29,328 nucleotides of DNA from a virus, in the IMG/VR virus record IMGVR_UViG_3300022205_000009, positions 1-29,328 of that record. The stretch is one strand, 5' to 3'. Below the pieces are notes generated by a model. That model did not search any database, was not told where the DNA came from, and saw nothing but the letters and a program-made list of their open reading frames with translations. Below, one piece after another: positions 1-29,328 of this stretch. The translations under genes were made by a program, and so were the position numbers. The stretch's first letter is position 1. Each line of letters opens with the position of its first letter.

Positions 1-477
1 GTCTGGAAAGGGAAGCGCAGATGGGATCCCGAGAAAAACGGCGCCATTGAGACACATATGATTCGCCAGGCTCAAAGCATCATTAATCATGATTTTAATT
101 CTGCATCGGCAAAACATGATGTTTCTATTCAGCCTACCTCCGGGGAAGATATGGATGAGGCAACATTATTAGAATCCTTATTATTACAAGAGGCAATTAA
201 AACAGGAAAAGCATTAAACACTCCTGAAGAAGTCGCTATTGACAACGAAACCTCAATTGAACGAAACGAACTATTCAATAAAGTGATGGAAATTGTTATG
301 GATTCTGGCGATGAAGATCTAATTGCTATCATTGAAGCATTTACTGATCCTGATATTGAAGGATTTAAACCACGACATATTAGCAAAAAACTTGGTGTCG
401 GCATAAGAACATACGAAAATAACCTAAAGAGGCTCGCTCGTTTTGTAAAAAGAAATTTGAGTAGTCATTCTAGGTAA
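1..477 (+). CDS. Sigma-factor-like protein, 5' end outside window
   Basis: The frame is open from base 1 through the ATG at 58 to the stop at 475-477, so this is the 3' part of a longer gene. The residues before the ATG (WKGKRRWDPEKNGAIETHM) continue naturally into RQAQSIINHDF. This resembles the 'RRWDP...hl...i.s.i.n' core of sigma-70-like proteins from phages and plasmids. The C-terminal 35 residues (KPRHISKKLGVGIRTYENNL) look like a helix-turn-helix of the region 4 type. It could redirect host RNA polymerase to phage promoters. The family is inferred from pattern only; a plain HTH regulator is the alternative. The next gene starts 20 bases downstream and is probably co-transcribed. Confidence 0.55.
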   Translation, partial: VWKGKRRWDPEKNGAIETHMIRQAQSIINHDFNSASAKHDVSIQPTSGEDMDEATLLESLLLQEAIKTGKALNTPEEVAIDNETSIERNELFNKVMEIVMDSGDEDLIAIIEAFTDPDIEGFKPRHISKKLGVGIRTYENNLKRLARFVKRNLSSHSR

Positions 478-497
478 AAAATTAAGGAGAGAAAAAA

Positions 498-695
498 ATG
501 AAAGGAAAGAATAACAAAAAATCCACTGATGCCATGGATGAATTAGAAATTGGTTTTCTCTTGGATGAAATTGATAATCTTTCTGAAGAAGAATTGGACA
601 AAATAATTCAGGAGTCAGGAGGGGATATCACCCAAGCAAAAAATATAGGTCTTCGAACATTTAGAGAAATTCAGGAAGAATTTGAAGAGGATTGA
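498..695 (+). CDS. Small acidic protein following the sigma-like gene
   Basis: 65 aa, strongly acidic (runs of E and D, ending EEFEED), with a predicted helical middle (LDEIDNLSEEELDKIIQESG). A strong ribosome binding site, AAGGAG, lies 8 bases before the ATG. No known family is recognised. Its placement directly after a sigma-like gene, its size and its charge would suit a partner or anti-sigma-type protein, but that is inference from context alone. Confidence 0.7.
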   Translation: MKGKNNKKSTDAMDELEIGFLLDEIDNLSEEELDKIIQESGGDITQAKNIGLRTFREIQEEFEED

Positions 696-697
696 CC

Positions 698-793
698 ATG
701 ACCGCCCTACTAATCCCCGCAATCATCGTTATTGTGGTTAATATGCCACGGATACGAAACTATGTTGAGAAGAACCTTAGATACCTTAGATAG
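698..793 (+). CDS. 31-aa single-pass membrane peptide
   Basis: Starts 2 bases after the stop of the preceding gene. It encodes MTALLIPAIIVIVVNMPRIR followed by a basic tail ending NLRYLR. The first 16 residues form one hydrophobic helix, followed by positively charged residues, the usual arrangement of a small inner-membrane peptide with its tail in the cytoplasm. There is no strong ribosome binding site of its own beyond the GAAGAGG at the end of the upstream gene, so coupling is likely. Function unknown. Confidence 0.5.
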   Translation: MTALLIPAIIVIVVNMPRIRNYVEKNLRYLR

Positions 794-803
794 GAGATTT
801 GAA

Positions 804-977
804 ATGAATCACAAGAAAGCACTTGAAATGTTGGTTGAAATTAGGGAGTTCCTCAATACCCCAAAAGAAGATGAGCCTCTTTATCTTGCTGTGCCACTCT
901 TCGCGGCAACAGCTTATATAAATCAGGCCATTGAAGAGGTCAAAGAAATTATCCACCTTGGAGGAGACGACAAATGA
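804..977 (+). CDS. Hypothetical 57-aa protein
   Basis: The start is set by TAGGAG 7 bases upstream. The protein begins MNHKKALEMLVEIREFLNTP and ends IIHLGGDDK. It looks all-helical and soluble. Its stop overlaps the next start (ATGA at 974-977). No family recognised. Confidence 0.6.
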   Translation: MNHKKALEMLVEIREFLNTPKEDEPLYLAVPLFAATAYINQAIEEVKEIIHLGGDDK

Positions 978-1138
978 AACTCACCCTAAAACCCCGTAAG
1001 AACGCTGGCAACATGAGAGAACGAGCCGGATACTTATACTTTCCCAAGTGCGCCCGCCGTCAGTGGAGATGGCTAGAATATGCGGAATGACATCAATACT
1101 ACAATGGCTGGCGATGGGTCAACAAAGGATGGTTATAG
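974..1138 (+). pseudogene. Small Trp/Arg-rich protein interrupted by in-frame TGA
   Basis: ATG at 974 overlaps the previous stop and the frame reads MKLTLKPRKNAGNMRERAGY... to TGA at 1088-1090 (38 aa). The same frame then continues HQYYNGWRWVNKGWL to TAG at 1136-1138, with the same Trp/Tyr/Arg-rich character as the preceding RQWRWLEYAE. The next gene's GTG overlaps that TAG, as expected if 1138 were the original gene end. If TGA were TGG (Trp) the product would be 54 aa. I read this as a nonsense change or sequencing error; the 38-aa product may still be made. Confidence 0.5.
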
Positions 1139-1383
1139 TGAAAAAAATACACGGAATTGACAGCCATGAAGACGCTATAGCATACACAACAAAGTTTATA
1201 GAGGATTGGTCTAGCGAGGAGGGAATGGGAGAAGAAGAAAAATCAATGCTGTGGGTTTTTTCCGTTTGTGCTTATACTATATCTGTGTGTGCAAGGGATG
1301 CCGGAAATTCAACCGAATCAACGGCGGCTGGTTTGTTTCTGTTGCTAAAATCAATCTACCAGCTAGGGAGAGCAAATGAATAA
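1138..1383 (+). CDS. Hypothetical 81-aa protein, GTG start
   Basis: GTG at 1138 overlaps the TAG of the upstream frame and has AAAGGATGG about 6 bases before it. The sequence begins VKKIHGIDSHEDAIAYTTKF. A middle hydrophobic stretch (MLWVFSVCAYTISVCA) is followed by a small-residue region and LFLLLKSIYQLGRANE. An alternative ATG at 1087 overlaps the in-frame TGA of the upstream gene and would add 17 residues. The stop overlaps the next start by 8 bases. Function unknown; possibly membrane-associated. Confidence 0.55.
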   Translation: MKKIHGIDSHEDAIAYTTKFIEDWSSEEGMGEEEKSMLWVFSVCAYTISVCARDAGNSTESTAAGLFLLLKSIYQLGRANE

Positions 1384-1522
1384 ATCCACCTACCTACAAA
1401 TCCGCATTGACCCCGACCTGAAAGAGAAACTAGAGGAACTTGCCAAGGGCGTGAGCATGTCAGAATACGTGAGACAGCTTATTCAGCGGGAAGTTCAGAA
1501 GGAACACGAACGACCGTCATAG
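1376..1522 (+). CDS. Ribbon-helix-helix DNA-binding protein
   Basis: 48 aa starting at an ATG that overlaps the previous gene, with AGGGAG upstream. The N-terminal strand STYLQIRIDPDLKEKLEELA, then GVSMSEYVRQLIQREVQKE, matches the Arc/MetJ/CopG fold: a short beta strand that reads DNA as a dimer, then two helices. It is probably a small transcriptional repressor. As the last gene of the leftmost plus-strand group it overlaps, tail to tail, the 3' end of a minus-strand gene (1479-1649). Confidence 0.75.
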   Translation: MNKSTYLQIRIDPDLKEKLEELAKGVSMSEYVRQLIQREVQKEHERPS

Positions 1523-1649
1523 TCTTACACTTAGACTTCCAACATCTAATCTCAACAACCGCCCCCGGTGGAAGGTGCGCCCTGAATAGTAGGGCATTGC
1601 AGGTTGTGCATCTGTAATCGTAGCGTGCGTGATGGTGTGTTGGTTTCAT
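1479..1649 (-). CDS. Com-like zinc-finger protein
   Basis: 56 aa; the ATG at 1649 overlaps the stop of the upstream gpG-like gene (ATGA). The core RCTTCNALLFRA...VEIRCWKSKCKTM has two cysteine pairs (CxxC and CxxxxC) spaced as in phage Mu Com (RCKNCNKLLFKA...IEIRCPRCK), a zinc-binding protein that in Mu opens translation of the mom mRNA. Small Com-like fingers also occur beside head genes of other Mu-type phages. The last 44 bases lie antisense to the ribbon-helix-helix gene. The motif match is clear; whether it regulates translation here is unknown. Confidence 0.7.
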   Translation of the reverse strand: MKPTHHHARYDYRCTTCNALLFRAHLPPGAVVEIRCWKSKCKTMTVVRVPSELPAE

Positions 1650-2104
1650 TGTTTGTCCAGGAATGCGGCCAGCTCTTGGGCTGCCGTGTTGAATAATGAT
1701 TTGATCTTCTGGTATGCAATGCCGATAACACTATCGAGCTGCCACCAATACGCACCAAAGAATGAGGACTGCGTTCCTCTTGAACCGATCACATAAGGCG
1801 CATAATTCAGATTAGTTCCGTATCTGCCCTCAAAGTTCCCGCCGCCGTACTTGCGGATTTTGAAAATTGTTGGTTGCCCAATGCGCCCGCCGCCCTCAGA
1901 AACGCCCAGTGTTCTGCCAAGCGTCCCTGTTCTCCGGTAATTGCTGGATGATGGGGGAGGTGGATAACCAGGCGTTTTCTCCTGCAACGTGAGGAGTACC
2001 GCCGCCATTGTGGTAGACATGGTCTGCGCCCACCTTACAGGGTACATCTTGAACCGCTGTTGCAGTTCCTCAAGTCCCCTGGTTTCAATTACCTTTGTCA
2101 TCAT
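1646..2104 (-). CDS. Head completion / virion morphogenesis protein (Mu gpG or HK97 gp10 type)
   Basis: 152 aa. N-terminal helical part (LEELQQRFKMYPVRWAQTMS), then YPPPPSSSNYRRTGTLGRTL, then NYAPYVIGSRGTQ and a C-terminal amphipathic helix. The order 'tyrosine-proline loop, RTGTL, NYAPYV' is typical of the HK97 gp10/Mu gpG family that builds the head-to-tail junction. It follows the MuF gene after one small gene, as G follows F in Mu. Start: ATG 2104 or the adjacent ATG 2101, after ACAGGAAAG. The next genes of a Mu head module (protease/scaffold, major capsid) do not follow. Confidence 0.75.
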   Translation of the reverse strand: MMTKVIETRGLEELQQRFKMYPVRWAQTMSTTMAAVLLTLQEKTPGYPPPPSSSNYRRTGTLGRTLGVSEGGGRIGQPTIFKIRKYGGGNFEGRYGTNLNYAPYVIGSRGTQSSFFGAYWWQLDSVIGIAYQKIKSLFNTAAQELAAFLDKQ

Positions 2105-2303
2105 TCTTTCCTGTCATTATCTGCAATTGGTGTTTTGAATACGCTATCGAATCCTCAATCATCAATCCCATAGTTTCTTTTAGCTCATCGTGTATATTGG
2201 CTAGTTCAAGGTTCTGCTGCTCTAATGCTATCTTGCCTAAATCCTTGAGCAGGCCAAAGAACCGCAGAATATACGTATTGCGGGCGTCCGGTGTCCAGGT
2301 CAT
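2085..2303 (-). CDS. Small hypothetical protein in head module
   Basis: 72 aa, between the MuF and gpG-like genes. The ATG at 2303 overlaps the MuF stop (ATGA) and the 3' end overlaps the gpG-like start by 20 bases. Predicted mostly helical (LRFFGLLKDLGKIALEQQNL). No family recognised; the position suggests a minor structural or assembly role. Confidence 0.6.
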   Translation of the reverse strand: MTWTPDARNTYILRFFGLLKDLGKIALEQQNLELANIHDELKETMGLMIEDSIAYSKHQLQIMTGKNDDKGN

Positions 2304-3013
2304 TTCAGTATTCCTTTCAGCACGTTCTCAAACATTACTTCGCTGACAATGGGGGATTCATAACAACGGCAGTTTACGTGCCTCGGAGGTCTGGCCGTTG
2401 TTATCCCATTATGCTTCACAAGCGTGTTCGCGGCTCTTATCGCCGCCTCCTGGCTGTACCTGCTCCCCAAGAAGTTGCGCATCTGCGGGCTATCTGCAAT
2501 CGTGCTAGATGTAAGCGTGAAACCACCATCCAATGAGGTCACCATGCCATCCAGAGGGCCACAGAGCGGACATACAAGCTCATCCCTGGCCGTTCTCCAC
2601 TGCTTGCCGCTTACAACGCCTGACGCATTCCACATCAACTCATTACCCAGCGCAAACATCCTGGTCACCTCGGTTATGGCAATTGCGCTCACACGCCACG
2701 GGGGGAACACTACCAGCAACTGCGTCTTCAGTGATTCCAGCGTAGCCCCAGACTGCGACCAATCAGCGATAATGCCTAATGCCCGCTTTCTGGTAGTCTC
2801 GTTGATTCCAGGTACTGTCTTGAGCCTGTACGCACGCAAGGCGGCAACTACGGAATCGTTGAACCGGTTCTGGTTGACCAACTGCACAACCTGCGGGTGG
2901 AGCAACTCAAGCCCGCCCTGCCCACCTGCTAAAATAGCGGCAAGGACTAGCTCATCTACATCCTCCCACAAATAGGTATTCTCTTTGTCCCAGAAGTCAG
3001 CGGGAAGGGTCAT
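2300..3013 (-). CDS. Minor head protein, Mu gpF type (phage head morphogenesis)
   Basis: 237 aa. After a helical N-terminal half come the family's hallmarks: ITEVTRMFALGNELMWNASG, then KQWRTARDELVCPLCGPLDG, and near the C-terminus PPRHVNCRCYE. The CPLC and HVNCRC cysteines/histidine are the conserved metal-site-like residues of Mu F/SPP1 gp7 minor head proteins, which sit inside the head near the portal. The start at 3013 is chosen because it overlaps the upstream gene by 17 bases and begins MTLPADFWDKENTYLWEDV; the open frame extends upstream to 3160 only by reading through the neighbouring gene. Confidence 0.88.
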   Translation of the reverse strand: MTLPADFWDKENTYLWEDVDELVLAAILAGGQGGLELLHPQVVQLVNQNRFNDSVVAALRAYRLKTVPGINETTRKRALGIIADWSQSGATLESLKTQLLVVFPPWRVSAIAITEVTRMFALGNELMWNASGVVSGKQWRTARDELVCPLCGPLDGMVTSLDGGFTLTSSTIADSPQMRNFLGSRYSQEAAIRAANTLVKHNGITTARPPRHVNCRCYESPIVSEVMFENVLKGILK

Positions 3014-3257
3014 GCAGTGTCGCTCCTTCCATAAGGTCAATAAACAAATCAGCGTCATCGGGATGGATGATGTACTGGGCATCATCAAGGCTTCTAAAAT
3101 ACGGCCGCTTTTCATCCCATGGAACATTCCAATTATCATCACCGACAGCCGCAATAGCAAGGGGGTTTAGCGTGTCGTATTCAGGAGACCCCGAATCATG
3201 GTATTCTCTAGCGTCATATGCCAGCTTATGCCGTATAGGCCAGAATATCTTATCCAT
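2997..3257 (-). CDS. Hypothetical 86-aa protein between portal and MuF
   Basis: Begins MDKIFWPIRHKLAYDAREYH and is rich in aromatic and acidic residues (YFRSLDDAQYIIHPDDADLF). It overlaps the portal stop by 8 bases and the MuF start by 17, so it is translated as part of the head operon. No recognised family. The composition suits a small soluble virion or chaperone-like protein, but this is not shown. Confidence 0.6.
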   Translation of the reverse strand: MDKIFWPIRHKLAYDAREYHDSGSPEYDTLNPLAIAAVGDDNWNVPWDEKRPYFRSLDDAQYIIHPDDADLFIDLMEGATLHDPSR

Positions 3258-4647
3258 TGTCTACACCTTTCACTATTCGCTTCTTCTGCCCCGCCCAGAA
3301 GTCACCGATCTTCTTGCGCCATGTGCGCTCATGCTGCCTGCGCTTGCGGTCATCCTTAGCCGTGAATAAATCAGCCTTCATGTCATCTTCTTCTTCGGGG
3401 TTATTGAACGGCATGTTCGCCATCTTCTGTTCAAGTTCCTGTTTCTCTTTCTCCTGCGCCTCTTCGATCTGCTCGATGGTTCTTTCCGGCGCACCCAACA
3501 TGCTTCTTATCCATATTTCATCCTCAGGCGTAAGCACAATCAATCCGGCCTGTGCGTAGGACAAGAACGATTTCAGCAGCATGTCAGCGTTCACATCCCC
3601 AGCAGCGGTATGTTCAATGCGTATTCCGTCCGGGTCTAATCCGTTCAACACTAACAGCCTGGGGATTGCAAATTTACTGAAGGTGTCTGCTAGTATCCTT
3701 GCGAACCCGTTGACGGCCATATTGAAGAAGTCCGTTTGATCCCCAGATAAAGCCAGTGACCCAACCCCATCCATGCCAAGCATCAAGAACTGCCCCAGCA
3801 CGGTCATAAGAATATCTTTCTTGTAACGATTGATTATTTCGTTGGTATCGAACATTCTCGACCCGCCAGTAGACAACAGGGATAATTCCCATCCATCCGG
3901 CAATACTACGCCCGCCTGCTCATCATTGCGGATATTGCGTACCATCTTGGCGGCCTTGGAAGAATCGCTGTTCGCCCCGGTTGTGCTTGCGCCAGCGGGT
4001 AATTTTATCACGGGAAGCCCGGCAAGGTCTCTTTCAATGCCAACGGCCTCAATCTGCTGGATATTCTTCAGGAAGTAGTAGGAGATGTAACTCGGCCTTA
4101 GAATAGACCGCCCCTCCGGGTTATTCGCCTCCACCCGTGTTCTGTACAGTATCATCTTGTCAATCGGGATTATGGCACGCTCACCAAGTTTTGTTTGTTG
4201 CTCAAATCCCTCGATGCCGCCAGTCTTATCCATCAACCAGCGGTATACTGTATCCTGTTTCCGAAAGCCGAATTTCTTCCATAGGATTTTAGATCCCACC
4301 CTCTCGTAGACCGTCTCGAATATCGAGTATCCGAAGGGCAGCATGGTCAACGCCTCGGATATGTGGTCATCCAGGCTTTTGGTCATGTTCGCTAGGCTTT
4401 CCTCAATCAACTCTACACGGGGGTCATCTTCTGTATCACTTACGATTTGCCAATCCACCGATCTAACCGATTGCTCAATAGCCATAAGCAAAGCGGCCAC
4501 GGTGGGATTGTTCATCCGCATTTCGTTGTACTTCTCATACCCCCGGCTGCCTCTAAGCTCTCTTAGAAAGTCCTCTTGTATGATACCGGAATGCTGTAAT
4601 AGCCCGGTTGCGCCCAATTCTTCATTGGGGTTATATTGTTCTGTCAT
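3250..4647 (-). CDS. Portal protein (DUF935 / Mu gp29-like)
   Basis: 465 aa. It has the expected N-terminal region (NNPTVAALLMAIEQSVRSVDW), the conserved EALTMLPFGYSIFETVYE segment, NPEGRSILRPSYISYYFLKN and then AVGIERDLAGLPVIKLPAG, all typical of the DUF935 portal of Mu-like phages. The portal is the dodecameric ring at one head vertex through which DNA is packaged. The C-terminal tail is charged (EEAQEKEKQELEQ). It lies between terminase and MuF genes, the normal order. Confidence 0.9.
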   Translation of the reverse strand: MTEQYNPNEELGATGLLQHSGIIQEDFLRELRGSRGYEKYNEMRMNNPTVAALLMAIEQSVRSVDWQIVSDTEDDPRVELIEESLANMTKSLDDHISEALTMLPFGYSIFETVYERVGSKILWKKFGFRKQDTVYRWLMDKTGGIEGFEQQTKLGERAIIPIDKMILYRTRVEANNPEGRSILRPSYISYYFLKNIQQIEAVGIERDLAGLPVIKLPAGASTTGANSDSSKAAKMVRNIRNDEQAGVVLPDGWELSLLSTGGSRMFDTNEIINRYKKDILMTVLGQFLMLGMDGVGSLALSGDQTDFFNMAVNGFARILADTFSKFAIPRLLVLNGLDPDGIRIEHTAAGDVNADMLLKSFLSYAQAGLIVLTPEDEIWIRSMLGAPERTIEQIEEAQEKEKQELEQKMANMPFNNPEEEDDMKADLFTAKDDRKRRQHERTWRKKIGDFWAGQKKRIVKGVDNG

Positions 4648-4650
4648 GTG

Positions 4651-4944
4651 TTATTCCTCATTTAGTATAAATGAACCATCTCTCATGCTCGGTGGTCTTA
4701 TCTCAAGATTATGCAACAAGCGTGTTCCATCTTCCCCTAAAACGACCTTGCTCGGCATAGATGTCTTATTCCTCTGCTCTAACGCATGTATGCGCTGTTT
4801 CATTTGCCATATCTCATCTGCGTGTTTTCGTTTCACGCACAAAATGCAATTATCATCATGCTTATTATCATGATACCAAACATGGTACTTCACTGATATA
4901 TCTAATGCCCCCTCAAACCAAATAGCTTCGTTTTGCGGTCTCAT
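4651..4944 (-). CDS. Hypothetical 97-aa protein with CxxC-type motif
   Basis: Between large terminase and portal; its ATG overlaps the terminase stop (TAATG). It contains HDNKHDDNCILCVKRKH, a His-rich stretch with one CxxC pair that may bind zinc, followed by a short coiled-coil-like helix (EIWQMKQRIHALEQRN). Function unknown. Confidence 0.6.
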   Translation of the reverse strand: MRPQNEAIWFEGALDISVKYHVWYHDNKHDDNCILCVKRKHADEIWQMKQRIHALEQRNKTSMPSKVVLGEDGTRLLHNLEIRPPSMRDGSFILNEE

Positions 4945-6236
4945 TAGTACCTTCCTCTAAACTTACTCTGCCCGTCCTCAACACCATCTTCTAGCCACTT
5001 GCTTTCCGTTACGGGTTGATCATCGGGTAATCGTGTTGCATTGCCAGCAGCCCACACCATCAAGGCTCTAGCAATCACCGTGTCATCATGCAGTCCTTGC
5101 GGCGCATTGTACTGGCTTCTGCCCGTGGTGGGGCTTATCTTGCGCTCGTATGCTTCCAGTTCGGCAGTCCACACAGGATCACTCTGGAACTGCCACTCGC
5201 CCCGCTCAAAGGCAAGGGCAAGGTTCTCAATCAGCTGTGGTTTAGATGATGCCGTTGTCATAAATCCAGGCTTATCATCCGGCCCACGCATTACCGGGAT
5301 GTTCTCAATTAATAGTTGCTCTATGATAGGTTCTCCCATGCTATTACGCTCTGGCAGTACGCCGCTGGCCAAATACTTATCCACAAGCACTTTTAGCCTG
5401 CCACGCTGAAACGAGTAATCAATCTTGTTGAACCTATCAATCGATATCTCTTCCTTGCAATCCGCACACCCAACGCTTATACTGGTAAAGTCCCCTTGCT
5501 TGCCCCAGTCAACACCCACGACTTTTCTGTGGCCGCCGTGGGTTGCATCTGACGGGTTCATGCACGCCTTTATATTTCTAAATACTGTCCCCTCGCCCTC
5601 CAGGAATTCAGCCAGTATCTCCTGCCTATAAGCATCCTCTGACATGTCGGCGGTTATTTCTTCCAACGCCTCTTTGCTCAAATGCGGATTATCGTGGCTG
5701 GTGAACTTCCACCCCTCCCATCTCCCGCCGTGTAATGATTTCTGGTAGGCCGTGAAAAAGTGATTCCTACGCAGGGGAGTTCCAATAAACACCGCATCAC
5801 CATTAGTATCAAGCATCATGGGCGCCCCCACCTTATCCCATGCGTCCGGGTTCATCATCTGGTATTCATCCAGTATAAGATAATCAGCATAATCACCGCG
5901 CAGGGTGTCCGCATTGTGCGCCGTCTTGCAGCGTATTCTGCCCTTGTTCGGGAGTATGAGCAGTCTCTTTGTCTCATGCTTGTATACTATCTTCTGCGCT
6001 ATGGGTTCTGCTAAATACGAAATAACGGCATCCCAAAATGCCGCCGTCTGTTCTGCTGTGGGGGCTGCCTCTAATACGCGCCTACCTTCCATCGCCTTAT
6101 ACACAGCATCCATTGCAACGCCCGTGGTCTTGCCTCCCCTGCGGCCCGCCACGATAACCTTACGCTTTGCTGTGCTATCGAGGAATGCCTGCTGTTTCTC
6201 ATGCGCCCTCGGTATCTTTATCTGGAATGTCGTCAT
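4944..6236 (-). CDS. Terminase large subunit
   Basis: 430 aa DNA-packaging motor. Walker A VAGRRGGKTT lies at about residues 29-38 and Walker B YLILDEYQMM at about 119-128, followed by the coupling region FIGTPLRRNHFF. The C-terminal RNase H-like nuclease domain begins VVGVDWGKQGDFTSIS, with its first acidic residue in VDW. Length is normal for the family. It overlaps the small terminase gene upstream by 38 bases. It acts at the portal, using ATP to pump DNA and cutting at the end of packaging. Confidence 0.93.
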   Translation of the reverse strand: MTTFQIKIPRAHEKQQAFLDSTAKRKVIVAGRRGGKTTGVAMDAVYKAMEGRRVLEAAPTAEQTAAFWDAVISYLAEPIAQKIVYKHETKRLLILPNKGRIRCKTAHNADTLRGDYADYLILDEYQMMNPDAWDKVGAPMMLDTNGDAVFIGTPLRRNHFFTAYQKSLHGGRWEGWKFTSHDNPHLSKEALEEITADMSEDAYRQEILAEFLEGEGTVFRNIKACMNPSDATHGGHRKVVGVDWGKQGDFTSISVGCADCKEEISIDRFNKIDYSFQRGRLKVLVDKYLASGVLPERNSMGEPIIEQLLIENIPVMRGPDDKPGFMTTASSKPQLIENLALAFERGEWQFQSDPVWTAELEAYERKISPTTGRSQYNAPQGLHDDTVIARALMVWAAGNATRLPDDQPVTESKWLEDGVEDGQSKFRGRY

Positions 6237-6615
6237 GCACTACCTTGAATATGATTTCGCCGTCCATCGCCACTTCTTTTGGCGCATCCAGTCCCAAGTA
6301 CTTGGCGCGCCTGTCCATTATCCTCAGGCATCTGTCTACCGCTCCCTGGCTGCCCTTTACCGCTTGCTGGTACATTGCGAAGAATAGTTTATCTAGCCTC
6401 TGCAATTCTATGGAGCGTACATGCTCAGCGTTCTCCTGTGATTTCTCAGCAAGGTCACCCAGCACTTTCATGACCATCTTGTGTGCCGCCTGCGGGGTAA
6501 CGCCAAGATTATCAGCTATTGATTGATAGGTTGCGCCCGCCTTGCGTAGCTCAATTGCCTTTTCTCGGCGTTCTACTGCGGTAATTTTACGGTTGCTAGT
6601 CTTGGATTCGGTCAT
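6199..6615 (-). CDS. Terminase small subunit (HTH)
   Basis: 138 aa, immediately before the large terminase. The N-terminal HTH reads AIELRKAGATYQSIADNLGV followed by TPQAAHKMV, as in DNA-recognising small terminases. A helical oligomerisation region follows (IELQRLDKLFFAMYQQAVKG...RIMDRRAKYLGLDAP). The ending RRAKYLGLDAP is frequent in phage small terminases and related HTH proteins. Confidence 0.8.
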   Translation of the reverse strand: MTESKTSNRKITAVERREKAIELRKAGATYQSIADNLGVTPQAAHKMVMKVLGDLAEKSQENAEHVRSIELQRLDKLFFAMYQQAVKGSQGAVDRCLRIMDRRAKYLGLDAPKEVAMDGEIIFKVVHDDIPDKDTEGA

Positions 6616-6626
6616 TTATCAACCTG

Positions 6627-6926
6627 CTATTGCTCAACCAATTCCGGCATTTTCCCGGTCATCTCGTGCCAGCGCTCCAGTGTGACAGCCACGTATTTTG
6701 GTTCAATCTCTACCCCGTAGCATTTGCGAAATAGCTTCTCGCAGGCAATCAGGGTATTGGTTCTGGCGTTTACAATCACATCTTGAACCCAGCCGACCTC
6801 ATCCAGCACACCCAACAGGGCATCTTGCTGGTTCTTGGGATGGATGCGGAAGTTTAGCGGGTTAGCCAATATCTGCTCAGGGTCAATTTCGCCCACGCCA
6901 ATGATTCTGTTTCGCCACTCAGTCAT
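6627..6926 (-). pseudogene. ParB-like / DNA methyltransferase remnant (internal in-frame deletion)
   Basis: 99 aa made of two recognisable ends. Residues 1-57 (VGEIDPEQILANPLNFRIHP...LLGVLDEVGWVQDVIVN) match the start of a ParB/Srx-like domain. Residues from about 60 (NTLIACEKLFRKCYGVEIEP then KYVAVTLERWHEMTGK) match the extreme C-terminus of a DNA N4/N6 methylase. Between them the rest of ParB and the catalytic domain (DPPY/NPPY motif, AdoMet site) are missing, although ParB-methylase proteins of phages are usually about 400 aa. The join keeps the frame, so a short protein may still be made, but it cannot methylate. Start has AAAGGTG upstream. Confidence 0.72.
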
Positions 6927-6961
6927 ACTACACCTTTACTATTTCTGCGGGGAATTTGATT

Positions 6962-7225
6962 TCAGGCAATGGGCGCACCGCAATCTGTACACTTTGTCTT
7001 TGGTTGCTGCCAGTTGCCACAATATGAGCAGGGGATCTTGCTGGCAAGGCCGAATTCAATAGAACCAACACACTCGCTCAATATGCCGGGCAATTTGGGT
7101 GCGGCCTGGAATTCCCCGGTTGTCAAGTCTATGCTTCCGCTACCAGACAACAATCGACCGCCAGTGCTAAATCCAAACTGTAACGCATCATCACAAAGTG
7201 TCACCATCTGGTAATCATTGCTCAT
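6962..7225 (-). CDS. Small zinc-ribbon protein
   Basis: 87 aa. The start at 7225 (MSNDYQMVTLCDDALQFGF) directly follows the palindrome at 7232-7247, whose GGGAGA arm is the ribosome binding site. The C-terminus ends CSYCGNWQQPKTKCTDCGAP, a two-pair CxxC zinc ribbon. The longer open frame to 7315 would read through the palindrome and is rejected. It is near the start of the transcript that carries the terminase genes. Function unknown. Confidence 0.65.
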   Translation of the reverse strand: MSNDYQMVTLCDDALQFGFSTGGRLLSGSGSIDLTTGEFQAAPKLPGILSECVGSIEFGLASKIPCSYCGNWQQPKTKCTDCGAPIA

Positions 7226-7397
7226 TTCTTTTCTCCCATGTGGGGGAATTGCCAGCCATGAATTCCAAGGTCGAATTCCAGTGATCGTAAATAATATTAT
7301 CTGCCATGATTTCATCTATAAACATTGCGAAGTTGTTTTCTATTTCCTCTGGCGTCAACCCCTTAGAACTTCCCAAATCAGATAACAAGTCACTCAT
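7215..7397 (-). CDS. Hypothetical 60-aa protein, first gene of packaging operon
   Basis: Begins MSDLLSDLGSSKGLTPEEIE, acidic and helical. CGGGAG lies upstream of the ATG. Its last residues (NSPTWEKRNEQ) are encoded by the palindrome, which suggests the repeat was added to, or replaced, the gene's 3' end. It is the first gene after the promoter at 7434-7462. Confidence 0.55.
   Translation of the reverse strand: MSDLLSDLGSSKGLTPEEIENNFAMFIDEIMADNIIYDHWNSTLEFMAGNSPTWEKRNEQ
7232..7247 (-). repeat. 16-bp palindrome, copy 1
   Basis: Minus-strand reading TCCCCCACATGGGAGA, 6 bases before the start of 6962-7225; it encodes the end of 7215-7397. Confidence 0.9.
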
Positions 7398-7433
7398 TCC
7401 ATGCTCCCGTTAAATACAAATATCATATATTAG

Positions 7434-7462
7434 ATTGTACTCTATTTGTTAGTGGTTGTCAA
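7434..7462 (-). promoter_or_regulatory. Sigma-70 promoter for the packaging operon
   Basis: On the minus strand: TTGACA (7462-7457), 17-base spacer, TACAAT (7439-7434). The -35 is perfect and the -10 is one base from consensus. The -35 overlaps the last codons of the gene at 7449-7664. Transcription would start near 7427, about 30 bases before the ATG at 7397, and read the terminase-portal-head genes. Confidence 0.8.
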
Positions 7463-7664
7463 ACCCTATAAACCCTATAACTAACAAGCCATCTCTAACA
7501 TAGCAGCAATACCCTTTATTGGCTATGTAATAATGCCATTCGCCGTCCCTCGCTATACATTGCACCATGCCTGTAATCCAGGGCGGCTTGCTATTGTGCC
7601 ACACCCCCTCATCCACCCTGAAGGACAGATTGTGAAACGGCCATAATCTTAGTTTATTTAGCAT
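7449..7664 (-). CDS. Hypothetical 71-aa protein
   Basis: Beta-rich and aromatic (GEWHYYIANKGYCCYVRDGL), compatible with a small SH3-like barrel. It overlaps the upstream gene by 11 bases and is the last gene of the early leftward block before the packaging promoter. No family recognised. Confidence 0.55.
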   Translation of the reverse strand: MLNKLRLWPFHNLSFRVDEGVWHNSKPPWITGMVQCIARDGEWHYYIANKGYCCYVRDGLLVIGFIGFDNH

Positions 7665-8028
7665 CTCTTAGCTCCTGCGCTTTCTTCCACAGACAATCTT
7701 TGTGATCCTTGGATGATTCCTCCATACCACAAAACCAACACTCCCTGCCAACATAACTTCTATCTGGAAAGGGGAGGTAATACGGATCACTGTCTGCCAG
7801 TTCCCTTATCAGGTCATCTTTGACTTCTTGCACAATTCTTTTTCTTTGCAGATCCAACTCTTTATATATCTTATAGGCCGCTGGGGCATGTATAACCTGT
7901 TCCCCGCACACCGTGCATTCTTTCCCCATCGCACTAACCTCTATGGTTTGCCCAAATACAACAAACTCAAAGTCAATCTCTTTGTCAACTCTCTTGCATT
8001 CATCCCGCAGGCACAGTTCTTTATCCAT
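7654..8028 (-). CDS. Hypothetical cysteine-pair protein, MDKEL family
   Basis: 124 aa. Two CxxC pairs: CTVCGEQVIH and CWFCGMEESSKDHKDCLWKK. The C-terminal 'C..C......H..DCL...a.EL.da' pattern recurs in the next two genes upstream, and all share start and end segments (MDKEL; ELADG/ELRDA), so the three look like diverged tandem copies. The cysteines and histidine probably bind zinc. The middle helix (AAYKIYKELDLQRKRIVQEV) is specific to this copy. Confidence 0.6.
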   Translation of the reverse strand: MDKELCLRDECKRVDKEIDFEFVVFGQTIEVSAMGKECTVCGEQVIHAPAAYKIYKELDLQRKRIVQEVKDDLIRELADSDPYYLPFPDRSYVGRECWFCGMEESSKDHKDCLWKKAQELRDAK

Positions 8029-8049
8029 CTGCTAACTCCTTTACTTGTT
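8021..8049. repeat. 29-base direct repeat, copy 1 (copy 2 at 8232-8260)
   Basis: TTATCCATCTGCTAACTCC followed by YTTACTTGTT occurs at 8021-8049 and 8232-8260 with one mismatch in 29 bases. On the coding strand each copy covers the end of one MDKEL-family gene and the start of the next, so it marks the edges of a duplicated gene unit. Confidence 0.85.
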
Positions 8050-8239
8050 CGTACAAACAATCGGATTTGTGAGGCTTGTCAAAATACGCTTCGTTGAATC
8101 CTAATGTTGCCTTGATACGACAATATCGACAATAGGCATTTTGCGATCCCCTTTCCCATACTTTGACCATTTGCGTTGGCATTGTCCACAATATGGCCCT
8201 TGCCAGTATTTTGATTGCCCTGCGCAATTCCTTATCCAT
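8021..8239 (-). CDS. Hypothetical protein, MDKEL family copy 2
   Basis: 72 aa. Starts MDKELRRAIKILARAILW, has a CRYC pair and ends HKSDCLYEQVKELADG. The helix IKILARAILW is nearly the same as IKILAKAVLW in the next gene upstream, and the C-terminal block matches both neighbours. Its start region lies in the second copy of a 29-base direct repeat (8232-8260). Confidence 0.6.
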   Translation of the reverse strand: MDKELRRAIKILARAILWTMPTQMVKVWERGSQNAYCRYCRIKATLGFNEAYFDKPHKSDCLYEQVKELADG

Positions 8240-8426
8240 CTGCTAACTCCCTTACTTGTTTATCGTCCACCCCAGACAACTCCCTCACCAAAATATAAAG
8301 GCAATCATCCTCATGAACTTTATTGAAACCATCATAAGGCATTTCGCACGAACACCCTTTTCCATCAGACAATGCTTGCAGCATCAACCACAGCACAGCC
8401 TTTGCTAATATCTTTATTGCGTCCAT
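8232..8426 (-). CDS. Hypothetical protein, MDKEL family copy 3
   Basis: 64 aa: MDAIKILAKAVLWLMLQALS, then a CSC motif and HEDDCLYILVRELSG, ending QVRELADG. It is shorter than copy 2 and lacks the clean CxxC pair. It overlaps its neighbours at both ends. A segmental duplication is the simplest explanation; function unknown. Confidence 0.55.
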   Translation of the reverse strand: MDAIKILAKAVLWLMLQALSDGKGCSCEMPYDGFNKVHEDDCLYILVRELSGVDDKQVRELADG

Positions 8427-8599
8427 TTTTCTAATAACTCCCGTTGCTTTTCCGGCTTATCATACACTGAATAATGTTTGCGCCAATAATTGTACGATAG
8501 TCGCCATGTCAATTTGTTTATTAGGGGGATGTACTTTGTGACATCCTCCAGAAAAAAGAGAACCCGCATCATTCTCATCACCTTATCAATTGCGCCCAT
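8414..8599 (-). CDS. Hypothetical 61-aa basic protein
   Basis: Start at 8599 is chosen for GGAGG 5 bases upstream; the frame extends to 8692 but that part overlaps the small membrane gene upstream. It reads MGAIDKVMRMMRVLFFLEDV, with many basic and aromatic residues later (LSYNYWRKHYSVYDKPEK). No family recognised. Confidence 0.5.
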   Translation of the reverse strand: MGAIDKVMRMMRVLFFLEDVTKYIPLINKLTWRLSYNYWRKHYSVYDKPEKQRELLEKWTQ

Positions 8600-8751
8600 C
8601 ATTCCTCCGATACAATAGAACCCAAAATAAACAGCACTGCCAAAATCAAGCGGAATGGGGAGACTTCTTCCGGCGCATATAGAGCAACCCAAAAATGCCT
8701 ACCCAGCAATAATATACCTATGGCCGCATGAAAATCTGTAATCTTCATCAT
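8599..8751 (-). CDS. 50-aa membrane protein
   Basis: MMKITDFHAAIGILLLGRHF...LILAVLFILGSIVSEE: two short hydrophobic segments (about residues 9-20 and 34-46). ATGATG follows GTGAGGA, and the palindrome at 8761-8776 lies 9 bases upstream. The stop overlaps the next gene's start. Below 60 codons, so easy to overlook. Confidence 0.5.
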   Translation of the reverse strand: MMKITDFHAAIGILLLGRHFWVALYAPEEVSPFRLILAVLFILGSIVSEE

Positions 8752-8760
8752 TCCTCACTT

Positions 8761-8776
8761 TCTCCCATGTGGGAGA
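8761..8776 (-). repeat. 16-bp palindrome, copy 2
   Basis: Minus-strand TCTCCCACATGGGAGA, lying exactly between the stop of 8777-8998 and the start of 8599-8751. Confidence 0.9.
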
Positions 8777-8998
8777 TTACGCAAACAATAACCACACGAT
8801 CACATTGACAAATACAATCGTTTTTATAAGCGGTACACTTCCAACCCAAATGTCATATCCCCACAAATAGCGCGCCCACTGTTTGATCCCCCGCGGTTTC
8901 ATGCTTGGCCCCAATATATATTGTATCGCCTTGTATTCCCGAAATTCATTCATGTTGAAAATGGTATCAATAATGATATCTTCCTCATACTTATTCAT
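8777..8998 (-). CDS. Hypothetical 73-aa protein with C-terminal membrane helix
   Basis: Soluble N-terminal part (MNKYEEDIIIDTIFNMNEFR), then a single hydrophobic segment at the C-terminus (TIVFVNVIVWLLFA), as in tail-anchored proteins. The start overlaps the HNH stop. The palindrome at 8761-8776 begins at the base after its stop codon. Function unknown. Confidence 0.55.
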   Translation of the reverse strand: MNKYEEDIIIDTIFNMNEFREYKAIQYILGPSMKPRGIKQWARYLWGYDIWVGSVPLIKTIVFVNVIVWLLFA

Positions 8999-9299
8999 AA
9001 CTCATCACCTCTCGCCACCGACTACCCGGCAGCTTCATTTTATCCGGCATACTCTCTAACCATTCTATCATACTTTCTAATCCATACCGTTCTACTGCTT
9101 GCTTCCAGAATAACCTACGGTTGGCCTCAGTATCATTATGGCACTCTTTGCACACCATCTGGATGTTACGCTCATCGTTTACCCACGGCTGTCTCCACTT
9201 TGTATGCTTGCCGTCAGCTCTACCAAATAATGCATGGTGAGCATCTACCGCAGGTCTGGAAAAACATATCTCACAGACTGTACGCCTATCCTCGTACAT
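8991..9299 (-). CDS. HNH endonuclease
   Basis: Contains TVCEICFSRPAVDAHHALFG and later NIQMVCKECHNDTEANRRLF: two CxxC pairs around the HH...N...CH core of the HNH nuclease fold. HNH proteins cut DNA; in phages they act as homing nucleases or in packaging. This copy sits among early genes, away from the terminase. The start is uncertain: ATG 9299 is used, but the open frame continues upstream to a TTG at 9344 and overlaps the gene before it. No good ribosome binding site is seen for either. Confidence 0.75.
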   Translation of the reverse strand: MYEDRRTVCEICFSRPAVDAHHALFGRADGKHTKWRQPWVNDERNIQMVCKECHNDTEANRRLFWKQAVERYGLESMIEWLESMPDKMKLPGSRWREVMSYE

Positions 9300-9324
9300 T
9301 AGGCGGTATTTCTGCTCGTTCCAG

Positions 9325-9474
9325 TTATTCAAAAATATACCCAACTATATAAGCGCCAAGAACAACGCTACCAGAAATAAATAACACGGTCATTATCTCT
9401 GGGAATAGAGAAGTAGCTCCAAACACCACGCCAAACACCACGCACCCAACCAACAATCTCTTTATGTGTATCAT
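9325..9474 (-). CDS. 49-aa two-helix membrane protein, twin copy A
   Basis: MIHIKRLLVGCVVFGVVFGA...VLFISGSVVLGAYIVGYIFE, two hydrophobic helices. ATG overlaps the stop of the upstream gene (TAATG). It starts with the same MIHI residues and has the same two-helix layout as that gene, suggesting tandem duplication. Function unknown. Confidence 0.5.
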   Translation of the reverse strand: MIHIKRLLVGCVVFGVVFGATSLFPEIMTVLFISGSVVLGAYIVGYIFE

Positions 9475-9641
9475 TACATTACTCCCAGACCTATAAGAAT
9501 TATCGCTCCCACGGCATAACCCGCCGCCAAAAATACCGCCGCTCCTATCAGCGGGAGTATAATACCATCAAGGAATTCACTACCCATAATATAAATTCCC
9601 AAAATTATCACCCCTATTATCAACGCTAAGATGTGTATCAT
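9474..9641 (-). CDS. 55-aa two-helix membrane protein, twin copy B
   Basis: MIHILALIIGVIILGIYIMG...IGAAVFLAAGYAVGAIILIGL. Two or three hydrophobic segments with glycine zippers. The start overlaps the HD-gene stop. It pairs with the neighbour at 9325-9474; both are too short for routine gene calling. Confidence 0.5.
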   Translation of the reverse strand: MIHILALIIGVIILGIYIMGSEFLDGIILPLIGAAVFLAAGYAVGAIILIGLGVM

Positions 9642-10126
9642 TTTAGTCCCTCAATTCTATTGCCCAACAAAATATCATTCAGGCGGTCTTCTATTGCGTG
9701 GATCGCTTCTAGATATTTTAGAAAACGCCCCCGTTGCCCAGGCAATATTTCCTTTCCGTCCTCACTCAAGCAGTGGATTATATTAAATCTCAAATCTGCC
9801 GCTTTCACCGCCATAGCATCAACATCCCCAGAATCCATTATCCTTCTAATGTATTCCATGTACAAATCATCTTTTTTCTTTGTCAACAAATAGACGATGT
9901 TTGCCACTTCAGGGCCAAACATATTTCGGATGGTGTCCCTTTCAATCTCTGTGTCTTCTAATATGTCATGCAACCATGCAATAATTCTCTGGCGGTCTGT
10001 TTTTATTCTCTCATTGTATACAACTCCCATCAAGTGATAACTGTACGGAACTAGCACCCCCCGCTTTTTGTACTCTTGTCCTTTGTGCCACGCCATCGCA
10101 ACATCGTGTGCCTTGCGTTCATTCAT
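9638..10126 (-). CDS. HD-domain phosphohydrolase, RelA/SpoT hydrolase-like
   Basis: 162 aa. MAWHKGQEYKKRGVLVPYSY then HLMGVV supplies the first histidines. IAWLHDILEDTEIERDTI carries the HD pair and the ED of the ppGpp-hydrolase-type HD domain, and VKAADLRFN supplies the last metal-binding Asp and Asn. This is the whole hydrolase core without synthetase or regulatory domains. A phage hydrolase of this type could act on (p)ppGpp or other nucleotides; the substrate is not determined by sequence. GGAGG lies 10 bases before the ATG. Confidence 0.78.
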   Translation of the reverse strand: MNERKAHDVAMAWHKGQEYKKRGVLVPYSYHLMGVVYNERIKTDRQRIIAWLHDILEDTEIERDTIRNMFGPEVANIVYLLTKKKDDLYMEYIRRIMDSGDVDAMAVKAADLRFNIIHCLSEDGKEILPGQRGRFLKYLEAIHAIEDRLNDILLGNRIEGLK

Positions 10127-10127
10127 G

Positions 10128-10325
10128 TCACACCCCCTCCTCGTAGAATTTCACCAAGTCCCTTAAGTCGTTAATCGTGACTCGCAAACCCGGGACTTCT
10201 TCGCCACCATCACCAAAGCGGGTCATAAACAACGTATCCCCGTCTCTTGTCACTATTGCGTCAACATAATAGGTGTAATCCGCACTCATCAAAACATCAT
10301 GTATAATCAACGCTTTTTCATTCAT
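10128..10325 (-). CDS. Hypothetical 65-aa protein
   Basis: Start at 10325 follows AGGAGAAAGTGTGAC. The open frame continues upstream to 10487 but overlaps the LexA-like gene and lacks a ribosome binding site. It begins MNEKALIIHDVLMSADYTYY and ends DLVKFYEEGV; alpha/beta, soluble. The bases around its start (GTGTGACATGAATGAA) recur at the start of the HD gene. A worn copy of the palindrome lies just upstream (10346-10355). Confidence 0.55.
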   Translation of the reverse strand: MNEKALIIHDVLMSADYTYYVDAIVTRDGDTLFMTRFGDGGEEVPGLRVTINDLRDLVKFYEEGV

Positions 10326-10612
10326 GTCACACTTTCTCCTGTTCTCTCCCATGTGTATGTACAAATATCCGCATCCTCTGGGGACAGCCACAACGCCCCA
10401 ACCACCCGCATACTTCTGGCCCGGTTTCCTTTCACTCCCGATGAAATGTTTTCTATCAGGCCCTCCCTGGCTAATGCATTCAGGCAATGGCTTACGGAGC
10501 TTGTACTTGTGTATTCGGAATTCTCAATTATTTCTCGCATCGTTGGGGCTGAATGATGTTCCCGGAAATAATCTACAATGAAATGGTATACTGCTTCTTG
10601 GCGTTTATTCAT
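10322..10612 (-). CDS. LexA-type winged-helix regulator without peptidase domain
   Basis: 96 aa. MNKRQEAVYHFIVDYFREHH, SAPTMREIIENSEYTSTSSV, SHCLNALAREGLIENISSG follow the LexA DNA-binding domain: search helix, recognition helix starting TSTSSVSHCL, then the beta wing. The Ser-Lys autocleavage domain of LexA is absent, so RecA-triggered self-cleavage is not expected. The start at 10612 is set by GGAGG 9 bases upstream and overlaps the previous stop. A regulator of phage or SOS-like promoters is likely; its targets are unknown. Confidence 0.72.
   Translation of the reverse strand: MNKRQEAVYHFIVDYFREHHSAPTMREIIENSEYTSTSSVSHCLNALAREGLIENISSGVKGNRARSMRVVGALWLSPEDADICTYTWERTGESVT
10346..10355 (-). 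repeat. Degenerate palindrome (right arm only)
   Basis: Minus-strand CACATGGGAGAGAACA matches the right half and downstream bases of copy 10 (22743), but the left arm is lost. It lies 21 bases before ATG 10325. Confidence 0.5.
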
Positions 10613-10784
10613 TAGGGGCATCCTCCAACTCGCACCACAGCGGAATTGGGAAATCATCTATTTTTTCGTTCGATATGCCGCACCAATACTCAAACCACGT
10701 CTTTGTCTCTGTAAAGTCAGTAAAACCCTCCTGATAACAATGTGGGCACATTCTGCAATCAGCTATTTCTACCAGTTTACTCAT
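10605..10784 (-). CDS. Cys-rich small protein, WCPLED family (remote copy)
   Basis: 59 aa: MSKLVEIADCRMCPHCYQEG, a single Cys in YWCGISNEK, and the ending IPLWCELEDAPNE. The layout 'CxxC - C - IPxWCxLEDA' is the same as in the tandem genes at 21487-22049 on the other strand, so this is a dispersed paralogue. Probably one zinc per protein. Function unknown. Confidence 0.62.
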   Translation of the reverse strand: MSKLVEIADCRMCPHCYQEGFTDFTETKTWFEYWCGISNEKIDDFPIPLWCELEDAPNE

Positions 10785-11340
10785 CACTCAATCCTTTCGC
10801 TTTTTCTTGTAAATCCTCTAATGCAGACATCAGCACTTTAGCATCCGGCAACAATTCTTCTGGGATATTTGATACCAGCTTACGCATCGACCCAACTACG
10901 ATATTCAGGAATATCTGAAACGCCGGAATCCCTTGCTCCATCTCTTTCTTTCTGGCTTCCATCTGGGATACTGATTTCTCATTCTCCCATGCCCAATGAA
11001 GTAATTCCCGATCTTCTCCGGCGGTTTCATAGTGGCTGAATTTGATCCTTGTGCCTTGATAAGTATAAGGCTCTCGCAGTTCCGGCGGCCAATATCGTGC
11101 CGTCCTCTCAAGTGTGTCAAGCTCCCTGTAAGATGCTCCACTTGCGCCAGCAAACATCCGCAGGTATTTTTCTCTTGACCCGCGATAATGACTGTTTTCA
11201 AGGCAAAACGCCGCCAGCCAATCGGCCAAATCCCACCGATTATTCTCATGGCTATCGTACTTTTCCTCGAATTCACCCATTGCCGCATCTGGAATAGCCA
11301 AGGGCTTTTCTCCCACGTGGGAGGAAACTTTAGTTATCAT
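10777..11340 (-). CDS. Hypothetical 187-aa protein, possible HTH
   Basis: Start at 11340 overlaps the upstream stop (ATGA). It has an early acidic/aromatic part (WDLADWLAAFCLENS), a possible helix-turn-helix region (FAGASGASYRELDTLERTAR), then SHYETAGEDRELLHWAWENE and a helical C-terminus. The pattern resembles phage proteins that pair a conserved 'W.la.wl' region with a DNA-binding part, but I cannot name the family. Residues 6-12 (SSHVGEK) are encoded by a palindrome copy (11309-11324) inside the gene. Confidence 0.6.
   Translation of the reverse strand: MITKVSSHVGEKPLAIPDAAMGEFEEKYDSHENNRWDLADWLAAFCLENSHYRGSREKYLRMFAGASGASYRELDTLERTARYWPPELREPYTYQGTRIKFSHYETAGEDRELLHWAWENEKSVSQMEARKKEMEQGIPAFQIFLNIVVGSMRKLVSNIPEELLPDAKVLMSALEDLQEKAKGLSDE
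11309..11324 (-). repeat. 16-bp palindrome, copy 3
   Basis: Minus-strand CCTCCCACGTGGGAGA inside codons 6-12 of 10777-11340, downstream of its start. Confidence 0.88.
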
Positions 11341-11534
11341 TCTGGCACTACCCAGTTTGAACAAACAACAACCTTGTCTGGGCCTCCGACATATCGATAC
11401 TCTGAATAGCCAGCTCGATAACACGTGCCTCTGGCGTATTCATCGTTCGCTACTATTCGGGCAAGCCCCAAACCAAGCAACCCAATTGCCACCAAAACAA
11501 AAACACCAAATATCCATTTTTCTATTTTATCCAT
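11337..11534 (-). CDS. Hypothetical 65-aa membrane protein
   Basis: MDKIEKWIFGVFVLVAIGLL then GLGLARIVAND: one N-terminal transmembrane helix, followed by an outside-type domain with two cysteines (GTCYRAGYSEYRYVGG, VVVCSNWV) that could form a disulfide. The start at 11534 has CGAGGACAAAG upstream. Function unknown. Confidence 0.55.
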   Translation of the reverse strand: MDKIEKWIFGVFVLVAIGLLGLGLARIVANDEYARGTCYRAGYSEYRYVGGPDKVVVCSNWVVPE

Positions 11535-11709
11535 CTTTGTCCTCGCTTTCGATGAGTTCAATTAATTCTAGGCTTACATAATGCTCCATAACGCCATATA
11601 CACGCTCATCAAAATGCACTAATGGCATACTCCCAAGACTATCATGCATGACCTCACCCTCATGCACCTGTCCATCGACCATCACACGTACCCTATCTCC
11701 TGGTTTCAT
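11527..11709 (-). CDS. Small beta-barrel (KOW/SH3-like) protein, copy 1
   Basis: MKPGDRVRVMVDGQVHEGEV...FDERVYGVMEHYVSLELIELIESEDKDG. 'PGDRVRV...G..G.V' is typical of KOW/SH3-like beta barrels. The C-terminal LIELIESED matches the end of the adjacent gene, whose DNA shares a 22-base direct repeat. Start: ATG 11709, or ATG 11715 two codons upstream. Confidence 0.52.
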   Translation of the reverse strand: MKPGDRVRVMVDGQVHEGEVMHDSLGSMPLVHFDERVYGVMEHYVSLELIELIESEDKDG

Positions 11710-11736
11710 TTTCATCCTCGCTTTCGATGAGTTCAA
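11540..11736. repeat. 22-base direct repeat pair at 11540-11561 and 11715-11736
   Basis: CCTCGCTTTCGATGAGTTCA with one matching base on each side is identical at both places. On the coding strand it encodes the ELIESED ending of the two KOW-like proteins. It supports a recent duplication of this gene end. Confidence 0.8.
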
Positions 11737-11899
11737 GTTGGGATACATGGTGAATCCACTCAATGGGGGAATTGGGCCAAGCAACTGCACACGCATACTT
11801 TAACACATCCACCACCCGCCCAATATCCCCAACCTTCAATGAGGTAAAATTTGTGCCACCAATATACCGAACCCTATCACCTTTCTCAAAACGGCTCAT
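11693..11899 (-). CDS. Small beta-barrel (KOW/SH3-like) protein, copy 2
   Basis: 68 aa: MSRFEKGDRVRYIGGTNFTS, LKVGDIGRVVDVLKY, ending VSQLELIESEDENETRR. The same kind of barrel and the same ending as the next gene, so the pair probably arose by tandem duplication. It overlaps the SSB stop. Such barrels bind nucleic acid or protein; which one is not clear here. Confidence 0.55.
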   Translation of the reverse strand: MSRFEKGDRVRYIGGTNFTSLKVGDIGRVVDVLKYACAVAWPNSPIEWIHHVSQLELIESEDENETRR

Positions 11900-12257
11900 C
11901 GCTATCTCCTTTCGTGTTCAGGAATACTACACGATCTGCCACAAGCTCATAATTCGAACCGTACGTATCATCGCTTTTCTTGTACACTCTCGGCCCGCCA
12001 GTCTCTTTGTCATGGTTCATACGACCTTCAACAAGCACCTTTGAGCCTTGCTTCAAATAGTTATTGCACGCTTCAGCTTGTGAATCCCACACAGACACTC
12101 GCCACCATACGGTTTCTTTGACCTTCTCGCCATTTGAGGCGGTGTATTGTCGGTTGGTTGCAAGTGAGAAGTTTGTTACTGGCTTTCCGTTGGGGGCATA
12201 GCGCATTTCAGGAACGCTTCCGAGGTTTCCTACAAGTGTTATTTTTTGGTAGCTCAT
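11886..12257 (-). CDS. ssb: Single-stranded DNA-binding protein
   Basis: 123 aa OB-fold protein. MSYQKITLVGNLGSVPEMRY, TNFSLATNRQYT, VWWRVSVWDSQAEACNNYLK and GSKVLVEGRM follow the SSB pattern closely. It lacks a long acidic C-terminal tail; the ending DSDEPF is a short version of the tip that contacts host replication and repair proteins. It coats single-stranded DNA in phage replication or recombination. It lies in the leftward early block, apart from the rightward primase/helicase genes. Confidence 0.93.
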   Translation of the reverse strand: MSYQKITLVGNLGSVPEMRYAPNGKPVTNFSLATNRQYTASNGEKVKETVWWRVSVWDSQAEACNNYLKQGSKVLVEGRMNHDKETGGPRVYKKSDDTYGSNYELVADRVVFLNTKGDSDEPF

Positions 12258-12550
12258 TATTTCACGTCCTTTAACATCTTCTGAATTTCGTCATTAATTT
12301 TATCCTGTCTTTGCGCTTGTTCTTGCATCGATTTCATATAGTCCTCAAATGTCTTGGCAAACACCGTGACACTTCCAATGGTATCCTTGAGTGCCTCCGC
12401 CTGCTCACCGAAGAATGCAATCTCTTGCCCGCCCAAAAGAAATACACTCATGTTATTTTCTCCACCTTCGGAAAAATCGCGCACATACAATATATTATCA
12501 AGGTGTATTGATGTATTATCAACCTTTACAAAACGGACGTTTTCTTTCAT
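12257..12550 (-). CDS. Hypothetical 97-aa protein
   Basis: Overlaps SSB by one base. It has a beta-rich N-terminal half (VRFVKVDNTSIHLDNILYVR) and a helical C-terminal half (DYMKSMQEQAQRQDKINDEI). Its 'VKVDN.....DNI.YVR' opening resembles the start of the protein at 15417-15788 (IKVGNDYFNADKIEVGD), perhaps a shared small fold. Function unknown. Confidence 0.55.
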   Translation of the reverse strand: MKENVRFVKVDNTSIHLDNILYVRDFSEGGENNMSVFLLGGQEIAFFGEQAEALKDTIGSVTVFAKTFEDYMKSMQEQAQRQDKINDEIQKMLKDVK

Positions 12551-12918
12551 TATATTTTCCTTAAACTGATTGATGGTTTTCCAACTGTTTTGAATTGCTC
12601 GATCTCAGGATGTGCCGCAGCATATCCATCTAACGCCTTCGTGTCCCAAGATACCCTGGGCTTTGAATACACCGCCTGATAATATGTGCCCTTGACGGTT
12701 TCTCCGTGCGCCAGTACCAAATCTTTGATTTCGTCTCGCAGAGTATTGATATTTTCGTCCACGGCTTCATCCCGTCCGGCAAACTCTGCCTCAATAGCCT
12801 TTACCTGGGCTTTGATTTCAGGCGTGTATACCGCGTCTATGGCTTCTTGCATCGCCAATCTGGAAGCGTCTTTCTGTGCTTCATACTCGGCAAGCTGGTC
12901 TAGTTTTTGCTCAATCAT
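12550..12918 (-). CDS. Coiled-coil protein near SSB, Gam-like in layout
   Basis: 122 aa. A long charged helix (LDQLAEYEAQKDASRLAMQE ... IKAQVKAIEAEFAGRDEAVD) is followed by KGTYYQAVYSKPRVSWDTKA and a short tail PEIEQFKTVGKPSISLRKI. A long helical hairpin followed by a compact end is the layout of nuclease-inhibitor (Gam-like) and recombination accessory proteins, and the position beside SSB fits. No diagnostic residues allow a firm call. Confidence 0.55.
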   Translation of the reverse strand: MIEQKLDQLAEYEAQKDASRLAMQEAIDAVYTPEIKAQVKAIEAEFAGRDEAVDENINTLRDEIKDLVLAHGETVKGTYYQAVYSKPRVSWDTKALDGYAAAHPEIEQFKTVGKPSISLRKI

Positions 12919-13406
12919 TATTCACGCTCCAATAATACAACTTTGTCTGGTTTTCCTTCTTCGTTCAGAAGATATGTTGCAGTCCACTTTCCGGTCGGGG
13001 TGTTTTCCTTCATCGGGTCTAACTTCAACCCTGCCTTCTCCAAAACCTCAGGCCAACACGTAATACCGTACTTTGTGAACTTGCCGCCTTTTACAACCCA
13101 GCGGGGATTTTCTCCACCGGACGCCAGCTTGATGCTTTGCACTTCGATTGTCAAGGGAAGAGCAACACCGTCAGAATCCACACGCGGCTCATCTGCCTTG
13201 GGCGTCCGCACAGAACGGGTATACCCACGCGCTTCCAATTCCATAATCACAGAATGAAATCGCTCACCCCATTCATCCGCTTCTGACGCTCGGATAGTGA
13301 TCTGTCCTCCATAACCATCTTCATGGTCAAGGAAACAGTTGAAGCTAATGTTAGCTTCTCCAACTTGGGTTATATAGTTTGCTACACCTTCTTGTTCTTT
13401 AGTCAT
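12918..13406 (-). CDS. Hypothetical 162-aa protein in SSB cluster
   Basis: Start at 13406 follows AGGAGTAAAGACA. It reads MTKEQEGVANYITQVGEANI; the middle binds together short strands (GYGGQITIRASEADEWGERF) and the end (WPEVLEKAGLKLDPMKENTP then KWTATYLLNEEGKPDKVVLL) is conserved-looking. It touches the coiled-coil gene with no gap. Co-location with SSB suggests DNA metabolism, but the family is not recognised. Confidence 0.55.
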   Translation of the reverse strand: MTKEQEGVANYITQVGEANISFNCFLDHEDGYGGQITIRASEADEWGERFHSVIMELEARGYTRSVRTPKADEPRVDSDGVALPLTIEVQSIKLASGGENPRWVVKGGKFTKYGITCWPEVLEKAGLKLDPMKENTPTGKWTATYLLNEEGKPDKVVLLERE

Positions 13407-13641
13407 TGTCTTTACTCCTAGCTCCAAATATCAAAATCCTTAATGTCATAATCAGAAACGCTTGCCACATCGTTATCTCGCTGGCAATTGCCGCACCTGG
13501 GAATACCTGGGGGATAATAGATCCCCACACAAGCGTCAGCAACCAGATCTTTACCACAAAGTAAATGACCGTTTTAAGTAGCTTTTTAATTGCCTCGACT
13601 AGTCTATCTAAATCCTTTAACTCTGCCCATTTACTTCTCAT
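13399..13641 (-). CDS. Hypothetical 80-aa membrane protein
   Basis: Start at 13641 after GGAGTAAAGACA, the same leader as the next gene downstream. It has an N-terminal helix (LDRLVEAIKKLLKTVIYFVV), then hydrophobic segments KIWLLTLVWGSII and WQAFLIMTLRILIF: about two membrane passes. Function unknown. Confidence 0.5.
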   Translation of the reverse strand: MRSKWAELKDLDRLVEAIKKLLKTVIYFVVKIWLLTLVWGSIIPQVFPGAAIASEITMWQAFLIMTLRILIFGARSKDND

Positions 13642-13652
13642 TGTCTTTACTC

Positions 13653-14126
13653 CTATTGTCCGCATCCCTCATCACATGAAGGAATGCATGGTTTGCCAAG
13701 TGACATATTTTCAAAATCCTTGCCGTGAGCAATAGCTCGCCAATCAATGCCGACCATCTCGCAAATTTGCCGCAATATCGGCGCACCATAATTCTGATAA
13801 TTGTCCCAATCTATTTCATTGTACTTTTCGTCCCCCATAAGCCACACCCAGGAACTCATGCGATCAACAGAACGCCCAGCACTCAGACCACGATGATCTT
13901 CCGCCTTGCTTATTGCAAAAGGCATATACTCAGCTATTTGGGCAATTGGGCTCTTTACCCCCTCCCTGTCACTGTTCCACTCCGACTCAGTCACCCCATC
14001 TTTTAGGTATGGCTTTGCATTTGCATATGGAAGCTGTTCAATCAAGCCGGATATACTAAATCCAAACATGTCTCTGTTCTTGATCTCTTCTATTCGTGCT
14101 ACTATTTCACTTGCCGTTCTCATCAT
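13653..14126 (-). CDS. Hypothetical 157-aa protein with HRGLSA motif
   Basis: Three ATGs (14129, 14126, 14123) follow AGGAGA; 14126 or 14123 gives the best spacing. The sequence includes IAEYMPFAISKAEDHRGLSA, GRSVDRMSSWVWLMGD and YQNYGAPILRQICEMVGIDW, then a Cys-rich end (PCIPSCDEGCGQ). The pattern is familiar from phage and plasmid hypothetical proteins of unknown function. The open frame upstream of 14129 crosses a palindrome and the previous gene, so it is not used. Confidence 0.6.
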   Translation of the reverse strand: MMRTASEIVARIEEIKNRDMFGFSISGLIEQLPYANAKPYLKDGVTESEWNSDREGVKSPIAQIAEYMPFAISKAEDHRGLSAGRSVDRMSSWVWLMGDEKYNEIDWDNYQNYGAPILRQICEMVGIDWRAIAHGKDFENMSLGKPCIPSCDEGCGQ

Positions 14127-14283
14127 CATTCTCCTGTTCAAACATAGCCAATTGTTTTCCCCCACGTGGGGGAATTCCACAAAAATATTCTAAAAGCTCT
14201 TCGATAGTATACTCCCTTTCCACCTTTATGGGCCAGTGAATAAAGGGCCTCTCTGGAAAGTTGGGGCGAACACCATTACTCAT
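14107..14283 (-). CDS. Hypothetical 58-aa protein
   Basis: Start at 14283 overlaps the upstream stop, with GGAGG about 8 bases before it. MSNGVRPNFPERPFIHWPIK, then EYTIEELLEYFCGI, then PPRGGKQ encoded by the perfect palindrome at 14158-14173, ending QENDDENGK. The palindrome falls in the last third of the gene. Confidence 0.5.
   Translation of the reverse strand: MSNGVRPNFPERPFIHWPIKVEREYTIEELLEYFCGIPPRGGKQLAMFEQENDDENGK
14158..14173 (-). repeat. 16-bp palindrome, copy 4 (perfect)
   Basis: TCCCCCACGTGGGGGA, a perfect 16-bp inverted repeat, in the last third of 14107-14283 and about 30 bases before the next gene's ATGs. Confidence 0.9.
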
Positions 14284-14413
14284 CCAAAGCCTCCGCATGC
14301 TTTCCGACTGACCAACGCAACAACTTATAAATAGTGCCAGCCAAGCTCACTGCATCCAACGCATACAACCACCCGAATATTTTATAGACCCAACGCCAAA
14401 ATCTAGCCTTCAT
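14276..14413 (-). CDS. 45-aa aromatic membrane-associated peptide
   Basis: MKARFWRWVYKIFGWLYALD then AVSLAGTIYKLLRWSVGKH: Trp-rich amphipathic or membrane helix with basic residues. It overlaps both neighbours by 4-8 bases, the normal spacing in this operon, which supports it as real. Function unknown. Confidence 0.45.
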   Translation of the reverse strand: MKARFWRWVYKIFGWLYALDAVSLAGTIYKLLRWSVGKHAEALDE

Positions 14414-14664
14414 GACTTACCTCCGACATAATATTCCTTCACCTTTGCCTCAAGCTCATCAAGCGCGATGGCTTTTGCTATTGAGAATCTATGCTCATGA
14501 TTGTCTCCATCAACGGAAATACCAAGCGGAATATAGGTCAAGCGAAATGTTGTCCTTCCATTGGGGACGGCTTGTGTCCACGTCTCAATTTTTATTAAAT
14601 TGTGATCTAGAACCATTTCTGTTATTGCCCTCTCCAGAAACACTACTCTATCTTCCGGCTTCAT
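14410..14664 (-). CDS. Hypothetical 84-aa protein
   Basis: Begins MKPEDRVVFLERAITEMVLD; a beta-rich middle (TTFRLTYIPLGISVDGDNHE) and helical end. Overlaps both neighbours by 4 bases. No family recognised. Confidence 0.55.
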   Translation of the reverse strand: MKPEDRVVFLERAITEMVLDHNLIKIETWTQAVPNGRTTFRLTYIPLGISVDGDNHEHRFSIAKAIALDELEAKVKEYYVGGKS

Positions 14665-14861
14665 GTTCTCGCTCCAAACTCACACTCAGGACACCAATCC
14701 TTGAATTCTCCATCAAGCATCTTGCGGTCTAATACTTCTCCGCAATTGCCGCACAGGAGATACAATTCAGCCCCAACTGCTTGGTATTTTGCAACATCTC
14801 CCAGCGTTAGATTTTGTATACCCTCATGATCGCCATCTACCACTCTGTAAAGTTTAGTCAT
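14661..14861 (-). CDS. Small zinc-ribbon protein
   Basis: 66 aa: MTKLYRVVDGDHEGIQNLTL, then LCGNCGEVLDRKM and WCPECEFGART, two CxxC pairs 19 residues apart that form a zinc ribbon. GGAGG lies 7 bases before ATG 14861. A 'hydrophobic strand then zinc ribbon' layout is common in small phage proteins without known roles. Confidence 0.62.
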   Translation of the reverse strand: MTKLYRVVDGDHEGIQNLTLGDVAKYQAVGAELYLLCGNCGEVLDRKMLDGEFKDWCPECEFGART

Positions 14862-15006
14862 ATTCAACCTCCATATCTAAATACCCATCACAACTTGGGG
14901 ATAATTCTTCATGGTCGTTCAGGGCAACCAGTTCCGGCCGCGTCCTTCCTTTTTGCTCAGACACACCTGACTTTCCACATTCTGGGCAGTACCATTTAAC
15001 TCTCAT
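14854..15006 (-). CDS. 50-aa protein with cysteine pair
   Basis: MRVKWYCPECGKSGVSEQKG ... SPSCDGYLDMEVEYD. One CxxC pair plus a later Cys; possibly half a zinc site. It overlaps genes on both sides and is too short for standard gene callers. Function unknown. Confidence 0.5.
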   Translation of the reverse strand: MRVKWYCPECGKSGVSEQKGRTRPELVALNDHEELSPSCDGYLDMEVEYD

Positions 15007-15238
15007 TCAACGCCTCCGCTTTTGCCTCTTGTTCCTGTTGCCAAATCTCATCGCGGATCACTTCACAATCCCGTGCAATGTCAGCCAGAAGATCAATCAC
15101 TTCTTGAGAGATGTCCTCACCATCCACTTTCCGATCAATGAGAATATCCCGCCGCTTCCACATTATGTTTGCAAAGTTGTTCCACTTATGCCATTCAGGC
15201 GTGTGTTTCGGGTTTGCACCTTCCCATCCGTGTGTCAT
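14996..15238 (-). CDS. Hypothetical 80-aa helical protein
   Basis: MTHGWEGANPKHTPEWHKWN, then helices with charged heptads (DISQEVIDLLADIARDCEVI, WQQEQEAKAEALNES). Overlaps neighbours by 4-11 bases. No family recognised. Confidence 0.52.
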   Translation of the reverse strand: MTHGWEGANPKHTPEWHKWNNFANIMWKRRDILIDRKVDGEDISQEVIDLLADIARDCEVIRDEIWQQEQEAKAEALNES

Positions 15239-15420
15239 GCGTGTCCTCCATAATCCAGGCTTTTCAGCTTCTCAACTGCTTTTTTATTGAGCGATAACGC
15301 CTCTACTGCACAATCCCTTAATATAGAGTGTTCTCCCATTGGCCCGTCCTCTCGCAGTATGTAAATCATACTCGCAAGTATCTGCGCACTTTCATTCATG
15401 TCATCCAGGATCTTTTTCAT
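15235..15420 (-). CDS. Hypothetical 61-aa helical protein
   Basis: MKKILDDMNESAQILASMIY...CAVEALSLNKKAVEKLKSLDYGGHA. Entirely helical prediction; overlaps neighbours by 4 bases. Function unknown. Confidence 0.5.
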   Translation of the reverse strand: MKKILDDMNESAQILASMIYILREDGPMGEHSILRDCAVEALSLNKKAVEKLKSLDYGGHA

Positions 15421-15788
15421 TTTGTAGCCTCCAAGATTTTCCGTAGCTCATTCATAATCGCAACGGCTGCATGCTTCTGACCCTCCTCGTGGTTATCCCG
15501 ATCTATGTCCGCTCCAATCCATTTGTCTGTTTTCTCAATAAACGACTCAATCTCTTCCCGCAATCTCCCATGTGGGGGAGAACTTAGGGCATCCAACCGA
15601 TCTTTTATTTGATCTACTCGCTCTTTGTCTTTGTAATACACGTTGTCCCCGTCATCAAACACGACAGTAACCCAATGGTTGTCTGGATAATATCTAACAG
15701 CATGGACATCCTGGAGATTTATTGTGTCGTCCCCAACCTCTATTTTATCAGCATTGAAGTAATCATTTCCTACTTTGATTATGTTCAT
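15417..15788 (-). CDS. Hypothetical 123-aa protein, first of the leftward early operon
   Basis: ATG 15788 follows AAGGAGATACATGAA. It has two parts: a beta-rich N-terminal half (MNIIKVGNDYFNADKIEVGD ... HWVTVVFDDGDNVYYKDKER) and a helical C-terminal half (REEIESFIEKTDKWIGADID ... IMNELRKILEATK). They are joined at SSPPHGRL, which is encoded by a palindrome copy (15564-15579). The palindrome thus sits in frame at what looks like a domain junction, perhaps joining two once-separate genes. Function unknown. Confidence 0.58.
   Translation of the reverse strand: MNIIKVGNDYFNADKIEVGDDTINLQDVHAVRYYPDNHWVTVVFDDGDNVYYKDKERVDQIKDRLDALSSPPHGRLREEIESFIEKTDKWIGADIDRDNHEEGQKHAAVAIMNELRKILEATK
15564..15579 (-). 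repeat. 16-bp palindrome, copy 5
   Basis: Minus-strand TCCCCCACATGGGAGA in frame in the middle of 15417-15788, at a domain junction. Confidence 0.9.
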
Positions 15789-15813
15789 TTCATGTATCTC
15801 CTTTCACCCTCGT

Positions 15814-15842
15814 ATTATACACTGAACATCTGTACAAATCAA
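15814..15842 (-). promoter_or_regulatory. Leftward early promoter
   Basis: Minus strand: TTGATT (15842-15837), 17-base spacer, TATAAT (15819-15814). The -10 is perfect and the -35 matches 4 of 6. It lies about 26 bases before ATG 15788 and would drive the long operon 15788-7449. Confidence 0.72.
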
Positions 15843-15845
15843 GTG

Positions 15846-15857
15846 GTACTTAAGTAC
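15846..15857. promoter_or_regulatory. 12-bp palindromic operator candidate between divergent promoters
   Basis: GTACTTAAGTAC is a perfect 12-bp inverted repeat lying 3 bases from the leftward -35 and 2 bases from the rightward -35. A dimeric repressor here would block both promoters. The binding protein is not known; the LexA-like winged helix and the ribbon-helix-helix protein are candidates within the window. Confidence 0.5.
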
Positions 15858-15859
15858 TA

Positions 15860-15888
15860 TTCATAAAAACTCGCACATCTGATAGAAT
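15860..15888 (+). promoter_or_regulatory. Rightward early promoter
   Basis: TTCATA (15860-15865), 17-base spacer, TAGAAT (15883-15888); 4 of 6 and 5 of 6 matches. Transcription would begin near 15895, giving a leader of about 115 bases before ATG 16012. Confidence 0.5.
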
Positions 15889-15906
15889 GATGTTGGTTTT
15901 GATGTC

Positions 15907-15997
15907 GGCCCGGCTCAAAATCATAGAAGCTAAACCGGGTCAGCTTCTATGGGAGGGTGTAAAAGCCCTCCCCAATCTGGAAACTATGGCGAAAGCC
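15907..15997 (+). ncRNA. Structured 5' leader of rightward transcript
   Basis: Possible helices: GGCCCGG 15907-15913 with CCGGGTC 15935-15941; CATAGAAGCT 15922-15931 with AGCTTCTATG 15942-15951; GGGAGGG 15951-15957 with CCCTCCC 15966-15972; GGC-GAAA-GCC 15988-15997. The first two interleave with no bases between their 3' strands, so they probably compete and form alternative folds. The leader ends just before AAAGG and ATG 16012, so it could control translation of that gene. No known riboswitch class was recognised. Confidence 0.5.
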
Positions 15998-16011
15998 GAA
16001 AGGATATTGAG

Positions 16012-16263
16012 ATGGAAGAAATTACAAAAGTCTCGTTAGTTGCCCACCTGGATGATTTCCACTTTGGGATATTTGATCCTGAATCTGAGGAATACCACAT
16101 CTGGGGAGACGCAACAGAAGAGCAAAAGGATCGTGCCGCCGAGATAACGGGCATCACCAAGGACGGGCTTGACACAATGGCTTATCTATTCGATGATTTC
16201 CTTGGCCTTCTGCGGCGAGACCTAGAATCCCTTTGGAGACGCATGGACAAGTTAGAAAAGTAA
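16012..16263 (+). CDS. Hypothetical 83-aa acidic protein, first rightward gene
   Basis: ATG 16012 follows GAAAGGATATTGAG. MEEITKVSLVAHLDDFHFGI then EYHIWGDATEEQKDRAAEIT, ending LLRRDLESLWRRMDKLEK. Helical and acidic. Being first after a divergent promoter it could be an immediate-early regulator, but there is no clear DNA-binding motif. Confidence 0.6.
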   Translation: MEEITKVSLVAHLDDFHFGIFDPESEEYHIWGDATEEQKDRAAEITGITKDGLDTMAYLFDDFLGLLRRDLESLWRRMDKLEK

Positions 16264-16528
16264 CACCCCGCCGTTATGACACTCAGTAACGAATTCCAGC
16301 ATACGACTATGAGTGTGACGCTGGATTGACGGCTTATGGGCGTGAAAAGTTTCGACTGGTAGGTCTCTCGGCCAGATAAGTAGCAGGTTTAGGAACGGCT
16401 TGTATTTCTGCTCACCACCAGTACCCGGCTGCAATGTCGGCACGTCCACAAGACTAGGTAATTTATATGGGTCGAGTATCATATAAGGTTGCTAGTCATA
16501 TAACCAATATAGTTAGTCGAAAGGAGAA
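16264..16528 (+). other. 265-base noncoding structured stretch
   Basis: No convincing gene on either strand. Pairings: GCCGT 16270-16274 with ACGGC 16329-16333 encloses ACACTCA 16279-16285 with TGAGTGT 16310-16316 and, interleaved, CCAGC 16296-16300 with GCTGG 16320-16324. Further helices are possible (AGCAG with CTGCT at about 16382-16412). The last 50 bases are AT-rich with two near copies of TCATATAA (16479, 16496). It lies just upstream of the replication genes. It could be a structured RNA, a long leader for 16529, or an origin region; the sequence alone does not decide. Confidence 0.45.
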
Positions 16529-16771
16529 ATGATGAAGTTGCGAATTAGATGGAAAAACGGAGTTAGAATTTCTTTAACGTGGGACGAGGAATGGAATCAC
16601 ACATCACTGTCCTTGACGTGGAATGAATTCAATCAGGACTGGGCTTTATTATCTTTTGCGCTTTTTTGGGGCGACATCAAAAAAGACTATATTGATATAT
16701 CGCTTGTCAGAATTGCGCTTGGTTATCTTGTGTTTGATGTTGACCTATATTTGGAGTTAGAAGATGATTAA
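16529..16771 (+). CDS. Hypothetical 80-aa beta-rich protein
   Basis: ATGATG at 16529-16534 after GAAAGGAGAA. MKLRIRWKNGVRISLTWDEE, then Trp-rich strands (LSLTWNEFNQDWALLSFALF), ending YLELEDD. Overlaps the next gene by 8 bases. Function unknown. Confidence 0.58.
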   Translation: MMKLRIRWKNGVRISLTWDEEWNHTSLSLTWNEFNQDWALLSFALFWGDIKKDYIDISLVRIALGYLVFDVDLYLELEDD

Positions 16772-17093
16772 ATGGACAAAGGTAAACGGGAATCTCCCAG
16801 AAGCCCCGCTCGATGGGATAATCATATACAAAAAATATATTGGCTCAGGGCTAGACCCCCATATATCAGTTGAGCATGTCCACGATACGTCTCGCTGGGG
16901 AATGGCTAACAAGGGATATTACATTGCTACACATTACACATATATCAATGAACCCGGAGAAAAAGACCTAATGCAAGAAGCCCTGGAATATGTACAACGT
17001 TGGCTTTTAGAAACTGGACTAGATCAGGAAGTACACCCGTCTGTCCCTCAAATTATAAATGCAGCACTTGGTAATCCACCGGAGGATGAATGA
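16764..17093 (+). CDS. Hypothetical 109-aa protein
   Basis: MIKWTKVNGNLPEAPLDGII then IYKKYIGSGLDPHISVEHVH; the 'W.KV...LPEaP...' opening is common in small phage proteins. Helical end (EALEYVQRWLLETGLDQEVH). Overlaps the next start (ATGATG). Function unknown. Confidence 0.55.
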   Translation: MIKWTKVNGNLPEAPLDGIIIYKKYIGSGLDPHISVEHVHDTSRWGMANKGYYIATHYTYINEPGEKDLMQEALEYVQRWLLETGLDQEVHPSVPQIINAALGNPPEDE

Positions 17094-17383
17094 TGTTAAT
17101 GTACAAATACAGAAAACTAACCAAGCAATGTAAAGAGCCTGTAATCGATTCGGATTTTTCGAGGCCCGCCAAGCACCTTGGTACAACAATTTTCCCCCAC
17201 AAAATTACGCGTCCATGCAATCTTTATATAGAGGATAATCAAACGTTGTGCGACTTCCATCTAGAGAAAAAATATTTGCCCGGCATTCATGCAACATACG
17301 ACACCCTCGATCACCTTGGGATGGAAGAATTTTATAGGGCGCATGAAGTATTGGAGGCCATCCGGAAGATTGTTGGTGAGTAA
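17090..17383 (+). CDS. Hypothetical 97-aa protein
   Basis: Starts ATGATG at 17090 after CCGGAGGATGA. Contains three cysteines (KQCKEP, RPCNLY, TLCDFH) and histidines that might bind a metal. It ends just before the RNA ligase promoter. No family recognised. Confidence 0.55.
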   Translation: MMLMYKYRKLTKQCKEPVIDSDFSRPAKHLGTTIFPHKITRPCNLYIEDNQTLCDFHLEKKYLPGIHATYDTLDHLGMEEFYRAHEVLEAIRKIVGE

Positions 17384-17388
17384 GAGCG

Positions 17389-17416
17389 TTGACTTCTAAA
17401 TAATATCTGGTATACT
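17389..17416 (+). promoter_or_regulatory. Promoter of the RNA ligase/replication operon
   Basis: TTGACT (17389-17394), 16-base spacer, TATACT (17411-17416) with TGG just before the -10 (extended -10 type). It starts 6 bases after the stop of the preceding gene. Start of RNA near 17423. Confidence 0.7.
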
Positions 17417-17421
17417 TAGTT

Positions 17422-17502
17422 ATCTGACTACATAACAAATAACCATGGATCATACATCCTCAAGATGCGGTTTGTCAGATGACTGTATTTTGGGGATGTA
17501 TG
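17422..17502 (+). ncRNA. Structured leader of RNA ligase mRNA, possible pseudoknot
   Basis: CATACATCC 17451-17459 pairs with GGATGTATG 17494-17502 (9 bp). ATCTGAC 17422-17428 can pair with GTCAGAT 17474-17480 inside that hairpin's loop (7 bp). Connecting loops of 22, 14 and 13 bases make a pseudoknot sterically possible. The AAAGGAG of the ligase gene lies 8 bases downstream, so the fold could influence its translation. Confidence 0.5.
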
Positions 17503-17522
17503 TTTAGAGAAAGGAGTAAATA

Positions 17523-18437
17523 ATGTTACACAGCTATTCAAGCCCCTACAATATTGGACATAAAGCACTAGAGGATTTCTTTGACGGCAAAATAGTCGTA
17601 CAAGAAAAGATAGACGGTTCACAAATTAGTTTTGGAAACCATAATGGTGAATTATTTGTGCGGTCAAGAAGAACCCCGATTGACCTTGACGATCCTGGAA
17701 TGTTCGCAAGAGGCATAGATACAATAAAATCCATTGATGACATTCTGTATAATGGATATACATATCGAGGGGAGTATTTAGCGAAGCCCAAGCACAACAC
17801 CCTATCTTACAACAGAGTACCTGTTGGGCATATTATTATCTACGATATTGACCGCGGGGATCAGGATTATATGGACCCGGAAGAAATAGAAAATGAGACA
17901 CAGAGAATCAATCTTGAAGCAGTCCCTTTCATTGGTGAAGTATTCCAGAAGCCCTCTGTTGAATGGCTTGATGAATTATTGACAAAAGAAAGCGTTTTGG
18001 GAGGTGTCAAGATTGAGGGCGTTGTCCTCAAGAACTATTCAAAGTTTGGCCCTGACAAGAAGGTTCTCATGGCTAAGTATGTGTCCGATGCCTTCAAAGA
18101 AAAGCACGGGAAGGACTGGAAGGAACGAAACCCAGGACAGAATGACTTTGTAAACGAGCTTGCGCTGCAATATAAAACAGATGCCCGCTGGATGAAGACA
18201 GTTCAACACTTGCGAGAATCTGGGGAGCTTGAGAATAACCCCCGTGATATTCCGAAATTGATGCGAGAGGTCAACCAAGACATTTTGCAAGAATGTGAAG
18301 AGGAAATAAAAGACGCCCTGTTCAAACATTTCTGGAAAAAGACAATCAGCCGATCAGTTACACACGGACTTCCAGAATGGTATAAGGGCTTGCTTGTCTC
18401 CGAATCTCTCCCACATGGGGAGAAAGGAAATAAATAA
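17523..18437 (+). CDS. RNA ligase (T4 Rnl2-like nucleotidyltransferase fold)
   Basis: 304 aa. Motif I is VQEKIDGSQISF with the AMP-accepting Lys at residue 29. Then RSRRTPIDLDDPGMF, the motif III region YRGEYLA, motif IV GGVKIEGVVLKNYSKFG and motif V VLMAKYVSDAFKEKH. Order and spacing fit ATP-dependent RNA ligases that seal 3'-OH/5'-phosphate nicks; phages use them to mend cut tRNAs. The last residues (LPHGEKGNK) are encoded by a palindrome copy. First gene after its own promoter and structured leader; its stop overlaps the next start. Confidence 0.85.
   Translation: MLHSYSSPYNIGHKALEDFFDGKIVVQEKIDGSQISFGNHNGELFVRSRRTPIDLDDPGMFARGIDTIKSIDDILYNGYTYRGEYLAKPKHNTLSYNRVPVGHIIIYDIDRGDQDYMDPEEIENETQRINLEAVPFIGEVFQKPSVEWLDELLTKESVLGGVKIEGVVLKNYSKFGPDKKVLMAKYVSDAFKEKHGKDWKERNPGQNDFVNELALQYKTDARWMKTVQHLRESGELENNPRDIPKLMREVNQDILQECEEEIKDALFKHFWKKTISRSVTHGLPEWYKGLLVSESLPHGEKGNK
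18407..18423 (+). repeat. Palindrome, copy 6 (17 bp)
   Basis: TCTCCCACATGGGGAGA with one extra G; encodes the end of the RNA ligase and lies 13 bases before ATG 18437. Confidence 0.88.
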
Positions 18438-18658
18438 TGAGCAACGCCATAGCCGCATTGATATATGCCCTCGTGGAGATGATGGATGACCTGACTTTCT
18501 GGAAGGGGCTATTTATACTATTTGTAATTTATGCCCCGTTTGAAGGAGTTGCCATTATTATATGGGCTATAAGAAAACATCCAATTCTCCCACATGGGGG
18601 AAAGTATCATGAAAATCCGGAGACCATCTCCGAGATTTCAAGTGGGGGGAAAGAATGA
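18437..18658 (+). CDS. Hypothetical 73-aa membrane protein
   Basis: Two hydrophobic segments: AIAALIYALVEMM and LFILFVIYAPFEGVAIIIWA. The C-terminal 25 residues (ILPHGGKYHENPETISEISS...) begin with a palindrome-encoded PHGG. Flanked by palindromes upstream (18407) and inside (18586). A 30-codon frame starts at ATG 18609, just after the second palindrome, but is probably not used. Confidence 0.55.
   Translation: MSNAIAALIYALVEMMDDLTFWKGLFILFVIYAPFEGVAIIIWAIRKHPILPHGGKYHENPETISEISSGGKE
18586..18601 (+). repeat. 16-bp palindrome, copy 7
   Basis: TCTCCCACATGGGGGA inside 18437-18658, 53 bases before the primase start. Confidence 0.9.
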
Positions 18659-19635
18659 GCGACCTGTCCCTGCTCAAAGAAAATCTTATCTCGGACATTG
18701 AGAAAGAGTTAGGGCCTGGGGATAATGTTTCGGGCTGGCTTTCCTGGAACTGTCCCTTTCATGACGAGGACACCCCAAGTTTCAAAATAAACCTTTCCGA
18801 GCCAACTAAGTATCACTGCTTTGGTTGCGGGGAGCATGGAGACATTTTTGACTGGTGTCAGAAATACCACAAACTACCTGGATTTATGGCCGCCCTGAAA
18901 CACCTGACGGGAGACGAATTGCAAATGACAGATGCCCTGCGTTCTGAATTGGGCGCAATACGAGCAGAGCGAGCAGCAGACAGGGCAGAACGAGCCGCCA
19001 CGAAAGCAGAGCAGCAAGTAGATGCCCTGATAGCCTTTCAGCAAAGCGAGAAATGGAGACAGCACGAGAAAGCTATCCTGAATAATGATGAGGCTATTGC
19101 CTTGTGGGAGCAAGAGGGGATTAATGTAAACTGGCAGGGCTGGTATATGTTCGGAGTTGCCCCAGATTTCAAAGAGGGATTAGCCTTAACAATCCCAATA
19201 CGTGTGCCGTACGACAAAAAGCCCGTAAATATAAAATATAGAATAGTCGGCAGAACGTCCGATAAGTACAGACAGGAGGCTGGACTACCTCCGGCCATGT
19301 TTTGGGCGTTTCCGGGGCTTGACGTGTCGCCTACGGTCATTCTAGTGGAGGGGGAGAAGAAAGCCGCAGTCGTTTTCAGCAGGCTTTATAATAAGGATAA
19401 TCCCATCCAGGTAATTGGAGCGCAGAAGAGGCTTGACCCGCCGCTTGTGAAAAGACTAGAAGGGGCAAATGTATTTTATGTTCCTGATCCCGACGTGGAT
19501 GAGGTTACAATATGCAATAATGCAAATATGCTAAATGCAACCATAATAGACTTACCTGATAAGGTGGATGATATGATAATAAAGAATTACCTGAAAGCAC
19601 CGGATTTATTGAAGATGAAAGGTAGGAAGGCATGA
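18655..19635 (+). CDS. DNA primase (CHC2 zinc finger plus TOPRIM)
   Basis: 326 aa. Zinc finger NCPFHDEDTPSF ... KYHCFGCGEHGDIFDW at residues 33-67 is the CHC2-type primase finger. Then a charged Ala/Glu/Arg coiled coil (AERAADRAERAATKAEQQ), and a TOPRIM domain with VILVEGEKKAAVV and the acidic YVPDPDVDE. Shorter than DnaG and without a fused helicase; the helicase is a separate gene nearby. It makes RNA primers for phage replication. The ribosome binding site GGGGGGAAAG resembles a palindrome right arm. Confidence 0.88.
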   Translation: MSDLSLLKENLISDIEKELGPGDNVSGWLSWNCPFHDEDTPSFKINLSEPTKYHCFGCGEHGDIFDWCQKYHKLPGFMAALKHLTGDELQMTDALRSELGAIRAERAADRAERAATKAEQQVDALIAFQQSEKWRQHEKAILNNDEAIALWEQEGINVNWQGWYMFGVAPDFKEGLALTIPIRVPYDKKPVNIKYRIVGRTSDKYRQEAGLPPAMFWAFPGLDVSPTVILVEGEKKAAVVFSRLYNKDNPIQVIGAQKRLDPPLVKRLEGANVFYVPDPDVDEVTICNNANMLNATIIDLPDKVDDMIIKNYLKAPDLLKMKGRKA

Positions 19636-20288
19636 GTGTAAAAGTAATGGGGTTGGTGTGGGATGCTGAACTCCCAAAGCAAGAGAAGTTTGTCCTCTTG
19701 GCCTATGCGGATCACGCCGGGCACAATGGAGAAAATATATTCCCGGCTGTTGCAACGATGTGCCGAAAGACCGGGTTCTCAGACAGAAGTATTCAGAAGA
19801 TCACAAAAAGACTTCTGGAATTGAAAATACTCGAAAGAAATGGCTACGGCATGAATGGAACTAATAAATATAATATCAATCTCGATGTGCTGTCCGGGTT
19901 TATACCCCCCGAACATTCTTCGCCCCCGAAGGAAATTCACCCCGAACAGATTTCGGCTAAACCTTTAAGTTCTAATAAGAATACTACGTATTCTTATGCG
20001 TCTGAACTTCGGAAGCATTTTTCAGAAATAACAGGAATTCCCGCCCCTGATTGGGTAAGTTTATCCGAAAAGGAAAGAAAACACATGGGATCAATGTGGA
20101 ACACACCAATAAAAACCATGTATGGAATGGCAAACAAAGACATTGACAAAACCAAGGATGCAATGAGCAAGGCGGTTGGCCTCGCAAAAACAAAGGGGTT
20201 TGATGTTTACACCCCAAAATCAATTGTATCCGTTTTCCCGTCTTGCCTTATTGAAAAACAAATAGCCATTGTAGGAGACATAGTATGA
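19632..20288 (+). CDS. Replication protein with N-terminal winged helix
   Basis: 218 aa. The first 70 residues (VWDAELPKQEKFVLLAYADH, ENIFPAVATMCRKTGFSDRS, IQKITKRLLELKILE) form the HTH_36/Rep O-type winged helix. A variable linker follows, then a C-terminal helical part (SLSEKERKHMGSMWNTPIKT) resembling helicase-loader tails. Lying between primase and helicase with 4-base overlaps, it probably recognises the origin and/or loads the helicase, as lambda O does. Confidence 0.75.
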   Translation: MSVKVMGLVWDAELPKQEKFVLLAYADHAGHNGENIFPAVATMCRKTGFSDRSIQKITKRLLELKILERNGYGMNGTNKYNINLDVLSGFIPPEHSSPPKEIHPEQISAKPLSSNKNTTYSYASELRKHFSEITGIPAPDWVSLSEKERKHMGSMWNTPIKTMYGMANKDIDKTKDAMSKAVGLAKTKGFDVYTPKSIVSVFPSCLIEKQIAIVGDIV

Positions 20289-21211
20289 ACGATAAACTGA
20301 TCTACTCACCGCCGGAAGCCTCATCCCTGACCGTCAAGCTTATGGAGGATTATAGAAATAATCCAGACAGCGGGACTTCATCGGGCATTGATAAACTAGA
20401 CCAGCACCTTACCCCCTGGCGTTCACACATTGTTATCGTACAGGGATTTACAAACCACGGCAAGACAACGCTTATGAATTACATCGCCAAGCAAAACAGT
20501 CTGACGTGCGCAGAAGATGAAATTATCGTTCACATCGACACGGAAAACAGCCTGGAAGAAGCGGTCATAAAAGACATCTCGGCGGTATCGGATGTGCCAA
20601 TCCCATCCATCCTTATGGGAAAGACCACAGACTTCCAATGGAAACAGGTCATGCAGGCCGCCATGAACAGGGCGCAAAAGCCCATTTGGCTTATGGCTCT
20701 TAGCGAGAAAGACTATAGGTCAGGCCAGCGGGCAACCGTGCCGATGATACAAAAAGCCCTGAATTTTGTTCAGGAGACGCAGGGCAAGAAAGTCAAGATG
20801 GTTGTCCTGGACTACTTTCAGCGGATTAGATTTCATGATAACAAACAACCCGCCAGAATTGTATACTCGGAGATGGTCAACATGCTGCAAGACATTGCCC
20901 TGGGCTGTGGCGCGCCCCTACTTTTAGGATGTCAAACATCCAGAAGCAGCAAGAAGCGAGATAACAAAATGCCAGCCCTGCAAGACCTTCTTGAAACATC
21001 CAATCTTGAACAAAGCGCACGCACCGTTATTAGCTGCTACATGCCTGGGAAAGAGGATTACAGGGTTGGGGAATTATGGGGAATCGGAAAGGGATACACC
21101 GTGACCGATGACTTGATAATGCTGTCCATTCTCAAGCAGAAAGGGCCATGCCCCAAACACATCCCGATGAGAATCAATTATGAGAAAATGAATTTTGCCC
21201 CTTTTGAATAA
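20285..21211 (+). CDS. DnaB-type replicative helicase/ATPase (RecA fold)
   Basis: 308 aa. SGIDKLDQHLTPWRSHIVIV leads into Walker A GFTNHGKTTLMNYIA. MVVLDYFQRIRFHD is Walker B; LLLGCQTSRSSKK is motif H3-like; then DLLETSNLEQSARTVI, as in DnaB (GS..IEQDAD...). The normal DnaB N-terminal domain is absent, so it is a core-only helicase or recombination ATPase. It follows primase and replication protein in one operon. Confidence 0.85.
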   Translation: MNDKLIYSPPEASSLTVKLMEDYRNNPDSGTSSGIDKLDQHLTPWRSHIVIVQGFTNHGKTTLMNYIAKQNSLTCAEDEIIVHIDTENSLEEAVIKDISAVSDVPIPSILMGKTTDFQWKQVMQAAMNRAQKPIWLMALSEKDYRSGQRATVPMIQKALNFVQETQGKKVKMVVLDYFQRIRFHDNKQPARIVYSEMVNMLQDIALGCGAPLLLGCQTSRSSKKRDNKMPALQDLLETSNLEQSARTVISCYMPGKEDYRVGELWGIGKGYTVTDDLIMLSILKQKGPCPKHIPMRINYEKMNFAPFE

Positions 21212-21241
21212 ATTTGTGATAGGATATATGTAAAGGAGAAT

Positions 21242-21487
21242 ATGATGACTATTACAGCAGAAGAATTAGAGTTTGTGGAACACATTCAACCATTGCCTGT
21301 GTCGTGCTTTCTTTGTGCGCATTGCCATATCGACCCCCCATATAATTACTTTCACTGCGATAAAAGGCGGTGGGACTATCATGATCTTTGGGATGTAGCC
21401 ATGACCACTACAGAACTTTACGAATCCCTCCACGAAAACCTAGTAGTCAGGGCGGCTACGTGTCCTGATTTTGAGAGGAGAAAGTGA
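21242..21487 (+). CDS. Cys-rich small protein, array member 1
   Basis: 81 aa. ATGATG after AAAGGAGAAT. FLCAHCHIDPPYNYFHCDKR has CxxC then a third Cys, and ATCPDFERRK supplies a fourth near the C-terminus, the same four-cysteine order as the three genes that follow, though its ending (CPDF) differs from WCPLED. It is the first member of a four-gene array. Confidence 0.6.
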   Translation: MMTITAEELEFVEHIQPLPVSCFLCAHCHIDPPYNYFHCDKRRWDYHDLWDVAMTTTELYESLHENLVVRAATCPDFERRK

Positions 21488-21684
21488 TGAGCAAGAGAAT
21501 TGTCAAGATGCACACGTTTGATACATGCTGGGACTGCGATTACTCGTGGGACAAGATTGGGAAGTGGTGGTGTGGTCACGAGGATTTTTATGATGACAAC
21601 GATCCCGAAAACTTTGGAAGACGCATAAATATAGAGGCCACCACAATCCCTTCCTGGTGTCCATTGGAGGATGCTGATGAGTAA
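21487..21684 (+). CDS. Cys-rich small protein, WCPLED family, array member 2
   Basis: 65 aa: DTCWDCDYSWDKIGKWWCGH ... IPSWCPLEDADE. The CxxC / C / IPxWCPLEDA order is the family signature; four cysteines probably bind one zinc. ATG 21487 overlaps the previous stop (TGATG). It closely matches member 4 and the remote copy at 10605-10784. Function unknown. Confidence 0.66.
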   Translation: MSKRIVKMHTFDTCWDCDYSWDKIGKWWCGHEDFYDDNDPENFGRRINIEATTIPSWCPLEDADE

Positions 21685-21868
21685 ATATTGCTGGAATTGC
21701 AAATGGCTTGTTACCAATTACCTGAACAAAGGCGACTGGGATGCAATGTGTGTCAACCTGGATGTTAGCTGGATTGACAATAAAATTGTATTTGATGGCG
21801 AGGGATGGAAAACCCCCAACTGGTGTCCTCTCCCCCACGTGGGAGAAATGGAGAATAATGATGAGTAA
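21677..21868 (+). CDS. Cys-rich small protein, WCPL family, array member 3
   Basis: 63 aa from ATG 21677 (GGAGG 6 bases before): MSKYCWNCKWLVTNYLNKGD, then AMCVNLD and PNWCPLPHVGEMENNDE. The usual LEDA after WCPL is replaced by PHVGE, encoded by a palindrome copy (21831-21846), evidence that the palindrome was inserted into, or replaced, the gene's end. Confidence 0.65.
   Translation: MSKYCWNCKWLVTNYLNKGDWDAMCVNLDVSWIDNKIVFDGEGWKTPNWCPLPHVGEMENNDE
21831..21846 (+). repeat. 16-bp palindrome, copy 8
   Basis: TCCCCCACGTGGGAGA at the 3' end of Cys-rich array member 3, 14 bases before ATG 21861. Confidence 0.9.
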
Positions 21869-22049
21869 GCTGCTGATTATTGACAATTGCTTGATGTGTG
21901 GGTGGGTCAGGGATGAGGGATGGCAAACTCCGTACTATTGCGGACATGAAAAAGCGGAAGGGCCGGGAGACAATGATGCGTGCTGGAAGGTAGATGGTAC
22001 AAGTATCCCCGACTGGTGTCCCCTAGAGGAGGCAGAAGATGTATCCTGA
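21861..22049 (+). CDS. Cys-rich small protein, WCPLE family, array member 4
   Basis: 62 aa from ATG 21861: MSKLLIIDNCLMCGWVRDEG, PYYCGHEKAE, ACWKVDG, IPDWCPLEEAEDVS. Same signature plus one extra Cys. Its start has GGAG just after the palindrome. It shares the MSKL start with the remote minus-strand copy. Confidence 0.65.
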   Translation: MSKLLIIDNCLMCGWVRDEGWQTPYYCGHEKAEGPGDNDACWKVDGTSIPDWCPLEEAEDVS

Positions 22050-22212
22050 CACAAAGCGGTATTATGTTTGCTGGATAGACGAGGATGGTACACGGGGAAG
22101 AACCAATTCGTTGCCCTATTCTGCTGCTATCGCTTATATTGAGGCGCAAAGATGGGGAGGGGTGAAAAGCGAAATGTGGATTGAGGACGAAAACGGGGAG
22201 CGTGTGGAATGA
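22039..22212 (+). CDS. Hypothetical 57-aa protein
   Basis: MYPDTKRYYVCWIDEDGTRG, SLPYSAAIAYIEAQRWGG, MWIEDENGERVE. ATG 22039 follows GAGGAGGCAGAAG and overlaps the previous gene; the stop overlaps the next start (ATGA). A small alpha/beta protein of unknown role; under 60 codons. Confidence 0.55.
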   Translation: MYPDTKRYYVCWIDEDGTRGRTNSLPYSAAIAYIEAQRWGGVKSEMWIEDENGERVE

Positions 22213-22484
22213 AGAAGCGTGCGCTTGATGCAATTTGGCTGCTTGTTGAAACAATTCTTTTGGATGAATACAAGGGATACGGGATTGTCTATACCAGTAT
22301 AAAACACCACATATCCATTCCCGTGGATTACGATATTGGTTGGGACGCGCCGCGCCCCCATACAACAAGAACGATAAATATGGAGAGGTATTTCATGAAC
22401 CCATTGGTTATCTTGATGGGCGTGGATCACTCGGATAAAAAAATATATTTGTACAGGGAGCGCATTGATGCCAAAAAGAGTTGA
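22209..22484 (+). CDS. Hypothetical 91-aa protein
   Basis: MKKRALDAIWLLVETILLDE, then IVYTSIKHHISIPVDYDIGW, ending YLYRERIDAKKS. Overlaps both neighbours. No family recognised. Confidence 0.52.
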   Translation: MKKRALDAIWLLVETILLDEYKGYGIVYTSIKHHISIPVDYDIGWDAPRPHTTRTINMERYFMNPLVILMGVDHSDKKIYLYRERIDAKKS

Positions 22485-22767
22485 CGCAAACCAAAAAGAG
22501 GTAGTAGAGGGATTGCGAGATGTCGGCGCAACAGTGGCTCATATCCACATGGTTGGCAAAGGTATGCCGGATTTGATTTGTGGATTTAGAAAAACTAACT
22601 ACCTAATCGAAATTAAAGATGGAAATAAGCCTCCGAGCAAACGCAAGCTGACCCCGGACGAAAAGGAATGGCACGAGAAGTGGAAGGGGCAAGTATCAAT
22701 AGCCTATTCCCTAGATGATGCGCTGCGGATCATTGGAGCAATTCCCCCACATGGGAGAGAACAATGA
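22468..22767 (+). CDS. VRR-NUC domain nuclease
   Basis: 99 aa. MPKRVDANQKEVVEGLRDVG, MVGKGMPDLICGFRKTNYLI then EIKDGNKPPSKRKLTPDEKE. PD...(10-15)...EIK is the restriction-nuclease-like core, and the arrangement matches stand-alone VRR-NUC proteins, which act as Holliday-junction or structure-specific nucleases in phages. Start: ATG 22468. The C-terminal PPHGREQ comes from the palindrome at 22743-22758. Confidence 0.78.
   Translation: MPKRVDANQKEVVEGLRDVGATVAHIHMVGKGMPDLICGFRKTNYLIEIKDGNKPPSKRKLTPDEKEWHEKWKGQVSIAYSLDDALRIIGAIPPHGREQ
22743..22758 (+). repeat. 16-bp palindrome, copy 9
   Basis: TCCCCCACATGGGAGA at the end of the VRR-NUC gene, 5 bases before ATG 22764; its right arm is the only visible ribosome binding site. 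Confidence 0.92.
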
Positions 22768-23540
22768 AATATATCGTGAGTTTGTCCGGCGGCATTGCTT
22801 CTGCCGTGGCCGCAGACAGAGCCATAAAAAGATATGGCAAAGAGAATGTTACCCTTTGGTTTGCCGATACCCTATGGGAGGATGAGGACTTATACAGATT
22901 TCTTTTAGACTTGGAGTCAATGTGGGGCATGAAGATAATAAGGCAATCCGAGGGAAATAATCCGCTTGAGGTTGCAGAAGATAAGCAAATAATTCCAAAC
23001 TCTCACATTGCTCCCTGTTCTTATGAATTAAAAATAAAACCATTTGTTGACTATCTGGATACCATAGAAAAGCCTGTTACTGTATTGCTTGGTATGGATT
23101 ATACCGAAATGCACAGGATGAAAGCGCCCAAGAAAAATTACGAGGCCCTCGAAGGCGTCACCGTGGATTACCCGTTAATGTGGAAGCCGCTAGAGTTTAG
23201 AAATTACTTTGATATTGTAAAACATGAATGGAGGTTAGAAATACCCCGCCTTTACGTGATGGGATTCAAGCATAATAACTGTGGCGGCAGATGCGTCAAA
23301 CAAGGCATAAAAGAATGGAAGCGGTTAAGTGTTCATTTTCCAGATAGATTTGATGAGGTTAGCAAATGGGAACAAGAACAAAGGGCCAAGGGTGGGCCAA
23401 GAGAAAAGTTTTCTATTGCAAAGGATCAGAGCGGCGGAGAATCAAGTTCCCTAACCCTCGAAGAAATAAGAGAGCGGTATATTGATATTGACAAGGACAG
23501 CGGGCAAGAGGACTTGTTCTCGTGCTTTTGCTCGTACTAA
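22764..23540 (+). CDS. PAPS reductase-like PP-loop protein
   Basis: 258 aa. VSLSGGIASAVAADRAIKRY is the pyrophosphate-binding PP-loop; VTLWFADTLWEDEDLYRFLL follows as in adenylylsulfate/PAPS reductase folds. Cysteines in HNNCGGRCVKQG and in the C-terminal DLFSCFCSY may bind metal or an iron-sulphur cluster. Phage members of this fold are frequent; roles include nucleotide or tRNA thiolation and DNA modification, not necessarily sulphate assimilation. The ribosome binding site is the palindrome's GGGAGA, 6 bases before the ATG. Confidence 0.8.
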   Translation: MKYIVSLSGGIASAVAADRAIKRYGKENVTLWFADTLWEDEDLYRFLLDLESMWGMKIIRQSEGNNPLEVAEDKQIIPNSHIAPCSYELKIKPFVDYLDTIEKPVTVLLGMDYTEMHRMKAPKKNYEALEGVTVDYPLMWKPLEFRNYFDIVKHEWRLEIPRLYVMGFKHNNCGGRCVKQGIKEWKRLSVHFPDRFDEVSKWEQEQRAKGGPREKFSIAKDQSGGESSSLTLEEIRERYIDIDKDSGQEDLFSCFCSY

Positions 23541-23541
23541 A

Positions 23542-23557
23542 TCCCCCATATGGGAGA
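23542..23557 (+). repeat. 16-bp palindrome, copy 10
   Basis: TCCCCCATATGGGAGA one base after the stop of the PAPS reductase-like gene and 14 bases before GTG 23572. Confidence 0.9.
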
Positions 23558-23571
23558 GAAAGGAAATAGCC

Positions 23572-23787
23572 GTGTCTAGTAAACGCAGGCTTAGAAGAAG
23601 AGCATGTTCATCAAAAAAAACATATGAAAACAAGGGGGATGGTTATTATACTTTGCAATGGATGTCCCGAAATGGGACGTATCACGGCCACATTGTATAT
23701 AAGTGTACATTCTGCAAAAAATGGCACATTGGCAGGCCGGATCACAGAAAGAGACAAAGCATCAACGCAAGCAGGAGATACGCATGA
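23572..23787 (+). CDS. Small zinc-binding protein, GTG start
   Basis: 71 aa: VSSKRRLRRRACSSKKTYEN ... IVYKCTFCKKWHIGRPDHRK. 'C..K..Y' early, then 'YKCTFCKKWHIGRP': a CxxC..WH ribbon seen in many phage small proteins. Very basic, so nucleic-acid binding is likely. GTG 23572 follows the palindrome and GAGAAAGGAAA. Confidence 0.6.
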   Translation: MSSKRRLRRRACSSKKTYENKGDGYYTLQWMSRNGTYHGHIVYKCTFCKKWHIGRPDHRKRQSINASRRYA

Positions 23788-24104
23788 GCCAGTATTTTTG
23801 TTATTGCGGTAATCCGCTAACAGCAGAGACAGGCAGGCATAGAAAGAGATACTGCATTGAATGCACGTCCAAGAGGGGCATTGGAAAATTCATAGTCCTG
23901 CATGACCCAGACCCTCTTGGATTTAGCAATGGTGCTGAATTCTCCCTCATTCAGGGGAATGAGAATATCGGCAACTACACCAACGGTACAGAAATAGAGG
24001 TTATCCGAGAAGCCTCAGGAAAAGGATTAGAGGCCGGAAGGTACATAATGATGGGCAACGGAGAGAATCAGAAAGCGGTGAGGTTGACATCCCCTAAAAA
24101 GTAA
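23784..24104 (+). CDS. Zinc-finger protein, 106 aa
   Basis: ATG 23784 overlaps the previous stop, with AGGAG before it. MSQYFCYCGNPLTAETGRHR then RYCIECTSKRG: two cysteine pairs, a zinc knuckle. A beta-rich C-terminal part follows (SNGAEFSLIQGNENIGNYTN ... AVRLTSPKK). The promoter at 24084-24112 begins inside its last codons. Function unknown. Confidence 0.6.
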   Translation: MSQYFCYCGNPLTAETGRHRKRYCIECTSKRGIGKFIVLHDPDPLGFSNGAEFSLIQGNENIGNYTNGTEIEVIREASGKGLEAGRYIMMGNGENQKAVRLTSPKK

Positions 24105-24112
24105 TGTATACT
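24084..24112 (+). promoter_or_regulatory. Promoter of small RNA / HNH leader
   Basis: TTGACA (24084-24089), 17-base spacer, TATACT (24107-24112): perfect -35 and 5 of 6 in the -10. It sits over the end of the zinc-finger gene. Start of RNA near 24119. Confidence 0.75.
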
Positions 24113-24118
24113 TATACC

Positions 24119-24216
24119 AACATACCCGTCACGCCTCTGGCTTCATCATAAGGGAAACGCTATCCGGAATCGGAGTACCTTGCTAATGTACATGCGCAAA
24201 TATGACGGGTTTTTTT
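24119..24216 (+). ncRNA. About 100-nt small RNA or attenuator leader with terminator
   Basis: Between a strong promoter and a run of seven Ts (24210-24216). ACCCGTCA 24124-24131 pairs with TGACGGGT 24203-24210 and closes a 71-base inner region with small hairpins (CCG-GAAT-CGG; GTAC...GTAC). The closing stem plus T-run is a rho-independent terminator. The HNH gene starts 15 bases later with no ribosome binding site, so this is either a free-standing small RNA or an attenuator controlling the HNH gene. Confidence 0.6.
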
Positions 24217-24231
24217 ATTCTGGGTTGACCA

Positions 24232-24516
24232 ATGAATAACAGAAGAACAAGAATAAAAAATCTTCCTAAATCATTAACAAAATCTCAGTGGAGCGCGACC
24301 ATCGACCATTTTGGAGGGCTGTGCGCATATTGCGACAGTCCATGGGAACACAAAGATCACTTCTTCCCCGCTTGTATGGGAGGAGGTTACACCAAGGGGA
24401 ATATGATACCATCGTGTTCATCGTGCAATCAATCCAAAGGGGCGATGCATCCAAGGGATTTCTGTGATGAGGAAACTTATTTCCAAATAGAGGAATTTTT
24501 ATTGACACAAACTTAG
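24232..24516 (+). CDS. Small HNH endonuclease between two RNA units
   Basis: 94 aa. HFGGLCAYCDSPWEHKDHFF, then GYTKGNMIPSCSSCNQSKGA: CxxC, DH, N and CxxC in the order of the HNH fold (D-H...N...K). Probably a stand-alone homing-type nuclease. There is no clear ribosome binding site (GGGTTGACC before ATG). Its last codons contain the -35 box of the large RNA's promoter. Its placement between two RNA loci, not inside an intron that could be seen, is unusual. Confidence 0.8.
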   Translation: MNNRRTRIKNLPKSLTKSQWSATIDHFGGLCAYCDSPWEHKDHFFPACMGGGYTKGNMIPSCSSCNQSKGAMHPRDFCDEETYFQIEEFLLTQT

Positions 24517-24530
24517 AAATATAGTAAGAT
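24502..24530 (+). promoter_or_regulatory. Promoter of the large structured RNA
   Basis: TTGACA (24502-24507), 17-base spacer, TAAGAT (24525-24530): perfect -35 and 4 of 6 in the -10. Start of RNA near 24537. Confidence 0.72.
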
Positions 24531-24857
24531 AAAGAAAGATACCCGCCAATCCTCTCCAAGGATGCTGACGGGTTTTCCAAGGACTGACCCCACCCATTGG
24601 TGGATGTAGGCCCTGACAAGTGTCTGCTGGAAGCAGATAGCTCCGAAATGCGCTAGGCGTTTGAGTAGGAGTACCCGGCCTGAAAAAGGCCAATTAAAAG
24701 TGATGAGGCCGTATAGGGATGTGAAGCGCGGCGTCAAGATGCTAAAAGGACTATTCTCCTGCGCCTTGATGAAACCACCCACATCTGGCTACGTTGGTCT
24801 GCGCTAATGTTGGGAGGGGTTGTTGTGAAAAGCCCCCGGAACGCCAGCCTCATCACA

Positions 24858-24950
24858 CCAGATAGCGCACGGTGGACGTGCAGGGTTGTAGGCTTCATGC
24901 CTGCTAAGATAGATGTGTGGCCCGCACTTGGGTTCGATCCCCTTATCTGG
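24858..24950 (+). other. tRNA-like domain inside the large RNA
   Basis: A 7-bp closing stem (CCAGATA/TATCTGG) encloses: GCAC-7-GTGC (D-arm-like); GTAGG-CTTCATG-CCTGC with a 7-base loop (anticodon-arm-like, middle triplet TCA); GTGTG/CGCAC (extra arm); and GGG-TTCGATC-CCC with a T-loop sequence. It is not a normal tRNA: there is no T at position 8, six bases between D and anticodon arms, only 3 bp in the T stem, and a T at position 37. A degenerate or mimic tRNA is the cautious reading. Confidence 0.4.
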
Positions 24951-25064
24951 AATAGTCACCCAGACCGCTTAGACGGAGGTAGGTGACTGCGGGTTTACGG
25001 GACAATATCCGGCAGACCAAAAGGACGCAGGCGTAAGCCGATAGAGGATACCCGACCCATAAGC

Positions 25065-25096
25065 AACAGCCCCCGTAATTGGGGGCTGTTCTTTTT
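25065..25096 (+). terminator. Rho-independent terminator of the large RNA
   Basis: AACAGCCCCC (25065-25074), loop GTAATT, GGGGGCTGTT (25081-25090), then C and five Ts. A perfect 10-bp stem. It also ends the rightward transcription unit. Confidence 0.93.
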
Positions 25097-25142
25097 ATAT
25101 GTCAATAATCACCTTATATTGGTATTATCTCAATACCAAATG

Positions 25143-25164
25143 AAAACGCCCCACAAGGGGACGC
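25143..25164 (-). terminator. Terminator candidate of the leftward lysis transcript
   Basis: On the minus strand: CGTCCCC-TTGT-GGGGCG followed by TTTT. Six base pairs with one bulged base. It lies about 40 bases past the stop of 25204-25473, facing the rightward terminator. Confidence 0.6.
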
Positions 25165-25203
25165 TTTCACGAAAAAGTTTGTTATCGCATCAACACTATC
25201 TTA

Positions 25204-25473
25204 TCATTTATCCTGCGGGTTGTCAACCTCCGAATAATAGTAAGCGCTTGCCCTACCCGTAGGATATGGGCCGTGTTTCAACATCCTGCCCTCCCTTACG
25301 GCTTCCTCAAACTTATTGCGGATCGTGTCAGACTTGTTATATTTCAGTCCATATTTCTCGCAAAACATTTTGATTGTAAAACTTCCCTCAGGCGGTGACA
25401 TGCTTGCCAGAATTTCACCAATAACACTATTGTGCATATCATCATTCAGACCCGGTACTATTTTGGTGACCAT
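25204..25473 (-). CDS. Hypothetical 89-aa winged-helix-like protein
   Basis: MVTKIVPGLNDDMHNSVIGE, then FTIKMFCEKYGLKYNKSDTI and RNKFEEAVREGRMLKHG, ending RASAYYYSEVD. 'helix-turn-helix then a strand-loop-strand ending Y-Y-Y' looks like a small winged helix. It overlaps the metallophosphoesterase by 16 bases. A DNA-binding role is inferred. Confidence 0.55.
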   Translation of the reverse strand: MVTKIVPGLNDDMHNSVIGEILASMSPPEGSFTIKMFCEKYGLKYNKSDTIRNKFEEAVREGRMLKHGPYPTGRASAYYYSEVDNPQDK

Positions 25474-26330
25474 GTCGGTTTCCTTTCATAAACATATTTC
25501 AGCCGATAGGTATCTACAATCTGCCCTCCCTTGCACACCACAACATGACCTCCCACATGGGGGGTTTCTACCGTTGGGTCAATCCGATAAATAAAATCAT
25601 TGGTTAGTTGCCATGATGGGACTGCAATCACATACGGCAATTCATCGGAAATGGTATGCCCGGAATAATGGAAATGGCCTCTCGATATGACATCCGGAAC
25701 GATCTGTTTATTCTTTACCCGCTTCAAAATAATCTCATTCTTTAGCGAGTTCAACCCGTTGAAGTCAGTCCACTTTGTTCTGTTGCGGCCATGATGCGCA
25801 ATCTCAAAACGCACGCCAGACAACAAAAACTCGGCATACCAGTGTGAATACTGCTCATGTTCTTTTGCGGGGACTGAGATGCCCTTAAAAAGCGTTCTGC
25901 GGGTACGTGGGTCAACGAGGTCGCCATACTCAGCGGCTATTCTTTCGTCAATCCCGCCAGCCTCCCCGATGTGGGCTTTAGTTCCTCTAACTGTATGCAT
26001 TGAATCAACCATCTGCGTTAGAGGTTCAAAGAGTTTTATTGCATTAGATACTATTATTTGAGGGTCTTTTGTCCAGAATTCGGCTGACCTGTGTTTGTAA
26101 TCTATGTCCCCCATGTCCCCCAGAAGCGAAAGGTGGGTATGTTTGGGCTTCCACTTTTTGATTATTGCTTCAACGTCTGGAAGAAAATACTCACTCCATG
26201 CCTTGAACAACCATCTCTGATCCTCATTAGGCTTGTAGTCTAAGCCTGAATCAGGGTACATGATAGCTGTCTTATGGCCTATGTGTGTATCAGAAACTTG
26301 AATCTCAATCGAAACCTTTTCATCGTTCAT
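25458..26330 (-). CDS. Metallophosphoesterase
   Basis: 290 aa. Motifs in order: IQVSDTHIGHKT (D-x-H), LSLLGDMGDID (GD), VRGTKAHIGEAGG, EIAHHGRNR (first His), VISRGHFHYSGH (G-H-x-H). These place two metal ions in a calcineurin-like phosphoesterase; phage members hydrolyse nucleic-acid ends or cyclic phosphates. Start at 26330 after AGAAGGAACT; eight upstream codons to 26354 are possible. Near its C-terminus ETPHVGGH is encoded by a palindrome copy, in the opposite orientation to the others. Confidence 0.86.
   Translation of the reverse strand: MNDEKVSIEIQVSDTHIGHKTAIMYPDSGLDYKPNEDQRWLFKAWSEYFLPDVEAIIKKWKPKHTHLSLLGDMGDIDYKHRSAEFWTKDPQIIVSNAIKLFEPLTQMVDSMHTVRGTKAHIGEAGGIDERIAAEYGDLVDPRTRRTLFKGISVPAKEHEQYSHWYAEFLLSGVRFEIAHHGRNRTKWTDFNGLNSLKNEIILKRVKNKQIVPDVISRGHFHYSGHTISDELPYVIAVPSWQLTNDFIYRIDPTVETPHVGGHVVVCKGGQIVDTYRLKYVYERKPTWSPK
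25549..25564 (-). repeat. Palindrome, copy 11 (reversed orientation)
   Basis: Plus-strand CCTCCCACATGGGGGG, near the 3' end of the metallophosphoesterase gene. Relative to transcription its centre is CATGTG rather than CACATG, and no start codon follows closely (next gene start is 76 bases away). Confidence 0.82.
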
Positions 26331-26354
26331 AGTTCCTTCTTTTCTAGTTGACAA

Positions 26355-26451
26355 AGTTTGGGGGCGGTGTTACCCGCCCCCTGAAAGGAGGTCTCTCTTG
26401 CGAGAGTTAAAATGGTAAGGGGATGAATGACCCTTACGCGTATAAGGTCAT
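26355..26451. other. Intergenic stretch with three hairpins
   Basis: Between the holin-like and metallophosphoesterase genes: GGGGGCGG 26360-26367/CCGCCCCC 26374-26381; CTCTC 26393-26397/GAGAG 26402-26406; ATGACC 26427-26432/GGTCAT 26446-26451 (extended with a bulge). None has a good T-run on the minus strand. It may protect mRNA ends, weaken read-through from the lysis genes, or set the level of the downstream phosphoesterase. Confidence 0.55.
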
Positions 26452-26760
26452 TTACCCTTGGATGTATTTGCGGTAAATCAATCTGGCGTATTCGTCAATG
26501 AACAAATACAGGGCAATCAAGTTGGACAGGTTTAGTTCAAGCCCGGCAAAGTCTACTTCTCCCGAAACATACAGGGCAAGCCCGGCAAGAATAAAACTTC
26601 CAACACGTACAAGCGTGCGCGCATCTTCGTCTTCCCATCCAAAATATTTCTTGATCTTCTGGAAAAGAAATGGGGCAGTTGGCACGCCTAAGCCTGCAAG
26701 TAACGCAAGCGCATAACCCAAAAGCTGTTCCGCTGTAAGTCCTGCAAAAAAATCTAACAT
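26452..26760 (-). CDS. Holin-like membrane protein
   Basis: 102 aa with three hydrophobic segments (LLGYALALLAGLGVPTAPFL; LVRVGSFILAGLALYVSG; LSNLIALYLFIDEYARL) and charged connectors. It is the last of a run of genes after the lysin. Size, membrane segments and position fit a holin, which would release the lysin to the cell wall. No specific holin family is recognised. Confidence 0.6.
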   Translation of the reverse strand: MLDFFAGLTAEQLLGYALALLAGLGVPTAPFLFQKIKKYFGWEDEDARTLVRVGSFILAGLALYVSGEVDFAGLELNLSNLIALYLFIDEYARLIYRKYIQG

Positions 26761-26804
26761 GTTATTACTCCTTTATTGGTAAGTACGGGTAAACTAGCTT
26801 TCAT
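26754..26804 (-). CDS. 16-codon leader ORF before the holin-like gene
   Basis: ATG 26804 follows GAGAAAGGAGTAAT, the same ribosome binding site cassette used by its two upstream neighbours. It encodes MKASLPVLTNKGVITC, and its stop overlaps the holin ATG. The second half encodes an AAAGGAG that serves the holin start. Either a remnant of a lost gene or a coupling leader. Confidence 0.3.
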   Translation of the reverse strand: MKASLPVLTNKGVITC

Positions 26805-26805
26805 A

Positions 26806-27024
26806 TTACTCCTTTCTCACAAAACTCTGGCAAGCAAGAACCGGAAGGATAACGTCCGACGCCAAACAAACCGCAAAAGTCAAATTGGCAATGCGGCAGT
26901 TTTCCTCCGGCAGCCCTGGGGAGTAATGAGCGCAGGACGGACACAAACTAATGTCTTTGTGTTTGCCAAGATACTTTTCCTTTGCCCATTTGATAGTCCC
27001 GTAATGCTCGAAATAAGTGAACAT
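26806..27024 (-). CDS. Hypothetical 72-aa cysteine protein in lysis operon
   Basis: Start at 27024 after GAGAAAGGAGTAAT. MFTYFEHYGTIKWAKEKYLG, then LCPSCAHYSPGLPEENCRIA, FAVCLAS and VLACQSFV: CxxC plus three more cysteines, likely a metal-binding or disulfide-rich protein. No family name can be given. Confidence 0.58.
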   Translation of the reverse strand: MFTYFEHYGTIKWAKEKYLGKHKDISLCPSCAHYSPGLPEENCRIANLTFAVCLASDVILPVLACQSFVRKE

Positions 27025-27037
27025 ATTACTCCTTTCT

Positions 27038-27238
27038 CTACTTCCCGCAATGCTTGCACGGGACATGCGTTTGATTGTCGGTGGTCGATGGCTTTGTTAT
27101 TTGGGCCATCCTCTCGGCAAGTTTGTCATAATCAATCGGCTCGTAGGGTCTATATGGTTCATATTGGGGCCAAGGCCATTGATTTTCACGGTCAAGTATT
27201 TTTTCAAGGGTGTTTATTGGCTGTGGATAGTACCACAT
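27038..27238 (-). CDS. Hypothetical 66-aa Pro/Tyr-rich protein
   Basis: Start at 27238 after GAGAAAGGAGTAAAG. MWYYPQPINTLEKILDRENQ, then PWPQYEPYRPYEPIDYDKLA, ending THVPCKHCGK. Proline/tyrosine-rich linker and a terminal CxxC. Shares its ribosome binding site cassette with neighbours. Function unknown. Confidence 0.52.
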   Translation of the reverse strand: MWYYPQPINTLEKILDRENQWPWPQYEPYRPYEPIDYDKLAERMAQITKPSTTDNQTHVPCKHCGK

Positions 27239-27252
27239 CTTTACTCCTTTCT

Positions 27253-27513
27253 CTACTTGAATATCGCCAACACTCCCGCAATTACCATTCCAATGGTCGA
27301 ATCGGCGGCATTCCATTTGCGAGTAGAGTCTACCTTGGTATCTAACTTCTCGATGTTCTTGGTGTTGGTTTGCACCTGATTAGAGATAGCCGATAGCTCT
27401 TCTCGAACCTTGGAGATTGCGTCTCCATTCTTTGTGATAGCTGATACTATTCTATCCTCAAAGCGGTCAAACCGTGCATGTAATTCTTTGTTGGTGACTC
27501 TACTATCTACCAT
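27253..27513 (-). CDS. XhlA-like membrane-anchored coiled coil
   Basis: 86 aa. ELHARFDRFEDRIVSAITKN and ELSAISNQVQTNTKNIEKLD form a long coiled coil; the C-terminus ADSTIGMVIAGVLAIFK is one membrane helix. This is the layout of haemolysin XhlA-type proteins that assist holin/lysin systems of Gram-positive phages, and it lies directly after the lysin gene. Confidence 0.65.
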   Translation of the reverse strand: MVDSRVTNKELHARFDRFEDRIVSAITKNGDAISKVREELSAISNQVQTNTKNIEKLDTKVDSTRKWNAADSTIGMVIAGVLAIFK

Positions 27514-27527
27514 AATTCTACCTCATA

Positions 27528-28376
27528 TTAGTTGTTTATGCAAGCGAGAATACGCTCTCTTTCGGACTCTCTGCCTGCCTCGAAACCTTTCATAAACCAA
27601 TCTTTGCCCTCGTCCGGATCGTCCGGCCCTTTCACTGGCCGAGCAAATCCCCGGAGCATCGGGATAACATCATCGGGATGGTAGTCAACAATATTTCCGT
27701 CTACGCCAATAGGTTTGTCATTCCCATCAAACACACCGGGAATCTCCATTCTGTCAGTGAACTGGTGTGCCCAGTGTTTTGCAAACGGCTTTATACCCAG
27801 CGGAGGCCCGCCATATCTAGCCTCCCAAACGCCATCAATCAATCCCTCTGCCCCATTGCGCATCCATGTAGGCCCGCCCCAGCCATTGGTAATGTTCACC
27901 ATCTTGAAGTGATCCCAGCTCCCCTTGCTTGTGTAAAGCAGGGAGAACTTGTCCCGCTCATCTTTCAGGCGGGTCAACGCTTTCTTTAGTGCTAATTGTT
28001 CATTGCCAACACAAGGATTATAGGGTCTTTTGGGATCTCCGTTGTAATGGAACGGGTTCTCAAAGTCCCACGCATCAATTGAGATGTCATCGCCATACTG
28101 CTTTGTATTCTCGATGTAAAATTCAGCCTGGGAAACAGGGTCTATCAGCTTACCGCCTACAAGCGTACGGTGAAAGTGGAAGAATCCTAAGACTCTCCCA
28201 CTCTCCAGAACGCCGTCAGCGTGTTCTTCTAGCCTGTCATCCCTGTACCAAGTACCCTCGGTCGCCTTGACAATGACGATCTCTACCTCTCTAGGAAGTA
28301 GAGAATAATCGACTTTCCGGTAATGGGAAACGTCAATCATCAATGTCTTGTCCGCAGGAATAACAAAATTACTCAT
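27528..28376 (-). CDS. Endolysin, GH25 muramidase
   Basis: 282 aa. LMIDVSHYRKVDYSLL, VIVKATEGTWYRDDR, GFFHFHRTLVGG, IDAWDFENPFHY and SLLYTSKGSWDHF follow the GH25 lysozyme barrel; Asp in DVS and the D-x-E of AWDFE are the expected catalytic site. It cuts the sugar backbone of peptidoglycan. There is no signal peptide, so a holin is needed. Start at 28376 overlaps the previous stop and uses the palindrome's GGGAGAAAGCGAGGA as ribosome binding region. The C-terminal 40 residues are a charged tail, not a known wall-binding domain. Confidence 0.88.
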   Translation of the reverse strand: MSNFVIPADKTLMIDVSHYRKVDYSLLPREVEIVIVKATEGTWYRDDRLEEHADGVLESGRVLGFFHFHRTLVGGKLIDPVSQAEFYIENTKQYGDDISIDAWDFENPFHYNGDPKRPYNPCVGNEQLALKKALTRLKDERDKFSLLYTSKGSWDHFKMVNITNGWGGPTWMRNGAEGLIDGVWEARYGGPPLGIKPFAKHWAHQFTDRMEIPGVFDGNDKPIGVDGNIVDYHPDDVIPMLRGFARPVKGPDDPDEGKDWFMKGFEAGRESERERILACINN

Positions 28377-28530
28377 CCGCTTCCTCGCTTTCTCCCACGT
28401 GGGGGGAACTTTCCAGCATTGCCCTGGCTTCATTTACAACGCCCCAGAAGAATAAATCATCCCTCTCGTTTGCGCCTTTCAGCTTGGAGAAATACTGGAT
28501 TATTAGGTTTAGCTGTTCTTGTGTAAACAT
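28369..28530 (-). CDS. Hypothetical 53-aa protein before lysin
   Basis: Start at 28530 after GAAAGGAAAG. MFTQEQLNLIIQYFSKLKGA, then a helical part, ending ESSPHVGESEEADE, where PHVGE comes from the palindrome at 28391-28406. Function unknown. Confidence 0.52.
   Translation of the reverse strand: MFTQEQLNLIIQYFSKLKGANERDDLFFWGVVNEARAMLESSPHVGESEEADE
28391..28406 (-). repeat. 16-bp palindrome, copy 12
   Basis: Minus-strand CCCCCCACGTGGGAGA at the end of 28369-28530, 14 bases before the lysin ATG. Confidence 0.9.
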
Positions 28531-28543
28531 TACTTTCCTTTCA

Positions 28544-29328
28544 CTAGTTTGTAGCATTTGAGATTAAGTTCCAGTTAGTACCATCATATACCAGTATAAC
28601 TGTATCACCATTGTTACCTATTAGAACTCGATTGGAACCGCAGTTGATATTGCCAGTGCCATCCACCATCGTTATTGTATCTCCGGCTCCAGCCTGAAAG
28701 ACAACAATATCTCCTGCACCAACACCACCATTTATCTGATTAAAAGCGCCAGTAGTTCCCGCGTTTGGATTCAGCGTACAAAAAGATTTTGTGATGGTTA
28801 TAGCCGCTCCGGCTATTGTCAAATTCTCTGCCGTGCCTAAACTAAACAGTGCATCAACTTTTACAAGGTCAAATGCAGCATCAACAAACAGGGCGTGTGT
28901 TTTTGTATCCGATTCTACGCGGAAGTCAATGTCATTCCCGCCTTCATTAAAAACAATTTTATCGGTTGTCCCGTTTTCTGTTAGTGTAAAAAACTCTACA
29001 CTAGAACCAAGTGATGTCTTGATTATATTCACACCGCTATTTGTGCTATAGTCTGTCAATGCTGACTCGGTTGTCTGACCAAGAGCGCCGACCTCAAGCC
29101 TCGAATTCGCAAAATCCTCATTCCTGTTTGCTATTAATTTCGCTTGCACATTTGGATTGGTGAATGCATTTAGTATAAGAGCCTCATCGGTTCCACTGCT
29201 TATCCATCTAAATGACTTTGCACCGGATACTCCGCTGGACGTTGAATCAACTACCAGACCATCTGCATCCGCCACGCCAGCCCCAGCACCCCATGTAAAC
29301 TGTCCCGATGTGTTAAAGCCAACCTGTA
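28544..29328 (-). CDS. Tail fibre / receptor-binding protein, 5' end outside window
   Basis: The frame is open to the right edge (QVGFNTSGQFTWGAGAGVAD ... ), so at least 260 C-terminal residues are present. Low-complexity Gly/Thr/Asn-rich beta repeats: FNEGGNDIDFRVESDTKTHA, LFSLGTAENLTIAGAAITIT, GAGDTITMVDGTGNINCGSN, ending VILVYDGTNWNLISNATN. This is the usual C-terminal architecture of phage tail fibres or appendages that bind the host surface. Its gene precedes the lysis genes on the same strand. Confidence 0.72.
   Translation of the reverse strand, partial: QVGFNTSGQFTWGAGAGVADADGLVVDSTSSGVSGAKSFRWISSGTDEALILNAFTNPNVQAKLIANRNEDFANSRLEVGALGQTTESALTDYSTNSGVNIIKTSLGSSVEFFTLTENGTTDKIVFNEGGNDIDFRVESDTKTHALFVDAAFDLVKVDALFSLGTAENLTIAGAAITITKSFCTLNPNAGTTGAFNQINGGVGAGDIVVFQAGAGDTITMVDGTGNINCGSNRVLIGNNGDTVILVYDGTNWNLISNATN

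Follow-up and report, generated by a model that had tools for sequence, protein, structure and literature searches.

Genomic context of the locus

The window (the whole stretch of DNA analysed here) is a linear IMG/VR virus record of 29,328 bases, possibly a fragment. At positions 24537-25096 two convergent gene blocks face each other, with rightward genes on the left, the last of which is a small HNH endonuclease gene, and leftward genes on the right. As the initial annotation had held, these 560 bases contain no plausible gene (no open reading frame on the plus strand exceeds 59 amino acids), and their GC content of 54%, in a contig of 45.5% GC, lies at the 98.9th percentile. A domain search for Abi_2 (PF07751) returned nothing in the window, so that no AbiF gene adjoins either of the two RNAs that are predicted here, one small and one large. 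The features around the HNH gene and at the ends of the large RNA are the following.

24084..24112, plus strand: promoter of the small RNA, TTGACA-N17-TATACT, 11/12 match, -10 box ending 12 nt before CCCG
24119..24218, plus strand: small RNA, a near-canonical abiF-family hairpin (CCCGTCACGCCTCT...GCGCAAATATGACGGGT) plus T7, the apical loop enlarged by an insertion of about 50 nt
24232..24516, plus strand: small HNH endonuclease gene (PF14279/PF01844, phrog_1035), between the two abiF-like copies
24502..24530, plus strand: promoter of the large RNA, TTGACA-N17-TAAGAT, sigma-70-type, 10/12 match, overlapping the last HNH codons
24542..24573, plus strand: degenerate abiF-family hairpin CCCGCCAATCCTCTCCAAGGATGCTGACGGGT, module 1, at the 5' end of the large RNA (RF03085, 14.5 bits; R1, 23.5 bits)
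24574..24578, plus strand: interrupted T-tract TTTCC, at the position of the terminator T-run in 84/93 phage hairpins
24989..24994, plus strand: GCGGGT, long-range partner of ACCCGC at 24541-24546, in competition with the local abiF-like hairpin
25065..25097, plus strand: intrinsic terminator of the large RNA, an 11-pair hairpin (25065-25090) followed by CTTTTTA

Signals and folding of the large RNA

The sequence signals support the earlier proposal that this is a dedicated gene for a noncoding RNA, equipped with a promoter and a terminator. The TTGACA-N17 promoter that had been named is present, its -10 box ending 11 nt 5' of the CCCG of the hairpin, and so is the terminator with its T-tract, the hairpin of which is the strongest structure signal of the contig (z about -5 in 150-nt windows). 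Compared with dinucleotide shuffles, the fold of the full 560 nt has a z-score of -3.2, which falls to -1.3 (24578-25062) or -1.9 (24578-24996) when the 5' hairpin and the terminator are left out, so that most of the excess is derived from the terminator. The 150-nt windows within 24601-25050 fold near chance, and a large local excess of structure did not survive removal of the terminator. The description of an ornate RNA with at least ten helices therefore holds in part: the minimum free energy (MFE) fold is compact and multibranched, but the folding excess is small and mostly that of the terminator, and given the weak z-scores and the near-chance local windows, so many helices are mostly what any sequence of such composition would be expected to show. 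The long-range helix of 10 bp between 24700-24709 and 24847-24856 does exist, with a pairing probability of about 1.0; a perfect 10-bp match in 560 nt is not rare, and the sequence of one arm recurs in the HNH gene, at 24463-24472. Promoter, terminator, absence of a gene and GC-richness together make it likely that 24537-25096 is an RNA gene, and do not demonstrate an unusually ornate fold.

Membership of GOLLD (RF02032) or ROOL (RF03087), which are likewise large phage noncoding RNAs with promoter and terminator, had been suggested, but neither model matches the region even at E up to 10, and in sequence and structure the large RNA is unmatched to them at any threshold. The proposed Infernal/Rfam check for group I/II introns and tmRNA also gave no match on the region at E up to 10, and across the whole window all Rfam families stay below their gathering scores. 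ROOL and GOLLD are RNAs of phages and prophages that frequently lie by tRNA islands (PMC12286853); the window is devoid of tRNA genes according to ARAGORN.

abiF-family hairpins on both sides of the HNH gene

By covariance model, the first 37 nt of the large RNA belong to the abiF RNA family, which the initial annotation had not considered. RF03085 aligns full-length to the hairpin, and R1, a covariance model built from the phage hairpins described below, places it as the top match of the window at E 4.3e-5 (filters off), with both window copies scoring below the RF03085 gathering score of 37 bits. Across 53 other loci (715 kb) E 0.1 was passed with R1 only by one contig independently known as a carrier (on both strands) and by one other match of 26 bits. 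The large-RNA hairpin is degenerate, as the CAAAU bulge is missing and the outer and inner stems contain two mismatches. Moreover, its 5' strand has an ensemble pairing probability of about 0.8 with the long-range partner versus 0.11 locally. With this degeneracy and this preference for the long-range partner, the hairpin may no longer bind AbiF.

The small RNA, across the HNH gene from the large RNA and with a promoter and terminator of its own, is matched by RF03085 at 29.2 bits (E 9.8e-4, 161 nt against all Rfam families) and retains the outer stem, the inner stem, CCTCT and the CAAAU bulge. The first 40 nt of the large RNA repeat this element, which lies 417 nt upstream (AACATACCCGTCACGCCTCT / AAGATACCCGCCAATCCTCT, with TGACGGGTTTT occurring twice), and the two RNAs share direct repeats of 20 nt and 11 nt. 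The small RNA is the better member of the abiF family and the better candidate for an AbiF binder.

With the RNAs of RF03085 (such as RCd22 of the phi027 prophage and AbiFr of PbAbiF), the window RNAs have in common the outer stem CCCGYC/GRCGGG, CCTCT and a 3-bp inner stem (both stems intact in the small RNA only), as well as a motif at the extreme 5' end of a sigma-70-type transcript (predicted here) and a location in a phage or prophage. In RCd22, the first abiF motif spans transcript positions +9 to +41 (PMC12373285). Unlike the RF03085 systems, the window has no AbiF/Abi_2 gene; the large RNA differs from the RF03085 RNAs by the lack of the CAAAU bulge and of the terminator T-run and by some 490 extra nt, the small RNA by its loop insertion of about 50 nt.

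Orphan abiF hairpins across phages

In IMG/VR at least 119 stretches matched a degenerate hairpin pattern; about ten of them looked like chance and were excluded on visual inspection. Among 65 distinct hairpins, the share of paired cells is 99.2%, and 43 cells show two-sided compensatory changes; as the scan pattern fixed the hairpin ends, the independent covariation is that of pairs 8-27, 9-26 and 15-22 (38/43 cells), the 3' sides of which were not imposed by the pattern. Among named phages the hairpin is carried by Aeromonas T7-like phages, Roseobacter CRP-143, Acinetobacter Acj61, Salicola CGphi29, the cyanophages S-SZBM1 and S-CREM1, many mycobacteriophages and also T4-like phages. Most of these copies are unannotated; the one in S-CREM1 is annotated from Rfam. 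Abi_2 (PF07751) was found in two of 50 hairpin contigs and in none of 49 further hairpin records, which gives 2/99, a figure that is approximate because the contigs include fragments and near duplicates; its safest part is formed by the eight named complete phages with the hairpin, none of which encodes Abi_2. Both Abi_2-encoding records carry the same hairpin near the Abi_2 gene.

When promoters with at least 8/12 matches are counted upstream of 93 phage hairpins, the distance from the end of the -10 box to CCCG peaks sharply at 10-13 nt, and A predominates at positions -6, -3 and -1 relative to CCCG. Both window RNAs share this geometry, with distances of 12 (small) and 11 (large) and A at -6, -3 and -1. 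The pattern suggests that the orphan phage hairpins are, at least in part, RNA genes. With respect to the bulge, 74/93 copies are of the CACC type and 19/93 of the CAAA form.

A T-run follows directly 3' of the hairpin in 84/93 phage copies, with the large RNA (TTTCC) among the exceptions. Three further loci (L185, L163 and L113) have hairpins without a U-tract, followed by noncoding structured stretches of about 200-370 nt and then a distal terminator, which indicates that a long 3' extension after an abiF hairpin is not confined to the window; no similarity in sequence was found between these three extensions and that of the window. Since a hairpin followed by a T-run also makes a good terminator, orphan copies could primarily be terminators; they probably serve as terminators and/or as promoter-driven small RNAs. 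In the loci inspected (L106-L224, L245-L252) the orphan hairpins often lie just after genes or at the ends of convergent operons.

An enrichment of HNH genes beside orphan hairpins was rejected (9 seen, 7.9 expected). Proximity to tRNA genes, at 5/95 against 1 expected, is suggestive only. In S-CREM1 (L245:1505-1541) and S-SZBM1 (L252:1508-1544) an abiF-like RNA is embedded in a tRNA array, with tRNA genes a few bases away, and the S-CREM1 array also holds wcaG and manA RNA annotations. On the minus strand of another locus (L108:387-466 region) tandem abiF-like hairpins, CCACCC/GGGTGG and then CCCGCC/GGCGGG, resemble the double motif of RCd22.

The 3' extension and a possible tRNA-like fold

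The part of the large RNA that follows the hairpin has the following predicted elements.

24580..24696, plus strand: 5' domain of the extension with several local hairpins, in the MFE fold only
24700..24856, plus strand: domain closed by the 10-bp helix GTGATGAGGC/GCCTCATCAC, probability about 1.0 (161-nt domain, z -2.3)
24749..24755, plus strand: hairpin-loop strand GACTATT, complementary to AATAGTC at 24951-24957, immediately 3' of the acceptor stem
24858..24950, plus strand: possible class-II tRNA-like cloverleaf directly after the domain closed by the 10-bp helix, acceptor CCAGATA/TATCTGG
24867-24881 and 24888-24904, plus strand: D-like arm and anticodon-like arm of the cloverleaf (loop CUUCAUG if of 7 nt)
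24915-24927 and 24930-24942, plus strand: short variable arm and T-arm GGG-TTCGATC-CCC of the cloverleaf
24954..24988, plus strand: hairpin AGTCACC...GGTGACT, pairing probability 0.9-1.0

The complementarity of GACTATT and AATAGTC makes a putative pseudoknot possible. With respect to the cloverleaf, the tRNA-Sec model RF01852 aligns end to end with 24858-24950, at 12.7 bits (E 4) against a cut-off of 47, and the arrangement of T-arm and acceptor is met in 27 of 20000 shuffles. The cloverleaf has a free energy of -34.2 kcal/mol versus -35.6 for the MFE, a difference of 1.4; in the ensemble the acceptor, D-like and anticodon-like stems are highly probable and the T-arm has a probability of 0.04. 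As the tRNA-like fold was noticed post hoc, I regard it as a possible lead only.

Searches for homologues of the part after 24578 found none in phages, plasmids, about 240 loci, IMG/VR pattern scans and a GTDB scan. DNA similarity of the whole RNA to phages and plasmids amounted to a 36-base chance match. The neighbouring metallophosphatase-like protein, used as a route to close relatives, led to none, and in the relatives found through the terminase, at 71% and below, the large RNA is absent. In IMG/VR the T-arm pattern matched ordinary tRNA genes only; patterns for the T-arm with the pseudoknot strand, for a strand of the 10-bp helix and for the GGACTATTCTCC loop gave unrelated matches only. 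A single-sequence model of 24855-24996 had no match in 0.94 Mb of phage loci.

Discussion

AbiF is an HEPN ribonuclease from the lineage ancestral to Cas13 (PMC12165695). In Clostridioides difficile, RCd22 binds AbiF directly and thereby neutralises it, both in cis and in trans, an effect that is abolished when the abiF stems are destabilised (PMC12373285). Collateral cleavage by Cas13a targets tRNA anticodons, according to work cited in a passage of the same paper (PMC12373285). Against this background I tentatively propose, with confidence somewhat short of even, that 24537-25096 is the gene for a noncoding phage RNA that is based on an abiF-family antitoxin hairpin and would act in trans as an antitoxin or decoy against AbiF-type RNases of the host. 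Its dedicated promoter would start the transcript about 5 nt before the degenerate hairpin. Since the hairpin has lost its U-tract, polymerase would read through into the 3' extension, giving a GC-rich RNA with about 490 nt that comprise the domain closed by the 10-bp helix, the possible tRNA-like fold and the strong terminator. The large RNA and the adjoining small RNA would then occupy AbiF-type HEPN ribonucleases of the host in trans and so protect phage translation. That there is a single transcript, that AbiF is bound and that the 3' extension has a role, for instance as a stabiliser or as a tRNA-like bait, is assumed in this scheme rather than observed, as opposed to the family membership of both hairpins by covariance model, the common promoter geometry and the absence of Abi_2 from the window and from most carriers. 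An antitoxin hairpin in a phage that lacks the toxin would give this phage protection from AbiF of its host. There may also be one molecule with two baits, an abiF hairpin that docks AbiF/HEPN and a tRNA-like domain that offers a substrate-like anticodon arm, as one among many unrecognised anti-AbiF orphans; this more elaborate version I consider unlikely.

The principle of an antitoxin RNA supplied by the phage against a ribonuclease toxin of the host is the same as in phage PhiTE, whose pseudo-ToxI is reportedly an RNA mimic of the antitoxin of a type III toxin-antitoxin system. However, the toxin in that case has the ToxN fold and is not an HEPN protein, and the RNA is different. Like the window RNAs, the abiF small RNA of S-CREM1 is an orphan in a lytic phage without Abi_2, but it is of canonical length (37 nt), lies within a tRNA array and has no long extension (PMC9964418). 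The report on S-CREM1 does not appear to raise a role against AbiF (PMC9964418). No abiF RNA was found in phage sk1, a region of which is reported to protect against AbiF, and the open-access literature yielded no proposal that phages use abiF RNA against AbiF. The hairpin family itself is already known, and orphan copies in phages have previously been noted in single cases; how widespread the orphans are, the geometry of their promoters and the existence of an extended form seem not to have been described in the searchable literature.

Alternatively, and with somewhat lower probability, there is no large RNA at all, and behind a decayed hairpin of abiF type, which serves chiefly to terminate HNH transcripts, lies ordinary spacer with a decayed tRNA fragment and a terminator. 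The position between convergent genes, a core whose folding scarcely exceeds that of shuffles (z -1.3 to -1.9), a 3' part without homologue in the collections searched and a tRNA-like part that fails the cut-offs of ARAGORN and Rfam are all consistent with this. A GC content of 54% in a contig of 45.5% would nevertheless be unusual for spacer, phage spacers of such length are rare, the promoter has the geometry of abiF RNAs, and a T-arm with acceptor arose in only 27/20000 shuffles. The size, the phage origin, the promoter and terminator and the compact multibranch MFE fold with its tRNA-like part would also suit an independent ornate RNA in the style of GOLLD and ROOL, whose likeness to abiF came from an exchange of promoter and hairpin with its neighbour; as neither model matches at E up to 10, the folding excess is small and no homologue that could show covariation was found in the collections searched, I judge this rather improbable.

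Two narrower explanations fare less well. Orphan abiF-like hairpins might be a common type of phage terminator unlinked to AbiF proteins, and indeed the T-run directly follows 84/93 of them and many sit a few nt past a gene. Terminators do not need a conserved CCTCT, a T-N3-A mini-hairpin, covariation in the inner stem or an A-rich 5' flank, though. A proven AbiF antitoxin belongs to this family, and in the two Abi_2 records the same hairpin lies near the gene. Overall, this explanation is quite improbable. That function resides in 24858-24950, as a class-II tRNA of degenerate form with a UCA-like anticodon loop to which the rest is leader and trailer, is highly improbable, despite the 7-bp acceptor, the T-loop motif, the D-like and anticodon-like arms, the distance of 1.4 kcal/mol from the MFE and the end-to-end alignment with tRNA-Sec at 12.7 bits. 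Its score is far under the cut-off, ARAGORN is negative, the T-stem has three pairs only, six extra nt precede the anticodon arm, CCA is absent and the phage open reading frames are readable without a recoded UGA.

To return to the proposed decoy against AbiF, the widespread occurrence of toxin-less hairpins suggests, from sequence comparison, that phages may disarm AbiF defence with them. AbiF is a widespread antiviral HEPN ribonuclease that is restrained by RNA and has been proposed as an ancestor of Cas13. If phages broadly carry toxin-less abiF RNA, this would amount to an RNA counter-defence concealed within terminators and intergenic regions, and if true, it would explain the hairpin in T7-like, T4-like, cyano- and mycobacteriophages without an Abi gene. 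An anonymous "ornate RNA" would thereby be recast as an extended antitoxin RNA that can be tested.

Other observations in the window

On the minus strand, at the end of a leftward gene, a consensus-like promoter (TTGACA-N17-TGn-TAAGAT, 25198-25226) lies about 50 nt upstream of a terminator (25140-25170), which may together give a very short RNA or be due to chance. An RNA ligase gene (PF09414, 17523-18437) shows distant similarity to ligases from phages of Staphylococcus, Listeria and Bacillus; a phage RNA ligase fits a setting of RNA-damage defence and could belong to an RNA-repair counter-defence, which proves nothing. The palindrome CCCACRTGGG is present in eight copies near gene junctions (11312, 14161, 18410, 18589, 21834, 22746, 25552 and 28394), far above the number expected by chance, and is possibly an operator or a processing site.
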